64,000 nucleotides of DNA, taken from contig CASDWE010000002.1 of the NCBI GenBank assembly GCA_949284685.1, positions 1 to 64,000 on the forward strand, in the 5' to 3' direction. Shown here piece after piece: positions 1-64,000 of the stretch. The number at the start of each line of letters is the position of its first letter. Position 1 is the stretch's first letter. The DNA comes from an uncultured bacterium (GTDB taxonomy: Bacteria > Bacillota_I > Bacilli_A > RFN20 > CAG-826). Below the pieces are notes generated by a model. That model saw only the letters and a program-made list of their open reading frames with translations. It searched no databases and had not been told where the DNA came from. A program made the translations under genes and the position numbers.

Positions 1-133
1 ATTTACCTGCACCTGATTCACCTAATATAAAAACAAGACCATTATTTGGAAAAGTTAAGTTAATATCATTTAAAGCATTAACTAGACGAGATTTGTTTTT
101 ATATGTTTTATATATATGAGATAAGGTGAGCAT
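1..133 (-). CDS. ABC transporter ATP-binding protein, N-terminal part (cut by window edge)
   Basis: The first 44 codons of a gene running off the left edge. The translation begins MLTLSHIYKTYK and reaches GESGAGK, a Walker A (P-loop) motif, at about residues 38-44. This layout (short beta strand, 'Y' stacking position, then P-loop near residue 40) is that of the ATPase of FtsX/MacB-type exporters, and it resembles the start of the large fused ABC protein at 44916-47003. The start is the ATG at 133-131; I see no strong ribosome binding site before it. Whether a permease is fused downstream cannot be seen here. The ATPase identity is sure; the substrate is unknown. Confidence 0.85.
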   Translation of the reverse strand, partial: MLTLSHIYKTYKNKSRLVNALNDINLTFPNNGLVFILGESGAGK

Positions 134-228
134 ATTAAATATTATTATACATTTTGCGATAATAAAAAGCATATGGATTTAATTTAGTAATAAATATAGA
201 AACGTTTTATTTATTTTTAATATTGCAT

Positions 229-234
229 TAAAAT
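229..234 (+). promoter_or_regulatory. -10 hexamer of a leaderless gene
   Basis: TAAAAT lies exactly 6 nt before the ATG at 241, and no Shine-Dalgarno sequence is present. Transcription would start at or next to the A of the start codon. Confidence 0.5.
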
Positions 235-240
235 AAAAAT

Positions 241-879
241 ATGAAAACACCAGATAAAAAATATTTTATAGATAATAAAAAAATAATTGATACAATTGAA
301 AGCGTTTTAAATCCTGATGAAAATATTTTATGGAAAGGAAAACCTCTTAAGAAATCATTTATTTTATCCGCTGTTTTAAAAATGTTACCACTAGTGATAT
401 TGTGGGTAGGAATTGATGTTACTTTAATTGTATGCTTTGCAATTTTTCTTGAAATTGACTGGTGGTTTTATTTAATTTTCGCGGTTTTCTTTTTATTTCA
501 TTTAATGCCTTTATGGATTTATATTTGGAATATAATTACTGCATTTAGACGACTAAAAATTGAAAAATACGCTTTCACAGATAAACGAATAATAATTAAA
601 AGAGGCTTTTTAGCTCCTAATATTATTTCAATTTATTATTCCTCTATCACTAGCATTAATTTAAGAATTGGCGTAATTGAAAAGGCATGTAAAGTTGGCG
701 ACATTTATATTGTTTCAGAAAATGGGAAATTTATAATCGAAGATATTTCTAACCCATATTATATTTATAGTGAACTTCAAAGAATCGCTAATGACATAAA
801 AAGCGATATCATTTATCCAAACAATCTTAGACCAAGCGAAAACAATGGTTATAAGACTAGTTATACAAATAAAAAATAA
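241..879 (+). CDS. PH-domain (bPH2/DUF304-like) membrane protein
   Basis: A 212-residue protein with two hydrophobic helices (about residues 40-70 and 75-100), followed by a soluble part matching the bacterial PH-domain pattern: 'YAFTDKRIIIKRGFL', a run of beta strands, then an I-x-x-V/I-x-S repeat. The family is membrane anchored and its biochemical role is mostly unknown. A short polar tail follows. The gene stands alone between a leftward ABC gene and a leftward ORF. Its start has no ribosome binding site but has a -10 box 6 nt upstream, so a leaderless transcript is likely. The domain call rests on the K-R-I-I-I-K-R-G motif and the topology; function is unassigned. Confidence 0.75.
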   Translation: MKTPDKKYFIDNKKIIDTIESVLNPDENILWKGKPLKKSFILSAVLKMLPLVILWVGIDVTLIVCFAIFLEIDWWFYLIFAVFFLFHLMPLWIYIWNIITAFRRLKIEKYAFTDKRIIIKRGFLAPNIISIYYSSITSINLRIGVIEKACKVGDIYIVSENGKFIIEDISNPYYIYSELQRIANDIKSDIIYPNNLRPSENNGYKTSYTNKK

Positions 880-910
880 ATATTAATAATATTTTGTTTA
901 AATCAATAAA

Positions 911-1408
911 TCAGATTGATAAATAAGATTCCACTACTGGAATTGTAGTATTATCGATATTTCTTACTTTTGCTGTAGCAAATAATCCTTCATTGTTGTT
1001 TAGCATGTCTAAATGTGTATCATCAGCGTATAAAGCATAAGCCACCACACCATCTTGTAAACTCGCCTCAACACGATCAAAATCAAAATAGCCATCAACA
1101 TTTTCAAATAAAGGAGCAATAAAATACATAAATTCTTGTTTAATTTCATTATCTTCATCGGTAAATGTTAATACTCTTGTATGATTGTTGACCATTTCAA
1201 ATTTTTCTTCTAAATTAAGATTTTTAATCTTATGCAATGTGCCAAAGCGATTGAAAGTATCAATATCATATTCGCCATCATTACGATCGATAATAACATT
1301 AGATTCATCAATGCTTACTACATCACTACTGCCATTTTTTAAATAAAAATGTTTCATAAATCCATCTTGATTTAAATAACCTGAGTTTACATTTTCATTA
1401 TCGTACAT
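911..1408 (-). CDS. Hypothetical acidic protein, possibly a 5'-truncated remnant
   Basis: An open frame of 165 codons whose translation is protein-like (acidic, beta-rich; motifs FGTLHKIKNL and FDFDRVEASL), but I do not recognise a family. The first codon is ATG at 1408. No ribosome binding site or -10 box precedes it, and the upstream 100 bases are unlike the surroundings: two copies of TTACACGGC, an inverted repeat, and higher GC. The N-terminus starts abruptly without a signal peptide or domain boundary. The pieces look like the C-terminal part of a surface or secreted protein whose 5' end was lost, next to the 3' side of tRNA-Ser. It could also be an intact small orphan gene. Confidence 0.45.
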   Translation of the reverse strand: MYDNENVNSGYLNQDGFMKHFYLKNGSSDVVSIDESNVIIDRNDGEYDIDTFNRFGTLHKIKNLNLEEKFEMVNNHTRVLTFTDEDNEIKQEFMYFIAPLFENVDGYFDFDRVEASLQDGVVAYALYADDTHLDMLNNNEGLFATAKVRNIDNTTIPVVESYLSI

Positions 1409-1410
1409 AT

Positions 1411-1484
1411 ATACACACTCATCGTGTATGAGTATCTCAAAAATTTAACTATTACACGGCAAATTGGTTATACGCTTACACGGC
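1411..1484. repeat. Small inverted and direct repeats upstream of the orphan ORF
   Basis: ACTCAT-cgtgt-ATGAGT forms an inverted repeat at 1417-1433, interleaved with ATACAC/GTGTAT (1411-1416 and 1424-1429). TTACACGGC occurs twice, at 1452-1460 and 1476-1484, 24 nt apart. Nothing comparable is seen in other intergenic regions here. Role unknown: operator, remnant of a mobile element, or RNA hairpin. Confidence 0.6.
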
Positions 1485-1519
1485 GCAAAAACCGAAAACC
1501 TGCGATATATCGTATAAAA

Positions 1520-1558
1520 TAAAAAATGTCTGCACACCCCTTTCGAAATATCAGACAT
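1520..1558 (-). terminator. Terminator of tRNA-Ser(CGA)
   Basis: On the minus strand ATGTCTG (1558-1552) pairs with CAGACAT (1532-1526) across a 19-nt loop, followed by TTTTTTATTTTAT. The hairpin begins 12 nt after the tRNA CCA end. Confidence 0.7.
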
Positions 1559-1570
1559 AAATAACCATTA

Positions 1571-1661
1571 TGGCGGAGGAAAAGGGATTCGAACCCTTGC
1601 AAGGCTTGCACCTTCTATCAGTTTTCGAAACTGACCCCTTCAACCGCTTGGGTATTCCTCC
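1571..1661 (-). tRNA. tRNA-Ser (anticodon CGA)
   Basis: A 91-nt class II tRNA with acceptor stem GGAGGAA/TTCCTCC, discriminator G and encoded CCA. The anticodon stem TCAGT/ACTGA encloses the loop TTCGAAA, giving anticodon CGA (reads UCG). It has a long variable arm and the T-loop TTCGAAT. The acceptor and T arm are almost identical to those of tRNA-Ser(GGA) at 15050. A terminator hairpin follows. Confidence 0.95.
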
Positions 1662-1671
1662 AACAAAATAC

Positions 1672-2694
1672 TTATTTTATCGGATTTATGAAAAATTTTC
1701 CATAAACTTGTTGAATATTTGTTACTTCAATGAATGCATTCGCATCAGTGCTTCTAACAACTCGAACAACTTTTTTTACTTCGCTTGAAGACACTACCAT
1801 AATTAAAACATAACGTTCTTTTTTTGAATAGCCTCCACGAGCATTACTAATTGTTACGCTATGTGGGAAATTTGCAATTAAAACATCACTTAGATGTTCT
1901 TTTGTTGTTATAATTTGGATTTGAACTTTCTTATTTCTTACGTTAATTAAGTCAATAACTAACACTACCACAACTAAATATACAGCAGCATATAACATAC
2001 CAATAATAGGATCGACTAATTGTTCATTATTTTCAGGATGAACAGCGATATTAATAAGATGAAGGACTGTGTATAAAATAATGATGGTAACATTTGTTAT
2101 TCCAGTATATTTTCCAGTATTAGCGCTTTTTTTAAGTGAAATATAATATGTTAAAATATCGATCCCACCACAAGAAAAATATCCTTTAAACGCTAATGCA
2201 CTACTTAATCCTGTACAAACGCCAGCAAACAAAGCCCGAGATAAGATTGAATTTTTAATTAAATCGCTACTTGCTATATCTTTAATCAAACTAGTTTCTT
2301 GAAGTGCTGACATAAAAACAGATGTCAATGCAACATTTACCAATGTCAAAATAGCAAAACGTTTTCCAATAAACTTAAAAGCAAAAATTATTAAAGGAAC
2401 ATTTACAACAAAAAAGAAAATAGATTGAATAAGATTACCTGGAACATTAACTCCAAAAATAAGAAAAATCATATTAGCAATTTGGCCTACACCACTAGCG
2501 CCACCAGTAATGATTGTCATCTCACCAACATCGCTTCCTGTAGCAAAACAGCAAAAACCAAAACCAAATATAAAAGCTGCTACTGCAGCTAAAACTAAGG
2601 AAAAGATATATTCAAGTGTAAATCTTAAAACACGATGATCGAAAAAATAATTATGAATTTTTCTCTTAATTCTTTTTATTCTTGCGTTTTTCAT
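1672..2694 (-). CDS. YitT-family membrane protein (DUF161 + DUF2179)
   Basis: 340 residues: a basic N-terminus, about five to six hydrophobic helices up to residue 250, then a soluble C-terminal DUF2179-like domain (about residues 255-335, 'VQIQIITTKEHLSDVLI', 'GGYSKKERYVLIMVV'). The TGGASGVGQIA and CGGIDILTYY motifs in the membrane part are typical of the YitT/YqfU family. The family is abundant in Firmicutes and its transport substrate is not established. The gene is monocistronic, facing the tRNA-Ser. No good ribosome binding site precedes the ATG; TATATC 8 nt upstream could be a -10 for a leaderless message. Confidence 0.85.
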   Translation of the reverse strand: MKNARIKRIKRKIHNYFFDHRVLRFTLEYIFSLVLAAVAAFIFGFGFCCFATGSDVGEMTIITGGASGVGQIANMIFLIFGVNVPGNLIQSIFFFVVNVPLIIFAFKFIGKRFAILTLVNVALTSVFMSALQETSLIKDIASSDLIKNSILSRALFAGVCTGLSSALAFKGYFSCGGIDILTYYISLKKSANTGKYTGITNVTIIILYTVLHLINIAVHPENNEQLVDPIIGMLYAAVYLVVVVLVIDLINVRNKKVQIQIITTKEHLSDVLIANFPHSVTISNARGGYSKKERYVLIMVVSSSEVKKVVRVVRSTDANAFIEVTNIQQVYGKFFINPIK

Positions 2695-2756
2695 TGTTCT
2701 ACGATATATATTTTATCGACATATATATAAAAAACAATCTTTTAAATAAATTTTGT

Positions 2757-2785
2757 TTGAAAACGTATCATTGTAATGATAAAAT
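2757..2785 (+). promoter_or_regulatory. Sigma-A type promoter
   Basis: TTGAAA (2757-2762), 17-nt spacer, TAAAAT (2780-2785), upstream of the membrane thioredoxin-like gene, which also has a full AGGAGG ribosome binding site. Confidence 0.75.
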
Positions 2786-2818
2786 CAAAACGCTATATTT
2801 ATATAGGAGGTCTTTTAG

Positions 2819-3646
2819 ATGGGTGTATTAAGAGCAATCGGCGGGTTCTTCGCTAAGATAGGTAGGTGGATTAGAGACACAGCTTGGGTCCAACCTCTTC
2901 TTATCGTTGGTGGAATTTTTGCCATTATATTCTCTATTCCATATATTGTTGATGGTGTTCAAGGATGGTTTGATTCTGGAAACGCAAGTGAAAATTTCTA
3001 TCGCAGTTTCCAATTATCATTAGAAAATTCAGATGAACGTAGTTCTGATGCAGATAATTTATTATATTATATTGAAAAGCAAGAACAAGGCGTTGCAACC
3101 GCAGAAGATGAAGAAAAATATGGCACACAATTTTTCTTGATGTTCGTCCAACGTTCATGTGCTGGATGCGAAACTGTTCAACCTGGTTTTGAAACATTAC
3201 AACGTAACTGGAATTCTAGTGAATTTATTCCTAATAGCGAAGTAAGTGATGAATTCAAACTTTATACTATTTTTATCGATGAAGAAACTGATGCTGAATT
3301 AAATGGATCAGAAACAACTTTCACAAAATATTTTTGGGATAATCATGCTGGATTTTTTGAACAAGCCGCTACAAGCGTTGAAGATCGTCCATATTATGCA
3401 TATATGGGTGGTGAATCAAGTGATTATGCTGGTTTATTAAATGATATTTCTGAACCAGAAACATTCCAAACACCAACGATATTCATGATTGATTTTGAAA
3501 ATCCTGAATCTCCAACATGGACTTATGGTATAAGTGATATCTTGTTTAATTTTGAGGGTCGCGATGGCGGTACATCAAACTATGCATTAGCAAGAACACT
3601 TATTGATTGTTGGAATCATTCTGGTGTATTTAACGGAGACAAATAA
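2819..3646 (+). CDS. Membrane-anchored thioredoxin-like protein with CAGC motif
   Basis: 275 residues. A single N-terminal anchor helix (about 24-44) precedes an extracytoplasmic domain. 'FFLMFVQRSCAGCETVQPGF' at about residues 105-124 has the beta strand followed by C114-x-x-C117 that marks a thioredoxin fold, and a later 'ETFQTPTIFMIDFENP' looks like the cis-Pro strand of that fold. A thiol redox role outside the membrane is inferred from this; I cannot name a defined subfamily. The insert between the CxxC and the cis-Pro segment is longer than in plain thioredoxin. Expression signals are strong (promoter, AGGAGG, own terminator), so it is a single-gene unit. Confidence 0.6.
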   Translation: MGVLRAIGGFFAKIGRWIRDTAWVQPLLIVGGIFAIIFSIPYIVDGVQGWFDSGNASENFYRSFQLSLENSDERSSDADNLLYYIEKQEQGVATAEDEEKYGTQFFLMFVQRSCAGCETVQPGFETLQRNWNSSEFIPNSEVSDEFKLYTIFIDEETDAELNGSETTFTKYFWDNHAGFFEQAATSVEDRPYYAYMGGESSDYAGLLNDISEPETFQTPTIFMIDFENPESPTWTYGISDILFNFEGRDGGTSNYALARTLIDCWNHSGVFNGDK

Positions 3647-3652
3647 TTATAT

Positions 3653-3676
3653 AAGGCACTTGAAAGTGCCTTTTTT
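3653..3676 (+). terminator. Rho-independent terminator
   Basis: AAGGCACT-TGAA-AGTGCCTT hairpin running into TTTTTT, 7 nt after the stop codon of the thioredoxin-like gene. Confidence 0.9.
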
Positions 3677-3684
3677 AAATCAAA

Positions 3685-4425
3685 ATGAAAAACGAATATT
3701 TTTTAAAATATGAAATAGACAATGATGTTTTAGCCATTACATCATTTTCATCAAGCGGAAATCTTGCTTATCAAGTTGAAAATGATTTTAATAATGTTTT
3801 TAATAATCGTGAAAAATTATTTAAAAAATTGAATATTAATTCTAAAGATGTGGTTTATGTTTATCAAAGCCACAGTGATATTACTTTAAAAGCTACTTCT
3901 TTAGATAAATCAAAAGGTTATAAATCGTTTGAAAGCGGGATGAAATGCGATGGTTTATATACATTTGAAGAAAATGTTCCACTTGCTATTTTTCACGCTG
4001 ACTGTGTTCCAATATTTTTATATAGCAAAATTGATCACTTTGTTGGAATAATCCATGCTGGTTATAAAGGTAGTTTTAAACAAGTTAGTAAAAAGGCGAT
4101 TCAAACAATCAAAAAAGAAGGTATAAACCCAGAAAATATAATGGTGTTTATTGGTCCAAATATGTCTTATATTCATTATCATTTGCAAGACTACGAATAT
4201 GAATTTTTAAAAAATATTAATCATTTATCTGCTATAAAGACAATCAAAGATAATAAATATCTTGATGTTGAACAAATGAATATACTCGATTTAGTGGACG
4301 AAGGTATCAATTTAAAAAATATACATTCTTGTCATATTGATACTTATTCTGATGAAAGATGTTTTTCTGCAAAAAAAGATACAATACAAAAAAGAATGAT
4401 TTCTTTGATAATGCTTAAAAAATAA
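3685..4425 (+). CDS. pgeF: Polyphenol oxidase-fold purine nucleosidase/multicopper-like protein (YfiH/PgeF family)
   Basis: 246 residues with the three signature pieces of the YfiH/YlmD family: 'QSHSD' (first zinc histidine), 'FHADCVPIF' with the catalytic Cys, and 'IIHAGYKGS', where most members have HAGWRG; 'CFSAKKD' closes the protein. Members act on purine nucleosides (adenosine deamination and phosphorolysis) and have also been tied to peptidoglycan editing; which applies here is open. The start ATG is 8 nt after the U-tract of the previous terminator and has no ribosome binding site. The gene ends 3 nt before the convergent coaD gene. Confidence 0.85.
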   Translation: MKNEYFLKYEIDNDVLAITSFSSSGNLAYQVENDFNNVFNNREKLFKKLNINSKDVVYVYQSHSDITLKATSLDKSKGYKSFESGMKCDGLYTFEENVPLAIFHADCVPIFLYSKIDHFVGIIHAGYKGSFKQVSKKAIQTIKKEGINPENIMVFIGPNMSYIHYHLQDYEYEFLKNINHLSAIKTIKDNKYLDVEQMNILDLVDEGINLKNIHSCHIDTYSDERCFSAKKDTIQKRMISLIMLKK

Positions 4426-4428
4426 TTT

Positions 4429-4905
4429 TTATTTTAATTTATTTAAATGTTTTAAGACAGGAGCGGGAACTAAGCTAGAAACATCCATTCCATTTTCAAA
4501 TAGTTCCATGACTGTTGAAGAATTTATAAATGACTTATCGTTATGACCCATAAAGAAAATCATATCTATATCAGGATTACAAAACTCGTTTGCCGCGGCT
4601 AATTGAAATTCATATTCAAAATCAGTAACTGCCCTTAATCCACGAATCAAATGTTTTGCCCCTACTTTTTTAGCATAATCAACTGTTAATCCATCTGTTA
4701 TATCAACGCTGACATTAGGATAGTCATGAATAATTTCTTTAATCATTTCCAATCTCTCGTTAATAGAAAACCTAGATTTCTTTTTTGAGTTATTAGCGAT
4801 TAATACAATGACTTCATCAAATACTTCTAATGATCTTTTTAAAATATCCAAATGTCCAATAGTCATCGGATCAAAACTTCCAGGATATATTGCTATTTTT
4901 TTCAT
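4429..4905 (-). CDS. coaD: Phosphopantetheine adenylyltransferase
   Basis: Transfers AMP from ATP to 4'-phosphopantetheine, the fourth step of coenzyme A synthesis. 158 residues; 'YPGSFDPMTIGHLDIL' holds the nucleotidyltransferase SFDPxxxGH motif, and 'HLIRGLRAVTDFEYE' and the C-terminal 'FINSSTVMEL' are also typical. I chose the ATG at 4905 and not one four codons earlier: the earlier ATG overlaps the GGAGGG ribosome binding site, and the chosen ATG overlaps the rsmD stop as ATGA. Gene order ricF-rsmD-coaD matches Bacillus ylbF-(ylbG)-ylbH-ylbI. Confidence 0.95.
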   Translation of the reverse strand: MKKIAIYPGSFDPMTIGHLDILKRSLEVFDEVIVLIANNSKKKSRFSINERLEMIKEIIHDYPNVSVDITDGLTVDYAKKVGAKHLIRGLRAVTDFEYEFQLAAANEFCNPDIDMIFFMGHNDKSFINSSTVMELFENGMDVSSLVPAPVLKHLNKLK

Positions 4906-5456
4906 GCTTCCCTCCACATCACATATATTATTGTATCTTTATATTTATATTGTTTCACCTTAAATGAATTTATTTCTTTTAAAAAATTTAAAATATGGTC
5001 GCATTCAATAATAATTCTAGAATTACTGCTCAATAAATTGTTAGTAAGCATATATTGAATAATTTGTTCGTATATTTCTTCTTTATAAGGGGGATCAATA
5101 AAAACAATATCAAAAATTATATTATTGTTTTTATAATAGCGTAAGCAATCATTAAAATCTAAGTTAGTTATTTTAAAAGAATAGTTAGGTATTTGAAGAG
5201 AATTAATATTGTCCTGAATTGTTTTAATTGATAAATCTAATATATCATTGAAATAGACTTTTTTAGCACCTAAAGATATCGATTCTAATCCATATGCCCC
5301 ACTTCCTGCAAAAAGATCTAAAACAACACAATTTACTAAATCGTGATTTAAAATGTTAAACACCGCTTCTCTTACTCGATCTTTTGTAGGACGAACCGTC
5401 TTTATTAAGGGATATTTAATTTGTCTAGAACGATATATACCATTAATTATTCTCAT
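4902..5456 (-). CDS. rsmD: 16S rRNA (guanine-N2-966) methyltransferase RsmD
   Basis: 184 residues, the usual length. The AdoMet-binding motif 'VLDLFAGSGAYGLES' is at about residues 45-59, and the catalytic 'FIDPPYKE' motif of N2-guanine/N6-adenine methyltransferases is at about 120. The N-terminal 'IINGIYRSRQI' and 'RPTKDRVREAVFNIL' are family signatures. It lies 1 nt after ricF and overlaps coaD by 4 nt, so the three genes form one transcript. There is no clear ribosome binding site, so coupling to ricF is likely. Confidence 0.95.
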   Translation of the reverse strand: MRIINGIYRSRQIKYPLIKTVRPTKDRVREAVFNILNHDLVNCVVLDLFAGSGAYGLESISLGAKKVYFNDILDLSIKTIQDNINSLQIPNYSFKITNLDFNDCLRYYKNNNIIFDIVFIDPPYKEEIYEQIIQYMLTNNLLSSNSRIIIECDHILNFLKEINSFKVKQYKYKDTIIYVMWREA

Positions 5457-5457
5457 A

Positions 5458-5811
5458 CTATTTAAAATTCAATCCTTGTTTAAAATCATCAAAAATATTT
5501 TTGTTAATTTCTTGATATATTTTTTTAACTTTTAAATACTGTTCATCATATTGTTTAACAATAGCAAGATTATGGAGATTATGATAATCATCCATCATTT
5601 GATTATATAACTTATTTTGTGTTTCTTTATTTTCGTTGTGTTTTAATGAGTCGTTATATTTTAAACTGGACATATCGAGACGATATGCCAAAATTTTAAA
5701 TTGATCATCAGCTAGCATTTCTTTTTCTAATTTGTCTAGCAATTGTATATCTTTGTTATTTGATAACGCCTCTTTTAAACTTAAAACTTTTTGATAAATA
5801 ATATCATCCAT
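5458..5811 (-). CDS. ricF: YlbF/RicF-family RNase Y accessory protein
   Basis: 117 residues, all-alpha Com_YlbF-type protein ('KEALSNNKDIQLLDKLEKEM', 'YNDSL..N', 'YNQMMDDYHNL'). I chose MDDIIYQ at 5811; the frame stays open further upstream but runs into the divergent def gene. In Bacillus YlbF (RicF) works with RicA and RicT to direct RNase Y cleavage and carries C-terminal cysteines that help bind iron-sulfur clusters. This copy is shorter and has no cysteine. Its place before rsmD-coaD matches Bacillus, and ylbG is missing. A TGCTAAATT -10-like element sits 8 nt before the start, with no ribosome binding site. Confidence 0.8.
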   Translation of the reverse strand: MDDIIYQKVLSLKEALSNNKDIQLLDKLEKEMLADDQFKILAYRLDMSSLKYNDSLKHNENKETQNKLYNQMMDDYHNLHNLAIVKQYDEQYLKVKKIYQEINKNIFDDFKQGLNFK

Positions 5812-5880
5812 ACAAAAATAATTTAGCATAATTTTTACAATTTTAAAAAAGATAGATGTGTTATAGTGGCAGTATTGTGA

Positions 5881-5886
5881 TAAAAT
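5881..5886 (+). promoter_or_regulatory. Extended -10 promoter of def
   Basis: TGATAAAAT (TGn extended -10; hexamer 5881-5886) ends 8 nt before the def ATG. There is no ribosome binding site, so the message has at most one or two leader bases. Confidence 0.5.
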
Positions 5887-5894
5887 AACAAACG

Positions 5895-6437
5895 ATGAAA
5901 CTAAAAATTGTAAAAGATAACAAACCTTCTTTAAGAAAAAAGAGTATTCCTGTCGATTTACCACTATCGAGTGAAGACATCGAACTTTTATATTCAATGA
6001 ATGAATATTTAAAGCTTTCACAAGATGAAGAATACGCCAAAAAACACAACATGCGAGCGGGTGTAGGACTTGCCGCACCACAAGTTGGAGTTAATAAAAG
6101 AATGTTTGTGGTCTATATTAATGATGATGAAAATGTTTATAATTACATTTTAGTTAATCCAACGATAGTGGAAACATCTTCAAAGTTATGTGCTTTACGA
6201 AATGGTGAAGGATGTTTAAGCGTTGATAAAGAATATGATGGTTTAGTGCACCGACATTATAAAATTAAAATAAAAGCTTTCAATCTACTAACAAATAAAG
6301 AAGAAATTATTTCCGCTTGTGATTTTGTTGCAATTGTTCTTCAACACGAATACGATCATTTAGATGGAATCTTATTTTATGATCGAATTGATAAATTTAA
6401 TCCCTTAAAAGAAAAGGGAAACGAAATATTATTATAA
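5895..6437 (+). CDS. def: Peptide deformylase
   Basis: Removes the formyl group from the N-terminal Met of new proteins. 180 residues, the long Gram-positive (type 2) form. The three metal-site motifs are intact: GVGLAAPQ (residues 57-64), EGCLS (105-109, metal ligand C107) and HEYDH (151-155, two His ligands plus catalytic Glu). It is transcribed divergently from ricF from an 83-nt intergenic region. No terminator with a U-tract follows; a weak palindrome overlaps the 3' end (AATATTATT/AATAATATT). Confidence 0.97.
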   Translation: MKLKIVKDNKPSLRKKSIPVDLPLSSEDIELLYSMNEYLKLSQDEEYAKKHNMRAGVGLAAPQVGVNKRMFVVYINDDENVYNYILVNPTIVETSSKLCALRNGEGCLSVDKEYDGLVHRHYKIKIKAFNLLTNKEEIISACDFVAIVLQHEYDHLDGILFYDRIDKFNPLKEKGNEILL

Positions 6438-6463
6438 AAATAATATTAAAAGAGAAATAACGA

Positions 6464-6491
6464 TTGAATTTTAAATACTTCTTTTTATAAT
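6464..6491 (+). promoter_or_regulatory. Promoter of rnj
   Basis: TTGAAT (6464-6469), 16-nt spacer, TATAAT (6486-6491), about 40 nt before a TGAGGAG ribosome binding site. Confidence 0.75.
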
Positions 6492-6537
6492 TAAAGTATA
6501 CATTAAGACCCATATTAATATGTATTGAGGAGATTAT

Positions 6538-8205
6538 ATGCCAAAAATTACTATGCCTGTTTCTATTTATGCATTGGGTGGTCTTTGTGAAGTTGGAAAA
6601 AACACCTATTGCATTGAAAACGCTAACACACTAATAATAATTGATGCTGGTGTCTTGTTTCCTGGTAATGAATTTCCAGGAATTGACTATCTAGTACCTG
6701 ATTATACTCATTTAAAAAATAACAGAAGCAAAATTAAAGCCTTGTTTATAACTCACGGACACGAAGATCATATTGGAGGTATACCATACCTCATTCAAAA
6801 TGTTCATATTCCTGTTATATATGCTCCAAAATTAGCAGCGGCTTTGATAAAAAACCGATTAGAAAGTTTTCGATTATTAGATCGAGTTAAAATTGTCGAA
6901 TATGATGAAAATAGCAAAATTAATATTGATGATTTTGTAGTTTCTTTTTTCCGTGTCACTCACTCTATACCAGATTCATTTGGTATCGTCGTAGATACAA
7001 GCGAAGGAAGAATAATTACAACTGGTGATTTTAAAATTGATTTAACACCAATTGGTCCAGATATTCAGTTAAATAAAATTGCTAAATTAGGAAGTGAAGG
7101 TGTCGATCTTTTATTAAGTGATTCCACAAATAGTGAAAATGAAGGATATACTCCAAGTGAAAGAAATGTTTTTGATTCGATTAATGATATCTTTTTAAAA
7201 GCCCAAGGCCGTTTAATTGTTGCAACATTTTCTAGCAACATTTCTCGTATTCAACAAATATGCGAATGTGCCCTATTACATAATCGTAAAATCGCTATTG
7301 TTGGAAGAAGTATGGAAAACGCTGTCGCAATTGCTCGTGATTATGGTTATATCAAAGTTCCTGATTCAACAATTATTGACGCTTCTTCTATTAAATACTA
7401 TGACAATAGTGAAATAGTAATTTTATGTACAGGGAGTCAAGGTGAAGAAATGGCTGCTTTATCAAGAATTGCCCAAGGTGATCACCGCGATATAAAAATT
7501 ATTCCAGGTGATACTGTTATATTTTCTAGTTCTGCAATTCCAGGAAATGGTGTTTCAATTGATAATGTTGTCAATCAATTAACAAAGTGTGGAGCGGATG
7601 TTATTACTAATTCAATATTAAGTGACATTCATTCTTCTGGCCACCCTGCTAAACAAGAATTAAGATTAATGCTTAAATTATTAAAGCCGAAATATTTTAT
7701 GCCAGTACATGGTGAATACCGCATGCTAACTATTCATGGTGACATCGCTAAAAGTGTTGGTTTGAAAAAAGAAAATATTTTCGTATTAGAAAATGGACAA
7801 TCTGTTTCTTTAGTCAAACATAAATGTGAGCTTGGTTATCAAATTCCTTGTGGAGTAACTTTTATTGATGGAAGTGATATTAATGGGCTACCAAGAAGCG
7901 TTATCGAAGATCGACGATTATTAAATGAAGATGGGATGGTTGCTATTGTTATGGGATTAAATCCAAAAACCAATGTTATGGTACATTCTCCACATATTGC
8001 AACTCGAGGATTTGTTTTTGATAAACATGTTAAGTTGATTAGTGATATTGAAAAAGAAATTGAAAAAAATATTTTAATGTTATTGCATGGAAAAACATCC
8101 TATGCGGAATTAAAAACAACCATGAAAAATGTCGCTCAACAAATGATTTATAAAGAAACTAATCGACAACCAATGATTATACCTTTGATAATAAGTACGC
8201 TATAA
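6538..8205 (+). CDS. rnj: Ribonuclease J
   Basis: Metallo-beta-lactamase/beta-CASP nuclease with 5'-3' exo- and endonuclease activity in mRNA decay and rRNA maturation. 555 residues, the normal size. 'THGHEDHIGG' (residues 72-81) holds the zinc motif HxHxDH; 'TGDFKID' and 'VHGEYRM' supply later metal and phosphate ligands; 'SGHPAKQEL' is the beta-CASP segment. A strong promoter and TGAGGAG precede it. Only 7 nt separate it from maf. One RNase J copy is seen here; Bacillus has two. Confidence 0.95.
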   Translation: MPKITMPVSIYALGGLCEVGKNTYCIENANTLIIIDAGVLFPGNEFPGIDYLVPDYTHLKNNRSKIKALFITHGHEDHIGGIPYLIQNVHIPVIYAPKLAAALIKNRLESFRLLDRVKIVEYDENSKINIDDFVVSFFRVTHSIPDSFGIVVDTSEGRIITTGDFKIDLTPIGPDIQLNKIAKLGSEGVDLLLSDSTNSENEGYTPSERNVFDSINDIFLKAQGRLIVATFSSNISRIQQICECALLHNRKIAIVGRSMENAVAIARDYGYIKVPDSTIIDASSIKYYDNSEIVILCTGSQGEEMAALSRIAQGDHRDIKIIPGDTVIFSSSAIPGNGVSIDNVVNQLTKCGADVITNSILSDIHSSGHPAKQELRLMLKLLKPKYFMPVHGEYRMLTIHGDIAKSVGLKKENIFVLENGQSVSLVKHKCELGYQIPCGVTFIDGSDINGLPRSVIEDRRLLNEDGMVAIVMGLNPKTNVMVHSPHIATRGFVFDKHVKLISDIEKEIEKNILMLLHGKTSYAELKTTMKNVAQQMIYKETNRQPMIIPLIISTL

Positions 8206-8206
8206 T
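8201..8206 (+). promoter_or_regulatory. -10 hexamer of maf overlapping the rnj stop codon
   Basis: TATAAT at 8201-8206 contains the rnj TAA stop and ends exactly 6 nt before the maf ATG, which has no ribosome binding site. The -35 match is poor. Confidence 0.4.
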
Positions 8207-8212
8207 ATTGTT

Positions 8213-8767
8213 ATGATAGTATTAGCGTCTTCTTCACCAAGAAGAAAAAAATTAATTCAAGAAATTACAAAAAATTACATTATTGATTCGCCTAATATCG
8301 ATGAAAATGAGTCATTTCTTGATATTAGTGTTTTATCGATGGACTTAGCAAAAAGGAAGGCTTATGAGGTGTTTATAAGACATCCAAATGATACCATTAT
8401 TGCTTGTGATACTATCGTTATTTATAAAGATAAAGTATTTGGTAAACCCAAAAACTATCAAGAAGCACATAAAATGTTAAAAAGTTTATCAAATCATAAA
8501 CATATTGTTTTATCTAGTTATACAATTTTAACAAAAAATAAAGAAATTAATAATACAATAAAAAGCCAAGTTTATTTTAATAAATTAAGTGATGAATTAA
8601 TTGATGAATATATAAAAACTGGAACTTGCTTTGATAAAGCTGGTGGCTATGCTATTCAAGATGAAAAATATCCATTAGTTAAAAAGATAATTGGTAGCAA
8701 AAATAATGTCATAGGATTTCCGGTTGAAGAAATAAAAAAAGATTTAATAAAATTTAATCTTCTTTAA
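8213..8767 (+). CDS. maf: Maf-family nucleoside triphosphate pyrophosphatase
   Basis: Hydrolyses non-canonical or canonical pyrimidine nucleoside triphosphates to monophosphates (house-cleaning). 184 residues. Signatures are 'LASSSPRRKKLI' at the N-terminus, 'ACDTIV' in the middle (catalytic Asp), 'KAGGYAIQ', and the C-terminal 'NNVIGFPVEEI'. It begins 7 nt after rnj with no ribosome binding site; either it is coupled to rnj or it has its own leaderless message from the overlapping TATAAT. Its last 14 nt overlap the convergent gene at 8754. Confidence 0.93.
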   Translation: MIVLASSSPRRKKLIQEITKNYIIDSPNIDENESFLDISVLSMDLAKRKAYEVFIRHPNDTIIACDTIVIYKDKVFGKPKNYQEAHKMLKSLSNHKHIVLSSYTILTKNKEINNTIKSQVYFNKLSDELIDEYIKTGTCFDKAGGYAIQDEKYPLVKKIIGSKNNVIGFPVEEIKKDLIKFNLL

Positions 8768-9137
8768 TTAAATCTTGAACATATTTTTTGTTATTTTCGT
8801 TTAAAGTAAATGTTATTTTATTTGAAAGCAAAATATAATTATCAAATCCTAATAATTTAATTTTTTCAATATCTAAAAGTTCTTTATTTTTAAAAAATAT
8901 GGTCAATCTAGAACCTTTTATATCAAAACTGTCAATATTTTCGTTGTTGCCAAGTGCAATAAATAATTCGTTTTTTGATACTTTTTTAGTAGATTTTTGT
9001 TTCTTTTTAAAATATGAAATAATAAAAATTAAAGCAATACAAATTAATATTAATGCGACAAATCCAATCGCAATATAAATACCATAATTATTTAAAAATT
9101 CATCAACATGTGGATCTATTAGAGCAACATTTTTCAT
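8754..9137 (-). CDS. Membrane-anchored degenerate PTS EIIB-like protein
   Basis: 127 residues: one transmembrane helix (about 19-43), a Lys-rich linker, then a domain reading 'FIALGNNENIDSFDIKGSRL' and 'LLDIEKIKLLGFDNYILLSN'. This follows the glucose-family EIIB pattern (ALGG-x2-NI ... a-C-x-T-R-L ... d-x2-LkxlGa-x-G) point by point, but the phosphorylated Cys position holds Lys in 'IKGSRL'. There is no EIIC or EIIA here, so it cannot phosphorylate sugar in the usual way. Mycoplasma genomes carry a similar small EIIB-like gene next to NAD kinase (MG129 by memory). It overlaps nadK by 4 nt. The family call is inference from the pattern; the function is unknown. Confidence 0.65.
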   Translation of the reverse strand: MKNVALIDPHVDEFLNNYGIYIAIGFVALILICIALIFIISYFKKKQKSTKKVSKNELFIALGNNENIDSFDIKGSRLTIFFKNKELLDIEKIKLLGFDNYILLSNKITFTLNENNKKYVQDLIKED

Positions 9138-9919
9138 ACATCAAATTTATCCTTAATCTTTTTTATAAACGAAATATCTGATTTGCTTAAATACGAGACA
9201 TATAAGTTGCTTCTAGATATTTCAACATTATTAACGCAATCATCAAGTGTCACATAATCAAAACTAATCAAACTATTTTTGTTAATATTTTGACATTTAA
9301 TAATTGAGTTATAGTTAACTATAAGTGGGTTATTTACTGTTTTAAATATTTTTGAATTAATGTTTGCTAAAGGAGTAATTTGAAAACAATCGATATCGCT
9401 TGATATAATTGCCCCACCAGCCGACTTATTTAAACCAGTCGAGCCAGAAGTAGAACTAATAATTAATTCATCACCTGCATATGATTCAAATAAAACATCA
9501 TTTACATAAATGTCACATTTTAAAGTTGTCTCCATATTTGAAAGACGAATTTCATTAAAACTATAAAATTCAAAAGTTTTATTTTCTGATTCAGCAATAC
9601 ACTTCATCAAATTTATACGATTAATTTTTAATAATCCTGAATCTAATAGATCAAACATATCTTCAATATCTTCAAAACCAAAATCATAAAAAAATCCTAA
9701 TGAATTATCATTATTTTTAACTCCTAAAAATATAACATCATCAAGTCTATCAATATTGTTTTGAATAGCTTTTAAAAAAGTACCATCTCCACCAATATGA
9801 ATTATAATATCAGGATTTTCATCATCAAAATCAAAATCACGCTTAAAAGCTTCTTCTTTAATAGCTTCTACGATTTGATAATTATTATTTGGATTTGGAT
9901 CAAATATCGATATTTTCAT
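9134..9919 (-). CDS. nadK: NAD kinase
   Basis: ATP-dependent phosphorylation of NAD to NADP. 261 residues. 'IIHIGGDGTFLKAI' (residues 39-52) holds the GGDGT motif, and the glycine-rich 'STSGSTGLNKSAGGAII' carries the second conserved motif. 'NNDNSLGFFYDF' corresponds to the usual GxxNxGxLG region and is slightly divergent. The start ATG lies inside the last codons of spx (20-nt overlap), and the end overlaps the EIIB-like gene by ATGA, so the three genes are one operon with coupled translation. Confidence 0.93.
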   Translation of the reverse strand: MKISIFDPNPNNNYQIVEAIKEEAFKRDFDFDDENPDIIIHIGGDGTFLKAIQNNIDRLDDVIFLGVKNNDNSLGFFYDFGFEDIEDMFDLLDSGLLKINRINLMKCIAESENKTFEFYSFNEIRLSNMETTLKCDIYVNDVLFESYAGDELIISSTSGSTGLNKSAGGAIISSDIDCFQITPLANINSKIFKTVNNPLIVNYNSIIKCQNINKNSLISFDYVTLDDCVNNVEISRSNLYVSYLSKSDISFIKKIKDKFDV

Positions 9920-10355
9920 CGTCTTTAATTAGTCCTTTAATATATTCACAAGTATCATAACTTTCGCATTGTCCTTTTTGGCAATTCCATTGTGCGATTC
10001 TTCTAGCGTGAGGGATAAATGTCCTTATTTCTTCTTCATTATATCCGACTTGAATTCTTCTATCGTCCACCATTATGGGACGTTTTAAAACAGAGGGATT
10101 TTCTTTAATAAATTTTAGTAAGTCTTTAATAGACATTTCATTTAAATCAATGTTTTTTTCTTTTACTATTTTTGAGCGATTAGAAATAATATCTTCAGTG
10201 CCATTTTCACTTTTAATTAACATTTCTTTTAAATCGTTTTCATTTAAGTTAATGGCGAAAATATTTTTTTCAACGTAAGGAATTTTTTGTTCATCAAACC
10301 ATTTTTTTACCTTACGACAAGATGAACAACTAGGTGTAGTGTATATCTTAATCAT
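9900..10355 (-). CDS. spx: Spx-like RNA polymerase regulator with cysteine-rich tail
   Basis: 151 residues. Residues 1-120 follow Bacillus Spx closely: 'YTTPSCSSCRKVKKW' with redox pair C10-x-x-C13, 'NIF', 'EDIISNRS', 'RRPI'-like 'KRPIMVDDRRIQVGYNEEEIR'. Spx binds the alpha subunit C-terminal domain and redirects transcription during thiol stress. This copy has an added tail of about 30 residues with three cysteines (C125, C130, C136), which ordinary Spx lacks. TAGGAGC precedes the ATG. It heads the spx-nadK-EIIB operon, so NADPH supply and thiol stress control are tied together. Confidence 0.9.
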   Translation of the reverse strand: MIKIYTTPSCSSCRKVKKWFDEQKIPYVEKNIFAINLNENDLKEMLIKSENGTEDIISNRSKIVKEKNIDLNEMSIKDLLKFIKENPSVLKRPIMVDDRRIQVGYNEEEIRTFIPHARRIAQWNCQKGQCESYDTCEYIKGLIKDDENIDI

Positions 10356-10373
10356 TTTTTGCTCCTACTCTAT

Positions 10374-10402
10374 ATATTATTCTATTTTGCTAATAATAGC
10401 AA
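10374..10402 (-). promoter_or_regulatory. Promoter of the spx-nadK operon
   Basis: On the minus strand TTGCTA (10402-10397), 17-nt spacer, TAATAT (10379-10374), 18 nt before the spx ATG. Confidence 0.65.
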
Positions 10403-10404
10403 AA
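10385..10404. promoter_or_regulatory. Palindrome overlapping the spx -35 box (candidate operator)
   Basis: TTTTGCTA-ATAA-TAGCAAAA is a perfect 8-bp inverted repeat that includes the -35 hexamer of the spx promoter, in the divergent spx/trpS region. No poly-T run follows on either strand, so it is not a terminator. A repressor site is the simplest reading. Confidence 0.45.
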
Positions 10405-10476
10405 AATAATTGATGACCATTTTATTTTTATTGTAAAGTTAATGTTTTAAATATAGAATTTAAAAAGGTGAATGAT

Positions 10477-11466
10477 ATGGCAAAAATTTATTTGACTGGT
10501 ATAAAACCAACTGGAAAATTGCATTTAGGTAATTACATTGGTGTTTTAAAAAATATTAAAAAAATTCAAGAAGAAGGAAATTGTATTTTCTTTATTGCAG
10601 ATTTGCATGCCTTAACTCTTCCAATTGAACCGGAAACATTAAAACAAAATAGCATCGATATTGCTTGCTTTTATTTAGCGGCAGGTCTTGATTATAATAA
10701 GTCGATTTTATTTTTGCAAAGTCAAGTTAGCGAACACGCTGAGTTAAATGCAATATTGCAAAATTATTTGTACATGGGCGAATTATCTAGGATGACACAA
10801 TTTAAAGATAAAACCGCAAAAACAAATAATAATTCAATTGGAGTTGGAATATTCACCTATCCTATTTTGATGGCGTGTGACATATTGTTATATGATTGTG
10901 ATGTTGTGCCCGTTGGTGAAGATCAAGTTCAACACGTTGAATTAACACGAACATTAGCAACACGTTTTAACAATCGCTATGGCGAAACATTTGTCATCCC
11001 TACCGCTCAAGTTAACAAAGTTGGCAAAAGAATTATGTCATTGTCTGACCCAACTAAAAAAATGTCTAAATCAGATCCAAAAGGCGATATATTTTTAAAA
11101 GATGATTTAAAAACTATACGTAAAAAAATTATGTCCGCTGTGACGGATTTAGGTGATGAAGTTATTTATGATCCTATTAATAAGCCTGGCATTAGCAACT
11201 TATTAACTATTTATGCTTCATTAAAAGACATCAGCGTTGATGAAGCTTGCAATCATTTTAAAGATTGTCATCGTTATGGTGATTTTAAAAAAGAAGTCGC
11301 TGATGTTGTTTGCGAAGAAATTGGAAAACTACAAGAAAGATATAATTCTATTTTAGAAAATAAAGAATATTTAAAAGCATTAGAAATTGGCAAAAACAAA
11401 GCAAAACTATTAGCTAATAAAACGTTGAAGCGTGTTAAAAAGAAAGTTGGTTTTATTGATGAATAA
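10477..11466 (+). CDS. trpS: Tryptophanyl-tRNA synthetase
   Basis: Class I synthetase charging tRNA-Trp. 329 residues, as expected for the compact bacterial enzyme. 'GIKPTGKLHLGNYIG' contains the HIGH-equivalent HLGN (16-19), 'KKMSKSDPKG' the KMSKS loop, and 'GEDQVQHVELTR' the tryptophan-binding helix. I took ATG 10477, 6 nt after AAAGGTG; a GTG three codons earlier lies inside that ribosome binding site. A weak promoter (TTGTAA, 15 nt, TATAGA, 10431-10457) precedes it. Its 3' end overlaps the HAD gene by 8 nt. Confidence 0.96.
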   Translation: MAKIYLTGIKPTGKLHLGNYIGVLKNIKKIQEEGNCIFFIADLHALTLPIEPETLKQNSIDIACFYLAAGLDYNKSILFLQSQVSEHAELNAILQNYLYMGELSRMTQFKDKTAKTNNNSIGVGIFTYPILMACDILLYDCDVVPVGEDQVQHVELTRTLATRFNNRYGETFVIPTAQVNKVGKRIMSLSDPTKKMSKSDPKGDIFLKDDLKTIRKKIMSAVTDLGDEVIYDPINKPGISNLLTIYASLKDISVDEACNHFKDCHRYGDFKKEVADVVCEEIGKLQERYNSILENKEYLKALEIGKNKAKLLANKTLKRVKKKVGFIDE

Positions 11467-12274
11467 AAACCGCTATTTGATTGCTTTTGATATGGACGGC
11501 ACGCTTTTAGAAGATAAAAGCAAAACAATATTGCCGTTAACAAAAAAATATTTAAAAAAATTATCTAAAGAAGGACATATTATTGTCTTAGCAAGCGGAA
11601 GACCGAAAAGCGAATTAATACCTTATTATAATGAATTGGAATTATCTTCCCCGCTTGTATGTTTTAATGGAATATTTTGTTTTAATCCAAAAGATAAAAA
11701 TTTTCCTACAATTAAAAAAACATTTCCAAAAGAATGGGCCCTAGATATCGTAAATCAAATATATCCAAACATGTGCGGAAATATATTTTTAGAATCTGAT
11801 GAAGATATTTGGATGTTATATGAAGATGAAAAATTAATAAATACTATGTGGCCACATGGTATTCATCGACATATGGTATATGGTGATTTTAATCAAACAT
11901 TAAAAGAAGATCCGATGACTTTTATTTTATATAATGTTAAAGATGTGGAAAAATTAGAAAAAGTTATAAGTAAATATAAAGATAGTAATTTAAGATTATG
12001 GTTTGGTTCTAAATTTGGCGAAATATTTTTTGGTGAAATATCCAAGGCATATTGTCTTGAAAAAATTAGAAAATATTACAATATCAAAAAAGAAAACACA
12101 ATTTGTTTTGGAGACTACACTAATGACATCGAAATGGTTAAATGGGCTGGACATGGTGTCAGCATGTTAAATGGAATTGATGAATTAAAAGCAATATCTA
12201 AATATGTTACCAAAAAAGACAACAACAACGAGGGTATTGTTGATACATTAAAAGAAATTATAGAATTAAATTAA
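11459..12274 (+). CDS. Cof-type HAD-family sugar/nucleotide phosphatase
   Basis: 271 residues. 'IAFDMDGTLLEDKS' holds the nucleophile motif DxDGT, 'LASGRPKSEL' motif II, and 'CFGDYTNDIEMVKWAGHGVSM' motif III/IV with the two acidic metal ligands. A Cof cap of about 100 residues lies between. Such enzymes dephosphorylate sugar phosphates, pyridoxal phosphate or flavin precursors; the substrate cannot be read from sequence. The start ATG overlaps the end of trpS, so translation is coupled. A Cof gene beside trpS is also found in Mycoplasma (MG125-MG126 by memory). Confidence 0.9.
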   Translation: MNKNRYLIAFDMDGTLLEDKSKTILPLTKKYLKKLSKEGHIIVLASGRPKSELIPYYNELELSSPLVCFNGIFCFNPKDKNFPTIKKTFPKEWALDIVNQIYPNMCGNIFLESDEDIWMLYEDEKLINTMWPHGIHRHMVYGDFNQTLKEDPMTFILYNVKDVEKLEKVISKYKDSNLRLWFGSKFGEIFFGEISKAYCLEKIRKYYNIKKENTICFGDYTNDIEMVKWAGHGVSMLNGIDELKAISKYVTKKDNNNEGIVDTLKEIIELN

Positions 12275-12286
12275 ATTCATTACACA

Positions 12287-13990
12287 TTATAAATATTTTG
12301 CAAAAAATGCTCTTTGTAAGTCGTCGTTTTTAGTTTGTGCTAATTGTTGACTTTTTCCAACTGTGGAAAAATAGAATTTGCATTTAGGTTCGGTTCCACT
12401 TGGTCTTGTAGATATAATAGAGTCATCTTCAAAATATAATTTAACTAAATCAGATTTTGGTAAATTTATAATTTCAGTTTTGCCATCAACAAATCTTTTT
12501 TGTTTTTGATAATCTTCTATCTTAATTACTTTTACACCATCTAATTCTTTTAATGGATTATCATGTAAAGATTCCATAATTTTTGTCATTTGAATTTGTC
12601 CAGCACTTCCGACAAATTCTTTTGATAAAGTTACGTCACAATGATAACCATATTTTTCTTGCAATTCATCATAAACTTCCAGCAAATCCTTATTATTTTT
12701 ATGATAATATAGTGCCATTTCACTATACATTAAGATAGCTTGCAACCCATCTTTATCTCGCACAAATGGTTTAATCAAACAGCCATAAGATTCCTCATAA
12801 CCAAAAACAAAATTTAAACCATTTTTGGTTGTTTCATAATAATGAATTCTTTCACCAATAAATTTAAAACCAGTTAAAAATTCTTCAACTTTTACACCAT
12901 AATTTTTGGCAACTTTTGGTCCAAATTGTGAAGACACTACTGTGGTATACATAACACTTTTATCATTTAACAAATGATGTTTTTTCATATTGGAAAAAAT
13001 ATATTCCATCAATAATGTTGCACCTTGATTTCCATTAATTAAAATATAATCTCCATTTTTGTTTTTGACACCAACGCCGACACGATCGCCATCTGGATCA
13101 TTTGTTAATATTAAATCAGCATTAATTTCTTTTGCATATTCAATTAAATATTTATACGCCTTATCATCTTCTGGGTTTGGGGATAAGGTATTTGAAAAAT
13201 TTGGATCAGAAGAGCACTGAGGAAGATAAGGATAAAAATCATATCCTAAATCTTTAAAAATACGTAAAGCTAGTTTGCATGCCGCACCATGTTGAGGAGA
13301 ATAAACAATTTTAAATCCTTTTTTATCAAGATTTGGATTTAAACAAATGCTTTCTACTTGTTTTACATATTCATCATCAACCTCATCATCCAAAACAATT
13401 GTTTGTCCTAATTTTTCTTCTTTTGGAATTTTGATGTCTAAAACATCCCCTAACGAGGAAACAATTTCTAATAATCGTTGAATTTTATCTGGAACAAGTT
13501 GACATCCTTGTTCGTCATATACCTTATAGCCATTATATTGTTTTGGATTATGACTTGCAGTAATCATAATACCTCCACATGCTTTTAAATAACGTACCGC
13601 AAATGATAATTCTGGAGTTGGTCTTAAATCATCAAATATATAAGCTTTAATGCCTAAATTGTTAAATATTTGTGCACAAAGTAAAGTAAATTCTCTAGAC
13701 ATGTAACGATTATCATGAGAAATAACTACACCCATATTTTTAGCATCTGGATATTTTTCTAATAAATAATAAGCAAAAGCTAAATTTGCTTTGGATATTG
13801 TAAAATTATTTAATCTATTGTCACCAGGACCAATGACACCTCTCATTCCTGCTGTACCAAATTCTACATCTTTATAAAAAGCATCATCAATTTCATCTTT
13901 TGTCATGCTTTTTAAAATTTGCTTATAAGAAGTCGACAATTTATCACTGTTGAGCCATTTTTCATAGCGATTTTTAATTTCAGTATTCAT
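12287..13990 (-). CDS. Phosphoglucomutase/phosphomannomutase (alpha-D-phosphohexomutase)
   Basis: Interconverts hexose 1- and 6-phosphates. 567 residues, the length of the PgcA/ManB group. 'FGTAGMRG' starts domain 1; 'MITASHNPKQYNG' places the phosphoserine at S146; 'TNDPDGDRVG' is the Mg2+ loop; 'GYEESYG' is the sugar loop; 'STRPSGTEPK' is the phosphate-binding loop. All are intact. AGGAGGATAG precedes the ATG. It runs with the pseudouridine synthase upstream of it (16-nt gap). Together with pgi at 34.4 kb it links glycolysis to sugar-nucleotide synthesis. Confidence 0.93.
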   Translation of the reverse strand: MNTEIKNRYEKWLNSDKLSTSYKQILKSMTKDEIDDAFYKDVEFGTAGMRGVIGPGDNRLNNFTISKANLAFAYYLLEKYPDAKNMGVVISHDNRYMSREFTLLCAQIFNNLGIKAYIFDDLRPTPELSFAVRYLKACGGIMITASHNPKQYNGYKVYDEQGCQLVPDKIQRLLEIVSSLGDVLDIKIPKEEKLGQTIVLDDEVDDEYVKQVESICLNPNLDKKGFKIVYSPQHGAACKLALRIFKDLGYDFYPYLPQCSSDPNFSNTLSPNPEDDKAYKYLIEYAKEINADLILTNDPDGDRVGVGVKNKNGDYILINGNQGATLLMEYIFSNMKKHHLLNDKSVMYTTVVSSQFGPKVAKNYGVKVEEFLTGFKFIGERIHYYETTKNGLNFVFGYEESYGCLIKPFVRDKDGLQAILMYSEMALYYHKNNKDLLEVYDELQEKYGYHCDVTLSKEFVGSAGQIQMTKIMESLHDNPLKELDGVKVIKIEDYQKQKRFVDGKTEIINLPKSDLVKLYFEDDSIISTRPSGTEPKCKFYFSTVGKSQQLAQTKNDDLQRAFFAKYL

Positions 13991-14006
13991 TTCTATCCTC
14001 CTATTT

Positions 14007-14960
14007 TTAATGTAATGAATCTAAGATTTGTTGTAATTTATCATCAAGAGGACATGATAAATTTAAGTCATTTAAATAAGTTAATTCTCCACTTTTTATT
14101 CTAAAAATAATTTTATATGAATGCAAGAATTGATGCGATAAATTATAATGTTTAACAAAATATTTATTTTCATTAAAATCACCATATTTAGGATCGCCAA
14201 CAATAGGATGATTTACTGCTAACATATGAGCGCGAATTTGATGGGTCCTGCCTGTGAGAATGTTAACATCTAATAAAGTGTATTTTGAATAACTCTTTAT
14301 GACTTTGTATTTTGTAATTGATTTTTGACCATCACTTTTTGAAACTTTGACGATATTTTCTTTGTTATTTTTTTTCAAAGGCAAATCAATTATCCCATCA
14401 TTTTTGATAACTCCATTAACGAGTGCTAAATAGTGTTTTTCGATTTCATCATGATATTTAAATACCTCATTAAGTTTTTGAACTGTCATAATATTTTTGG
14501 CAAATATGACAAGACCGGTTGTATTTCTATCTATTCTATGAACTGGCGAATAGAAAAAAATAAAATCTTTTTTATTAGGATTTTCAAAATATGTGTATTC
14601 TTGCATCATTTCTGTTAATGATAATTCATGTTTATTATTTGATTGAACCAACATTTTTGTTGGCTTATTTACAACAATAATATTATTATCTTCATAAATA
14701 ATATATTTTTTTATCCTATCGCTGCCTCTGACAATTTTATTTAGAACAAATTCGTCGAATTGTTCATCACTAATATAAATTTTTATCTTATCATTTTCAT
14801 ATATTTTATCTTTTAGACCACATTTTTTATTATTAATCTTAATATCGTTTTTTCTAAACAATTTGTAAATAAAAGACAAAGGAGCATTTACTAATAATTT
14901 TTTAATATATTTTTCAATTGTTTGATTAGAATCTTCATTATTTATTATTATTTCTTTCAT
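14007..14960 (-). CDS. RluA-family pseudouridine synthase (RluC/RluD type)
   Basis: 317 residues. An N-terminal S4 RNA-binding domain (about 14-75, 'LVNAPLSFIYKLFRKNDIKIN') precedes the catalytic domain, with 'PVHRIDRNTTGLVIFAK' containing the catalytic D144 and 'LLDVNILTGRTHQIRAHM' as the second signature. 'VVNKPTKMLV' matches the usual VxKPxG motif, with T replacing P/A and M replacing G. S4 plus this catalytic domain fits the RluD/RluC group that modifies 23S rRNA; the exact uridine cannot be told. No ribosome binding site is visible. Confidence 0.88.
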   Translation of the reverse strand: MKEIIINNEDSNQTIEKYIKKLLVNAPLSFIYKLFRKNDIKINNKKCGLKDKIYENDKIKIYISDEQFDEFVLNKIVRGSDRIKKYIIYEDNNIIVVNKPTKMLVQSNNKHELSLTEMMQEYTYFENPNKKDFIFFYSPVHRIDRNTTGLVIFAKNIMTVQKLNEVFKYHDEIEKHYLALVNGVIKNDGIIDLPLKKNNKENIVKVSKSDGQKSITKYKVIKSYSKYTLLDVNILTGRTHQIRAHMLAVNHPIVGDPKYGDFNENKYFVKHYNLSHQFLHSYKIIFRIKSGELTYLNDLNLSCPLDDKLQQILDSLH

Positions 14961-15031
14961 AATAATAAGATAACAAAATATATATACTTTTAAAACTCAA
15001 AAAATGTATTTTAAAATAAGAAAGTTTTTGT

Positions 15032-15037
15032 TATAAT
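15032..15037 (+). promoter_or_regulatory. Extended -10 promoter of tRNA-Ser(GGA)
   Basis: TGTTATAAT (TGn plus TATAAT) ends 12 nt before the tRNA 5' end; the -35 region is poor. Confidence 0.55.
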
Positions 15038-15049
15038 TATCAAGCGTTT

Positions 15050-15140
15050 GGAGGAATACCCAAGTGGTTGAAGGGGCGGGCTTGGAAAGCTCGTAGGCTT
15101 GTAAAAGGGCGCAAGGGTTCAAATCCCTTTTCCTCCGCCA
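15050..15140 (+). tRNA. tRNA-Ser (anticodon GGA)
   Basis: A 91-nt class II tRNA. Acceptor GGAGGAA/TTCCTCC, G discriminator, encoded CCA. Anticodon stem CGGGC/GCTCG (one G-T pair) with loop TTGGAAA, anticodon GGA (reads UCC/UCU). Long variable arm and T-loop TTCAAAT. It shares its acceptor and T-arm 3' half with tRNA-Ser(CGA). Confidence 0.95.
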
Positions 15141-15155
15141 TCATCGATTGTCGAG

Positions 15156-15183
15156 ACACGTACGAAAAAGTGCGTGTTTTTTC
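15156..15183 (+). terminator. Terminator of tRNA-Ser(GGA)
   Basis: ACACGTAC-gaaaaa-GTGCGTGT (8 bp with one G-T pair) followed by TTTTTTCTT. Confidence 0.85.
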
Positions 15184-15459
15184 TTATTTTTGGGCATTTT
15201 TCGCCATGTTTAACATAGTTAGCAAATCAACAACCCACTAGTAACGTGCAACATAAAAACCCCGTGAAAAAAACTGGACGGACACGATGGTTAAAACCAT
15301 GTGCCTAGTTTGGACTAACTATTTAATATGTCTAATGCTTGCTAATAGATGTCATTATTCAATCCAAAAAAGCGATTTATCAAGATGAATACTTCTCCAA
15401 ATATATTGGATATTCCATCATCATTATCATCAAGTATTACTATCCTATCAATATCTTCT
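15184..15459. other. Non-coding stretch, probable element debris
   Basis: About 275 nt without a credible gene, less AT-rich in places than its surroundings. It contains a perfect palindrome ATGGTT-AA-AACCAT at 15287-15300, extended by CAC/GTG with one bulged G. On the minus strand short frames are broken by stops every 15-40 codons. From about 15350 to 15475 the minus strand reads an open run ending FGLNND-like after '...SSSKEDIDRIVILDDNDDG', in another frame from the sigma-like fragment next to it. I recognise no RNA family. It looks like decayed coding sequence on the 3' side of a tRNA gene. Confidence 0.5.
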
Positions 15460-15642
15460 TTAGAAGACGATAAGTAATCTATCTTTATATGTTCTTAGAA
15501 TGTCATCATCTAATCCAAATCTAAGGCGGAGAATTCTTTCTTCTCTATCGGTTAAATCCGCTAGAGCTATGCGAGTTGTTCTCGGATAGTGTTGTTTGTT
15601 GGGCACATCGTTTTGTATCAAAGAAAAAGCTAAAAATGGCAT
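15460..15642 (-). pseudogene. Fragment of a sigma-70 factor, region 4
   Basis: A 60-codon frame in which 'LADLTDREERILRLRFGLDD' matches the start of sigma region 4 of RpoD/SigA-like factors (consensus LxxLTxREexVLRLRFGLdd). After that the expected RTLEEIG...VTRERIRQIE helix-turn-helix is absent: the frame reads 'ILRTYKDRLLIVF' and stops. The DNA continues open in a neighbouring frame for about 40 codons without sigma similarity. No ribosome binding site precedes the ATG. I read it as a broken remnant, not a working regulator; a very small anti-sigma-like decoy is a less likely option. Confidence 0.55.
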
Positions 15643-15728
15643 TTTATGTTATTAACAAAATGTTTTTTAATAAATAAAAAAGGATTTTATTAAATCCTTT
15701 CATAATAAATTATTAATATATTTTCTAC

Positions 15729-16097
15729 TTATTCTTTAACTTCAGCATCGCTGATTTCAGAATTTGAATTAATGATTTGTCCTTGTAATCTAGCAGCACG
15801 TCGGCTTTCTTTTTCGGCTTCACGATCATAACCTGTCGCATAAATACACAAAACTATAACGCACAAAATTACACCGATTGATAATAAAACCAAACCCCAG
15901 TTAGTGAAAGACATACCAAATAATGAAATATATGTTTGTTGAGCTTGATACAATGGAAAATCGCTAACACGGACATCCGCAAATTCAACAATCAAACCTA
16001 ATATAATTTCAACAATGCCCCAGATAGCTAAAATGCCACTGATGGAATAAAAAACAATTTCTTGAACACGAACTTTGTTTTTGGAATTAGTTTTCAT
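15729..16097 (-). CDS. Hypothetical two-helix membrane protein
   Basis: 122 residues: a polar start, helix about 15-38, an extracytoplasmic loop, helix about 66-88, then a charged cytoplasmic tail rich in Arg/Glu ('DREAEKESRRAARLQG'). I do not recognise the family. I prefer ATG 16097 to one six codons upstream, because the upstream ATG is part of the sequence TGGAGGTG that serves as the ribosome binding site. It lies 62 nt downstream of the helical protein at 16160 and may share its transcript. Confidence 0.7.
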   Translation of the reverse strand: MKTNSKNKVRVQEIVFYSISGILAIWGIVEIILGLIVEFADVRVSDFPLYQAQQTYISLFGMSFTNWGLVLLSIGVILCVIVLCIYATGYDREAEKESRRAARLQGQIINSNSEISDAEVKE

Positions 16098-16159
16098 AAT
16101 AGCATTCACCTCCAATGCATATTTATTTATATCATAAATAATTTTTTAAATAAACAAAT

Positions 16160-17038
16160 TTAATTATCATTTCTTATATCTGGTTTTTCTAAAGATTCTT
16201 CAGCATGTTTAGCGGCTTGTTCTTTAGCGAGTTCCACCATTTCTTCCATGATTGGTTTATAAGCATTTTGCCAATTAAATTCGGCATCTTTAATATATTC
16301 ATCAAGATGGGTGAAATGAGTTTTAAACAAATCAGAAAAAGAGCGGTTGTCTCTTCTTTGACGTCTTCCTTCTGTCATTTCTAATAATTGAATGCCTTCA
16401 TCTAATAAATCTAATGTTTTGTTGTCGGTTAAGTGACAATTTTGTCTAGAAGAACGAATATAAGATGCATATTTTGCCAACTCGTTTTTGACGATAAAAT
16501 TACTCTGGGGTGTTTGTACACCTTTTGATTCATTCATTACTTTATTATATTCAGCAAATGACTTTTCATAATCAATCATTACAAGTTTATCTAATACCGA
16601 GCGATAAAGACTTTCATCAGTCAACAATAACTTGATTATAGGCTCTTCTAATTCGTTATTTTTTCTTGCAAAATTGATATAAGAAAAAATAATACCGCGA
16701 AGAATTTCTGTTAATTCGGTAACATAATCATAAATTTTAATATGTTGGGTATGATCAACCCTAACATTTCCTCCTGCTACTACTAAAACTGTCGAAGAAT
16801 CACTATAAATATCATCGACAAAATTTTGAAGTTTAGATAAAATTTCTTGTCCTTTTTCGCCATTTTTATCTAAAAAATTTTTTAGGGCAGTGTTTTTAGT
16901 TAAATTGTCCTCAATTACTTGTTTTCTTGCGTTATAAATTGCTACAGGGTGATCTCTATCAATCGCAAATTCTAAAGTGTTTCTAACATTTAAAAGTGTC
17001 ATGTATAAATTAGCAATATATCTACTAGTGTTGTTCAT
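16160..17038 (-). CDS. Hypothetical alpha-helical cytoplasmic protein
   Basis: 292 residues, predicted almost wholly helical, no signal peptide or membrane segment. It has a Gln/Glu-rich C-terminal helix ('MEEMVELAKEQAAKHAEESL') and a basic patch 'EGRRQRRDNRS' near residue 235. Four helices at the N-terminus ('IANLYMTLLNVRNTLEFAI') suggest a helical bundle. I recognise no family. Its start overlaps the HAD gene by 14 nt, and GAAAGGAG lies 8 nt upstream, so it is translated from a HAD-unknown-membrane protein transcript. The overlap suggests joint expression, not a known pathway. Confidence 0.8.
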   Translation of the reverse strand: MNNTSRYIANLYMTLLNVRNTLEFAIDRDHPVAIYNARKQVIEDNLTKNTALKNFLDKNGEKGQEILSKLQNFVDDIYSDSSTVLVVAGGNVRVDHTQHIKIYDYVTELTEILRGIIFSYINFARKNNELEEPIIKLLLTDESLYRSVLDKLVMIDYEKSFAEYNKVMNESKGVQTPQSNFIVKNELAKYASYIRSSRQNCHLTDNKTLDLLDEGIQLLEMTEGRRQRRDNRSFSDLFKTHFTHLDEYIKDAEFNWQNAYKPIMEEMVELAKEQAAKHAEESLEKPDIRNDN

Positions 17039-17885
17039 TTTTGCTCCTTTCTAACAAATACTTTTCTAACTTATAAACGCGTGAAATTTTATGACTCGCA
17101 TATTTCTTCACACTCGGATAGGCATGCGACATCACAAATGAATTTTCTTTAAAAGATTTAAACATGGAAATATCATTACCGCTATCGCCGACAACATATA
17201 CATCTTCATCGCCGTGATTGATGAATTTTAAATACGTTTTCAACGAATTTCCTTTACTACAACCATATGGAGAAAATTCTAATGCAATTCCCATCCATGA
17301 TGATTCTATCGAAGGATATTTTTCGATAATTTCTTTGTTTATTTTTTTATTTAAGTTACTATATTTTCTACCAAAGCCAAAGAAACATTTAACACTATAT
17401 AACCTACCACTTTTTAATTGATTTTTAAATAATTTTGAATCTGCAATAAAATCTTCTCTATAAATTCCAAAAGCTAATTTATACCAAAACAAATATAGTT
17501 TTTCAAAAAATTTCCCAATTTTGATGTGTGCTTTCAATATAAGAGGCATACCTTTGCACGTCAAAATATACGCGATTGGGTTATATTCTTTGTAAATATC
17601 ATCAAGAATTGATTTTAAATTTTCGTTTGGAATTGATAAATCTTGTTTAACGACACCATCGCATTTAATAATTGAACCAGTGAGTGCTATATAATCAACA
17701 CTTAAATTAAGTTCATCCACAACTTTTTCACAAAATTCCTGTGTTCTAGAGGTAACAAGAACAACTTTATTTCCTTCCTCTACAAATCTTTTTAAAAATG
17801 AAGTATTTTTTTTGCTTACAAGACGCTTATGTCCTTTTGGATAAAATAAAGTGCCGTCCAAATCTAAAGCCAAAATCTTTTTCAT
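17025..17885 (-). CDS. Cof-type HAD-family phosphatase
   Basis: 286 residues. 'ILALDLDGTLFYPKG' is the nucleophile motif, 'VVLVTSRTQEFCEKV' motif II, and 'VYVVGDSGNDISMFKSF' the C-terminal metal site, all intact. The cap is Cof-like. The start was set at MKKILALD (17885), because TATAAT ends 7 nt upstream and no ribosome binding site exists; the frame extends six codons further to another ATG, but that would place the -10 box inside the gene. Substrate unknown. First gene of a likely three-gene transcript. Confidence 0.88.
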   Translation of the reverse strand: MKKILALDLDGTLFYPKGHKRLVSKKNTSFLKRFVEEGNKVVLVTSRTQEFCEKVVDELNLSVDYIALTGSIIKCDGVVKQDLSIPNENLKSILDDIYKEYNPIAYILTCKGMPLILKAHIKIGKFFEKLYLFWYKLAFGIYREDFIADSKLFKNQLKSGRLYSVKCFFGFGRKYSNLNKKINKEIIEKYPSIESSWMGIALEFSPYGCSKGNSLKTYLKFINHGDEDVYVVGDSGNDISMFKSFKENSFVMSHAYPSVKKYASHKISRVYKLEKYLLERSKNEQH

Positions 17886-17892
17886 AGTTAGC

Positions 17893-17920
17893 ATTATACA
17901 CAATTTAAATGCAAAAACAA
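17893..17920 (-). promoter_or_regulatory. Promoter of the HAD operon (leaderless)
   Basis: On the minus strand TTGTTT (17920-17915), 16-nt spacer, TATAAT (17898-17893), then only 7 nt to the ATG at 17885. Confidence 0.65.
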
Positions 17921-17963
17921 ACCGAGTTTTTTTCTAAATTTATTTTATATAAAATTAACAATT

Positions 17964-20594
17964 TTATTCGATTGACTTCAACGATTCCACCATTTGAATC
18001 TTTTTAATTTTATAAGTTAATAAAGCGTTGACAAGCAAAGCGGTACCAATAGTAATTAATATTGATAAAACATAGCTTAATGGATATACGACGTATAAAA
18101 ATTCCACCAATGGAGTTAAATTAACAATCAAAACAAGAATTTCCATTGGTAAACCTAAAAACATTCCAAGGGTAACACCAATAATTGTCAGCGTCATGCT
18201 TTCTATTAATAAAGAATTAGCAATTTCTAATCTTGAAAAACCTAAAACTTTTAAAGTAGCAATATCTCTTGCTCTTTCTTTGTAGTTTAATAAGCATAAA
18301 TTGTACAAAACCACTACCGCAAGTAAGATGGCAAAAACTTTTACCGCAAGTGTCATTAATTGAATACTAGACATATAATTGTTGATTATATCAATGCTTT
18401 CTTGTTTTGTTCGGCATCCTGAAATTCCATTTATTGAAACGACATCATTTATAATTTGATTAGATGTTTCGTTTTGGGAAAAACTAATCCATGCATTAGT
18501 TTTAATATTAAATAAAGTATTATAATCATTATAAGCACTATTTATGTATATTCCATGCATATAAAATACTTCCAATATATAACCAACTTCTCCTTTAAAA
18601 TTAAATCCTAGCGAAGAAAAATCTATTTTATCCCCAATTGATAATCCTAATTGATTTGCAACTTTATTAGATACTACTATGGTATTTTTCAATTCAAAAT
18701 CATCTAATTTAAAAAACGAAGAATTGTCTTCTAAAACATAAACATAACTATCATAACTTTTGTCATTAAATGTGATATTAGTTGGTAAATTTGTATATTC
18801 TTCAGCTTTATCTATGCCTTCAATAGAAAGTAACTCGTCTTTGTGTGATGAAGTGTTTGAATAAAAAACAAATCCATCCGCAGCAAAGAAATGTTTAACA
18901 TCGACATTTATGCCATTTTGTAAAGTATCGTCGATTCCAAAACCACATACTAAAAGTGCACTACACCCCATAATTCCAATAACAACCATCAAAGATTTTG
19001 TTATATTCAATCTTATATTTCTAAAAGCCATTTTAAATGGGATTGCTTTACTTGATTTAATATAGTCTTTTTTAGGTGGTTTAATTGTTTTAACAATTGT
19101 ACCATTCATACTTTGGCTAGGATTTAGTTTAACTCTTTGACGAATAACTAAATATGTTACTAAAATAGTCGCTAATATTGTTAAGATACTAGAAATTAAT
19201 GCTTCAGGAATGCTTATTGTATACACCATCGCTGGTAATGAATACAAAATAGCGTATTTTTGATTCATTATTAAAGGCAAAATAAACGGACCAAGAACAA
19301 TTCCTAAAACTATACCAATTAAAATAACAAAGGCCGCTAAAGACATATAATGAATAATAATTTGAGCATTGCTTAAACCTAACGCTTTTAAAGTTCCAAT
19401 TTGAATTTGATCTTTAATAATTAATTGTGAAACAGTTGTTAAAACTACTAATATTGCCACTAAAAAGAAAACAATAGGAAAAATATAGGCAAGTTGTTCG
19501 GCTTGAACAATGTCATTTTGAACGATAACATTAAACGGCTGATTATCCAGTGATAAACTCAAAAGCAAATTGTTATCTTCACCTTTGCTAGCAAAATAAT
19601 TTTGAATTTTATCAATTACAATTGAAGTTTTACTTGATTCACTTAATTTAATTACATATTGATTTGATGAAAATAAATTATGAATGTTGTTTTGAATAAC
19701 TTGAATAATATCAATGCCGCTATTATTTACTAATTTTAGTAATGTTTTTAATTCAAACAATGGGTCGTCTGGTGTAATTTGACCTGGAATTGCATAGTTT
19801 TCTTCAATCATTTGATCTAATGTTTTTAGGAATAATTTTTTAGATAAAACAAAATTTGAACTATTGATTAGTGAGGATTGAACATTCTCAGCAAATTCAG
19901 CACTTCCTGTTATTTGAAATCGCATATTTAAATATGCTGAATCAAATATATTCTTTTTTCCCTCGTTCGTATTTGTTAGGGCATTTAAAATATCCATCGC
20001 AGTAAAATCGTTAAATACTTTTAATTCACTTAAAGCTGATTGATAATTAGAAATGGAAAAATTAACAGGTACTTGAAGGTAATTTCCTTCATGATCTTTC
20101 CAAATAATAGTTGTCGAATTATTGTCTTGAGTTTCTAATAAACGATAATCCATGATTAAAAAATCGTTTTGTTCTTTATTATCTGTATTAGCAGGACAAT
20201 TAATTGTTGGTATGTAATCATATAATAAAGCATTCGAAGTATAAGCATTTAAATCACTTGAAATAGTGAATCTTTCTTCTACGACACCATCATCTCCTAC
20301 TATCTCACGTATTTTTTCAATATCAGTGTTTTTATTTTCACTATCATTTTCATTTGATAATTCAAAATTCATGTCGGAATTATTTAATGTTAACCATATA
20401 TCAGCAATATTTCCTTCTTCATACAATTGATTAACACGATTATTAATCGATTTTGCATTACTAGTTAATCCAACATATAAAGTCATTGCAATTGCACTAA
20501 TAAAAATAACGGCAAGAAATTGAAAGCGAGAACGCAGAAACGTTCTAATGTTCATTTTTGTTAGTAAAGAAAGTGTTGAAACTTTTTTTACCAT
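17964..20594 (-). CDS. FtsX-like (MacB-type) ABC transporter permease
   Basis: 876 residues. One helix at 17-45, a large extracytoplasmic domain (about 50-365), three helices (365-500) forming a first FtsX core ('DQIQIGTLKALGLSNAQI'), a linker, another helix near 535-555, a second extracytoplasmic domain, and a final three-helix FtsX core ('ERARDIATLKVLGFSRLEI'). The duplicated FtsX core is that of ten-helix lipoprotein/peptide exporter permeases. Substrate unknown. It overlaps its ATPase by 7 nt, which fixes the pairing. Confidence 0.9.
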   Translation of the reverse strand: MVKKVSTLSLLTKMNIRTFLRSRFQFLAVIFISAIAMTLYVGLTSNAKSINNRVNQLYEEGNIADIWLTLNNSDMNFELSNENDSENKNTDIEKIREIVGDDGVVEERFTISSDLNAYTSNALLYDYIPTINCPANTDNKEQNDFLIMDYRLLETQDNNSTTIIWKDHEGNYLQVPVNFSISNYQSALSELKVFNDFTAMDILNALTNTNEGKKNIFDSAYLNMRFQITGSAEFAENVQSSLINSSNFVLSKKLFLKTLDQMIEENYAIPGQITPDDPLFELKTLLKLVNNSGIDIIQVIQNNIHNLFSSNQYVIKLSESSKTSIVIDKIQNYFASKGEDNNLLLSLSLDNQPFNVIVQNDIVQAEQLAYIFPIVFFLVAILVVLTTVSQLIIKDQIQIGTLKALGLSNAQIIIHYMSLAAFVILIGIVLGIVLGPFILPLIMNQKYAILYSLPAMVYTISIPEALISSILTILATILVTYLVIRQRVKLNPSQSMNGTIVKTIKPPKKDYIKSSKAIPFKMAFRNIRLNITKSLMVVIGIMGCSALLVCGFGIDDTLQNGINVDVKHFFAADGFVFYSNTSSHKDELLSIEGIDKAEEYTNLPTNITFNDKSYDSYVYVLEDNSSFFKLDDFELKNTIVVSNKVANQLGLSIGDKIDFSSLGFNFKGEVGYILEVFYMHGIYINSAYNDYNTLFNIKTNAWISFSQNETSNQIINDVVSINGISGCRTKQESIDIINNYMSSIQLMTLAVKVFAILLAVVVLYNLCLLNYKERARDIATLKVLGFSRLEIANSLLIESMTLTIIGVTLGMFLGLPMEILVLIVNLTPLVEFLYVVYPLSYVLSILITIGTALLVNALLTYKIKKIQMVESLKSIE

Positions 20595-21310
20595 ATTATT
20601 TTATCCGGGCCAGATGGATTTATATTTTCTTCGTCTTTAACAATTTTTCCATCTTGTATATATAAAACACGGTCTGCAACTTGGGCTATTTTGCTATTGT
20701 GAGTAACAATTACTACAATTTTTTCGTATTTTTTTGAAATATCGCGAAGCAATTTAATTATTTTTCCCCCAGTCTTGCTATCCAAAGCTCCGGTTGGTTC
20801 GTCACAAAGTAAAAGAGTTGGATTTTTAACAATTGCGCGTGCAATAGCGACACGTTGCTGCTCTCCACCAGATAATTGACTTGGAAAATTTCTCATTCTT
20901 TGTTTTAATCCAACACCATCTAAAACTTCTTCACTATCTAATGGATTTAAAGCTATAGATTCATTTAATCTAACATTTTCAAGTGCTGTCAAATTTGGCA
21001 TCAAATTATAAAATTGAAACACAAAACCAATATCATGTCGACGATATTTTGAAAGTTGTTTATCATTAAATTTTATAATATCTTTTCCATTAACTATACA
21101 AGATCCGCTTGTCGCGGTATCCATTCCGCCTAATATATTAAGTATCGTCGATTTACCCGCTCCTGAGGCACCTAAAATGACAACAAATTCACCTTTTTTT
21201 ATTTTAAACGAAACATTATCCAATGCGGTTACTTTTGTTTCTTTAGTAGTGCCATATATTTTTGTGACGTCAGTTAAAATAACTTCATATGTTTCTTCTT
21301 GATTTATCAT
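20588..21310 (-). CDS. MacB/LolD-type ABC transporter ATPase
   Basis: 240 residues, complete ATPase: Walker A 'GASGAGKST' (about 46-54), Q-loop '[17 protein letters not shown]', signature '[15 protein letters not shown]', Walker B '[15 protein letters not shown]', and H-loop 'VIVTHN'. The Y-N-L-x-P-x-L-T-A-x-E-N-V segment is typical of FtsX-associated ATPases. It precedes its permease with a 7-nt overlap. TATGAT sits exactly 6 nt before the ATG (21322-21317) with TGn extension and no ribosome binding site, so this operon also looks leaderless. Confidence 0.95.
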
Positions 21311-21316
21311 GCAATT

Positions 21317-21322
21317 ATCATA
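21317..21322 (-). promoter_or_regulatory. Extended -10 hexamer of the MacB-like operon
   Basis: Minus strand TGGTATGAT; the hexamer ends 6 nt before the ATG at 21310. Confidence 0.45.
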
Positions 21323-21354
21323 CCACTATTAAATTTAAATTGATATTTAAATGC

Positions 21355-21391
21355 AATAAAAAACACCTTAGGTGCTTTTACATAAGGTGTT
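21355..21391 (-). terminator. Terminator of hpf
   Basis: Minus strand AACACCTTA (21391-21383), 12-nt loop, TAAGGTGTT (21370-21362), then TTTTTATTGC. It starts 16 nt after the hpf stop. Confidence 0.85.
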
Positions 21392-21406
21392 TATATATAT
21401 GAAACG

Positions 21407-21964
21407 TTATTTCATTGGATTTTCAGCTTGAATTACTCCGTATCCTCCATCGGTTCTAACATAGACAACCGAAACACGATCATCTTCTTCATCTAAATAA
21501 ACAAAGAAGTTGTGACCTAAAGCGTCCATTCTAGTAATTGCTTCTTCTATTGACATTGGTTCTAAATAATAGGATTTTGCACGAACAATAACATCTCTGA
21601 CGTTTGGTGTAGGTTCACTTTCATCTTGGATGTTTTCAAAAGCAATCGCTTCACCTAATGATGGTTTAGCGGTATTTCTTGCCATACGGGTTTTTAATTT
21701 TCTCATTTGTCCTTGCAATTTGTCCATTGCTAAATCAATCGCAGCATATAAATCTTTATCAGAAACTTCAGCACGCAAGGTCATTTTTGGAATAAAAATT
21801 GTTATTTCCACCTTTTGTGAATTTTTCTTTGCGCTGCAAACAACGCGGCACGTAACATTCTCGTTAATCAAAAAGTATTTATCCATACGAGAAAGTTTCT
21901 TTTTCAGTGCGGATTCAATACCTTTTGTTATTTCGATTTGTTTTCCGATAATTTGGTATTTCAT
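21407..21964 (-). CDS. hpf: Ribosome hibernation promoting factor, long form
   Basis: 185 residues. The N-terminal YfiA/RaiA domain (about 1-100, 'KYQIIGKQIEIT', 'AAIDLAMDKLQGQMRKLK') binds the 30S decoding site. The C-terminal domain (about 130-185, 'MSIEEAITRMDALGHNFFVYLDEE', 'VVYVRTDGGYGVIQ') dimerises and joins two ribosomes into 100S particles. Start ATG 21964 is 8 nt after AAAGGAG; a TTG two codons earlier is too close to it. The gene has its own promoter and terminator. Confidence 0.95.
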   Translation of the reverse strand: MKYQIIGKQIEITKGIESALKKKLSRMDKYFLINENVTCRVVCSAKKNSQKVEITIFIPKMTLRAEVSDKDLYAAIDLAMDKLQGQMRKLKTRMARNTAKPSLGEAIAFENIQDESEPTPNVRDVIVRAKSYYLEPMSIEEAITRMDALGHNFFVYLDEEDDRVSVVYVRTDGGYGVIQAENPMK

Positions 21965-22018
21965 ATCCAACTCTCCTTTCTTAAATATAATTATGGTATG
22001 AAGGTTGTTTACAATTTT

Positions 22019-22048
22019 ATTATAAGGTTAAATGGTTAATAAAAACAA
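22019..22048 (-). promoter_or_regulatory. Promoter of hpf
   Basis: Minus strand TTGTTT (22048-22043), 18-nt spacer, TATAAT (22024-22019), giving a leader of about 45-50 nt. Confidence 0.65.
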
Positions 22049-22083
22049 TTTTTTTACAAAAATATTTGATATTTGCACAAAAT

Positions 22084-23250
22084 TTATATCGAATGTAACA
22101 TTTTCTTAATTTCATCAACTTTATCTAGTTTTTCCCATGGTAAATTTAAATCAGGGCGACCAAAATGACCATAATTTGACAGTTGACTATATTTAAAACT
22201 TGGACTAGTTAGATTGAAATTTTTAATAATCATACCAGGACGACAATCAAAAACTTTTTTTATGATACTTAAAATTAATTCATCAGAATATTTGCAAGTA
22301 TGAAATGTTTTAATTCCGATACTAAGAGGATGCGAAATTCCAATTCCGAACGCTAATTGGACTTGTATTCGATCACAAGCTCCTGCTGCTACTAAATTTT
22401 TAGCTATATATCTTGCCATATATGCACCACTTCTATCAACTTTAGTTGGATCTTTTCCAGAAAATGAACCACCTCCGTGTTCAGCGGTTCCTCCATATGT
22501 ATCTACGATAATTTTTCTTCCAGTTAAACCGGTATCACCAGTTGGACCGCAAATGACAAAACATCCAGTCGGATTAATATAATAAGTAAAATCAGTGTTT
22601 AGATTAAATGATTTAACAACTTTCACCATTATTTCATCATGAATATATTTTTTAAATTGTTCTAAATCCACATCTGGTTCGTGTGAACAAGACATTAAAA
22701 TCGTATCAACACGGATATTGTTTTTATCAGTATAGTCGATAGTGACTTGTGATTTCATATCTGGACGAGCACCAACAAATTTGCCTTCTTTTCTTAATTT
22801 TGTAGCTATTCTGACAAGTTTATGAGCAATGCTTATCGCCAGTGGCATATATCCTTCTGACTCATTGCTTGCATAGCCAAACATAATACCTTGGTCGCCG
22901 GCACCTGTATCTTCAATCTTTTCTTTTTTTATGCCCATTGAAATATTATCGGATTGTTTATTAACTAAATTAATAATGTTAACCGTATGATAATCGGTGC
23001 CAATATTTGGATTATCATAGCCGATATCTTTTAAAACATTTTTTACAATATTATCAAAATCAATAACAGCCCGGCTTGTAATTTCACCAGCAATTATAAT
23101 AGTGTTTTTTGTTGCTAATACTTCGCACGCAACACGAGATTCTTTATCTTGACTTATCGCGGAATCTAAAATTTCATCCGCTATTCGATCACATATTTTA
23201 TCAGGATGACCTGGAGCGACAGATTCAGATGTAAATAATATTTTTTCCAT
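22084..23250 (-). CDS. metK: S-adenosylmethionine synthetase
   Basis: Makes AdoMet from Met and ATP. 388 residues. 'FTSESVAPGHPDKICDRIAD' (start), 'GAGDQGIMFGYA' (hexapeptide signature) and 'GGGSFSGKDPTKVDRS' (P-loop-like nonapeptide) are intact. AGGAGGG sits 6 nt before the ATG. The 150-nt leader carries a riboswitch of the SAM-I clan plus a terminator, so the gene is switched off by its own product. Confidence 0.97.
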   Translation of the reverse strand: MEKILFTSESVAPGHPDKICDRIADEILDSAISQDKESRVACEVLATKNTIIIAGEITSRAVIDFDNIVKNVLKDIGYDNPNIGTDYHTVNIINLVNKQSDNISMGIKKEKIEDTGAGDQGIMFGYASNESEGYMPLAISIAHKLVRIATKLRKEGKFVGARPDMKSQVTIDYTDKNNIRVDTILMSCSHEPDVDLEQFKKYIHDEIMVKVVKSFNLNTDFTYYINPTGCFVICGPTGDTGLTGRKIIVDTYGGTAEHGGGSFSGKDPTKVDRSGAYMARYIAKNLVAAGACDRIQVQLAFGIGISHPLSIGIKTFHTCKYSDELILSIIKKVFDCRPGMIIKNFNLTSPSFKYSQLSNYGHFGRPDLNLPWEKLDKVDEIKKMLHSI

Positions 23251-23260
23251 ATTCCCTCCT

Positions 23261-23287
23261 AAAAATAAAACCTCCAGAAAGGAGGTT
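23261..23287 (-). terminator. Riboswitch-controlled terminator of metK
   Basis: AACCTCC-TTTCT-GGAGGTT then TTATTTTTA on the minus strand. The 5' arm and loop (TCCTTTC, 23283-23277) are also a perfect partner for GAAAGGA (23303-23297), which includes the 3' strand of riboswitch helix P1. The two pairings exclude each other. Confidence 0.85.
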
Positions 23288-23299
23288 ATAATCTTATCC

Positions 23300-23397
23300 T
23301 TTCATCGTTCAGATATCTTCATCTGCTAGGAAAAGCACTTACTATAAAAGAGTTGCTACCGCATTTTTTCATTCCCAGTATGCGGTTCTTGATGAAA
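23300..23397 (-). promoter_or_regulatory. SAM-I-clan (S-box-like) riboswitch of metK
   Basis: P1 is TTTCATC (23397-23391) with GATGAAA (23306-23300). After P1 comes ATCAAGA, then P2 CCGCAT/ATGCGG whose loop holds TGGGAATGAAA, then GCAAC, a short P3, the joining segment GTGCTTTTCCTAGCAG, P4 CAGAT/ATCTG, and GAACGATGAAA. The order and the invariant blocks are those of the S-box. GGAA in the P2 loop can pair with TTCC after P3, as in the S-box pseudoknot. The canonical P2 kink-turn (GGAGGGA) is absent and P2 is short, as in SAM-IV or SAM-I/IV variants. Ligand AdoMet is inferred from this and from metK. Confidence 0.82.
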
Positions 23398-23405
23398 CTA
23401 AATTG

Positions 23406-23411
23406 ATTATA
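23406..23411 (-). promoter_or_regulatory. -10 of the metK riboswitch transcript
   Basis: TATAAT on the minus strand, 8 nt before the P1 helix and just at the stop codon of the TSCPD gene. The -35 (TAGCAT at 17 nt) is weak. Confidence 0.5.
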
Positions 23412-23669
23412 CTAATTTATAGACTTCAATGCTAGTGAAATTTGATCAGGACAAGACGTTTGTCCGTTTTTAGAACCAGGACATTTAATTCCTTCAAGCA
23501 AAGAAATGGCTTTGCTAATTTCCATTCCTTTTAATAAATTTGATAGCCCAAGCGTATTTCCTGGACATCCTCCAATGATATGAATGTTTTTAATAATGCC
23601 ATTATCATAAGTAATAACATATTTTCTTGAACACACATTTTCAGGGATGTAAATAATTTCTTTTTCCAT
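23412..23669 (-). CDS. TSCPD domain protein
   Basis: 85 residues, a stand-alone TSCPD domain: 'IHIIGGCPGNTLGLSNLLKG' and 'SKNGQTSCPDQISLALKS'. The family is short, has conserved cysteines, and is related to the C-terminal domain of some B12-dependent ribonucleotide reductases; as a free protein its role is unknown. It starts on the stop codon of pduL (1-nt overlap), so the two are co-translated. Confidence 0.9.
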   Translation of the reverse strand: MEKEIIYIPENVCSRKYVITYDNGIIKNIHIIGGCPGNTLGLSNLLKGMEISKAISLLEGIKCPGSKNGQTSCPDQISLALKSIN

Positions 23670-24241
23670 TATTTTATTAATGTTCCAAATACTTCACCAT
23701 GGCAATTAGCAGCATTAGATTCATCAGTATCGATGTGCATAGCTAATTTAAAATCATCACGAACACGAACTACAACATCGCCAAATATAGTTTTACGGTC
23801 AGGAGTGTCAACTTCTACTGAAACTATATCGCCATTGTTTACACCAAATTCTTTTGCATCTTCACTAGTCATGTGAATATGTCTTTTTGCGACTATTAAA
23901 CCTTCATTAAGTGAAATTTCACCTTTTGGTCCTCTTAATATAATAGGAGCTGAATCTTTTGTATCACCAGATTCTCTAATTGGAGCACTAACACCTAAAG
24001 TTCTACAATCAGTTAAGGACATTTCTACTTGGGCGTTTTTTCTAAAAGGTCCTAAAATAGATACACGAGAAATAGTATTTTTTGGGCCAATAACATCTAA
24101 ACGGACATCGCTTACAAATTGACCGGGTTGCGATAAATACGCACGAACATTTAAAGTAGCGTCCTCTCCGCAAAGAATTTTAAATTGTTCTTCATTAACA
24201 TGAATATGTCTTGCACTTGTTTCAACTAATATTTTTTTCAT
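23669..24241 (-). CDS. pduL: Phosphate propanoyltransferase (PduL-type phosphotransacylase)
   Basis: Exchanges phosphate and CoA on acyl groups (acetyl-P/acetyl-CoA or propionyl). 190 residues. It has two copies of the PduL metal-binding half: 'SARHIHV' (H12, H14) and 'AKRHIHM' (H121, H123), plus 'MHIDTDESNAANC' at the C-terminus. There is no encapsulation peptide extension at the N-terminus, and no microcompartment shell gene is in the window, so it probably acts free in the cytosol as the Pta substitute for acetate production or use. Confidence 0.92.
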   Translation of the reverse strand: MKKILVETSARHIHVNEEQFKILCGEDATLNVRAYLSQPGQFVSDVRLDVIGPKNTISRVSILGPFRKNAQVEMSLTDCRTLGVSAPIRESGDTKDSAPIILRGPKGEISLNEGLIVAKRHIHMTSEDAKEFGVNNGDIVSVEVDTPDRKTIFGDVVVRVRDDFKLAMHIDTDESNAANCHGEVFGTLIK

Positions 24242-24329
24242 AATTTCACCTCAAAATAATATTATTACTAAAATAAGAAAAAATCATCATTTTATTTTAT
24301 AAAATGTTCTAAATTCATTTATTTAGGTT

Positions 24330-24335
24330 TAAAAT
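24330..24335 (+). promoter_or_regulatory. -10 hexamer of leaderless mgtE
   Basis: TAAAAT ends exactly 6 nt before the mgtE ATG; no ribosome binding site. Confidence 0.5.
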
Positions 24336-24341
24336 AAAACT

Positions 24342-25772
24342 ATGAAAGTTGAAAACTTAAACTTGGAACTTAATCAAGCTATTAAAAATAAAGATATTGA
24401 GAAAATAAATTCTATTTTTGAAACGTTTCCAACAATAGATATCGCTGAAATAGTTGATGACTTAAAAGACATAACAGAGATTGTTTATATTTTCCGCGTT
24501 GCGAAAAGTTCTTATACCGCGGAATTATTCAAAGATTTAAGTAATGCAAAACAAGAAGAATTGATAAACAGTTTCTTAGATAAAGATATTATTAAAATTC
24601 TTTCATCTGCATTTGCTGATGATGTTACTGACTATTTATCTGAAATGCCAGCAAATTTGGTTAGCAGAATATTAAAAGTTGCACCTAAAGACATGCGTGA
24701 AGACATCAACCATTTATTGAATTATAAAGATAATACAGCGGGTTCTATAATGACTACTGAGTTTTTAATGTTTGATGAAAACGAAACAATTAAATCAACA
24801 ATTTCAAAAATAAAGGAAAAAGGAAAACAAGCTGTGACTATATATACAATTTTTATTCGAGATAGTCTAAGAAATTTAGTTGGAACTGTCGATTTAGATG
24901 ATTTGCTTTTCAATGATACAACAAAAACTTTAAAGGATATAATGAATAAAAAATTCCAAACTGTTGATGTAAATTTAGACCAGGAAGAGGTTGCTAAATT
25001 ATTTAAAAGATATGATTTAACCGCTGTTGCGGTATTAAATAGCGATAAAAAAATATGTGGAATAATTACTGCAGATGACATTTTTGATGTTATAACTGAA
25101 GAAGCGGCTGAAGATATTTCTAATATTTCTAACGTTTCTAAAATCGATAAACCATATTTAGAAACTCCAATAATGAAACTCGTCTTAAAATGCGCCCCTT
25201 GGATTGTGGTTTTAATGATTCTACAAGTTTTTTCTAGCATGATATTATCTTCCTTTCAAAGCGAAATTAATAAATTTGCAATACTGAGTGTTTTCTCCCC
25301 GATGATTTTGGATGCAAGTGGAAATTCTGGCGGACAAACAACCGGCTTAATGATACGTTCGCTTGGTTTAGATGAAATACATCGTGGAGATTGGAAAAAA
25401 GTTGCATTAAAAGAATTTCTTGTTGGAACGATTGTTGGTTTAATAGTATCTGTTTTTGCTTTTGGTTGGGCGATGTTAGAAATGTCAACTGGTCTTGTTT
25501 CATGCCATATTGAAGATTATCCTGCTATTCAAGGCGTTAGTAATGATACAATTCTTCATCTTGTAGTAGCAGGACTTGTTGGAATAACATTGTTAATTTC
25601 TATTGTACTTTCAAAATTATTTGGTGTCGGATTATCATTTATAGCATATAAATTAAAAAAAGATCCTGCAGTTATGGCACAACCACTTGTTACAACATTA
25701 GTGGATATATCATCTCTATTGATTTATTTTGGTGTATGGATGTTATTTTTTGAATATTTTCTTGGCATATAA
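24342..25772 (+). CDS. mgtE: MgtE-family magnesium transporter
   Basis: 476 residues. The N-terminal superhelical domain (about 10-125), paired CBS domains (about 130-255, 'AGSIMTTEFL', 'ITADDIFDVITEEAAEDI') that sense Mg2+, a plug helix, and five membrane helices ('SPMILDASGNSGGQTTGLMIRSL', 'KKDPAVMAQPLVTTLVDISS'). All domains of the dimeric channel are present. The start has a -10 box 6 nt upstream and no ribosome binding site. gtrA follows 23 nt later with its own -10 box. Confidence 0.95.
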   Translation: MKVENLNLELNQAIKNKDIEKINSIFETFPTIDIAEIVDDLKDITEIVYIFRVAKSSYTAELFKDLSNAKQEELINSFLDKDIIKILSSAFADDVTDYLSEMPANLVSRILKVAPKDMREDINHLLNYKDNTAGSIMTTEFLMFDENETIKSTISKIKEKGKQAVTIYTIFIRDSLRNLVGTVDLDDLLFNDTTKTLKDIMNKKFQTVDVNLDQEEVAKLFKRYDLTAVAVLNSDKKICGIITADDIFDVITEEAAEDISNISNVSKIDKPYLETPIMKLVLKCAPWIVVLMILQVFSSMILSSFQSEINKFAILSVFSPMILDASGNSGGQTTGLMIRSLGLDEIHRGDWKKVALKEFLVGTIVGLIVSVFAFGWAMLEMSTGLVSCHIEDYPAIQGVSNDTILHLVVAGLVGITLLISIVLSKLFGVGLSFIAYKLKKDPAVMAQPLVTTLVDISSLLIYFGVWMLFFEYFLGI

Positions 25773-25783
25773 ATTTTAAGTAT

Positions 25784-25789
25784 TACAAT
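25784..25789 (+). promoter_or_regulatory. -10 hexamer of leaderless gtrA-like gene
   Basis: TACAAT ends exactly 6 nt before the ATG at 25796; no ribosome binding site. Confidence 0.45.
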
Positions 25790-25795
25790 AGTCCT

Positions 25796-26344
25796 ATGAA
25801 TAAAACTATCGATAAGAAAAAAAACATATGGTATGAACTATTAAGATTTTGTGTCACCGGATTAGTCAGTGCACTGTTTGATTATTTAACTTGTCAATTA
25901 ATTATTTTGGCTTTTTCAAATGCAAACATTAATCAATATGCCGTCACTGCGATTTCAACAGCAGGCGGGTTTGTGATTGGTGTTATTATTAATTACTTAA
26001 TGTCAACTTTTTGGGTTTATCAAAATGTTGATAAAAAAACTAAAACTAAAACTCCTCTTTTTATTTTCTTATTTGTTTTATTTTCTTTCCTTGCGATGGT
26101 TATTTCCATATTAGTGATGTTATTGTGCGACTTGGTTGTAGAAACTTCTTTTGGGCAAAGTATCAGTGAATTATCAATTATTGATTTGTTTAAAGATTAT
26201 GGATGGAATTTTATTGGGCAAGGTATATTTTGGTCATATGCAATTTCATTTGTGCTTAAAACCTTAGCCGGACTAATTTTTAATTATTTCACAAGAAAAT
26301 ATATTTTATATAAAGCACCAAAAGAAGAAAAACAGGAAAATTAA
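25796..26344 (+). CDS. GtrA-family membrane protein
   Basis: 182 residues with four hydrophobic helices. 'LRFCVTGLVSALFDYLTCQL' and 'GFVIGVIINYLMSTFWVYQN' are the standard GtrA signatures, and 'NYFTRKYILYK' ends the last helix. Family members are thought to move lipid-linked sugars or act in teichoic acid and glycosylation systems; no glycosyltransferase is adjacent here. The helix 2-3 loop is longer than average. Confidence 0.9.
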   Translation: MNKTIDKKKNIWYELLRFCVTGLVSALFDYLTCQLIILAFSNANINQYAVTAISTAGGFVIGVIINYLMSTFWVYQNVDKKTKTKTPLFIFLFVLFSFLAMVISILVMLLCDLVVETSFGQSISELSIIDLFKDYGWNFIGQGIFWSYAISFVLKTLAGLIFNYFTRKYILYKAPKEEKQEN

Positions 26345-26390
26345 ATAAATATTTATTTTTATTCATTCTTTTGTTAGAATAACAAAGCAT

Positions 26391-26475
26391 GCACGAGTGG
26401 CGGAACTGGTAGACGCGTACGTTTGAGGGGCGTATAAGGCAACTTGTGTGAGTTCGATTCTCATCTCGTGCACCA
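26391..26475 (+). tRNA. tRNA-Leu (anticodon GAG)
   Basis: 85-nt class II tRNA with encoded CCA. Acceptor GCACGAG/CTCGTGC; anticodon stem TACGT/GCGTA (one T-G pair) with loop TTGAGGG, anticodon GAG (reads CUC/CUU). An extended -10 (TGTTAGAAT) ends 10 nt upstream. Confidence 0.95.
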
Positions 26476-26489
26476 TCATAAAAACCATG

Positions 26490-26530
26490 CTCTTTCATCA
26501 AACTAAACTAGTTATGAGAAAGAGTTTTTT
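26490..26530 (+). terminator. Terminator of tRNA-Leu(GAG)
   Basis: CTCTTTC (26490-26496) pairs with GAAAGAG (26518-26524) across a 21-nt loop, then TTTTTT. Confidence 0.75.
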
Positions 26531-26607
26531 ATTGATTTATACATTGTCTAAATTATGTTATTTTTATAAATTAATTTTTCTTTTATAATATTTTCGAGGT
26601 GATTTGT

Positions 26608-27147
26608 ATGAAAAAAATTTTAAAATCCTTATTTTTGTTTTTGTCAACCTGCTTAGCTATTGGAGCGGTTTGCATGATTTTTATTTCTCCATTGCAGTTT
26701 TATGTTGATGCATTAGAAAACGTTGACCCACTTTTAATTCCTTATAATAATGCTTATTTTGGTGGAGATTTAGTATATACAGTTAAAATTTTATTTATCG
26801 ATACTGAAATTAATTTAGGGACATTAAATTTCAACTATCTTCCAGTTATTGGATTTATTATGATTTTGGTAGGTGGGATTTTGTCATTACTAATGATGTT
26901 AAAAAGAAGAAAGAAGGGTTTGTTTTTCTTAGTGATGTGTCTTGCAAGTATTGCACTTACAGTAGGTGGTGGCGTATTAACATTCTTTGTCCGCGACGGA
27001 TTTTTAGCAGTAAATGAAATTAGCGACTGGCCAGAATTTATTTTGGACACAATTCAAATAACTTATGCACCATATCTTTCCATCTCATTTGCTTGTGCTA
27101 GCGGAGCACTTACACTATTTTCTCTTTTTATTAAAAGCAAAAAATAA
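26608..27147 (+). CDS. Hypothetical four-helix membrane protein
   Basis: 179 residues: helix 1 (about 7-28), an extracytoplasmic loop of about 45 residues, helices 2 and 3 (about 77-97 and 105-127) separated by the basic 'KRRKKG' turn, another loop, and helix 4 near the end. ATG 26608 is used; it is 8 nt after CGAGGTG, and the GTG three codons earlier is part of that site. No family recognised. The next gene has the same topology and may be a diverged duplicate. Confidence 0.8.
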   Translation: MKKILKSLFLFLSTCLAIGAVCMIFISPLQFYVDALENVDPLLIPYNNAYFGGDLVYTVKILFIDTEINLGTLNFNYLPVIGFIMILVGGILSLLMMLKRRKKGLFFLVMCLASIALTVGGGVLTFFVRDGFLAVNEISDWPEFILDTIQITYAPYLSISFACASGALTLFSLFIKSKK

Positions 27148-27212
27148 ATACTTTTAATACTTGATAATTTTATTTAAAATAATACCTATATTAAGTAATG
27201 TGGGGGATTTTT

Positions 27213-27683
27213 ATGACAAAATTTAAAAAAGCTATAACAAGCGAAACTATGATGTTAATTGGCTTTTTCTTCACAGTTTTAGCTATTATTATGATGTTTG
27301 TTCCTGCTATTGATGGAAAAATTATTAATAGTTCGGTTGATATATTTTTTGATCGCCCTGGTGCAGATATCCGTGTCGGAGTTTGGCCAGTTTTTCTCGG
27401 TTATATGTTAATCGCTTTAGGCGGGATTGTTTTATTAATAATGGCGTTGCCTTTTGTTAAGCCAACTTTAAAACTTGAAAAAGTAATATTAATAATAACT
27501 GTCATTTTATTAACAGCGGGTGCTGTTTTATGTTTTATTACTTATAATCTGGTTATTATAATGAATAATTTTTCTTCTGGATTACAAAATGTATATTCTC
27601 CACTTGCTGGTCCTTATCTAGCTGGAATATTTTCTTTGATTTCAGCTGGATGCACTGTTTGGGCATTAAAATTAGATTGGTAA
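27213..27683 (+). CDS. Hypothetical four-helix membrane protein
   Basis: 156 residues with four helices (about 12-32, 58-80, 90-110, 130-150) and an extracytoplasmic loop after helix 1 ('FDRPGADIRVGVWPV'). ATG 27213 follows GTGGGGGAT by 5 nt; an ATG five codons upstream belongs to that site. The topology repeats that of the gene at 26608 in a shorter form. No family recognised. A bidirectional terminator closes the unit. Confidence 0.78.
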   Translation: MTKFKKAITSETMMLIGFFFTVLAIIMMFVPAIDGKIINSSVDIFFDRPGADIRVGVWPVFLGYMLIALGGIVLLIMALPFVKPTLKLEKVILIITVILLTAGAVLCFITYNLVIIMNNFSSGLQNVYSPLAGPYLAGIFSLISAGCTVWALKLDW

Positions 27684-27706
27684 AAAATCCGCGGAAAGCG
27701 GATTTT
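27684..27706. terminator. Bidirectional terminator
   Basis: AAAATCCGC-GGAAA-GCGGATTTT: U-run on the plus strand (TTTTATTTTA) and on the minus strand (TTTTTTA). It separates two convergent genes, the 4-TM protein and pepF. Confidence 0.9.
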
Positions 27707-27729
27707 ATTTTAATCTTAACGTTATAATT

Positions 27730-29430
27730 TTATAATTCTTGTTCTTTTTCTTTTAATATTTTATATGCTTTTAGCACTATTTTTTTAACATTGCCATCAA
27801 CAAATGGGTTAATCAAATGATTTTTTTCAAGCAATGTTAAGAATGGATATTTTCCCCCACATTTACAAAGTTTTACATACTTTTTAAAAGCTTTATCTTT
27901 ATTTTTGTACATCATTACAAGGAATGACATAGCAATAACTTGTGCTAAAGTGTAGTCAATGTAATAAAATGGCGATGAGAAAACATGAGTCTGTCTCATC
28001 CAATATCCACCATGACTATAACATGGACAATCTATATATCTCTTGTGAGGAGTATATTTGCTTTCGATTTCTTTAAATTTTTTGCATCTTTCTTCATGAC
28101 TTACATTCGGATTTTCATATACCCAATGTTGGAACTCATCAATTGTTATACCATAAGGCAAAAATTTAATTGCATCCTCTAAATGTGAAACACAATATTT
28201 ATTAGCGTCATCTTTAAAAAATAAATCCATATAAGGCCAAGCGAAAAATTCCATTGACATTGAATGTATTTCACAAGCCTCTAATGTTGGCATACGATAG
28301 GAAGGAATGGAAATATTTCTGCTTAAATAACCTTGAAAAGCGTGTCCAACTTCATGTGTTAAAACATTAACATCGGCTTCTGTTCCATTAAAATTAGCAA
28401 AAATAAATGGCGACTTATATTTATTTATAAAAGTCATATATCCACCTGGGGCTTTGTATTGTCTTGCTGTCAAGTCCATTAGATGGTTATCAAGCATAAA
28501 ATTGAAAAATTCGCCGGTCTCTTTTGACATATTTTCATACATCTTTTTTGCACATTCTAATAAATATTGAGAATCCCCAGCAGGTTTTGGATTTCCATCT
28601 AAAAATGCAATATTAAAATCATACGCAGCCATCTTATTAAAATTAAGATTTAATCTCTTGGCTTGCTTTTTATATAATTTTTGACAAATATTAACTACCG
28701 ACTCACTTATTTGTTTTCGATAAGATGATACCATCTCACTATTGTAATCACTTCGACATAAACGCAAATAACCAAGTTCAACAAAATTTTTAAAACCTAA
28801 CTTTTTTGCCATGCTATCACGAACATGAACTAATTCATCATAAATATCACCAATCTTTTTTTCATTATCTAAAAGCCATTTATCAACAGCAATAGTAGCT
28901 TCTTTTCTAGTTTTACAATCAATATCCGAGGTAAATTTACCCATTTGTGATAAATTATATGTTTCTCCTTTAAATTCAATTTGGGCTGAACTCATAACTT
29001 TATCATATTCGCTTGTTAATTTATTTTCTTTGACCAATTCATCAATTATTTTTTCATCATAAATTCGTAAAGAATTCTCAATCATGAAGAAGTAAAAATT
29101 ACCAAGTTTTTCCCTTAAAAAATTAACGTATTTGCTTTCAAGAAGTAACTTATAAAAGTTGTTAATTAGATTGTTTATTAATGGTGATGTTTCATCAATT
29201 GTTTCATTTGCTTTCGCAATTTTTTCATCATTTGTGTTTAAAGAATAATGAATTGAAACAAGCGTCATTTCAGTTTCTATTTCATCTGTAAAACGATGAA
29301 ATTTTTTTACTACATTTAAAGCTTTTTGTTCATTGTCAGCGTTTTTAAATTCTTCAACTATCTCCTCCATTTTTTTCTTAATTTTAAAAATTGGAGTAAG
29401 TTTTACGGGCATATTTTCGAATTTTGTCAT
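27730..29430 (-). CDS. M3-family oligoendopeptidase (PepF-like)
   Basis: 566 residues; zinc peptidase of the thimet/PepF family that cuts cytoplasmic oligopeptides. 'VLTHEVGHAFQGYLSR' holds the HExxH zinc motif at about residue 360, and 'LEACEIHSMSMEFFAWP' supplies the third ligand Glu. The start was set at MTKFENMP (29430), 5 nt after AAGGAGAA; the frame is open 7 codons further back across that ribosome binding site into gpmI. It follows gpmI by 13 nt, in one transcript. Confidence 0.93.
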   Translation of the reverse strand: MTKFENMPVKLTPIFKIKKKMEEIVEEFKNADNEQKALNVVKKFHRFTDEIETEMTLVSIHYSLNTNDEKIAKANETIDETSPLINNLINNFYKLLLESKYVNFLREKLGNFYFFMIENSLRIYDEKIIDELVKENKLTSEYDKVMSSAQIEFKGETYNLSQMGKFTSDIDCKTRKEATIAVDKWLLDNEKKIGDIYDELVHVRDSMAKKLGFKNFVELGYLRLCRSDYNSEMVSSYRKQISESVVNICQKLYKKQAKRLNLNFNKMAAYDFNIAFLDGNPKPAGDSQYLLECAKKMYENMSKETGEFFNFMLDNHLMDLTARQYKAPGGYMTFINKYKSPFIFANFNGTEADVNVLTHEVGHAFQGYLSRNISIPSYRMPTLEACEIHSMSMEFFAWPYMDLFFKDDANKYCVSHLEDAIKFLPYGITIDEFQHWVYENPNVSHEERCKKFKEIESKYTPHKRYIDCPCYSHGGYWMRQTHVFSSPFYYIDYTLAQVIAMSFLVMMYKNKDKAFKKYVKLCKCGGKYPFLTLLEKNHLINPFVDGNVKKIVLKAYKILKEKEQEL

Positions 29431-29443
29431 ATTTTCTCCTTGT

Positions 29444-31048
29444 TCAATCACGAATGATTAAACTATTTTCATCCATTTCTTTTGGTTTTTCTTTTCCTAA
29501 CAAATCAATAATTGTAGGTGCGATATTTGCAAGCTTACCACCACTTTGTAAAAGTTTAATATCAGTTCTAGATATACAAAATGGAACAGGATTTGTCGTA
29601 TGAGCAGTAAAAGGATGATTTTTATCGTCTAATATTTCTTCAGCATTGCCATGATCTGCGGTGACAATTAAAGTTCCGTTATTTGTTTCACACCACTTAA
29701 TTAATTTACCAACGCATTCGTCAACTGTTTCAACAGCTTTTACACACGCTTTATAAATTGCGGTATGCCCAACCATATCACAATTAGCAAAATTAACAAT
29801 AACTACATCCAAATAATCTTTATTTAATTCTTCTAATAAAGAGTTGCAAACCTCATATGCAGACATTTCAGGTTTCAAATCATATGTTGCAACTTTTGGT
29901 GAATTAATCAAGATTCTTTTGCAATTTTTAAGTTCTGGTCTTTCCACACCATCAAAGTTCATAGTTCCATCGAAAAAGAAAGTGACATGAGCGTATTTTT
30001 CTGTTTCCGCTATACGCAGCTGATTGTAATTGTTATTGGCAAGCCAAACACCTAAAATATTATCTAGCTTTGGCAAAGCAAAAGCTATTTCGCCTTTCAC
30101 TGAATCAGCATATTTCATCGTGCATACATAAAAGATGTTTTTAAGAATATGGCTTGGAACATAAGACTTATATGCTAATGTGCCATCATCTTTTAATGGT
30201 GGATTTTGATAAAAATATGGATTTGTAATAATTGTTGAAATTTGTATTGCTCTATCCGGTCTAAAATTCATGAAAATAATTGCGTCATTATCCATGATTC
30301 TTCCGTCAACATTTTTGTTATATGCAGGGATTAAAAATTCATCGCTTGCATCTTTTCCAGTCTTTGGCAAATTTTCATATTGTTGTTTTAAATATTGATG
30401 GAAATCATCAAAAGATTGTCCCTCATGATCGACCATCACACGATAAGCAACGTCAACGCGATCTAAATTTTTATCTCTATCCATGACATAATAACGCCCA
30501 CCGATATCAGCTATATGACCAAAATTTAATTCATTCATCAAATTTTGTATCTCGTCTAAATATTTAACACCAGCTTGTGGATCAACATCTCGTCCATCCA
30601 TAAAAGCATGATAATAGACATCTTTTAATCCTTCTTGTTTAGCCATTTTTATCATTGCTTTAACATGATTGATATGCGAATGCACGCCACCATCGCTTGT
30701 CAAGGCAAAAATGTGTAATTTAGAGTCATGTTTTTTTGCATGTCCAATTGCATCAAGATAATGTTGATTTTTGAAAAAAGTGCCATCCTTAATAGCTTTA
30801 TTAATTAAAGTTAATGATTGATAAACAATTCGACCAGCACCTATATTCATATGTCCTACTTCAGAATTTCCCATTTGGCCTTCTGGCAAACCGACAGCTT
30901 CACCACTTGCTTCAATCGTAGTGTAAGCGTATTTGTTGAAAAAATAATCTAAATTAGGTTTATGTGCATCTTTTATGGCATTGCCATGATCAGATTCTCT
31001 TAAACCATATCCATCCATGATACACAAAATAATTGGTTTTTTATTCAT
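29444..31048 (-). CDS. gpmI: 2,3-bisphosphoglycerate-independent phosphoglycerate mutase
   Basis: Converts 3- to 2-phosphoglycerate using Mn2+. 534 residues. 'CIMDGYGLRESDHGNAI' (metal Asp), 'GQMGNSEVGHMNIGAGR' (nucleophile Ser), 'FMDGRDVDP' and 'TADHGNAEEI' are intact. The gene starts at MNKK (31048), 8 nt after GGAGG; an ATG five codons upstream overlaps that site. With pgi and the phosphohexomutase it gives three sugar-phosphate enzymes in the window. Confidence 0.96.
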   Translation of the reverse strand: MNKKPIILCIMDGYGLRESDHGNAIKDAHKPNLDYFFNKYAYTTIEASGEAVGLPEGQMGNSEVGHMNIGAGRIVYQSLTLINKAIKDGTFFKNQHYLDAIGHAKKHDSKLHIFALTSDGGVHSHINHVKAMIKMAKQEGLKDVYYHAFMDGRDVDPQAGVKYLDEIQNLMNELNFGHIADIGGRYYVMDRDKNLDRVDVAYRVMVDHEGQSFDDFHQYLKQQYENLPKTGKDASDEFLIPAYNKNVDGRIMDNDAIIFMNFRPDRAIQISTIITNPYFYQNPPLKDDGTLAYKSYVPSHILKNIFYVCTMKYADSVKGEIAFALPKLDNILGVWLANNNYNQLRIAETEKYAHVTFFFDGTMNFDGVERPELKNCKRILINSPKVATYDLKPEMSAYEVCNSLLEELNKDYLDVVIVNFANCDMVGHTAIYKACVKAVETVDECVGKLIKWCETNNGTLIVTADHGNAEEILDDKNHPFTAHTTNPVPFCISRTDIKLLQSGGKLANIAPTIIDLLGKEKPKEMDENSLIIRD

Positions 31049-31110
31049 TTTATTAACCTCCAAGTAAAATTATAAATATTTATATATTTAAATTACAAGC
31101 CAAACGATAA

Positions 31111-31641
31111 TTAAATTAGTTCTCTTTTTTTAACATCATTGAACAAAAATATATAAACATAAGGTGCGAATCTTATCCAATAATTATATCCAATCACATC
31201 CGCGTTATAACTCGCAGATAAGATTCTAAATTGACTATCGATATCATCGATAATTTTAAAGTTAAATAACAACTCTTCATTTTTTTTAAAACTATCATTT
31301 GTCTTAAATAAGTAATAAAGTTCCTGTTTTAAGACAGACATTGTTTGTCTAGCAGTTATGCATTCTGTGCTAGTCAAATTTTTAAATGAAACAATATCAA
31401 TTTCATTATATTTACTCAATGTGGTCGAATTAATTTTGCTCAACGCGGAATTTTTGTTAAAAATATCAATAATTGAATTCAAACACTCAAAGCGTTCGTT
31501 TAGCAATATTGTTAGAGCGTTAGTGTGTGTTTTTAGTCTTTTTAAAAACAAATAAACAAAAATAAGATTTACAAAAAAGAAAAAAGCATAAACAATCACT
31601 ATTGTCGATAAAACAATCAATGCAATACAAAATGCATTCAT
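31111..31641 (-). CDS. LemA-like membrane protein (divergent)
   Basis: 176 residues. An N-terminal helix (about 5-33) is followed by a four-helix-bundle pattern; 'LTILLNERFECLNSIIDIF' and the C-terminal 'RILSASYNADVIGYNYWIRF' correspond to the LemA 'QLxRRxDLIPNLV' and 'ARxxYNxxVxxYN' segments. Similarity is clear in these two places only. Function of LemA proteins is not known. The start has TAAAAT 7 nt upstream and no ribosome binding site. It is divergent from the nuclease gene at 31695, also leaderless-like. Confidence 0.65.
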   Translation of the reverse strand: MNAFCIALIVLSTIVIVYAFFFFVNLIFVYLFLKRLKTHTNALTILLNERFECLNSIIDIFNKNSALSKINSTTLSKYNEIDIVSFKNLTSTECITARQTMSVLKQELYYLFKTNDSFKKNEELLFNFKIIDDIDSQFRILSASYNADVIGYNYWIRFAPYVYIFLFNDVKKRELI

Positions 31642-31648
31642 ACTTTAC

Positions 31649-31684
31649 ATTTTAATAGAGAAAAATAAATTTACAATTTATAAT
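31649..31684. promoter_or_regulatory. Divergent leaderless promoter pair
   Basis: Minus-strand TAAAAT (31654-31649) is 7 nt from the LemA-like ATG. Plus-strand TATAAT (31679-31684) is 10 nt from the nuclease lipoprotein ATG. Only 53 nt separate the two start codons, and neither gene has a ribosome binding site. Confidence 0.45.
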
Positions 31685-31694
31685 TAATGTAGTT

Positions 31695-33086
31695 ATGAAA
31701 AAATCAGTTGTGCTTTTATTTTTTGTAGCAACATTATCATTAACAAGTTGCGATTTTATAAATAATTTATTTTTTTCTTCTTCTGAAAGCAAAACTACAC
31801 AATCGACAACCACATTATCAACTTCTTCAACCGAGAATGCAAAAAATCAAACTTTTTATCATGTTTTTTCAAAAGATGATTTTGATAAAGATGGTGGGCA
31901 AACTACAATTAATGGTCTTAATTTTACATATGATGAATTTACTTATTATTCTTTATATTGGGGTTATGGAATCCAAATTGGATCTTCTGGAAATCCACAA
32001 AAAAATGATTGGAATTTAACTTGCACCTTTAATGATGAAAATGTGATTTTAAAATCTTTAACTATGTATTTAACTGTCGCAAATAATGGATTAGGAAATT
32101 TTAAAATAGCATCGAATAACTATGAAAATAATGGAATCATTGAAATATCAAATGATCCACAAGAATTTACATATAACAATATAAATGATGAAACTAATTT
32201 TTTAACAATTTCTTTATCATCAGAAAAAAATAGTGCTTTATATTTTTATTCATTAAAATTTGAAATTGATGTTAATGATAATTCCACTATTTCAATTACT
32301 GATGATAATAAAAATAGGACTTCTTTAAAACCTGGTGAAGGAGACATTCCTATGACTGAATATGAATTAATATCAGTTGATGAATATTATAATGGCGTGG
32401 ATTTAACTTTAACGGGTGAAGATTTAAAAAAAGAATTGAATGAAAAAACTTCTGATTTAACTAAATATCGTTACGAAGATGCTAAATATATATTGCAATA
32501 CACTGATGAAAATCCAAATAAACCAGGCTATATGTATGGATTGTTTGATGGTGATAATATTCCACAAAACTGGGATGGCGGTTCTTCTTGGCAAAGAGAA
32601 CACGTTTGGGCCTGTGCTAGAATGAATTTAACCGGAACCGCCCGTCCAACAGAATCTACGAAAAATCACGCTTCAGATTTGCATAATTTGCGTGTTGCAT
32701 GTCGCGGTGCAAATCAATATCATTCAGATAAATATTATGATGAAGAAATAACAAGCAATAGTTTATATCCAAATTTAACTCATGATCAAATGACTGGAAT
32801 GCATTCTTTTAATGGTGATCATCGTGGCGATATTGCAAGAATTTTATTTTATATGTATGTAACATATGATGGCCTAATTTTAACAAATGAAAAATCACAA
32901 ATGGAAGATGACGAAAATGAAAATTATATTTATTCGATGGGTGTTTTAGATATGTTAATAAAATGGAATAATGAGGATAAGGTAGATGAATTTGAAAAAC
33001 AAAGAAATGACAGAATTTATCAATATCAAAAAAACAGAAATCCATTTATTGACTATCCTAATCTTATAGAACAATTATTCGCATAA
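31695..33086 (+). CDS. Surface lipoprotein with endonuclease I-type nuclease domain
   Basis: 463 residues. A lipoprotein signal peptide ends in 'LSLTSC' (Cys19 lipidated), then a Ser/Thr-rich linker (about 28-50), a beta-rich domain of about 140 residues ('FYHVFSKDDF', 'GYGIQIGSSGNPQKNDW'), and a C-terminal endonuclease I domain (about 225-460): 'WQREHVWACARM', 'HASDLHNLRVACRGANQYHSDKYYDE', 'FNGDHRGDIARILFYMYV'. The REHVW histidine and the downstream Asn are the beta-beta-alpha-metal active site. A non-specific cell-surface nuclease used to obtain nucleotides fits a reduced organism; this role is inferred. Confidence 0.88.
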   Translation: MKKSVVLLFFVATLSLTSCDFINNLFFSSSESKTTQSTTTLSTSSTENAKNQTFYHVFSKDDFDKDGGQTTINGLNFTYDEFTYYSLYWGYGIQIGSSGNPQKNDWNLTCTFNDENVILKSLTMYLTVANNGLGNFKIASNNYENNGIIEISNDPQEFTYNNINDETNFLTISLSSEKNSALYFYSLKFEIDVNDNSTISITDDNKNRTSLKPGEGDIPMTEYELISVDEYYNGVDLTLTGEDLKKELNEKTSDLTKYRYEDAKYILQYTDENPNKPGYMYGLFDGDNIPQNWDGGSSWQREHVWACARMNLTGTARPTESTKNHASDLHNLRVACRGANQYHSDKYYDEEITSNSLYPNLTHDQMTGMHSFNGDHRGDIARILFYMYVTYDGLILTNEKSQMEDDENENYIYSMGVLDMLIKWNNEDKVDEFEKQRNDRIYQYQKNRNPFIDYPNLIEQLFA

Positions 33087-33143
33087 TTTGACTAAAATAT
33101 TAGATGTATGCTATCATTTTGTTATGGAAGGTAACTATTGAAT

Positions 33144-33989
33144 ATGGCAAATCAACCAATAATGGCTATCATGTATGATTTTGATAAAACTTTATCTACA
33201 ACAGACATGCAAAATTATTCTTTTATTCCTAATTTGGGTTTAACTCCGCAAGAATTTTGGGGAGATACGACAATTTTTAGTGAAAAAACTGGAGTTGAAA
33301 GAATTCTTTCTTATATGTATGTAATGATACAAAAAGCAAAAGAAAAAGGAATAAAAATCAATAGAGAATATTTAAGAGAATGTGGAAAAAATATCAAATT
33401 CTTTCCTGGCGTATCAACTTGGTTTAAAAGAATTAATGAATATGGTGCTTCAAAAGGTGTTAAAGTAGAACATTATTTAGTTTCATCAGGAACAAAAGAA
33501 ATTATTGAAGGATGCTCCATTATTAATGAATTTAAAGCTGTTTATGGTTGCGAATATTATTATGAAAATAATGAACCTGTTTGGCCAAAGATGGCGATAA
33601 ATTATACACAAAAAACTCAATTCTTTTTCAGAATCGCAAAAGGCGTCTACGATCCTAGCGATGATGAAGGAGTAAACGAAAAAACTAGAAAGCTTAGAGT
33701 TCCATATGGAAATATCGTTTATATGGGTGATGGAATGACAGATATTGCATGTATGACATTAGTAAAGAAAAATGGCGGTCATTCAATTGCCTTATATCCA
33801 GAAAAAGATCAACAAAAAGTTAAACGACTATATGATGAAGGCCGCGTTAGTTTTATTTGTCGTGCTGATTATAGTGCTAATTCAGATTTAGAAAAAGTAA
33901 TTGAGTTGTTAATTGATAAAATTGCAACATATGCTGAGATTGAAAAAAAACAAAATCTACTAGCGAATAAAGATGCAAAAGAACTTTAA
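33144..33989 (+). CDS. HAD-family phosphatase
   Basis: 281 residues. 'AIMYDFDKTLSTTDMQ' is the DxDxT nucleophile motif, 'HYLVSSGTKEII' motif II, and 'IVYMGDGMTDIACM' the C-terminal acidic pair. A helical cap lies after motif I, as in phosphoserine-phosphatase-like members. Substrate unknown. The start is uncertain: GGAAGG is 6 nt before an in-frame TTG (33138) and 12 nt before ATG 33144. It is followed by its own gap and a new promoter, so it is probably single. Confidence 0.82.
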   Translation: MANQPIMAIMYDFDKTLSTTDMQNYSFIPNLGLTPQEFWGDTTIFSEKTGVERILSYMYVMIQKAKEKGIKINREYLRECGKNIKFFPGVSTWFKRINEYGASKGVKVEHYLVSSGTKEIIEGCSIINEFKAVYGCEYYYENNEPVWPKMAINYTQKTQFFFRIAKGVYDPSDDEGVNEKTRKLRVPYGNIVYMGDGMTDIACMTLVKKNGGHSIALYPEKDQQKVKRLYDEGRVSFICRADYSANSDLEKVIELLIDKIATYAEIEKKQNLLANKDAKEL

Positions 33990-34008
33990 GTAAAAATATA
34001 AAACACTT

Positions 34009-34036
34009 TTGTTTTATATAATAATAGTGATATATT
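34009..34036 (+). promoter_or_regulatory. Promoter of the S1 protein-pgi operon
   Basis: TTGTTT (34009-34014), 16-nt spacer, extended -10 TGATATATT (hexamer 34031-34036). Confidence 0.65.
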
Positions 34037-34053
34037 ATTTAGCGAGGTGAAAA

Positions 34054-34428
34054 ATGCCCACTAAACACTTTGTAGATGAAATGCTTTATGTCACTATTAA
34101 GGAAGTGAAGCCATACGCTGCTTTTTTTGTTACGGATGATAATCAAAACGGCATGGTTCACATATCTGAAATAAGTGACAATTTTATTAAGGACATCTCA
34201 AAATTTTTTGTAAAAGGCGATGTTATTAAAATTAAAATTTTGCAAATCGATGAAAAAGATGGGTTTATTCGTGGTTCATATAAAAGGATTAAAGACGAGG
34301 AAAAATTTTCTTCACACATTGATCTTAGATATGCACTAGATAGCGATAAAGCTGATTTTGAACCTCTTGCAAATAAAATACCTCAATGGATAGATGAAAC
34401 AATTAAAAGAAAGGGTTTAAAAAAATGA
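34054..34428 (+). CDS. Small S1 RNA-binding domain protein (YugI/CvfD-like)
   Basis: 124 residues. Residues 8-78 form an S1 domain ('ATIKEVKPYAAFFV'-like start 'VTIKEVKPYAAFFVTDD', 'GMVHISEIS', 'FVKGDVIKIKILQIDEKDGFIRGSYK'). The tail is basic at the end. Stand-alone S1 proteins of this size bind 30S subunits and act in stress control in Firmicutes. GCGAGGTG lies 7 nt upstream of the ATG. It overlaps pgi as ATGA, a pairing also seen in other Firmicutes. Confidence 0.88.
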   Translation: MPTKHFVDEMLYVTIKEVKPYAAFFVTDDNQNGMVHISEISDNFIKDISKFFVKGDVIKIKILQIDEKDGFIRGSYKRIKDEEKFSSHIDLRYALDSDKADFEPLANKIPQWIDETIKRKGLKK

Positions 34429-35723
34429 TGCCAGAATTAATATTATTGAATTTAAGACATACCGATGGCTTTTTGGATTGTATGAAAGAATATGAAGAAA
34501 AAGCCGTAAATATTGATAAAATGATTAGAGAAAAAACAGGACCCGGTAATGATTATCTTGGCTGGTTTGATTATCCAAATACAATTGATAAAAATCTTGT
34601 CTTTAAAATTAAAAAAGACGCTGAATTTGTTAGAGATAATTTTGACGTTTTAGTAGTTTGTGGTATCGGTGGTTCCTACTTAGGTGCGCGTGCCGCGATT
34701 GAAGCACTAGGCGGGCTTAAAAGAAATGACAAAATTGAAATTATATATGTAGGAAACACTTTTTCCCCTACTTATACAGCACAAATTTTAGACTACTTAA
34801 AAGATAGAAAATTTGCGATAAATGTAGTTTCTAAATCAGGAACAACAACAGAAACCGCGATTGCTTTTAGATTATTAAGAGAATTATTAATATCACAAGT
34901 TGGTGAAGAAGGAGCAAAAAAAGCTATTTTTGCAACAACCGATAAAGATAAAGGTGCTTTAAAAGAACTTTGTGATAAATATGGCTATACAAGATATGAT
35001 TTGCCATCAAATATTGGAGGCAGGTTTTCAGTTTTCACACCAGTTGGACTATTCCCAATAGCGGTCGCAGGATTTGACATCGAACTATTTTTAATAGGCG
35101 CTAAACGAGGCTATTACGATTTTGATGATTATCATTTAAATGACAACCAGGCCTACGAATATGCATGTTTTCGCGACTATATGTATCGCAAAAAAAATAA
35201 AAGCGTTGAATTATTTGTTCAATACGAACCACAATTTTGTCAACTTAATGAATGGTTAAAACAATTATTTGGCGAAAGTGAAGGAAAAGAAAAGAAAGGT
35301 TTATTACCTGATTCAGTATCTTTTTCCACTGATTTACATTCATTAGGACAATTTATTCAGGATGGATCTCCAATTTTATTTGAAACAATATTAAAAGTTG
35401 ATAAGCCTTTAGCGGATGTAGAAATACCATTAGATAAGGATGATTTAGATGGTTTAAATTATTTACAGGGTAAAAAATTATCGTTTGTGAATGAAATGGC
35501 CTTTGAAGGAACAGTAAAAGCACACGCTGATGATGGAAAGGTTCCATGCATAATTATTTATCTTGAAAAAATGGATGAATATAACCTTGGTTATTTGATG
35601 TACTTTTTTATGAAAGCTTGTGCAATGTCAGCGTATTTATTGGATATTAATCCATTCAATCAACCTGGTGTTGAAATTTATAAGAAAAACATGTTTCATT
35701 TGTTAGGAAAAAAAGGCTATTAA
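34425..35723 (+). CDS. pgi: Glucose-6-phosphate isomerase
   Basis: 432 residues, the short Firmicutes form. 'VVCGIGGSYLGARAAIEAL' and 'NVVSKSGTTTETAIAFR' bind the phosphate; 'PSNIGGRFSVFTPVGLFPI' is PROSITE-like signature 1; 'HSLGQFIQDGSPILFETIL' holds catalytic residues; and 'NPFNQPGVEIYKKNMF' ends the protein. Two in-frame ATGs occur in tandem; the first overlaps the stop of the S1 gene. No terminator is visible before the tRNA cluster, so some readthrough into the tRNAs is possible. Confidence 0.96.
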   Translation: MMPELILLNLRHTDGFLDCMKEYEEKAVNIDKMIREKTGPGNDYLGWFDYPNTIDKNLVFKIKKDAEFVRDNFDVLVVCGIGGSYLGARAAIEALGGLKRNDKIEIIYVGNTFSPTYTAQILDYLKDRKFAINVVSKSGTTTETAIAFRLLRELLISQVGEEGAKKAIFATTDKDKGALKELCDKYGYTRYDLPSNIGGRFSVFTPVGLFPIAVAGFDIELFLIGAKRGYYDFDDYHLNDNQAYEYACFRDYMYRKKNKSVELFVQYEPQFCQLNEWLKQLFGESEGKEKKGLLPDSVSFSTDLHSLGQFIQDGSPILFETILKVDKPLADVEIPLDKDDLDGLNYLQGKKLSFVNEMAFEGTVKAHADDGKVPCIIIYLEKMDEYNLGYLMYFFMKACAMSAYLLDINPFNQPGVEIYKKNMFHLLGKKGY

Positions 35724-35739
35724 AAAGGTAAAAATATTA

Positions 35740-35769
35740 TTGACTTTATTTGGCGTAAAATGATATATT
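35740..35769 (+). promoter_or_regulatory. Promoter of the tRNA Val-Tyr-Gln cluster
   Basis: TTGACT (35740-35745), 18-nt spacer, extended -10 TGATATATT (hexamer 35764-35769), 25 nt before tRNA-Val. Confidence 0.7.
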
Positions 35770-35794
35770 ATTAAAGCGCATTGCAGGCCCAACA

Positions 35795-35870
35795 GGATGC
35801 TTAGCTCAGTTGGGAGAGCATCGCCTTTACACGGCGGAGGTCGTGGGTTCGAGTCCCTCAGCATCCACCA
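35795..35870 (+). tRNA. tRNA-Val (anticodon TAC)
   Basis: 76 nt, acceptor GGATGCT/AGCATCC, encoded CCA. Anticodon stem TCGCC/GGCGG encloses TTTACAC, anticodon TAC. Confidence 0.96.
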
Positions 35871-35886
35871 AATAAAGTTTAAATAT

Positions 35887-35970
35887 GGAGGGGTAGCGAA
35901 GTGGCTAAACGCGGTTGACTGTAAATCAACTCCTACGGGTTCGGCGGTTCGAATCTGCCCCCCTCCACCA
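35887..35970 (+). tRNA. tRNA-Tyr (anticodon GTA)
   Basis: 84 nt class II tRNA, acceptor GGAGGGG/CCCCTCC, encoded CCA. Anticodon stem GTTGA/TCAAC with loop CTGTAAA, anticodon GTA; long variable arm TCCTACGGGTTCGGC region. Confidence 0.96.
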
Positions 35971-35984
35971 GATCTATCAAAGTT

Positions 35985-36060
35985 TGGGGTGTAGCCAAGC
36001 GGTAAGGCAACAGACTTTGACTCTGTCATCTCGGTGGTTCGATCCCACCCACCCCAGCCA
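35985..36060 (+). tRNA. tRNA-Gln (anticodon TTG)
   Basis: 76 nt, acceptor TGGGGTG/CACCCCA, encoded CCA. Anticodon stem ACAGA/TCTGT with loop CTTTGAC, anticodon TTG (reads CAA). The second tRNA-Gln at 36323 has the same acceptor and D arm. Confidence 0.96.
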
Positions 36061-36074
36061 ATAATTAAAAAATA

Positions 36075-36102
36075 TTGACATCATCAAGCAAATTATTAAA
36101 AT
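36075..36102 (+). promoter_or_regulatory. Internal promoter before tRNA-Lys
   Basis: Consensus TTGACA (36075-36080), 16-nt spacer, TAAAAT (36097-36102), 12 nt before tRNA-Lys. It splits the tRNA cluster into two transcripts. Confidence 0.75.
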
Positions 36103-36114
36103 AGTATTTGCTAT

Positions 36115-36190
36115 CTCCCGTTAGCTCAGTTGGTAGAGCACTTGACTTTTAATCACGGGGTCAGAAGTTCGAATCTTCTACGGGAGACCA
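36115..36190 (+). tRNA. tRNA-Lys (anticodon TTT)
   Basis: 76 nt, acceptor CTCCCGT/ACGGGAG, encoded CCA, D arm GCTCAGTTGGTAGAGC. The anticodon loop is CTTTTAA, anticodon TTT. The anticodon stem CTTGA/TCACG has one mismatch (T28 opposite C42); the expected partner strand would be TCAAG. Confidence 0.95.
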
Positions 36191-36196
36191 AAAAAT

Positions 36197-36286
36197 GCCC
36201 GGGTGGCGGAATAGGTAGACGCACAGGACTTAAAATCCTGCGGGACCAACACTCCCATACCGGTTCGATTCCGGTTCCGGGCACCA
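36197..36286 (+). tRNA. tRNA-Leu (anticodon TAA)
   Basis: 90 nt class II tRNA, acceptor GCCCGGG/CCGGGC-type pairing, encoded CCA. Anticodon stem CAGGA/TCCTG with loop CTTAAAA, anticodon TAA (reads UUA/UUG). Confidence 0.96.
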
Positions 36287-36297
36287 ATTATTAAATT

Positions 36298-36315
36298 CCC
36301 TATTAAGGGTTTTTT
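36298..36315 (+). terminator. Weak terminator-like hairpin between tRNA-Leu and tRNA-Gln
   Basis: CCCT-atta-AGGG followed by TTTTTTATTTT. The stem is only 4 bp, so termination may be partial and tRNA-Gln(CTG) may still be reached by readthrough. Confidence 0.35.
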
Positions 36316-36322
36316 ATTTTGT

Positions 36323-36396
36323 TGGGGTGTAGCCAAGCGGTAAGGCAGCGGGCTCTGAACTCGCCAGCCCTGGTTCGAATCCAGGTACCCCAGCCA
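36323..36396 (+). tRNA. tRNA-Gln (anticodon CTG)
   Basis: 74 nt, acceptor TGGGGTG/TACCCCA, encoded CCA. Anticodon stem GCGGG/CTCGC with loop CTCTGAA, anticodon CTG (reads CAG). Confidence 0.95.
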
Positions 36397-36437
36397 AAAT
36401 ATATGTATATTAGTAAACAAAATTAAATTAATTTTGA

Positions 36438-36443
36438 TATAAT
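36438..36443 (+). promoter_or_regulatory. Extended -10 promoter of nfuA-like gene
   Basis: TGATATAAT (hexamer 36438-36443) ends 9 nt before the ATG at 36453; no ribosome binding site. Confidence 0.5.
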
Positions 36444-36452
36444 TTATGCGAT

Positions 36453-36686
36453 ATGGAAAATCAAGACAAACAAATTATAGAAACATTAGATAAAATTAGA
36501 CCATTTATTCAACGCGATGGTGGCGATATTGAATTTAAAAAATTTGAAAATGGTGTTGTTTATGTCAAAATGCATGGTGCATGTCAAGGCTGTTCATTTA
36601 TTGACTTAACAATTAAAGAAACAATCGAAGTTATACTTCAAGAAGAAGTTCCTGGTGTAGCAAAAGTTGAAGTTATTGAAGATTAA
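36453..36686 (+). CDS. NifU C-terminal-domain iron-sulfur carrier (Nfu)
   Basis: 77 residues, a lone NifU C-terminal domain: 'IRPFIQRDGGDIEFKKF' and 'MHGACQGCSFIDLTIKETIE' with C44-x-x-C47, which binds a [4Fe-4S] cluster for delivery to client enzymes. Clients in the window are Nth and MiaB. Leaderless-type start. Its last bases overlap the end of the convergent cysQ by 4 nt. Confidence 0.93.
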   Translation: MENQDKQIIETLDKIRPFIQRDGGDIEFKKFENGVVYVKMHGACQGCSFIDLTIKETIEVILQEEVPGVAKVEVIED

Positions 36687-37465
36687 AGCAAAAAGTTTTT
36701 CATATTATTGCAAATAATATAGCCATTACGATTATAAACATCTTTGCGATTATAAATTAAACGTTTCCCATTTGGTTCTAAAAAGATGCCGCCTGCTTCA
36801 TTTACAATTATATTAATTGCCGCGGTATCCCATTCCTTAGTCATTGGAGAAAGTCGATAAGAGATTTCCGCTTCTCCACTGCTAATTAAACAGGCTTTTA
36901 TAGATGAGCCTTTTTTTAATACTTTTGTTATTTTATCGGCGTGACGTAGTATCATATTTTGTTCTTTGACATTATGATGAAAAACAGAAATTAGACATGT
37001 TAAATTTTCCGTTTTGTTATTAACGTGGATCTTTTTAATTGAACCATTTTTATCAATATGAAAAGCACCTTTACCTTTAATTGCATAATAAATTTCGTTA
37101 TATGCAGGAATTAAAACAACACCGACAACTATTTCATGTTTATAGCATAGTGCGATATTTGTGGTAAATTCATCGTCTTTATTAATAAAATCTTTAGTAC
37201 CATCAATAGGATCAATAATCCAAACATAATCTTTATTTAATCTTGAAAAATCGTCAACACTTTCTTCTGTTAAAAAACCATGATTAGGAAAAAGTGAAGA
37301 CAAGTAGTCTTTTAAAATTTTGTCAGCCAATTTATCGGCTTTTGTGACCGGGGAATTATCACTTTTAATTTCAACATTTAAATCATGGCTATTATAAATA
37401 TCCATGATAGGATTTATAACCATTTTGGCCGCTTGTAATGCAGCGTTTAAAAATATTTCATACAT
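36683..37465 (-). CDS. cysQ: Inositol monophosphatase-family 3'(2'),5'-bisphosphate nucleotidase (CysQ-like)
   Basis: 260 residues. 'GFLTEES' and 'WIIDPIDGTKDFINKDDEFTTNIAL' are metal-binding motifs 1 and 2; the DGT-K-D-F form is characteristic of CysQ/pAp phosphatases as opposed to inositol monophosphatases (DGTxNF). 'EWDTAAINIIVNEAGG' is motif 3. The start is MYEIF (37465), 6 nt after GGGAGGG; an ATG six codons upstream overlaps nrnA and is part of that site. Directly downstream of nrnA, which also degrades pAp. Confidence 0.85.
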   Translation of the reverse strand: MYEIFLNAALQAAKMVINPIMDIYNSHDLNVEIKSDNSPVTKADKLADKILKDYLSSLFPNHGFLTEESVDDFSRLNKDYVWIIDPIDGTKDFINKDDEFTTNIALCYKHEIVVGVVLIPAYNEIYYAIKGKGAFHIDKNGSIKKIHVNNKTENLTCLISVFHHNVKEQNMILRHADKITKVLKKGSSIKACLISSGEAEISYRLSPMTKEWDTAAINIIVNEAGGIFLEPNGKRLIYNRKDVYNRNGYIICNNMKNFLL

Positions 37466-37466
37466 T

Positions 37467-38417
37467 TTAAATTCCCTCCCCATTTAAAACTTTATCAATA
37501 TCTTTAATTATATTAGAAATTAAATCATTTTTAAAATCGATTTTTTGAATACCGCAAGCAAGATTATGCCCGCCACCACCATATTTTTTTGCAACAGAAA
37601 CAACACTAATAGATTTACTTCTAAATTCAACCGTTAAAGTATCATCATCATTTTCTATAAACAAAATCCAAACTTCTATGCCATTTAGATTTCCCAAAGT
37701 ATTTACATATTTTCCAATATATCCAACATCAAGAAAAGCATTTTTGATTTCTTTTGGAACAACACAATAAATGACTTTATTATCAATTTTAAAATTTGAA
37801 TATATGTATGAGGTTACTTTAAAAGAAGATAAACTAGTTAGTGAGATATTTTGATACACCGATTTATAATCCACACCTAATTTAATAAGTTTCTTACAAA
37901 TTGTAAGACTTCTTAAATCGTTTTCTAAATACATAAATCTATTAGTGTCTGCTACAATACCATAAAAAAGTGCAGTTAACATCGTATTAGAAATTTTAAA
38001 ACATTTTTTAACTAATAATTTATAAAGTAATGATGCACAACTTGATGCACTATTATCTATATAACTAAAAGAAGCGTTATTAATAGTATGGACACCAACA
38101 TTATGGTGGTCAATAACCACTAATTCTTTGCAATTAAAAATTCTTTGATCTTCACACCTATAATCTTCATTAAAATCCAAAGCAATTCCTAAACTAGAAA
38201 AAAATATCTCATCGCCTAAAACGTGTGGCTTAAAAAATAAAGAAAACATCTTTTCCACACCACTACCAACAAGATATACATTTTTATTTTTAAAGTTATT
38301 TTTAATAAATTCATACATGGCGATTTGCGAAGCAAAACAATCTCCATCGCAATTTATATGTCCAAATATGATTATACTATCATATTTGTTCAGCAAACGT
38401 ATAAACTTATTAATCAT
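37467..38417 (-). CDS. nrnA: DHH/DHHA1 nanoRNase and pAp phosphatase NrnA
   Basis: 316 residues. DHH domain motifs 'FGHINCDGDCFASQ' (usual form HxNPDGDaxGS), 'LVVIDHHNVG' and 'FYGIVADTNRF'; the C-terminal DHHA1 ends in 'VAKKYGGGGHNLACG'. NrnA removes 2-5 nt RNA fragments left by RNases J and Y and also dephosphorylates pAp. It starts on the rpoE stop codon (TAATG). The motif I residues Cys for Pro and Cys for Ala are unusual, but metal ligands are intact. Confidence 0.9.
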   Translation of the reverse strand: MINKFIRLLNKYDSIIIFGHINCDGDCFASQIAMYEFIKNNFKNKNVYLVGSGVEKMFSLFFKPHVLGDEIFFSSLGIALDFNEDYRCEDQRIFNCKELVVIDHHNVGVHTINNASFSYIDNSASSCASLLYKLLVKKCFKISNTMLTALFYGIVADTNRFMYLENDLRSLTICKKLIKLGVDYKSVYQNISLTSLSSFKVTSYIYSNFKIDNKVIYCVVPKEIKNAFLDVGYIGKYVNTLGNLNGIEVWILFIENDDDTLTVEFRSKSISVVSVAKKYGGGGHNLACGIQKIDFKNDLISNIIKDIDKVLNGEGI

Positions 38418-38815
38418 TAATACATATCGCTTTCACTTTGATTAGAGTCATTATAATCTTCTTCGTCAGAATCGTCATCATGTTCAGAATTATCATCTAA
38501 TGATTCATCTTCATCCATATCTTCGTCATCAAGTTCTTCTTGATAATCATTTTCTTCATTATATGCATCCTTCATATCAATATGAACTTTTTCAAATGTA
38601 TGACGATTTCTTAAATCCCACAAGTTGTCACCAAGCAAAACAAAACGTCCGTCTAATGTTAAATTAGTATAAAAACTTGATATTTTGTTGTCAGCTTCTT
38701 CTTCTGTTAAATTTAAAGTGTTTTTGACATAATTCCATAAATCAGCAAATGAAACAGGTTCCTTTGCATTTTTGTCTAAATAATCATAGGCTAAATCTAA
38801 CATTGATTTTTCCAT
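38417..38815 (-). CDS. rpoE: RNA polymerase delta subunit
   Basis: 132 residues. The N-terminal HARE-like winged domain (about 1-75, 'PVSFADLWNYVKNTLNL', 'SFYTNLTLDGRFVLLGDNLWDLR') is followed by a disordered acidic tail rich in Asp/Glu/Ser, exactly the delta architecture. Delta speeds polymerase recycling and promoter selectivity. AAGGAGG precedes the ATG by 11 nt. It follows argS by 16 nt, as in Bacillus argS-rpoE. Confidence 0.95.
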   Translation of the reverse strand: MEKSMLDLAYDYLDKNAKEPVSFADLWNYVKNTLNLTEEEADNKISSFYTNLTLDGRFVLLGDNLWDLRNRHTFEKVHIDMKDAYNEENDYQEELDDEDMDEDESLDDNSEHDDDSDEEDYNDSNQSESDMY

Positions 38816-38831
38816 ATAAGTTTTTTCCTCC

Positions 38832-40466
38832 TTACATTTTTTCTAAAACTTTAACGCCAATTAAATTTAAACTATTTTTTAAGACAATAGTACTTGCCTT
38901 GGCTAAAGCAAGTCTACTTCTAGTTAAATTGATGTTTTCATTACCAACGATTCGACATTCGCTATAAAACGCATGAATACATGCAGATAATTTTTGAATA
39001 TACGCTGTTAATAAATATGGTTCTAAATTAATAGCGGCATTTTTAATAACGTTATAGTATTCACCTAAAATTTTCATTAATTCAATTTCTTTAGAATTAT
39101 TCAATAAAAGATAGTCACCATCTAAAGAACAATCTAGATTACTTTTTAAAACTTTATTTAACCTAGCGTAAGCGTATTGTGCATAATAAACGGGATTTGA
39201 TGCAGATTGTTCTCTTGCTAAATTAATATCAAAATCTAAATGAGTATTTGCGCTTCTATTAACAAAGAAATATCTTATCGCATCCGTTCCAGCTTCTTCA
39301 CACAATTCACGCAAAGTAATTGTTTGACCGGTTCTTTTTGATAATTTCATTTCACTACCATCTTTAAAAATTCTTACCATTTGAATTAGAGTAACATTTA
39401 AAACGTCTTTTGAATAACCATGCATTTCTAAAACAGATTTCATACGGTTAATATATCCGTGATGATCAGCACCTAAAACATCAATTAAATAGTCAAAACC
39501 ACGATTTAATTTATCTAGATGATAAACTATATCCGGCATAAAATATGTCAATTCACCATTTGATTTAACAATTACTCGATCTTTATCATCGAGAAAATCG
39601 CTAGTTTTTAACATTAATGCACCATCTTGTTCGTAAACCAAATTATTGCGTTTTAAATAATCTATTTCTTTTTCGATAGAATTATTTTTTCTTATATCGG
39701 TTTCAAAAGTAAAAACATCAAACCTCACATTAAAATCTTTTAAGTCTTTTTTAATTATATCTAAAAGAATATTTTTTGCTTTATTTTTGCAAATTTCAAT
39801 AGCTTCACTTTCACTAATATTCAATAGAGAATCATTGAATTCATGCTTTATTTTCTTTGCAACTTCAATAATTTCAAAACCATGATACATATCTTGGTTA
39901 AGTTCAATATGATAGCCAAATAATTCCTTGTAACGAAGAAAAGTAGAAATTCCTAAATTGTTGATTTGATTTCCAGCGTCATTAACGTAGTATTCGCGTG
40001 TTACACTATAACCAGCCTTAGAAAGTATTCTTGCCAAACTATCGCCAACAGCAGCACCACGTGCATGCCCAAGGTGTAAATAACCTGTCGGATTAGCACT
40101 TACGAATTCCAAATTAATCTTTTTCTTATGTGAATAGGAAAATTGGCCATATCGGTCTTTTTTTTGCAAAATTTCTTTTATGGTAGTTGCAAAAACTTCA
40201 TTTGAGAGGGAAAAGTTTATAAAACCAGGTCCAGCAACTTCTATTTTTTCTAAATAAGAGCGATCAATATTTTTGACAATATCATTTGCGATATCGCGTG
40301 GATTACGCTTTAACAATTTAGAAAATTTTAAAGCGATGTTACAAGCATAATCACCATGGCTATTATCTTTTGATGAAACAATTTCAATGTCTTTTATTAA
40401 AACTTTAACGTTAATTTTTTTTAAGGAATTTTTAATTTTCTCTTTTAGAAGCTTTTCAATATTCAT
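38832..40466 (-). CDS. argS: Arginyl-tRNA synthetase
   Basis: 544 residues. An N-terminal Add1 domain precedes the class I core with 'SANPTGYLHLGHARGAAVGDSL' (HIGH motif as HLGH). 'MKLSKRTGQTITLREL' replaces KMSKS as in many ArgRS, and the C-terminal anticodon-binding domain ends the protein. TATAAT lies 9 nt upstream of the ATG with no ribosome binding site. First gene of argS-rpoE-nrnA-cysQ. Confidence 0.96.
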   Translation of the reverse strand: MNIEKLLKEKIKNSLKKINVKVLIKDIEIVSSKDNSHGDYACNIALKFSKLLKRNPRDIANDIVKNIDRSYLEKIEVAGPGFINFSLSNEVFATTIKEILQKKDRYGQFSYSHKKKINLEFVSANPTGYLHLGHARGAAVGDSLARILSKAGYSVTREYYVNDAGNQINNLGISTFLRYKELFGYHIELNQDMYHGFEIIEVAKKIKHEFNDSLLNISESEAIEICKNKAKNILLDIIKKDLKDFNVRFDVFTFETDIRKNNSIEKEIDYLKRNNLVYEQDGALMLKTSDFLDDKDRVIVKSNGELTYFMPDIVYHLDKLNRGFDYLIDVLGADHHGYINRMKSVLEMHGYSKDVLNVTLIQMVRIFKDGSEMKLSKRTGQTITLRELCEEAGTDAIRYFFVNRSANTHLDFDINLAREQSASNPVYYAQYAYARLNKVLKSNLDCSLDGDYLLLNNSKEIELMKILGEYYNVIKNAAINLEPYLLTAYIQKLSACIHAFYSECRIVGNENINLTRSRLALAKASTIVLKNSLNLIGVKVLEKM

Positions 40467-40475
40467 AGCAAAAAT

Positions 40476-40481
40476 ATTATA
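40476..40481 (-). promoter_or_regulatory. -10 hexamer of argS
   Basis: TATAAT on the minus strand ends 9 nt before the argS ATG; no ribosome binding site. Confidence 0.45.
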
Positions 40482-40499
40482 CTAACAACAAAATAATTT

Positions 40500-40985
40500 T
40501 CAATTATTTTCGTTAGATTCAACTAGAACAGCTGCATAAGCAATTATTGCTTTACTATTCCCGACATCACCTAATCCTTCATTTGTCCCTGCTTTAATTG
40601 AAATATTAGAAATATCAGTTTTGCATAAAAAAGCCGTGTTTTGACGCATATTTTGAATAAATTTGCTTAATTTTGGTTTTTCTAGCGATATAAAAATATC
40701 AGCATTAACAAGATGAAAATTGTTTTTTATTAAAAGTTCAATCACATGTTTTAAAATAATTGAGGAGGAAATATTTTTATAAGTTTCATTATTATCTGGA
40801 AAGTGATGACCTAAATCACCTAAGGCCAAACTTCCAAGAATTGCTTCGCTTAATGCGTGATAAACAACGTCTCCATCACTATGAGCTATTACTTTTAAAT
40901 CACATGGTATGTGTTCGCCTGCTAATATTATGCCATCGCCTTTTTCTAAACGATGTATGTCTTTAGAAAATCCAACTTTAAACAT
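40500..40985 (-). CDS. ispF: 2-C-methyl-D-erythritol 2,4-cyclodiphosphate synthase
   Basis: Fifth step of the MEP isoprenoid pathway. 161 residues. Zinc ligands D9-x-H11 ('SKDIHRL') and H43 ('VYHALSEAILG'), 'AHSDGDV' and 'DLGHHFPD' are intact. It begins in the ychF stop codon (TAATG). No other MEP gene is in the window. The organism therefore makes isoprenoids by the non-mevalonate route, unlike many Mollicutes and cocci. Confidence 0.95.
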   Translation of the reverse strand: MFKVGFSKDIHRLEKGDGIILAGEHIPCDLKVIAHSDGDVVYHALSEAILGSLALGDLGHHFPDNNETYKNISSSIILKHVIELLIKNNFHLVNADIFISLEKPKLSKFIQNMRQNTAFLCKTDISNISIKAGTNEGLGDVGNSKAIIAYAAVLVESNENN

Positions 40986-42091
40986 TACACATTAAACCTA
41001 AAAAACATTATATCGCCATCTTTTGGACAATAATCTTTCCCTTCACTTCTTAATCTTCCAGCTTCTTTAATAGCTGTCTCTGACTTATATTTAAATATAT
41101 CATCAAATGTATAAACTTCAGCACGAATAAATCCTTTCATAAAATCAGTATGAATAATTCCCGCACATTGGTTTGCTTTCATACCATTAATAAATGTCCA
41201 CGCACGGCATTCATCTTCACCAACAGTGAAAAATGTTGATAGATTTAACAATCGATAGGTTGCTTTTATTAATCTATCTAATCCTGACTCCTTCAAATTT
41301 AAAGAAGATAGATATTCAATTTTTTCTTCCTTTGTTAATTCTGATAGTTCACTTTCAATTTGACACGAAATACTAATAACATCGCTTTTTTGACTTTTTG
41401 CATATTCCACTAATCTATTGTAATTATCATTATTGCTCAAGTTTAATAAATCATCTTCACTAACATTTGCAACATATAAAAGTGGTTTGTTAGTTAAAAG
41501 AAAATAATTTTTATCAATAAACTCCTTTTCTTCGCTTGTTAATTCTGCACAACGAAGTGGAATTCCTTTTTCCAAATTTTCTTTAATTTTTTTAGTTAAA
41601 TCCAGTTCATACAATGAAAGTTTATCCTTAGCAATTTTGGCTTTTGTTTCTATCTTAGAAATACGATTAATGATAGTTTGTAAATCAGCAAGACATAATT
41701 CAAGATTAATAATATCTGCGTCGCGAACTGAATCAATTGTATTTTCAACATGAATAATGTCTGAATTTTCAAAACATCTTACAACCTCAACAATCGCGTC
41801 ACATTGACGTATATTGGCTAGAAATTGATTGCCCAATCCTTCTCCTTTTGAAGCCCCTTTTACGAGTCCAGCAATATCAAAAAATTCACAAGTTGCGTAT
41901 ATTGTTTTCTTAGGCTTAAATATATTAGACAAGAACTCTAAACGATCATCTGGAACATTTACGATTCCAGTATTTGGATTTATTGTAGCAAATGGATAAT
42001 TTGCTGCCTCAACATGCGAATTTGTTATAGCGTTAAAAAGTGTAGATTTGCCAACATTTGGAAGACCAACTATTCCTGCTTTTAATGACAT
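40985..42091 (-). CDS. ychF: Redox-regulated ATPase YchF
   Basis: 368 residues. Obg-family 'GIVGLPNVGKSTLFNAIT' P-loop, 'FFDIAGLVKGASKGEGLGNQFL' switch II, a helical insert, and a C-terminal TGS domain ('FTVGEDECRAWTFINGMKANQCAGIIHTD', 'EAGRLRSEGKDY'). YchF prefers ATP and binds ribosomes. The start is MSLKAGIV (42091); the frame extends 16 codons upstream across its promoter. ispF is co-transcribed. Confidence 0.95.
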   Translation of the reverse strand: MSLKAGIVGLPNVGKSTLFNAITNSHVEAANYPFATINPNTGIVNVPDDRLEFLSNIFKPKKTIYATCEFFDIAGLVKGASKGEGLGNQFLANIRQCDAIVEVVRCFENSDIIHVENTIDSVRDADIINLELCLADLQTIINRISKIETKAKIAKDKLSLYELDLTKKIKENLEKGIPLRCAELTSEEKEFIDKNYFLLTNKPLLYVANVSEDDLLNLSNNDNYNRLVEYAKSQKSDVISISCQIESELSELTKEEKIEYLSSLNLKESGLDRLIKATYRLLNLSTFFTVGEDECRAWTFINGMKANQCAGIIHTDFMKGFIRAEVYTFDDIFKYKSETAIKEAGRLRSEGKDYCPKDGDIMFFRFNV

Positions 42092-42115
42092 ATAAATTTT
42101 CTTCTTTCCGTGAGT

Positions 42116-42144
42116 ATTATAAACTAGTTTTTTAAACATTCCAA
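42116..42144 (-). promoter_or_regulatory. Promoter of ychF-ispF inside the preceding ABC gene
   Basis: Minus strand TTGGAA (42144-42139), 17-nt spacer, TATAAT (42121-42116). The -35 lies in the last codons of the ABC gene. Confidence 0.6.
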
Positions 42145-44919
42145 AGGATTTAACTTTAAAACTTTTTTTATAAGAAATAGTGCACTTAAAAAACCAGTAA
42201 TTAGTGAAAAAACAAATATAACTAAATATGGAAGAAAAGAAAAGTTTAAGTCAACGCTGATATTAAATAACTTTGAAAATCCAAATTTAAAAGAAACAAA
42301 AATAATCAGTAATTGTAAACAAGCAGAAACTGCACCAATTATTGTAATTAAAAAAGAATGAACAAATAATAATTTTAGACTCTCCTTTTTGTTTATTCCA
42401 AGACAACGCAATAATCCAATATCTTTTCTTGTTTCGATTAAATGCAAATAGTTACATAACCCAACTAAACAAACTCCTACCATACTAATCATAATTGAAA
42501 GTACCCACAATATGATTTCTAAATAAGAGCACATTTTATTTGTTTGTATTTTGATATCATACATTGGATTTAAAAATTGATAATAAGAGTAAAGTTTTGA
42601 TAATTCATCAACCACTTCTTGACTGTCGGTGTTATGATTAACATCAAAAGACATACCAACAGGAATAAGATCAAATCCACTTATGCCTAATTGTGTTTGA
42701 AAAAATAAAACCGACCATAAATTATCGTGATATATGACATTTAGTTGATTTTCTATGACACCAACAATTGTAAAAGATTGAGTTGTAATTTCATTATTAC
42801 TTTGATTTTTAACTATCGATAAATAAATTTCTTCACCAATAACATCTATCTTAGAAAATAATTTATTAGCTAAATTAGTCGAAATGACAAATTCAGTATA
42901 ATTATTTGGTGACGAACCATTTTGAATTTTTTGGTTATCTAATGTTTTAAAAAAGATACCATCATTAGACGTTTTGCTATAGTGGCCACATGAAATTCCT
43001 TCTGGAAGTTCCACCATTGCTGAAGGATCAAAATCCATAGAGGAAAAAACGCCAGTAGTTTCATCTAATAATGATAATGAACTAGAAATAAAAATCATAT
43101 TTGAAAAACCACTTAACAAACTAGTTCCGTAAACCGAATATCCTCCTAGCGAAGAATATATTGGATTATATATTTCTTGATATAGGTCCTTAAATTGGTT
43201 GTAATCTAGATAATTAAAAGCGTCAAACGGATTTTTAAAAATTAGCAACCTATCAATGTTTCTAGGATTAGTTTCAGCATATAGCCAAGGATAATAATTT
43301 TTATTTGCTATTTCAAATATGTAGTTATTTAAATAATCATCCATAAATGAATTGCGCAAAAATTTTTCTGCATCATTAACTTTTATGTATCTTATTTTTT
43401 TAAGTATCCAAGGATAATACTCTTCTTCGGTAATGTTAGTGTTTGTTTTAAATCTCATCATTTCTTCAAATACATGCTCATTGAAATCGTGATTACTATG
43501 ATAAATAGTCGGCTCATTAGAAATAGTAAATCCTCTAATTATAAATATTTGTTCGTCATTATATTGCCATGAGTTGTTTGCAAGTTCAAAACATACCATT
43601 AAATCATTTGTTGAGATATAATTTGATAAAGATTCAATAGTTCTAACGATTCTTAATTGATAACAAATTTCACTTAACATAAAAGGATCAATCGAAATAA
43701 CAATTTCATCATTTTTTAAAAAGTCAATTTGTTTTGGATAAATCGTATCCTTACAATCTTCTAACCATATAAAATCATTTACATGTCTAATTGAGTATCC
43801 TCTTAAAACATAGCGGTAGGAAGTATTAGCAAGAGTCAAATGGTTTAAATCTTTAAAATACTCCTCAAAATTAGCAAGATAACAAATTCCATCATCATAT
43901 GAATATTGGCTTGTTTTTTCAAGAATAGTATTAGATTCTTCATCGGATATACTTTCTATGTTCTCAGATATAGCTTCGGTATCTTTGTTAGAAACAATCA
44001 CTTGATTATCTCTGATAATATTTGAATAAACCGACATTACACTTGAATATATTGTATCGCTTAATAACAAAGCAAGACCAACACTTAAAAAACCAAAAGA
44101 GACAACAATATTTGTAATTACACTGCGAAACTTCCTTTTTTTGATAGAATTTTTACTATATCGTAGCAAAAAATGAAATGGCAAAACAATCTTATTTTTG
44201 GAAATTTTGTATTGCAAAATTGGCAAGGACTTTTTGGTTTTTTCTGTCGAATTATTGATAATGTTTTTTTCTAAATAAAATGTTTTATCTTTGTAAACAT
44301 AAATTGTATCGGCATAATTATTAGATAAATCTATATCATGACTTATGACTATTACTAAAACATATTTAGAAATAGTTTTTAAAATATCCATTATTTCTAT
44401 TTTTGTTTTGCTATCTAAAGATCCAGTTGGCTCATCACAAAGCAAAATCTTTGCACCACTTATCAAACATCTCCCTATTGCCACTCGCTGTTTTTCTCCA
44501 CCTGAAAGATCACATACTGGCGAATTTTTCAAATGATAAATATTTAAAATTTTCAAAATGTCATGACATCTTTTAATTTGCTTTTTTGCATTAACTTGCT
44601 CAATACATTTTAATGGCAACAAAACATTATTAAGCACTGTTTCATCACTGAATAATTTAAAATCTTGATATACATAACCAATATTTTCAAGACGAAATTT
44701 TGAAATTTCTTCATCATTTAAAGTTCTCAAATTTATTCCATTTATTATGACTTCACCATCATAATCAGTTAAACCAGATAATATGTTCATAAGAGTGCTT
44801 TTTCCGCATCCTGAGGGGCCTAAAATAAAATACATTCCTATATTTGGAAAGCATAAATTTATATTTTCTAATATTAATTCATCGTTAAATTTTTTATATA
44901 AATTTCTAACTTTAATCAT
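42124..44919 (-). CDS. Fused ABC exporter: ATPase plus FtsX-type permease (931 aa)
   Basis: Residues 1-225 are a MacB-like ATPase: 'GPSGCGKST' Walker A, 'LSGGEKQRVAIGRCL' signature, '[15 protein letters not shown]' Walker B, and 'VIVISHD' H-loop. A helix at about 260-295 starts the permease; a very large extracytoplasmic domain of about 450 residues follows, then three helices at the C-terminus ('DIGLLRCLGINKKESLKLLF'). Fusion of ATPase and permease in one chain occurs in peptide/bacteriocin or lipoprotein exporters of Firmicutes. Substrate unknown. It overlaps the 695-aa ABC gene as ATGA, so the pair probably forms a heterodimer. Confidence 0.9.
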   Translation of the reverse strand: MIKVRNLYKKFNDELILENINLCFPNIGMYFILGPSGCGKSTLMNILSGLTDYDGEVIINGINLRTLNDEEISKFRLENIGYVYQDFKLFSDETVLNNVLLPLKCIEQVNAKKQIKRCHDILKILNIYHLKNSPVCDLSGGEKQRVAIGRCLISGAKILLCDEPTGSLDSKTKIEIMDILKTISKYVLVIVISHDIDLSNNYADTIYVYKDKTFYLEKNIINNSTEKTKKSLPILQYKISKNKIVLPFHFLLRYSKNSIKKRKFRSVITNIVVSFGFLSVGLALLLSDTIYSSVMSVYSNIIRDNQVIVSNKDTEAISENIESISDEESNTILEKTSQYSYDDGICYLANFEEYFKDLNHLTLANTSYRYVLRGYSIRHVNDFIWLEDCKDTIYPKQIDFLKNDEIVISIDPFMLSEICYQLRIVRTIESLSNYISTNDLMVCFELANNSWQYNDEQIFIIRGFTISNEPTIYHSNHDFNEHVFEEMMRFKTNTNITEEEYYPWILKKIRYIKVNDAEKFLRNSFMDDYLNNYIFEIANKNYYPWLYAETNPRNIDRLLIFKNPFDAFNYLDYNQFKDLYQEIYNPIYSSLGGYSVYGTSLLSGFSNMIFISSSLSLLDETTGVFSSMDFDPSAMVELPEGISCGHYSKTSNDGIFFKTLDNQKIQNGSSPNNYTEFVISTNLANKLFSKIDVIGEEIYLSIVKNQSNNEITTQSFTIVGVIENQLNVIYHDNLWSVLFFQTQLGISGFDLIPVGMSFDVNHNTDSQEVVDELSKLYSYYQFLNPMYDIKIQTNKMCSYLEIILWVLSIMISMVGVCLVGLCNYLHLIETRKDIGLLRCLGINKKESLKLLFVHSFLITIIGAVSACLQLLIIFVSFKFGFSKLFNISVDLNFSFLPYLVIFVFSLITGFLSALFLIKKVLKLNPLECLKN

Positions 44920-47003
44920 TCGTCTTTTAACTCCTTACTAATGTTTATATTTTTGGAAAAATAAATAGGTAAATAAGTTGAAAAATAAGTAATAAAAAAA
45001 GAAAAAAATACTATTATGAATGGTAAAAATAATGGAATATCGAACACACTAAGAAATGGGATATTTATTAAATCTGTTAATTGAAAAATATTAAATATTA
45101 ATTTGTTAATAATCGGTTGAAATATAAAAGATAAAATGAATCCAAATATTAGCGATATAAGCAAAGTAAAAAAGTTTTCTAAAATATAAATTGAAAATAA
45201 CTGCTCAATATTCATACCAAGACTAATGAAAATAGCGTTTTGTTTCTTTTTAAAGGCAAAAGTAGAAAAAGATGAAATGCCAATGATAAGTACCATGCCT
45301 ATCATCATTAATATCATAAAAATAAAAACACCTATCTTAATCGCATAAACAATATCTTCGAATGTATTTTTTAACCAATAACCATCGCAGGAAATTTCAA
45401 TATCATCACTGCTATTGATAGAATCAACAAACGTATCAAAATCTTTTATCTTAGACAAGTCATTAAGAAATATATAATGCGAAAAACTCGTTTGTTCTTC
45501 ATTTCCAGATGAATTATAAATATAATCAAACCAAGTATAGTTTTTGGAATAATATTTTGACAAATTGAGGGCTGAAATATTTTTTATATTTGAATCAAAA
45601 TCTTGATAACAAAGATAAATTTTAGGCGTTGTTAAAAAATTAAATTCTCGAACTATTCCTTTAATAAAATATAGTTTTTCAAAGACAAAATTATCAGAAA
45701 TTTGTTCACCATTATCATATAAATCGAATTTAAATTCGTTAAAAAGTTTTATATTAATATATCGGCCTAAAGATGTTTTTATATTTAATTTTTCTTGTAA
45801 CTTTTTATCTAATGATTCGTTTATATAGACACCGTCGCTTGCACTCATCTCTCCAGCAATTATTAATTCATTATTAACGCAATCAAAATTATAAACAAAG
45901 GATAAACTATAACTATCTAGTTTGTAATTATCGATGTATACAGATGAATTTTCTAACAATTTATTATAATTAATTCCAAAACTAATAAATGGATAAGGTG
46001 AAATTAAATTTGCTAGTTCGCTATGAGATAGCCTTTCCATTTTATTTAATTTTAAAAATGAGTTATCAATGTGAATTTCATCTATTTTAGAAATACTTGA
46101 AAAAGAATAATCAAATCGTGCATAAGTTTCTTTGTTTAAAAAATCATTAGAACCATTAACAAATCCAAGAACTATAAGACTAGAAAAAATGCAAAACGAG
46201 GTCGAAAGAAAAATTAGAATATTTTTAATCTTATTGCTAAGAAGATTTTTAATTGATAATTTTATGAAATTAAAAAAACGTATGCGAATATTTTTAAAAT
46301 TAAACTTCTTTAAAGAATTATTATAGTGTAAATTATGTTTTTCCTTTAATTTTCCATCACTTAAATAAAGAATATTGTCTGCATATATCTTAATTAAGTC
46401 ATAATTATGACTAATTACAATTATTAAATGCTTTTTTGATAACTCTTTTAACAATTTGATGACCTGAATCGAATTTTTTTCATCTAACGCACCAGTTGGT
46501 TCATCACAAATTATTATTTTAGGATGGTTAATAAGACATCGTGCGATTGCGACACGCTGTTTTTCGCCACCTGATAAATTTTTACAAACCTTGTTTTCTA
46601 GTTTTCTAATATTTAATTCATCTAATATTTTTTTAGCATCTGCAACAGCGTTTGATTGTTTGTCTTGTATAATTTTTCTTGGCAATATTACATTTTCTAA
46701 AACAGTTAAATCTTCGATTAAATTATAATGTTGAAAAACCATCCCCACTATTTTTTGTCTATAATAATTGAGATTTATTTGGTTCAATTTATTAATCTCA
46801 ATATTTTTATATAATATGTGACCTTCATCTGGCTTTTCAAAACTAGCAATCAAATTAGCTAGAGTAGATTTTCCACTTCCACTTTTGCCATATAAAAAAT
46901 AAAAACCTGTTTCGGAAAATTCATAGGTGATTGAATTAACAGCGTAAAAATATTGGTCTTTATTTCTTTTGTATTTTTTTCCTACATCTATTAATTTTAA
47001 CAA
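44916..47003 (-). CDS. Fused ABC exporter: ATPase plus FtsX-type permease (695 aa)
   Basis: ATPase at residues 1-220 ('GKSGSGKST', 'VFQHYNLIEDLTVLENV', 'LSGGEKQRVAIARCL', '[15 protein letters not shown]', 'VISHN'), a helix at about 255-280, an extracytoplasmic domain of about 270 residues, and three C-terminal helices ('KKKQNAIFISLGMNIEQLFSIYI'). Partner of the 931-aa protein. The start is TTG at 47003, the only start that leaves the ATPase strand intact; it lies in the U-tract of a hairpin whose 3' arm contains the GGGGG ribosome binding site. Strong translation therefore needs that hairpin opened. Confidence 0.9.
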   Translation of the reverse strand: MLKLIDVGKKYKRNKDQYFYAVNSITYEFSETGFYFLYGKSGSGKSTLANLIASFEKPDEGHILYKNIEINKLNQINLNYYRQKIVGMVFQHYNLIEDLTVLENVILPRKIIQDKQSNAVADAKKILDELNIRKLENKVCKNLSGGEKQRVAIARCLINHPKIIICDEPTGALDEKNSIQVIKLLKELSKKHLIIVISHNYDLIKIYADNILYLSDGKLKEKHNLHYNNSLKKFNFKNIRIRFFNFIKLSIKNLLSNKIKNILIFLSTSFCIFSSLIVLGFVNGSNDFLNKETYARFDYSFSSISKIDEIHIDNSFLKLNKMERLSHSELANLISPYPFISFGINYNKLLENSSVYIDNYKLDSYSLSFVYNFDCVNNELIIAGEMSASDGVYINESLDKKLQEKLNIKTSLGRYINIKLFNEFKFDLYDNGEQISDNFVFEKLYFIKGIVREFNFLTTPKIYLCYQDFDSNIKNISALNLSKYYSKNYTWFDYIYNSSGNEEQTSFSHYIFLNDLSKIKDFDTFVDSINSSDDIEISCDGYWLKNTFEDIVYAIKIGVFIFMILMMIGMVLIIGISSFSTFAFKKKQNAIFISLGMNIEQLFSIYILENFFTLLISLIFGFILSFIFQPIINKLIFNIFQLTDLINIPFLSVFDIPLFLPFIIVFFSFFITYFSTYLPIYFSKNINISKELKDE

Positions 47004-47032
47004 AAAAATCCCCCTAATTATTAATAGGAGGA
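47002..47032 (-). terminator. Terminator-like hairpin gating the fused ABC operon
   Basis: Minus strand TAGGAGGA complement arms: TCCTCCTA (47032-47025), 8-nt loop, TAGGGGGA (47016-47009), then TTTTTTTG. It starts 6 nt after the DUF951 stop. The 3' arm carries the ribosome binding site and the U-tract carries the TTG start of the downstream ABC gene. Confidence 0.7.
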
Positions 47033-47038
47033 ATTTAT

Positions 47039-47260
47039 TTATTTTTCTAAAAATATTTCCTTATCGGAGTGTTGTAATATTTTTCTTATACGATGATTGA
47101 AATGATCACGATCTATTAAAATAACATTACCACACCCTAGACACTTAATTTTTAAATCAGCACCAAGACGAATGATTTGAAATTTTTTACACCTAGTAGA
47201 ACAAGGATGTTCTTTTTTCATTTCGACTATATCGAAAAGTTGATAATCTAAATTTTTCAT
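47039..47260 (-). CDS. DUF951 small zinc-ribbon-like protein
   Basis: 73 residues. 'DIVEMKKEHPC' and 'IIRLGADLKIKCLGCGNVILIDR' are DUF951 signatures; cysteines at 19, 24, 40 and 43 could bind a metal. The usual HPCG-x-x-x-W reads HPCSTRCKKF here. In Bacillus the DUF951 gene lies beside ychF, so the large ABC pair appears to have been inserted between DUF951 and ychF. Function unknown. It starts in the fhs stop codon. Confidence 0.9.
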   Translation of the reverse strand: MKNLDYQLFDIVEMKKEHPCSTRCKKFQIIRLGADLKIKCLGCGNVILIDRDHFNHRIRKILQHSDKEIFLEK

Positions 47261-48879
47261 TAAATCGGCTCATCTTCCATTTTACATGCAGCAGGTATTT
47301 TTGGTAATCCTGGCATTGTCATAATATTGCCAAGTAATACTACAACAAAATTTGCACCGCTAGATAATGTAACATCTCGTATAGTAACTTTAAAATTTTT
47401 AGGAGTGTTTAAAAGCTTAGGATTATCAGAAAAAGATTGTGGTGTTTTTGCGATACATATAGGTGTCTTATCATAACCAAGTTCAATTATTTTTTCAATA
47501 GATTCTAATGCTTTATCAGTATATTCAATTTCACTTGCTCGATAGATTTCTTTGCAAATTGTTTCTATTTTACTGCAAATTGGTGCTTTTTCATCATAAA
47601 GATAATGAAAGTTAGAATTATTATTTTCTAATTTTTCGCTAACAACTTTCGCAAGCTCAATACCACCTTTTGAGCCTTTTAAAAAAGAATCACAAAAAGC
47701 ATACTTGTATTTATTTTCTTCTAACCAATTCTTAAATACTTTAACCTCATTTTCACTATCTTTTTCAAAATGATTAATGCAAACAACTGTATCAACACCA
47801 AACTTTTTGATGTTATCTAAATGTTGTTTCAAATTGCTAATACCGTCTAGTAAAGCACTAATATTTTCTTTATTTAAATCATCAAAATCGACACCACCAT
47901 GAAGTTTAAGTGCTCGAATTGTAGCAACCATAACAACTAAATCTGGCTTTAAATTTCCAACACGACATTTTATATCAAAAAATTTTTCAGCACCTAAATC
48001 AGCTCCAAACCCCGCTTCAGTTACAACTATTGGAGATAATTTTAACGCCAGTTTTGTGGCTAATAAAGAATTGCAGCCATGAGCAATATTTGCAAAAGGA
48101 CCGCCGTGAATTATGCATGGATTTCCTTCTAGTGTTTGGACTAAATTAGGATTAAGTGCATCTTTCATTAGGCGATATATGGCATGTGATATTTTTAAAG
48201 ATTTTAAATATATTGGTTTGTTGTCATAATCATACGCTACTAAAATGTTATTAATGCGGCTTAAAAAGTCTTCTTTATTTAATGATAAGCACATTATTGC
48301 CATCATTTCACTAGCAACAGTAATAACAAATTGTTCGCAATGAGGAATCCCTTTTTTGTCATTTTGCATTATTGTTATATTTCTTAATGCTCTATCATTC
48401 ATATCTAATGCCCGATGCCATAGGATCTTATCAGGATTAATTCTTAATTCGTTTCCTTGATAAATATGATTATCGATTACTGCACTAATTAAATTTATTG
48501 CACTAGTTAATGCGTGCATATCACCGGTAAAATGAAGATTGATTTCTTCACTTGGAATAACTCTAGCTAACCCGCCGCCAGTCGCTCCACCTTTAATACC
48601 AAAAACCGGTCCTAAAGAAGGCTCACGTAAACACAAAAGCGATTTAACACCAATACGCGAAAGACCATCATGCAAAGCTATTGACATAGTTGTTTTACCT
48701 TCACCAGCTTTGGATGGAGTAATTGCAGTAACAAGAACTAGTTTTCCATTTTTGTTTTCTTTAACTTCATCATATATGTCAAGCGAAATTTTAGCCTTAT
48801 TTTTTCCATAAGGAATAATATATTTATCATCAATTTGTAGTTGATGTGCTACATCATAAATGTTTTTGCAATTATCCAT
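47260..48879 (-). CDS. fhs: Formate-tetrahydrofolate ligase
   Basis: Makes 10-formyl-THF from formate and ATP for purine and fMet-tRNA synthesis. 539 residues. 'AITPSKAGEGKTTMSIAL' is the P-loop, 'FGIKGGATGGG' and 'FTGDMHALTSA' follow, and 'AGFGADLGAEKFFDIKCR' is a family signature. The start at ATG 48879 has GATAAT 9 nt upstream and no adjacent ribosome binding site; an orphan AAAGGAG lies about 45 nt upstream. The def gene elsewhere shows formyl-Met is used. Confidence 0.96.
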   Translation of the reverse strand: MDNCKNIYDVAHQLQIDDKYIIPYGKNKAKISLDIYDEVKENKNGKLVLVTAITPSKAGEGKTTMSIALHDGLSRIGVKSLLCLREPSLGPVFGIKGGATGGGLARVIPSEEINLHFTGDMHALTSAINLISAVIDNHIYQGNELRINPDKILWHRALDMNDRALRNITIMQNDKKGIPHCEQFVITVASEMMAIMCLSLNKEDFLSRINNILVAYDYDNKPIYLKSLKISHAIYRLMKDALNPNLVQTLEGNPCIIHGGPFANIAHGCNSLLATKLALKLSPIVVTEAGFGADLGAEKFFDIKCRVGNLKPDLVVMVATIRALKLHGGVDFDDLNKENISALLDGISNLKQHLDNIKKFGVDTVVCINHFEKDSENEVKVFKNWLEENKYKYAFCDSFLKGSKGGIELAKVVSEKLENNNSNFHYLYDEKAPICSKIETICKEIYRASEIEYTDKALESIEKIIELGYDKTPICIAKTPQSFSDNPKLLNTPKNFKVTIRDVTLSSGANFVVVLLGNIMTMPGLPKIPAACKMEDEPI

Positions 48880-48888
48880 AAAATTCAC

Positions 48889-48894
48889 ATTATC
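48889..48894 (-). promoter_or_regulatory. -10 hexamer of fhs
   Basis: GATAAT on the minus strand ends 9 nt before the ATG at 48879. Confidence 0.35.
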
Positions 48895-48952
48895 CAGTTA
48901 TATTTTTTACCGAATAATATTCTCCTTTCCAAGTTATAATTTGCCTATACAA

Positions 48953-49663
48953 CTAATCTTCTTCATTCATGAAATATTTTACGATATAGTAGCAAATAAA
49001 TAAACCCGCTGCACTTGGAACCATTATCATCGAATTTGGGGTCTCAGATTTCATCAACGGATGTTCTTTTGAATGGACTGTCATAACACTTGAACAATCA
49101 ATACCATTTTCGCGACATTGATGTCGTAAGGATTTTGCTAATGGGTCATCAGTAGTTTTATCTAATGGTAAAAGTTCAATCAAAGTTGGATCTAATCTAT
49201 TGCCCATACCGACACTTACAACAATGGGAATGTTATGTTTGTGAGCATATTTAATAAGTGCAACTTTACCTTTTACATCATCAACAGCATCAACTATAAA
49301 ATCAATACGATATTTTCCTAAAATTTCTTCAACATTATCTTCGGTTATTCTTTCATTATGAAATGGAGCTTCAATACCATCGGTTAAAGCACCTAAAAAT
49401 GAAGCGGCAACGTCAACTTTTCTTAAATCAACATCTTCGCTAGAAAAAAGAATTTGTCGATTTAAATTTGAATATTCAACACGATCGCAATCAATCAAAA
49501 CAAATTTTAAAAAACCAGAACGTGCAAGTGCTTCAAGTGCAGTGCCACCTACTCCACCAAGACCAACGATAGCAATTCGTTTCGTCGAAAAATTATCAAC
49601 ATTATGTTCTCCAATTAAATTACACGTTCTTTCTTGAATTTTTTTATTAATCCCTCTTCTCAT
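48953..49663 (-). CDS. tcdA: tRNA threonylcarbamoyladenosine dehydratase (TcdA/CsdL, E1-like)
   Basis: 236 residues, ThiF/E1 fold. 'RIAIVGLGGVGGTALEALARSG' binds ATP; 'LIDCDRVEYSNLNRQILF' and 'IDFIVDAVDDVKGK' are family motifs. TcdA cyclises t6A37 of ANN-decoding tRNAs to ct6A. It overlaps miaA by 17 nt, at the end of a block rich in tRNA-modifying enzymes. No CsdA/CsdE partner is seen here. Confidence 0.92.
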   Translation of the reverse strand: MRRGINKKIQERTCNLIGEHNVDNFSTKRIAIVGLGGVGGTALEALARSGFLKFVLIDCDRVEYSNLNRQILFSSEDVDLRKVDVAASFLGALTDGIEAPFHNERITEDNVEEILGKYRIDFIVDAVDDVKGKVALIKYAHKHNIPIVVSVGMGNRLDPTLIELLPLDKTTDDPLAKSLRHQCRENGIDCSSVMTVHSKEHPLMKSETPNSMIMVPSAAGLFICYYIVKYFMNEED

Positions 49664-50561
49664 TTTTCCACTCCTTTTTTGAATTTATAAAACTTTTTTT
49701 AAACTCACTTATATCATTATACATAATACAGGGCAGTTGGTGTTTAAAAAAAGTAATTTGTCTTTTAGCGTAACGGCGAGTTTTTTGTTTAATTGTTTCT
49801 TTTAATTCTTCCATCGTTATATTATTATCAAGAAATTGTAATGTTTCTTTTACGCCAATTGCGTTTATCGATGTTAAAGAAAAATTATGTGTCTTTCTTA
49901 AATTATCAATCTCATTTATTAATCCACAATTAATCATTTCATCAACGCGATCATTAATTTTAAAATACAATAAAATACGATCTGGATTTAAACAAATAAA
50001 CTGAACATCATCATAAATAATTTTATGTTCTTGCTTTCCGACATATTCTGTTTTTGACATTTTCATTTCACGAATCAACGCCAGTGTTCGAATCACTCTT
50101 TTACGATTATTGGGATGCATTTTGAGACTTTCTTCGTAATCAAGTTGTTGTAATAATTCATAAAGTTCCACATTACTAAATTTTTCATATTCGCTTAAGT
50201 CAATTGTTTTTTCGTGTTCATAAAATTCATAATCATAAAATAATGCTCGAATATATAAACCAGTCCCACCAACAACAATCACATCTTTATTATTTTTTAT
50301 AGCATCGTCAATTATGCTTCTTGCCATCTTTTGATATTGATAAACCGAAAAACATTCATCAACGTCAACAATATCAATCATTTTATAGTGTTTGTAATAT
50401 TTTGAATTTTTGCTTACTTTTGCACTTAGTATATCTAAACCTTTATAAATTTGATACGCATCGGCATTCAAAATAATAGGAAAATTATCTAAATGGTTAA
50501 AAATCCAATGTGCCAAATTAGTTTTTCCACTTGCAGTTGGACCGCATACAACATAAATCAT
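49647..50561 (-). CDS. miaA: tRNA dimethylallyltransferase
   Basis: Adds dimethylallyl to A37 of UNN-reading tRNAs. 304 residues. 'VVCGPTASGKTNLAHWI' is the P-loop, 'ILNADAYQIYKGLDILSAK' the substrate Asp segment, 'VGGTGLYIRALFYD' and 'KETIKQKTRRYAKRQITFFKH' the later signatures. It overlaps ricA by 4 nt. MiaB, which methylthiolates its product, is encoded two genes upstream. Confidence 0.95.
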   Translation of the reverse strand: MIYVVCGPTASGKTNLAHWIFNHLDNFPIILNADAYQIYKGLDILSAKVSKNSKYYKHYKMIDIVDVDECFSVYQYQKMARSIIDDAIKNNKDVIVVGGTGLYIRALFYDYEFYEHEKTIDLSEYEKFSNVELYELLQQLDYEESLKMHPNNRKRVIRTLALIREMKMSKTEYVGKQEHKIIYDDVQFICLNPDRILLYFKINDRVDEMINCGLINEIDNLRKTHNFSLTSINAIGVKETLQFLDNNITMEELKETIKQKTRRYAKRQITFFKHQLPCIMYNDISEFKKSFINSKKEWKNEKRD

Positions 50562-50845
50562 AGTGTTTCTGTTTCCTCTTTGATTTCTAGTAACATTTTT
50601 CTTATTTCTTGTTCAACAACATTATAATTATTTATTAGTGGATGATTTTCATACATTTCCTTATATTTTTCCAAATTGATGTAATCGTTTTTATGTGCAA
50701 AAAATTTTATATTCTTGACTAAAGATAAAATATATTCATCGCTATTGATATCATCTTTCAATTTAAAATAAGTTTTTACTAAATCACTATCGTATAATAC
50801 GTCGTGTAAGTTTTTGATTGCAATAGACAAGTCAAAATCATTCAT
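50558..50845 (-). CDS. ricA: YmcA/RicA-family RNase Y accessory protein
   Basis: 95 residues, all-helical Com_YlbF-type ('FDLSIAIKNLHDVLYDSDLVKTYFKLKDDI', 'NHPLINNYNVVEQEIRKML'). Position decides the name: Bacillus ymcA (ricA) also follows miaB. RicA works with RicF and RicT on RNase Y. This copy is about two thirds of the Bacillus length and has no cysteine. ATG 50845 lies within the last codons of miaB, after GGTG, and an upstream GTG start four codons earlier is less likely. Confidence 0.8.
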   Translation of the reverse strand: MNDFDLSIAIKNLHDVLYDSDLVKTYFKLKDDINSDEYILSLVKNIKFFAHKNDYINLEKYKEMYENHPLINNYNVVEQEIRKMLLEIKEETETL

Positions 50846-52289
50846 ATATTTCACCAATTAACGAATAAGTATGTGAAGAAATAATTTTAACTTTGATTAT
50901 TTTCCCGATTAATGATAAGTCCTTGGAATGAAAATGAACAAGTTTGTTTTCTTCTGTATATCCTGAAAGCATTAACGGATTATTCTTAGAAGGACCATCA
51001 ACTAAAACGTTGTAAACATTTCCAACCATGCTATTAGCATAATTTGAAATATGCTTTTCTAAACACTTAACTAAACGATTAAATCGTTCATGTTTAATTT
51101 CATCTGAAACATTATCAATTAATTTTGCGGCAGGTGTACCACTTCGTGGTGAATAAATAAATGTAAACGCACTTTCATATTTAACATAATCGACCATCTT
51201 TAAAGTGTCTTCAAACTGTTCTTCAGTTTCATTTGGAAAACCGACAATGATGTCAGTGGAAAGCGTTAATCCCGGAATTTTACGTCGCATTTTATCCACT
51301 AAATCACGATATGATTGACTGTTATATCTTCTTCCCATCAATCTTAAAATTTGATCATTTCCAGATTGAACTGGAAGGTGTATAGATTTCATGATATTAG
51401 GATATTTTGCAATAACATCGATTATATCATCGCTAAAATCAAAAGGATGTGATGTTGTAAATCTAAGGCGTGGAATATTTAAATTAGCAATTTGTTCTAA
51501 AAGTTTTGCAAATGTCGAACCATCATTTAAATCTTTCCCATATGCGTTTACATTTTGACCTAATAATGTTATTTCTTGATATCCTTGTAAAACTAGTTCG
51601 TTACATTCATTAATAATATCTTTCATTAAACGACTTCGTTCTCTTCCTCTTGTAAATGGAACAATGCAATACGTACAAAACTTGTTACAGCCATACATAA
51701 TATTAACAAATGCTTTATATTTATTTTGACGATGGCTTGGGAAATTTTCAAAAACTGAGCCGCCTTGTGATTTAACGTTCACCAAACGTTTATATCCATT
51801 TTTTAAAAGGCTAGAAAGATTGTCACAAAAATAAGGTAATTCGTGTGTTCCCAAAATTAAATTGACATGTGGATATGTATTCAATATTTTATCAACATTA
51901 CTAGGCTGCTCACAAACACAGCCAATTACAGCACAAACTTGACATTTTTTTTGACGATATGATTTGCATTGCCCAATTTCACCAAACATTTTATCGACAG
52001 CATTTTCTCTAACTGCACAGGTATTGATAACAATAATATCTGCGTCATCCATTTTTTCGGTTTGTGTCATATTCATCTCATCAAACAAACCAGCAACTAT
52101 TTCGCTATCTCTTACATTTGCTTGGCAACCAAAAGTTCGAATAAAATATTTTTTATTTTTACCATATTCCTTTAAAAAATCATCAACAACAAAGCAATCA
52201 CGATGGATTATATTTTGATCATCGTTTTTTAATCTTGCATTTGTTAGGCAAGGCAAGGAAATAAAATTATCAATTTTTTTCTTCTTCAT
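50838..52289 (-). CDS. miaB: tRNA-2-methylthio-N6-dimethylallyladenosine synthase
   Basis: Radical-SAM methylthiotransferase. 483 residues: an N-terminal UPF0004 domain with three cluster cysteines ('RTFGCQANVRDSE', 'INTCAVRENA', 'GCVCEQ'), a radical SAM core with 'MYGCNKFCTYCIVPFTRGRE' (CxxxCxxC), and a C-terminal TRAM domain. The start was set at MKKKKIDN (52289), 9 nt after AGAGG; the frame is open 19 codons upstream inside ymdB. It overlaps ymdB by 20 nt. Confidence 0.96.
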   Translation of the reverse strand: MKKKKIDNFISLPCLTNARLKNDDQNIIHRDCFVVDDFLKEYGKNKKYFIRTFGCQANVRDSEIVAGLFDEMNMTQTEKMDDADIIVINTCAVRENAVDKMFGEIGQCKSYRQKKCQVCAVIGCVCEQPSNVDKILNTYPHVNLILGTHELPYFCDNLSSLLKNGYKRLVNVKSQGGSVFENFPSHRQNKYKAFVNIMYGCNKFCTYCIVPFTRGRERSRLMKDIINECNELVLQGYQEITLLGQNVNAYGKDLNDGSTFAKLLEQIANLNIPRLRFTTSHPFDFSDDIIDVIAKYPNIMKSIHLPVQSGNDQILRLMGRRYNSQSYRDLVDKMRRKIPGLTLSTDIIVGFPNETEEQFEDTLKMVDYVKYESAFTFIYSPRSGTPAAKLIDNVSDEIKHERFNRLVKCLEKHISNYANSMVGNVYNVLVDGPSKNNPLMLSGYTEENKLVHFHSKDLSLIGKIIKVKIISSHTYSLIGEIYE

Positions 52290-53070
52290 TAGCAAAAACC
52301 TCTTTAATTGTAATAATATCTTTGCAAAAGTTGCTTTCTTCATCAAATTTCAACAAAACAGCATTAAATAACAAATCGTCATTTTCATTAATTTCAAAAC
52401 GACCATTTTTTCCAAAAATAATCTTATTTATAACACTATCTTTTTCAAAACCGATAACAGAATTATAACCTCCACACATCCCAACATCACTAATAAAAGC
52501 TGTGTGTTTTTCTAAAATTTTTCCATCATTAGTTTGCACATGTGTATGGGTACCTAAAACTGCAGAAACAAGTCCATCTAAAGCATACGCTAAACATTGC
52601 TTTTCACTAGTAGATTCAGCATGAAAATCTACTATATGTATATCAGCGGGTTCCTCATTATCAATAACATCTTTAATAGAAAGATAAGGATTATTTACTT
52701 CTTCATTAATAAATGCAGAGCCCAATAAATTTGTCACACGCACTTTAAGGTGATTAAATTTAAAAACAAAACTTCCGACACCAGGATAAGGACGAATGAT
52801 ATTTAAAGGACGAATGATATTATCGACTTGAGTAATATATCTTTTGATTTCTGCTTTATTATCAAAATGATTCCCTAAAGTTATAACATCAACACCACTG
52901 TCAATTAATTCATCATAATGTTTTTCCAAAAGACCTCGGCCATGTGAAGCGTTTTCACCATTAGCAATAACAAAATCGACTTGATTTTTTTTACAAACCA
53001 AATCGATTCCTTTTTTTGCGGCTTTTCTTCCGCTTTTTCCAACAATATCACCTATAAATAGAATATTCAT
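52270..53070 (-). CDS. ymdB: YmdB-family metallophosphoesterase
   Basis: 266 residues. 'ILFIGDIVGKSGRKAAKKG' (metal Asp), 'VIANGENASHGRGL' (metal Asn), 'VITLGNHFDNK' and 'VLGTHTHVQTNDGKIL' (metal His) are intact. Bacillus YmdB acts on 2',3'-cyclic nucleotides and affects RNase Y-dependent mRNA levels. It starts on the rny stop (1-nt overlap), the conserved rny-ymdB pair. Confidence 0.94.
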   Translation of the reverse strand: MNILFIGDIVGKSGRKAAKKGIDLVCKKNQVDFVIANGENASHGRGLLEKHYDELIDSGVDVITLGNHFDNKAEIKRYITQVDNIIRPLNIIRPYPGVGSFVFKFNHLKVRVTNLLGSAFINEEVNNPYLSIKDVIDNEEPADIHIVDFHAESTSEKQCLAYALDGLVSAVLGTHTHVQTNDGKILEKHTAFISDVGMCGGYNSVIGFEKDSVINKIIFGKNGRFEINENDDLLFNAVLLKFDEESNFCKDIITIKEVFANEEEKN

Positions 53071-54632
53071 TATTTTGCTGTTTCAATCGCGCGATATTCT
53101 CTTATAACACTTACCTTGATTTGACCAGGATATGTCATCTCGTTTTCAATTCTATCTTTAATTGAACGAGCTAAATTAAATGCACCCAAATCATCTATTT
53201 TGTCAGGAATGACCATAACTCGAATTTCGCGTCCTGATTGCATAGCATAAGATTGATAAACGCCATCGTATGATTTACAAAGTTCTTCAAGTTGCTCAAT
53301 ACGTTTAACATATGATTCAAGCGTTTCGCTTCTCGCACCAGGTCTAGCAGCGGATAATGTATCAGCAGCTTGAACGATATGCGATATGACACAATTAGCA
53401 GGAACATCTCCATGATGAGATTCAATAGCGTTAATTACAACATCTGGTTCGCCATATTTTCTAGCTAGTCTAGCACCAATTTCAACGTGACTGCCATCAA
53501 CTTCAAAATCAGCAGCCTTTCCGATATCGTGCAATAATCCTGCTCTTTTTGCTAAGTTTTGATCCAAACCTAATTCAGCCGCCATAATGCCTGATAAATA
53601 AGCAACTTCCAAACTATGGTCATAAGCATTTTGTCCATAACTTGTACGATATTTTAAACGACCAACATAATTTAATAATTCTTTATTTATACGTGGTAAT
53701 CCTAATCTAAATGCAGCTTCTTCACCAGCTTTTTTAATTTGTTCTTCAACTTCTTTTTTTGCTTTATTAGATAATTCTTCTATTCTTCCTGGCTGTATAC
53801 GTCCATCTTTTATCAAGGCTTCTAAAGTAAGACGAGCAATTTCTCTTCTAATCGGATTAAAGCAAGAAATAGTGATAACTTCTGGAGTGTCATCAATAAT
53901 TAAATCGACACCTAATAATTGTTCTAAAGAACGAATATTACGACCTTCACGACCTATAATTCTTCCTTTCATCTCATCGTTTGGTAAGGCTACAGCATAA
54001 ACAGTTCTTTCGTTTGTAGATTCTTGAGCAAATCTAGACATCGCTAGTGATAAAATTTCAACGGCTTTCGCGTCACATTTTTCATTTGCTTCATCTTCTT
54101 TATTTTTGATATAAACTGATATTTCTTGTGCCATTTTACTTTCAACACGACGGAAGATTTCATCGCGAGCTTCTTGAATAGACATATTGGAAACTTTTTC
54201 AAGTTCATTAATAATTCCATCTATTTTTTCTTGTAAAATTTTCTCTTTTTTGGCATTTTCATTAATTTGGCGCGTTAATGAATCATTTTTTTGATCAATT
54301 AAAGTTTCTTTATTTGTCAAAATACTATCACGTCGATCAATATTTTGTTCGCGTTGTAACAAACGATTTTCGGTTTGTGCTAATTCATTGCGTTTTTCTT
54401 TAATTTCCTTTTCGGCTTCTAGTTTTAATTCGGCAACACTTTGTTTACCATCAATTTGTGCATTTTTAACGATTCTATCTGCTTTTACCTCTGCGTCATG
54501 AATAATTTTTAGACTTTTTTTATTGCTAACTTTTTCTCTAAAATATGGAACTAGGAAGAAAATTCCAACACCTAAAGCAATTCCCGCAACAGCGGCAACA
54601 ACAATTAAAGTAATAGCTAAACTCAAATCCAT
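53070..54632 (-). CDS. rny: Ribonuclease Y
   Basis: Membrane-bound endonuclease that starts mRNA decay. 520 residues: a transmembrane helix (about 5-28), a long coiled coil (about 35-190), a KH domain (about 210-270, '[25 protein letters not shown]') and an HD domain with '[20 protein letters not shown]' and '[24 protein letters not shown]'. AAAGGAG lies 9 nt before the ATG. Its 150-nt leader has three hairpins. It heads rny-ymdB-miaB-ricA-miaA-tcdA. Confidence 0.97.
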
Positions 54633-54784
54633 AACATAAAACTCCTTTCATAGTAAATAAAAATTCACACTTAAATAACTCATTAAAATATTGCAAAAAA
54701 TATGCATTATTTATATTAGACAGCAAAGCTGATAAATAATTATCTCGAAAGATAAATATATATATTGAGCACTTCATCAAGTGC
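54633..54784 (-). ncRNA. Structured 5' leader of rny
   Basis: From the predicted start downstream the minus strand reads hairpin 1 GCACTT-GATG-AAGTGC (54784-54769) at the very 5' end, hairpin 2 TTATCT-TTCG-AGATAA (54755-54740) with a UUCG loop, and hairpin 3 CAGC-TTT-GCTG (54731-54721), then an AU-rich single-stranded run to the ribosome binding site. None is followed by a U-tract, so they are not terminators. Autoregulation by RNase Y is inferred, as for E. coli rne. Confidence 0.6.
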
Positions 54785-54790
54785 ACTTTT

Positions 54791-54819
54791 ATTATACTAA
54801 TCAAAATAAAATATAACAA
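54791..54819 (-). promoter_or_regulatory. Promoter of rny operon
   Basis: Minus strand TTGTTA (54819-54814), 17-nt spacer, TATAAT (54796-54791). Transcription would start at about 54784. Confidence 0.7.
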
Positions 54820-54821
54820 TA

Positions 54822-55697
54822 TTATATTTTTGTCGAGCTGCTATTTAAACATTTGTTAACGATAATGTGACATTTACCATTGTACTTGTTGTTTTCATTA
54901 ATAATTTCATCAACATCATCACAAATAATAGTCCCGCTTAATGGATTTTTTATGCTTTGGATTTTGCCATTAATGCGAGCGTTTACATCACTATATTCAA
55001 ATGAAAGATTACAATTTTGCATCGTACAATCTATTAACTTTAAGTTTTTACAATAACAAAAAGGCTGACTACCAGTTATCTGACAATTTATTAAGGTTAA
55101 ATTTGTTGAATACCAAGCAAAAAATTCACCATCGATTATACAATCTTTAATCGTGCAATTTTTACTATGCCAAAAGCCGTCTTTTGCAGATAGAAAACAG
55201 TTTGTCGCTTCACAATTTTCGTTATACTGAAACGAATATTTAGAAGTAATACGACTGTTTTTCAAAATCAATTTTTTTGTTTCAAAAAATGCATAATTAC
55301 TAGTTATATTGCAATCCAAAACATAAAAATTTATATTTTTCCAACCAAATTCATCGCTTATAATTTGACAATTTTCTAATTTGACATCTCTACACTCTCT
55401 TAATGCCTTAACCGAATTAATAAATGTATCTTTAATAATTAAATTTTCACCATACCAAAATGGTGCACGAGATGTTTCATAAAAAATGCAATTATGTAAG
55501 AAAAGATTAGTGTTATGCCAAATAGGATAACGCAAATAAAAATAACAAGATTCAATACTCAAATTTTCACACTCTTTTAGCGGAGACTCACCATCATTTA
55601 TACCATTAAAGGTACAATCTAAAATTTTATATTTTGAAATATTGTACAACGCACGCTCGTTGTCAAATTTTTGATGAGCAATAATTTTTGTTTCCAT
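54822..55697 (-). CDS. DUF3737 right-handed beta-helix protein
   Basis: 291 residues made of about twenty-residue coils with repeating N/D-C-x-I/F turns ('ENLSIESCYF', 'NLFLHNCIF', 'NLTLINCQI', 'NLKLIDCTM'), the pattern of a parallel beta-helix. 'NGINDGESPLKEC' near the start is a DUF3737 signature. Members occur in gut Firmicutes and their function is unknown; no signal peptide is present, so it is cytoplasmic. It interrupts the otherwise conserved recA-rny neighbourhood. The ribosome binding site is weak (TAGG). Confidence 0.88.
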   Translation of the reverse strand: METKIIAHQKFDNERALYNISKYKILDCTFNGINDGESPLKECENLSIESCYFYLRYPIWHNTNLFLHNCIFYETSRAPFWYGENLIIKDTFINSVKALRECRDVKLENCQIISDEFGWKNINFYVLDCNITSNYAFFETKKLILKNSRITSKYSFQYNENCEATNCFLSAKDGFWHSKNCTIKDCIIDGEFFAWYSTNLTLINCQITGSQPFCYCKNLKLIDCTMQNCNLSFEYSDVNARINGKIQSIKNPLSGTIICDDVDEIINENNKYNGKCHIIVNKCLNSSSTKI

Positions 55698-55760
55698 ATT
55701 GCGAACCTACACTTAATTAAATTAATAACACTTAAAGTTCACTTTATGTCAATAATTTAT

Positions 55761-56765
55761 TTAGTTACTACTTGGATTTGCCTCGCCATTTCTAATTTTA
55801 TCAACGATTTTATTTTTTATATCGGTATTTTCTTTTAAAAATATTTTTGCAGATTCACGTCCTTGTCCGATTTTTTCTCCGTCATATTCATACCAGGAGC
55901 CAGATTTTTTAATTATATTATTTTGACAAGCTAAATCTAAAATTTCGCCTTCCTTTGAAATACCCTTTCCATAAATAATATCAATTTTGCAAGACTTAAA
56001 TGGTGGCGATACTTTATTTTTCACAATTTTAACTGTACAGGTATTGCCAATAATATCAGAACCATTTTTAATAGCCTCGCTTCTTCTAATATCTATTCTG
56101 ATTGAGGCGTAAAATTTTAAGGCACGTCCTCCAGATGTTGTTTCTGGATTTCCATACATTACTCCAACCTTTTCTCTTATTTGATTAATAAAAATAATTG
56201 CACAACTCGATTTATTTAAAACACCCGCTAATTTTCTCATAGCTTTCGACATTAAACGTGCCTGTAAACCAACTTGATTATCAGCCATAACACCATCTAG
56301 TTCCGCTTGTGGAACTAATGCAGCAACACTATCAACTATAATTAAATCAATCGCTTTACTTGCTGCTAACATTTCAACAATTTCCAAAGCTTGTTCGCCG
56401 CTATCAGGCTGTGAAAGTATCAACTCATCAATATTTACACCTAAATTTTTAGCATAAAGCGGATCGATAGCGTGTTCAGCATCAACAAATGCTGCTCTTC
56501 CACCTTGTGCCTGACACTCGCTAATTGCGTGCAAAGCAAGAGTGGTTTTTCCAGATGATTCAGGACCAAAAATTTCAATAATACGTCCTTTTGGATATCC
56601 TCCAACCCCCAAAATATCGTCTAATAAAAGAGAACCACATGGAATAACATCCATATCAACGGGTGGTCTTTGACCAAGTTTCATTATTGAACCTTTTCCA
56701 AATGTTTTTTCAATTTCCTTAAGAGTTTGTTCTAAAACAAGATCTTTTTCATTTTTGTCTGCCAT
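55761..56765 (-). CDS. recA: Recombinase RecA
   Basis: 334 residues. '[16 protein letters not shown]' P-loop, '[17 protein letters not shown]', '[29 protein letters not shown]' (loop 1), '[37 protein letters not shown]' (loop 2) are intact. The C-terminal acidic tail is short. The start was set at MADKNE, 5 nt after GGAGG; an ATG four codons upstream overlaps that site. Gene order pgsA-pncC-recA-rny matches Bacillus. Confidence 0.98.
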
Positions 56766-56808
56766 ATTTACCTCCATAATTACTAATAGTGTTTTAAATC
56801 TATTTTTT

Positions 56809-57288
56809 CTAATGACTAAAATATTTTTTTATTAAATCAATCAAACAATCGATAGCAACATTAACGCATTGTTTCCTTATTTCATTTCGACTACCAGAAA
56901 ATTGATATTTTCCAACAATAAGATTTTGAAAAAATGCTATACCTATATAAACCAAACCGACTGGTTTGTTCTCCATCGCATCAGGACCAGCATTTCCAGT
57001 AAATGAAACACACAAATCTGATTTAGTCAAATTTTTAGCATTACTGGCCATTTGCATTGCAATTTCTTGTGAAACAACACCATATTTATCAATATAATCA
57101 TAACTTATGCCTAACAAACGAACTTTTTCTTCTGTCATATAAGTAACAAAGCCGCCTTTATAAAATTTTGAGGCACCTTTGACTTCTGTCATTGTTTGTG
57201 CAAAAAGACCACCAGTTAAAGATTCAGCACTAGAGAGAGTTAAATAATACTTGTTTAATAGCGTCACTAATTCATTTAAATTATTCAT
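56809..57288 (-). CDS. pncC: Nicotinamide-nucleotide amidohydrolase (stand-alone CinA C-terminal domain)
   Basis: 159 residues covering only the C-terminal half of CinA: '[21 protein letters not shown]', '[17 protein letters not shown]', '[24 protein letters not shown]'. It deamidates NMN in pyridine nucleotide salvage. The N-terminal ADP-ribose pyrophosphatase (COG1058) domain of Bacillus CinA is absent. The start was set at MNNLNELV (57288); upstream codons lie inside pgsA and beyond AAGGAG. Confidence 0.9.
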
Positions 57289-57931
57289 TTTTATTATCAC
57301 TCTCCTTAAATACCTTTCTATTTTGCCAAACATATATAACACCACTTATAAACGAAACAAAAGTGGCAATATAGACAATAAAATCAGTTATATGGAGACC
57401 AATTGGCCAACTACTATCAAAATAATTGAAAGGCCAACCATTAAGCAATACAAATATTATTGCTACCATCTCTAAAACTGTTTTGGCTTTCCCAAAAATA
57501 TTTGCAGCAATAACAATGTTTTTTTGAGCAGCAATAAACCTTAATGCATCCACAACAATATCTCTTGCAACTAAAATAATTGCACACCACATATTGAATG
57601 AGATTTGATTAGCATTTGAATTATAAGGGGCAAATATACTAGGTGCAATCAGAAATATCACCAAGGAATTAATTAATAATTTATCGGCAACAGGATCTAA
57701 AAACTTTCCTAAAGAAGTTACTTGATTATTTTTTCTTGCTAAATAACCATCTAACCAGTCAGTAAAAGAGGCTAAACAAAAAATTATACAAACAATAAAA
57801 AATGTCAAATCAATTCCACTATTTCCAAGAGAAATACTTTTAAAATCTATTAAAGACATTACAAATAAAGCAATAATCATCAAAATAATAATGATAATTC
57901 TAGATATCGTTATTTTTGTCGGTAAATTCAT
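57281..57931 (-). CDS. pgsA: CDP-diacylglycerol-glycerol-3-phosphate 3-phosphatidyltransferase
   Basis: 216 residues, about five to six membrane helices. 'DWLDGYLARKNNQVTSLGKFLDPVADKLL' spans the CDP-alcohol phosphatidyltransferase motif D-G-x2-A-R-x8-G-x3-D-x3-D with all acidic residues present. It makes phosphatidylglycerophosphate. The start is MNLPTK (57931), 5 nt after AAAGGAGAA; the frame is open upstream into rnpB. Overlaps pncC by 8 nt. Confidence 0.92.
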   Translation of the reverse strand: MNLPTKITISRIIIIILMIIALFVMSLIDFKSISLGNSGIDLTFFIVCIIFCLASFTDWLDGYLARKNNQVTSLGKFLDPVADKLLINSLVIFLIAPSIFAPYNSNANQISFNMWCAIILVARDIVVDALRFIAAQKNIVIAANIFGKAKTVLEMVAIIFVLLNGWPFNYFDSSWPIGLHITDFIVYIATFVSFISGVIYVWQNRKVFKESDNKNE

Positions 57932-57955
57932 TTTATTCTCCTTTTTAAAAAGTGA

Positions 57956-58286
57956 GTATCGGTCCAGTAAGCCATGTTCTGTTTTAGACAATAATTTATC
58001 TATGCAATGCATGCCATCTTTTATTCGTTTCTAATCGATGACTTCCCCTACCAAATTTGGGTTTCTCGCTTGCGGGGTTTACCAACGTTCCACTTCATTG
58101 TTTCCAACTATTCGTCACTGTGGCACTTTATGGAAATAGTCATAGCAAGCCTTAGACATCTTTCCGCCGTTATACGCTCCCGTATACCTAGCGTTATTTT
58201 TTCCGCTAGCACAAACACTACAATCATCACAGACTGTGCGAGCATGGACTTTCCTCTAAATTAAATTAGCTATTGTCCAGACCGAT
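57956..58286 (-). ncRNA. rnpB: RNase P RNA, B type
   Basis: Minus strand: P1 is formed by ATCGGTC at the 5' end (about 58286) and GACCGAT near the 3' end (57964-57958). The universal core GAGGAAAGTCCATGCTCGCACA (CR I) follows about 25 nt after the 5' end, and AAACAGAACATGGCTTAC closes the molecule. About 330 nt, a little short for B type. Position after gpsB matches Bacillus. Ends are estimated from P1; they could shift by a few bases. Confidence 0.92.
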
Positions 58287-58657
58287 TATTTAATGTTGTT
58301 TGGATTAAAACCTTCTTTCCATAGAAATTTTTCCAACTTATTGATTCTTTTTAATAAATCAATATTACTAGAAGTAGCTTTACTAATGTCGCTAATTCCA
58401 TCTAATTTATCTTGATATGATTTTAAAGAGATTTCTAAATATTCATTAGTTTTTTTTAATTCTTCGTTTTCTTTGATTATGTTCGCGTAATATTTCTTAT
58501 TAAGCAAACAATTTTCTTCGACTAAACGATAATCACTTAAAACTTTATCTAAATACTCGTCCACTTCGTAACTATCATATCCATTTTTAGCACCTTTAAA
58601 TTTTTTATCCAAAATTTCAGTGCTTTTTAATGATAAATTAAGAATTTCTTTAGCCAT
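58286..58657 (-). CDS. gpsB: GpsB/DivIVA-family cell division protein
   Basis: 123 residues. The N-terminal DivIVA-like domain 'TEILDKKFKGAKNGYDSYEVDEYLDKVLSDY' precedes a coiled coil and a short C-terminal helix ('INKLEKFLWKEG'). GpsB couples division to peptidoglycan synthases, so its presence hints that this lineage still builds a cell wall; that is inference. TATAAT 7 nt before the ATG and no ribosome binding site. rnpB follows directly. Confidence 0.9.
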   Translation of the reverse strand: MAKEILNLSLKSTEILDKKFKGAKNGYDSYEVDEYLDKVLSDYRLVEENCLLNKKYYANIIKENEELKKTNEYLEISLKSYQDKLDGISDISKATSSNIDLLKRINKLEKFLWKEGFNPNNIK

Positions 58658-58664
58658 AATTAAT

Positions 58665-58670
58665 ATTATA
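58665..58670 (-). promoter_or_regulatory. -10 hexamer of leaderless gpsB
   Basis: TATAAT on the minus strand ends 7 nt before the gpsB ATG; no ribosome binding site. Confidence 0.5.
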
Positions 58671-58727
58671 TATTAAGAGTGTGGAATAATGTAATATATT
58701 TTGCTTTTTTATATTTATTTTAAATGT

Positions 58728-58733
58728 TATACT
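58728..58733 (+). promoter_or_regulatory. Extended -10 of a leaderless GTG-start gene
   Basis: TGTTATACT (hexamer 58728-58733) ends exactly 6 nt before GTG 58740. Confidence 0.5.
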
Positions 58734-58739
58734 CATTTT

Positions 58740-59477
58740 GTGAATAAGTTATCAAAATTATTAAAAAATAGACGAAACTTGGTTTTTATAGATTTAGAAG
58801 GTACTCAAACAAGCCATGAAATGATTGCTATTGGTGCTTTAAAAGTTAATTTAAATCAAAATAATACGATTAAAAAATTTCATAAACCGTTTTTACGATA
58901 TGTCAAATGTCAAGGAAATGTTGGCCATATTGTTGAAGAACTAACTGGTTTAAATGATGATTTCATTAAGATAAATGGGGTGGATTTTGAATCTGCAATG
59001 CAAGATTTTAAAAATTATCTTAGTGATTGTATCAATAATTGCATTTTTATAAGTTTTGGAAATCACGATTTAAGAATTATTTCTCAAACTCTTCACGTAA
59101 ATGATGACAAATGCAAACAAATTTGTGAATTAATATTTGATAACCATATCGATTTTTTAAAATTAATTCAAGAATTTGTAAAAGACAATGAAGGCATGCC
59201 CTATTCTTTAATAAATTATTGTAAAATATTTTCAGTTGATATTAAAAAACCTTTACATAGTCCAGATAATGATGCAATAAATCTAGCAAAACTATATGAT
59301 GCTTTTTTAAAAAAGAGACAAATAATTATTGAAGAATACAAAAAAGCCATTACAAAAGGTCACATCATTGCTGAGCCAATAATAAAAATAATTGGAAAAT
59401 TAAATTCTAACGAAGATGTAACAAGCCAAGAATATGAGCAATACATACGAGGGTATATAAATGATAAATTATCCTAA
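58740..59477 (+). CDS. DEDD-family 3'-5' exonuclease (RNase T/DnaQ-like)
   Basis: 245 residues from GTG 58740. 'LVFIDLEGTQTSHEMIAIGALKV' has the first Asp-x-Glu of the exonuclease fold (D18, E20), 'FISFGNHDLRII' the second Asp motif, and 'LHSPDNDAINLAKLYDAFL' the final H-x4-D. The fold is that of DnaQ/RNase T; DNA or RNA as substrate cannot be told. I chose GTG 58740 over an ATG 13 codons upstream because a -10 box lies between. Its end overlaps recU by 17 nt, which favours a DNA repair link. Confidence 0.8.
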   Translation: MNKLSKLLKNRRNLVFIDLEGTQTSHEMIAIGALKVNLNQNNTIKKFHKPFLRYVKCQGNVGHIVEELTGLNDDFIKINGVDFESAMQDFKNYLSDCINNCIFISFGNHDLRIISQTLHVNDDKCKQICELIFDNHIDFLKLIQEFVKDNEGMPYSLINYCKIFSVDIKKPLHSPDNDAINLAKLYDAFLKKRQIIIEEYKKAITKGHIIAEPIIKIIGKLNSNEDVTSQEYEQYIRGYINDKLS

Positions 59478-60051
59478 TAAGAAAAAACCTTTGACTGAAA
59501 AACAATATAAAAAACAAATATCGCCAACAAAAAAAACAAATACTGCTAACCGAGGGATGGATTTAGAACATGATCTAAATATTTCAAATGAATATTATGT
59601 TAATAATTCCATTGCACTAATTTATAAAAGACCTACGCCTATCAATATTGTGAAAGTTGATTATAGTAAAGGGGCAAGAATTATTGATGCTTATTTTGAA
59701 AAACAATCAACTACAGATTATAATGGCGTTTATAAAGGACGATATCTAGACTTTGAGGCAAAATCAACACATAACTTATCTTCCTTTCCGCTACACAATA
59801 TATATAGTCACCAGATAAACCATTTAAAAAAAGTCAACGAATGTGGAGGCATCGCATTTTTTATCATTGAATTTGTAAATTTAAATGAAGTATTTTTTCT
59901 AGATAGTAAATTTGTTATTGATTTTTATCAAAACAGCAAACGCAAATCAATTCCTTACCAGACGTTTAAAGAAAAAGGCATATTAATTGAAAGAAAATTT
60001 AAACCTCGATTAGATTATTTAAAAGCTGTAGAACAGTTTTATGATTTATAA
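59461..60051 (+). CDS. recU: Holliday junction resolvase RecU
   Basis: 196 residues, full length. 'NRGMDLEHDLNISN', 'YKRPTPINIVKVDYS', 'STTDYNGVYKGRYLDFEAKST' (active-site Asp, Glu, Lys) and 'HQINHLKKV' are intact. It resolves recombination intermediates made with RecA. Translation start lies inside the exonuclease gene. Its 3' end overlaps the convergent nth by 13 nt. In Bacillus recU is also close to dnaD-nth. Confidence 0.95.
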   Translation: MINYPNKKKPLTEKQYKKQISPTKKTNTANRGMDLEHDLNISNEYYVNNSIALIYKRPTPINIVKVDYSKGARIIDAYFEKQSTTDYNGVYKGRYLDFEAKSTHNLSSFPLHNIYSHQINHLKKVNECGGIAFFIIEFVNLNEVFFLDSKFVIDFYQNSKRKSIPYQTFKEKGILIERKFKPRLDYLKAVEQFYDL

Positions 60052-60665
60052 TAGTTACAATATTTTTTTAATTTACAATTTTCACACTTTGGATTTATTG
60101 CTTTACAAAAATATCTGCCGAAAAAAATTAATTGATGATGCATTTTAATATGAAGTTTTTTTGGAAATATATTTTCTAATAATTTTTGGGTTTTTGCAGG
60201 GTTTTCATTAGAACTTACAAGATTTAAACGTTTTGCTACTCTTAAAACATGTGTATCGACAGCTAAAAATGGTAAACCATAATATTCTGCTAGGAATACA
60301 CTCGCACTTTTGTTACCAATACCACTTAATTTTATTAAGTCATCATAGGTTTTGGGTATTTTTCCGTCATAATTTTCAACTACAGTTTTTGATAAAGAGA
60401 GTATATTTTTTGCCTTGTTATTAGCAAGTCCAAGTGGTTTTAAAATTTTAACTAGTTCGCTAATATTAGCGTCACTTAATGAAAAAACATTTGGATAAAC
60501 TAAAAATAATTTTTTTGTGACATCATTTACTTTTTTATCTGTTGTTTGTGCACTTAATAAAATTGCAATTAGCAAAGAATAATCATCAAAATAATTTAAT
60601 TCACATTTAGCATTGGGAAATAGTTCATTAATAAAGTTAACAATATCATTTGTCTTTTTCGTCAT
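60039..60665 (-). CDS. nth: Endonuclease III
   Basis: Bifunctional DNA glycosylase/AP lyase for oxidised pyrimidines. 208 residues. Helix-hairpin-helix 'LSGIGNKSASVFLAEYYG' with catalytic Lys, 'LAVDTHVLRVAKRLNLV' with catalytic Asp, and the C-terminal cluster loop C-x6-C-x2-C-x5-C ('CKAINPKCENCKLKKYC'). It overlaps dnaD by 20 nt, the conserved dnaD-nth pair. Confidence 0.96.
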   Translation of the reverse strand: MTKKTNDIVNFINELFPNAKCELNYFDDYSLLIAILLSAQTTDKKVNDVTKKLFLVYPNVFSLSDANISELVKILKPLGLANNKAKNILSLSKTVVENYDGKIPKTYDDLIKLSGIGNKSASVFLAEYYGLPFLAVDTHVLRVAKRLNLVSSNENPAKTQKLLENIFPKKLHIKMHHQLIFFGRYFCKAINPKCENCKLKKYCNYYKS

Positions 60666-61305
60666 CGATATTTACCCATGGAGTTTGTGCTATCTTAATT
60701 GTCTCTTCAATATTTTTATGCCAATCTTCATCGATTACACTATGCCCTTCTTTTTCTAAATCATCGCGTTTAGACCAATTTAATAAAATTTTATCAACAC
60801 TGCGTAAAGATTTTTTATTTTTAGAAATTGCTTCTTTTAAAGCATCCAAAATTATTTCTTCTGAATATCCAAACGTTAGCCATTCTTTGATTCTAGAAAA
60901 TTCAATCGGGGAAAGATTTCTGCCCAAATAATCTTGAAATTTTTTATATATGTTGTTGATATCTTCTTCATATTTTTCTTTTTTTCTTAAAAGATTTTCG
61001 TTATTTAGAGAAATTTCAAATTCACGATACAAAAGTTTTTTTAATGGCTCTAGTGTAGTCACTACTTTTTTATTTTCTTCAATATAATCAATCATTTTTT
61101 TCTTTAAAAGATTGGCCAAAACTTTATCAATTTCTTTAACCGGCATGGTCATTTTTAAAGATAACAAATCTGCTGTAATCATAGGATTACCTTGTTCAAT
61201 AAAATGATCTATTATGAAAAGCGTTGCAAGTTCAACTTCAGTTAATTTGAGTTTTTTATAATTTTCAATAAGCAAATAACGAAAATCAAGAGCTTCTCCT
61301 ACCAT
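60646..61305 (-). CDS. dnaD: Primosomal protein DnaD
   Basis: 219 residues. An N-terminal winged-helix DnaD N domain (about 1-95, 'LKLTEVELATLFIIDHF') and a C-terminal DnaB_2/DnaD domain (about 125-195, 'LGRNLSPIEFSRIKEWLTFGYSEEIILDALKEAI', 'YxxxILxxW'-like 'DKILLNWSK'). It remodels DnaA-bound DNA and loads helicase with DnaB and DnaI. Start overlaps the end of cca; GGAG lies 9 nt upstream inside cca. Confidence 0.93.
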   Translation of the reverse strand: MVGEALDFRYLLIENYKKLKLTEVELATLFIIDHFIEQGNPMITADLLSLKMTMPVKEIDKVLANLLKKKMIDYIEENKKVVTTLEPLKKLLYREFEISLNNENLLRKKEKYEEDINNIYKKFQDYLGRNLSPIEFSRIKEWLTFGYSEEIILDALKEAISKNKKSLRSVDKILLNWSKRDDLEKEGHSVIDEDWHKNIEETIKIAQTPWVNIDDEKDK

Positions 61306-62014
61306 ATTCTAATACTCCTTTAAGAATTATATCTTTGTCCAAATTTATATGATATGTTTTTAATGCTTGACGTATTTTAACAGGCGAGACATTGCGTTTT
61401 AATATTTTATTTATTTCTTGCTTGATTTTTTCTTTATTTAAATTATCAAGCAAATAGGAATTTTTTAAAATTGCAAAATATAGGCTTTCTTCAATTTCAA
61501 AATCATAGACAAGAGAAAAACGAATTGCCCTTAATATTCGTAATGGATCTTCAACTAGCCTTTTATTGGGATTGCCAATCATTCTTATTAAATGATATTT
61601 TAAATCATCAATTCCACTTGAAAAATCAATAACTTTTTTATCTTTATCAATATACAGACCATTGATTGTGAAATCTCTTCTTAAAAAATCTTGATGAATA
61701 TCACTAACAAAAATTATTTCATCAGGATGCCGGTAATCTAAATATTTTTTCTCACTTCTTAAAGATGTATAATCAAAAACAACATTATTGAATTTAATTT
61801 TTACACATCCATATTTTTTAAAAGTTACATCAATATCTAAATTAAATTTTTCAATATCTTCAATTAAAGCATTACCGCAAATATCAATATCATCAACATC
61901 TAATCCTAATATATAGTTTCTAACAGCGCCGCCAACAATATATAATGAAAATCCATTAGACATAAATATTTCATTAAGTTTTAAATATATGTCGAATAAA
62001 TCATCAAATTTCAT
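61286..62014 (-). CDS. cca: Short class II CCA-adding/poly(A) polymerase-family nucleotidyltransferase
   Basis: 242 residues, versus about 400 for usual bacterial CCA enzymes. Head domain intact: 'GGAVRNYILGLDVDDIDICG' with DxD catalytic pair, 'RRDFTINGLYI', 'LVEDPLRILRAIRFSLVYDFEI' (neck motif D). The chain ends soon after the neck, so most body and tail that grip the tRNA elbow are missing. The stop is followed by dnaD in normal overlap, so no frameshift is apparent. All tRNA genes here encode CCA, so only repair is needed. TAAAAT exactly 6 nt before the ATG; no ribosome binding site. Confidence 0.88.
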   Translation of the reverse strand: MKFDDLFDIYLKLNEIFMSNGFSLYIVGGAVRNYILGLDVDDIDICGNALIEDIEKFNLDIDVTFKKYGCVKIKFNNVVFDYTSLRSEKKYLDYRHPDEIIFVSDIHQDFLRRDFTINGLYIDKDKKVIDFSSGIDDLKYHLIRMIGNPNKRLVEDPLRILRAIRFSLVYDFEIEESLYFAILKNSYLLDNLNKEKIKQEINKILKRNVSPVKIRQALKTYHINLDKDIILKGVLEYGRRSS

Positions 62015-62020
62015 AATCTT

Positions 62021-62026
62021 ATTTTA
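62021..62026 (-). promoter_or_regulatory. -10 hexamer of leaderless cca operon
   Basis: TAAAAT on the minus strand ends 6 nt before the cca ATG; no ribosome binding site. Confidence 0.5.
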
Positions 62027-62045
62027 TATAAAATAAAACGTTTTA

Positions 62046-62075
62046 CAAACAAAAAAGCAGGATTACCTGCTTTTT
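62046..62075 (-). terminator. Terminator of the HU gene
   Basis: Minus strand AAAAAGCAGG-TAAT-CCTGCTTTTT then TGTTTG. It starts 25 nt after the HU stop. Confidence 0.9.
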
Positions 62076-62100
62076 GTTAAAATCAAATTATGTTAAAAGA

Positions 62101-62370
62101 TTAAAGTTTTTCTTTTAAGCCCTTGCTGACTTTAAATCCGACGGTTTTAGCAGCTGGAATAACAATCTTTTGCTTTGTTTGTGGATTAGTACCGTTTCTT
62201 TCTTGACGTGTTTTAACAGCAAATGTACCAAAATCAGTTAATTTAACAACATCACCGGAAACCAATTTACTAGCAATTGTTGCTAAAGCACGATTGATAA
62301 CCAATTCAACGTCTTTTTTATTTAAATTAGTTTCGTTAGCAACTGCTTCAATTAATTCTAGTTTGTTCAT
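62101..62370 (-). CDS. hup: HU-family DNA-binding protein
   Basis: 89 residues. 'MNKLELIEAVANETNLNKKDVELVINRAL' dimerisation helices, 'VKLTDFGTFAVKTRQERNGTNPQTKQKIVIPAAKTVGFKVSKGLK' with the arm sequence GxNPxT. Nucleoid architecture protein. AGGAGGATG-type ribosome binding site (TAAGGAGG) 5 nt before the ATG; own terminator. Gene order der-hup-like is common in Firmicutes. Confidence 0.97.
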   Translation of the reverse strand: MNKLELIEAVANETNLNKKDVELVINRALATIASKLVSGDVVKLTDFGTFAVKTRQERNGTNPQTKQKIVIPAAKTVGFKVSKGLKEKL

Positions 62371-62456
62371 TCAAGCATCCTCCTTAATTTAATTTTGGAC
62401 TATTTTGCAAAATTTGTCAAAAAAAGTTTTTACTGGACTGAAATTTTTGAAATATT

Positions 62457-63764
62457 TTAAGTTCTTTTTCTTAATACTATGTTAATTGGAGTTGATGAAA
62501 AATCAAAGCTATCTCTAAGACGATTTAGTATGTATCTTTGATAAGAAAAATGCATAAATTTTGGATTGTTTACAAATAAAACAATTGTAGGTGGTGCAAC
62601 ATCAACTTGGTTCGCGAAGTAGATTTTTAATCTACCTCCATTAAAATTAGGCGATTCATTCATCATTTGAGCATCCTGAATGACCTCATTTAATACATTA
62701 GTAGGTATCCGTTTGTGGTATGCAATATAAGCATCATTAATAAGTGCAAAAATGGAGTCAATATTCTTTTTATTTTTAGCTGAAACATACACGATAGGTG
62801 CATAATCTAAAAAAACAAATTCATTTTTAATTTTTTTTGTAAAATCATTTTTATTTGTCGCTTTAGAATCGATAAGATCCCATTTATTAACCACTATTAT
62901 GATGGCCTTGTGTTGTTCAAAAGCATAACTAACTACATGTTTATCTTGTAGTTTTATCCCTTCATTTGCATCAATAACGAGAAGAACAATTTCACTTCTT
63001 TCAATAGCTCTTAACGCTCTAAGAGCAGCGTATTTATCAATCGATTCATATATTTGACCGCGTTTTTTCAAACCTGCAGTATCAATCGCAACAAAATCTT
63101 GTCCATCATGTTGGAAAAATGTATCAACACTATCACGAGTTGTGCCCTCAATATTTGAAACAATAACACGTTTTTCTCCTAACAAAGCATTCATTAAGGA
63201 AGATTTTCCAACATTTGGACGACCAATAATTGAAAATGTAATGGCGTCTTTGATTTTTTCTTTTGAATTTTCAGGTAAATACGAAACAATTTTATCTAAC
63301 AAATCGCCAACACCTATACCATGTGCACTTGAAAGACAAATTGGTTCACCAAATCCCAATCGATAAAATTCACTACTATTGTCTTTTAAATTAATATCAT
63401 CGATTTTATTAACAGCTAAAATAATTGGTTTTTTACATTTGTAGAGCATTTTTGCTACTAATTCATCATCCCTACTTAACCCAACATTTCCATCACAAAT
63501 AAAAACTATTACATCTGCTTCATCAATTGCTAGTTGAACTTGCTGACGTATTTCATCTTGAAAACTTCCTTGTTTAATTTCAATTCCGCCTGTATCGACT
63601 AATAAAAAATCGCGACCCAACCAGTTCGCATCACCATAGATGCGATCTCTTGTTACTCCAGCTTGATTGTCCACTATTGCGTGACGATAGCCGAGTATTC
63701 TATTAAAAATCGTAGATTTACCAACATTAGGAGAACCAACAATAGCGACGATTGATTTACTCAT
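62457..63764 (-). CDS. der: Ribosome-assembly GTPase Der (EngA)
   Basis: 435 residues with two tandem GTPase domains ('VGSPNVGKSTIFN' at about 9-21 and 'IGRPNVGKSSLMN' at about 182-194; 'DTGGI' and 'DTAGL' switch II; 'NKID' and 'NKWD' specificity loops) and a C-terminal KH-like domain. Needed for 50S assembly. It overlaps cmk by 8 nt. Confidence 0.97.
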   Translation of the reverse strand: MSKSIVAIVGSPNVGKSTIFNRILGYRHAIVDNQAGVTRDRIYGDANWLGRDFLLVDTGGIEIKQGSFQDEIRQQVQLAIDEADVIVFICDGNVGLSRDDELVAKMLYKCKKPIILAVNKIDDINLKDNSSEFYRLGFGEPICLSSAHGIGVGDLLDKIVSYLPENSKEKIKDAITFSIIGRPNVGKSSLMNALLGEKRVIVSNIEGTTRDSVDTFFQHDGQDFVAIDTAGLKKRGQIYESIDKYAALRALRAIERSEIVLLVIDANEGIKLQDKHVVSYAFEQHKAIIIVVNKWDLIDSKATNKNDFTKKIKNEFVFLDYAPIVYVSAKNKKNIDSIFALINDAYIAYHKRIPTNVLNEVIQDAQMMNESPNFNGGRLKIYFANQVDVAPPTIVLFVNNPKFMHFSYQRYILNRLRDSFDFSSTPINIVLRKRT

Positions 63765-64000
63765 TTGGTTTTACTCCAGTTTTCTTTTCTATAATTTGTA
63801 AAACTTTATCAACGCTTTCTTCTATTGTTAAATATGAAGTATCCAATAAAACGGAATCACCTGCAGCTTTTAAAGGAGCAAAATCACGATGAGAATCAAT
63901 ATAATCACGGCTTCTAACATCGTTTTCAATTTCTTCTAAAGTACATTGAATACCCTTTGAAATATTTTCATCATATCGTCGCACCGCTCTTGTTTCGACG
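63757..64000 (-). CDS. cmk: Cytidylate kinase, C-terminal part (cut by window edge)
   Basis: The last 80 or so residues of Cmk: '...VETRAVRRYDEN', 'GIQCTLEEIENDVRSRDYIDSHRDFAPLKAAGD', 'VLLDTSYLTIEESVDKVL'. The R-D-x-x-D-S-x-R and D-[ST]-[ST] segments are family hallmarks. The frame stays open to the window edge, so the GTG at 63984 is internal, not the start. Phosphorylates CMP and dCMP. cmk-der linkage is typical of Bacilli. Confidence 0.92.
   Translation of the reverse strand, partial: VETRAVRRYDENISKGIQCTLEEIENDVRSRDYIDSHRDFAPLKAAGDSVLLDTSYLTIEESVDKVLQIIEKKTGVKPNE

Follow-up and report, generated by a model that had tools for sequence, protein, structure and literature searches.

A metK leader of the S-box (SAM-I) clan without the P2 kink-turn and with a retained PK-1 pseudoknot in an uncultured bacterium

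In SAM-I (S-box) riboswitches, a kink-turn between helices P2a and P2b bends the P2 arm and so brings its loop within reach of J3/4 for pairing. Heppell and Lafontaine reportedly described, in 2008, the dependence of this pseudoknot on the kink-turn. The kink-turn was called conserved in a 2007 review (PMC2258182), and the Lilley group describes it as essential, SAM binding having been abolished by one substitution that was tested, and the pseudoknot as kink-turn-dependent (PMC3651934); another kinking element can take its place (PMC4316175). Among the related classes, SAM-IV lacks P4 and possesses P5 and PK-2 (PMC6890682), and SAM-I/IV has an unsplit P2 and a P4 but no PK-1 (PMC6890682; sequence in PMC5393176). 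Additionally, spermidine-sensing SAM-I variants exist, one of them before metK, with changes in J1/2 and the P3 internal loop (PMC10853860). A search of the open-access literature returned no description of a kink-turn-less SAM-I riboswitch that keeps PK-1 (the L2-J3/4 pairing), though a prior description is possible.

The window analyzed here is a stretch of 64,000 nucleotides from the genome of an uncultured bacterium. On its minus strand, directly upstream of metK, an S-box aptamer of the SAM-I clan is followed by an intrinsic terminator, and we read this leader, with a probability of roughly 0.86, as a SAM-responsive transcriptional OFF switch on metK whose architecture lacks the P2 kink-turn. 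A preliminary description had noted an S-box leader without a kink-turn before metK at 23261-23397, a minus-strand span that reaches from P1 to the end of the U-tract, and this core observation is confirmed. From 23398 to 23251 on the minus strand, the order is P1, J1/2, P2, a 15-nt loop, the P2 3' strand, P3, J3/4, P4, AAC, the P1 3' strand, a spacer, the terminator with its U-tract, and the metK Shine-Dalgarno sequence. The features, as read from sequence, pairing and comparison, are:

23406-23411, minus strand: TATAAT, a putative -10 hexamer of the promoter, 7 nt ahead of the aptamer (sequence)
23299-23398, minus strand: kink-turn-less S-box (SAM-I clan) aptamer, 100 nt (RF00162 43.0 bits; R2 84.6 bits)
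23391-23397, minus strand: P1 5' strand UUUCAUC, partner of GAUGAAA at 23300-23306 (P1 covaries in the family)
23358-23386, minus strand: P2 hairpin ACCGCAU/AUGCGGU, 7 bp, with the 15-nt loop ACUGGGAAUGAAAAA, no P2b and no kink-turn (sequence and relatives)
23372-23378, minus strand: PK-1 5' strand CUGGGAA in the P2 loop (pairing, covariation)
23335-23356, minus strand: P3 with the SAM-contact core GCAAC...AAGUGC (pocket residues conserved)
23326-23332, minus strand: PK-1 3' strand UUCCUAG in J3/4 (pairing, covariation)
23310-23325, minus strand: P4 hairpin CAGAU-GAAGAU-AUCUG (sequence, family alignment)
23300-23306, minus strand: P1 3' strand GAUGAAA, whose last four bases, GAAA, are common to the antiterminator (sequence)
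23297-23303, minus strand: antiterminator 5' strand GAAAGGA (pairing, permutation test)
23277-23283, minus strand: antiterminator 3' strand UCCUUUC, formed by parts of the 5' arm and loop of the terminator (pairing, permutation test)
23269-23287, minus strand: intrinsic terminator hairpin AACCUCC-UUUCU-GGAGGUU (-10.1 kcal/mol; the scan gave 2 sites in the region vs 0.2 expected)
23260-23268, minus strand: terminator U-tract UUAUUUUUA (sequence)
23254-23260, minus strand: Shine-Dalgarno sequence AGGAGGG of metK (sequence)
22084-23250, minus strand: metK, methionine adenosyltransferase, the regulated gene, whose product is SAM (TIGR01034, 521.9 bits, E 8.8e-157)

The element is flanked by metK on one side and by a small TSCPD-domain gene on the other, the latter preceded by a phosphate propanoyltransferase gene. 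The TATAAT hexamer lies just beyond the stop codon of the TSCPD-domain gene, and a consensus scan found no -35. Of 142 leaders, 64 have a -10-like hexamer that precedes P1 by 5-7 nt, and the transcript therefore probably starts at or near the first nucleotide of P1. Within the aptamer, the S-box invariant blocks named in the preliminary description (AUCAAGA, GCAAC, GUGC...UUCC..AGCAG and GAACGAUGAAA) are all present; J1/2 reads AAGA, P3 reads GCAACUCUUUUAUAGUAAGUGC and J3/4 reads UUUUCCUAG. P2, described there as a short stem without the kink-turn, is indeed a plain 7-bp hairpin, and its loop holds no self-complementary segments from which a P2b helix could form. What had been overlooked is that PK-1 is kept, CUGGGAA of the P2 loop pairing with UUCCUAG of J3/4.

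Both features extend beyond the window, throughout one family of uncultured Bacilli. The kink-turn pattern occurs in 0 of 127 leaders of the family, vs 11 of 12 named Firmicute metK leaders used as controls. P2 is a single helix throughout the family, with 7 bp in 81 of the 127 leaders and a loop mostly of 15-17 nt, and the pseudoknot strand begins only 1-2 nt after P2, which is the topology of an H-type pseudoknot. In relatives, L2 and J3/4 carry changed and still complementary sequences, for example AAUAGG/CCUAUU, GUUAAG/CUUAAC, UGCGAC/GUCGCA and AGUGACG/CGUCACU, and the exact PK-1 register differs among them. When 27 relatives are aligned, 99.5% of P2 cells and 89.9% of PK-1 cells are paired, with six of seven pairs changed on both sides in each helix; for the whole structure, 95.4% of cells are paired and the covariation score is 0.542, vs 0.188 for shuffled alignments and at most 0.132 for slid partners. 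Moreover, the PK-1 score of 12.97 fell to 9.25 when loops were permuted among genomes (permuted maximum 9.68, 100 permutations), with the proviso, common to all permutation tests in this work, that base composition and not phylogeny is preserved.

The standard Rfam SAM model, RF00162, scores the site 43.0 bits in a whole-genome scan (E 7.8e-9), which is significant yet below its gathering cut-off of 44.4 bits; routine annotation would consequently miss the site. Two further covariance models were used: R1, the first, which includes the window, and R2, an independent test of the variant architecture, trained on 30 leaders whose P2 is a single helix, all from genera other than the window's. R2 scores the window 84.6 bits (E 9.1e-17), its sole significant match in the genome. 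R1 finds one copy per genome in 184 of 224 family genomes (>80%), and across the order R2 has matches in 205 of 279 genomes, among them homologues from other families that do bear a kink-turn. Of the 142 leaders that were read, 141 have metK directly downstream, and the remaining one is cut by a contig end. Only 3 of 20 family relatives pass the RF00162 cut-off, and the group is thus largely invisible to current annotation. The nearest named record is 'Bacilli bacterium' RGIG4904 (L004), with the same architecture and a MetK 64% identical. One leader in a genome placed in another family, f5 (G067:C47:16936-17040), scores 96.7 bits with R2, for which transfer, misplacement or contamination are suggested alternatives. 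Carriage by phages was also considered and set aside: a loose kink-turn-less pattern had three matches in viral contigs, and the single match that was read proved not to be this type of leader.

Homologues in other families of the order and of the class inform the history of this architecture. Several retain a P2b helix and the kink-turn letters (L085, L092, L097 and L087, and L262 by inspection), and in most relatives the P2 loop retains UGAA, which recalls the 3' strand GAUGAA of a standard kink-turn and looks like a remnant of one. Because of these two observations, loss of the kink-turn within this lineage would be the simplest history. L7Ae-family proteins (PF01248), known binders of the SAM-I kink-turn, were not found in the four sampled genomes of the window's genus; PF01248 seems sparse in the kink-turn-less family f1, yet occurs in other kink-turn-less genera. 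Loss of these proteins was accordingly dropped as a candidate cause of kink-turn loss, the presence of PF01248 in some kink-turn-less genera leaving no clean link.

The retained UGAA could be taken instead to mean that the leader is an ordinary SAM-I riboswitch with a non-standard kink-turn, in which the loop sequence AAUGAA mimics the bulge strand. A kink-turn requires a second helix, P2b, however, for which the window's loop offers no self-complementary segments, and the absence of the pattern from every family leader, together with the short P2 and the immediate start of the pseudoknot strand, makes this reading improbable. The preliminary description had pointed elsewhere, to a likeness with SAM-IV or SAM-I/IV, and here the evidence went against it. 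A P2 without a kink-turn is found in SAM-I/IV as well, and all classes of the clan share the ligand core (PMC6890682), but the SAM-IV model RF00634 has no match in the genome, and the SAM-I/IV model RF01725 has none at the site with E up to 10, its only genome match being a weak one (32.5 bits) at another locus. The three defining features also speak against membership, and rule it out as a class assignment: P4 is present, as it is not in SAM-IV; PK-1, which SAM-I/IV lacks, is present and covaries; and there is no room for P5, because the terminator starts 6-23 nt after P1 in the relatives measured. Nor is there a convincing PK-2. A pairing of the P3 loop with the tail is possible in the window (UUAUA/UAUAA), but other members of the window's genus already fail to conserve it, and across the family the signal, 8.17 against a permuted mean of 7.74 and maximum of 8.12, sits at the edge of the permuted range. 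We consider it extremely unlikely that the site belongs to SAM-IV or SAM-I/IV. Neither an overlooked kink-turn nor a high-scoring SAM-I match came to light, the RF00162 match lying below threshold.

A different challenge concerns the ligand, which is not deducible from gene context alone, because a spermidine-binding SAM-I variant also precedes metK (PMC10853860); the aptamer might accordingly sense spermidine, SAH or another compound. Those variants are altered in J1/2 and the P3 internal loop, however, whereas here the SAM-contact core (positions 6-8, 11-12, 44-47, 57-59 and 86-88 in the list of SAM-I contacts given in PMC6890682) is kept in the window. Across the 127 leaders, AUC is found in 122, AAGA or CAGA in 123, GCAAC in all 127, (U)AAGUGC in 124, and GAU in most. 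The intact pocket disfavors another ligand, as does a target gene that is metK almost without exception, and we regard this alternative as very unlikely; SAM is the expected ligand.

Regarding the switch itself, the perfect pairing of GAAAGGA with UCCUUUC proposed earlier is borne out (23303-23297 with 23283-23277), and so is the proposed linkage of P1 and terminator in an AdoMet-OFF design, to the extent that P1 and the antiterminator both use GAAA and are therefore mutually exclusive; the OFF direction is what this arrangement suggests. In relatives, the antiterminator pairing shifts and co-changes, as in AUGAAAGGA/UCCUUUCAU (L119), AAGUUAGGA/UCCUAACUU (L095) and GAGAAG/CUUCUC (L159), and its permutation test gave 12.83 against a permuted maximum of 11.54. 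Computed without pseudoknot or ligand, the fold that combines aptamer and terminator has an energy of -30.0 kcal/mol and the antiterminator state one of -20.2 kcal/mol, and the predicted fold of the first 123 nt, in which the terminator 3' arm is incomplete, contains the antiterminator. These calculations fit a kinetically controlled OFF switch.

In the mechanism we propose, the RNA would begin near the first base of P1, and P2, P3, P4 and PK-1 would form first. Since P2 is a straight 7-bp helix whose loop opens almost directly with the PK-1 strand, P2 and PK-1 would adopt an H-type-like pseudoknot in place of the kinked P2a/P2b arm; that the two helices stack coaxially is our guess from this topology. 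At low SAM, GAAAGGA, which joins the end of the P1 3' strand to the bases after it, would pair with UCCUUUC, disrupting the terminator 5' arm so that transcription continues into metK. Bound SAM would keep P1 closed, and the terminator would then form and switch metK off.

Many genera outside the window's own show a further potential pairing, 5-8 nt long, between the P4 loop, where CCCAC is frequent, and the loop and 3' arm of the terminator. Examples include CCCACC/GGUGGG, CCCAGAAC/GUUCUGGG (L159), CCCAUAA/UUAUGGG and UCCCCG/CGGGGA, with co-changing sequences in, for example, L159, L215, L191 and L206. The permutation test scored 13.4 against a permuted maximum of 11.06, and a second test 13.9 against 11.29, values in which the conserved CCCAC limits the share of true covariation. 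The P4 loop could possibly capture the 3' arm freed by the antiterminator and thereby serve as a second antiterminator; alternatively, it could play the opposite part and make a kissing contact with the terminator once that has formed. As an explanation for the window this pairing was rejected, being absent there and in its genus.

Other S-box leaders in the order have lost other parts. In genus g2, two metK leaders of about 92-95 nt (L265:351-445 and L268:351-442) lack both the kink-turn and P4 and keep only P1, P2, P3 and PK-1. A second S-box-like RNA type, without P4 and with PK-1 kept (ACAAGC/GCUUG), occurs at 44 loci, one of them in the window's genome (L001; G000:C2:283822-283907, minus strand), others including L089, L099, L111, L116 and L138. 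A strict pattern finds a kink-turn-type P2 in at least 22 of these 44 loci. In this type, A replaces C at position 8 (CCAUAAAGAG), and the genes downstream of the RNA are a phosphate propanoyltransferase gene, a TSCPD gene, many small unknown genes and, in other families, metK. Furthermore, at 19 of the 44 loci a stretch complementary to the 5' sequence CCAUAAAGAG over a full 10 nt (CUCUUUAUGG-like, G-U allowed) follows shortly downstream, vs a shuffle maximum of 8 nt, and this complement lies just past the terminator in L001, L116, L127, L138 and L143. The exact pattern of the P4-less type had no match in viral contigs. We hold in even balance a broader reading, that the S-box has been taken apart naturally in this order, with the kink-turn lost in one family, P4 in others and both in one genus, that the H-type pseudoknot of P2 and PK-1 does the kink-turn's work, and that P4 in many genera, the window's not among them, acts as an extra antiterminator clamp.

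Given the published view that SAM-I needs its kink-turn and that the pseudoknot depends on it (PMC3651934), folding without a kink-turn is not to be taken for granted. A family that keeps the pocket, PK-1 and the metK target while lacking the kink-turn offers a natural test of the claim that this motif is conserved (PMC2258182) and essential (PMC3651934), and the graded natural deletions within the order, of the kink-turn, of P4 and of both, permit direct comparison. Moreover, most of these leaders escape the present Rfam model, and SAM regulation in these bacteria is under-counted as a result.

On the best reading of the sequence, the leader is a kink-turn-less variant of the known SAM-I riboswitch and not a new class. 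With SAM-IV (RF00634) it shares the core, PK-1 and a P2 without a standard kink-turn, differing in the presence of P4, the absence of P5 and PK-2 and the lack of a model match. With SAM-I/IV (RF01725) it shares the unsplit, kink-turn-less P2, P4 and the core, whereas PK-1 is kept here, P5 and PK-2 are missing and the model again has no match. The likeness to SAM-I (RF00162) comprises the four-helix junction P1-P4, the SAM-contact core, PK-1, the metK target and the terminator/antiterminator OFF logic; here, in contrast, there is no P2b or kink-turn, P2 is one straight helix, usually of 7 bp, and the score falls below the Rfam cut-off. The spermidine-sensing variants (PMC10853860) are likewise SAM-I variants with OFF logic by transcription termination, but those keep the four stems and change the pocket, whereas in the present leader the pocket is intact and the architecture has changed.
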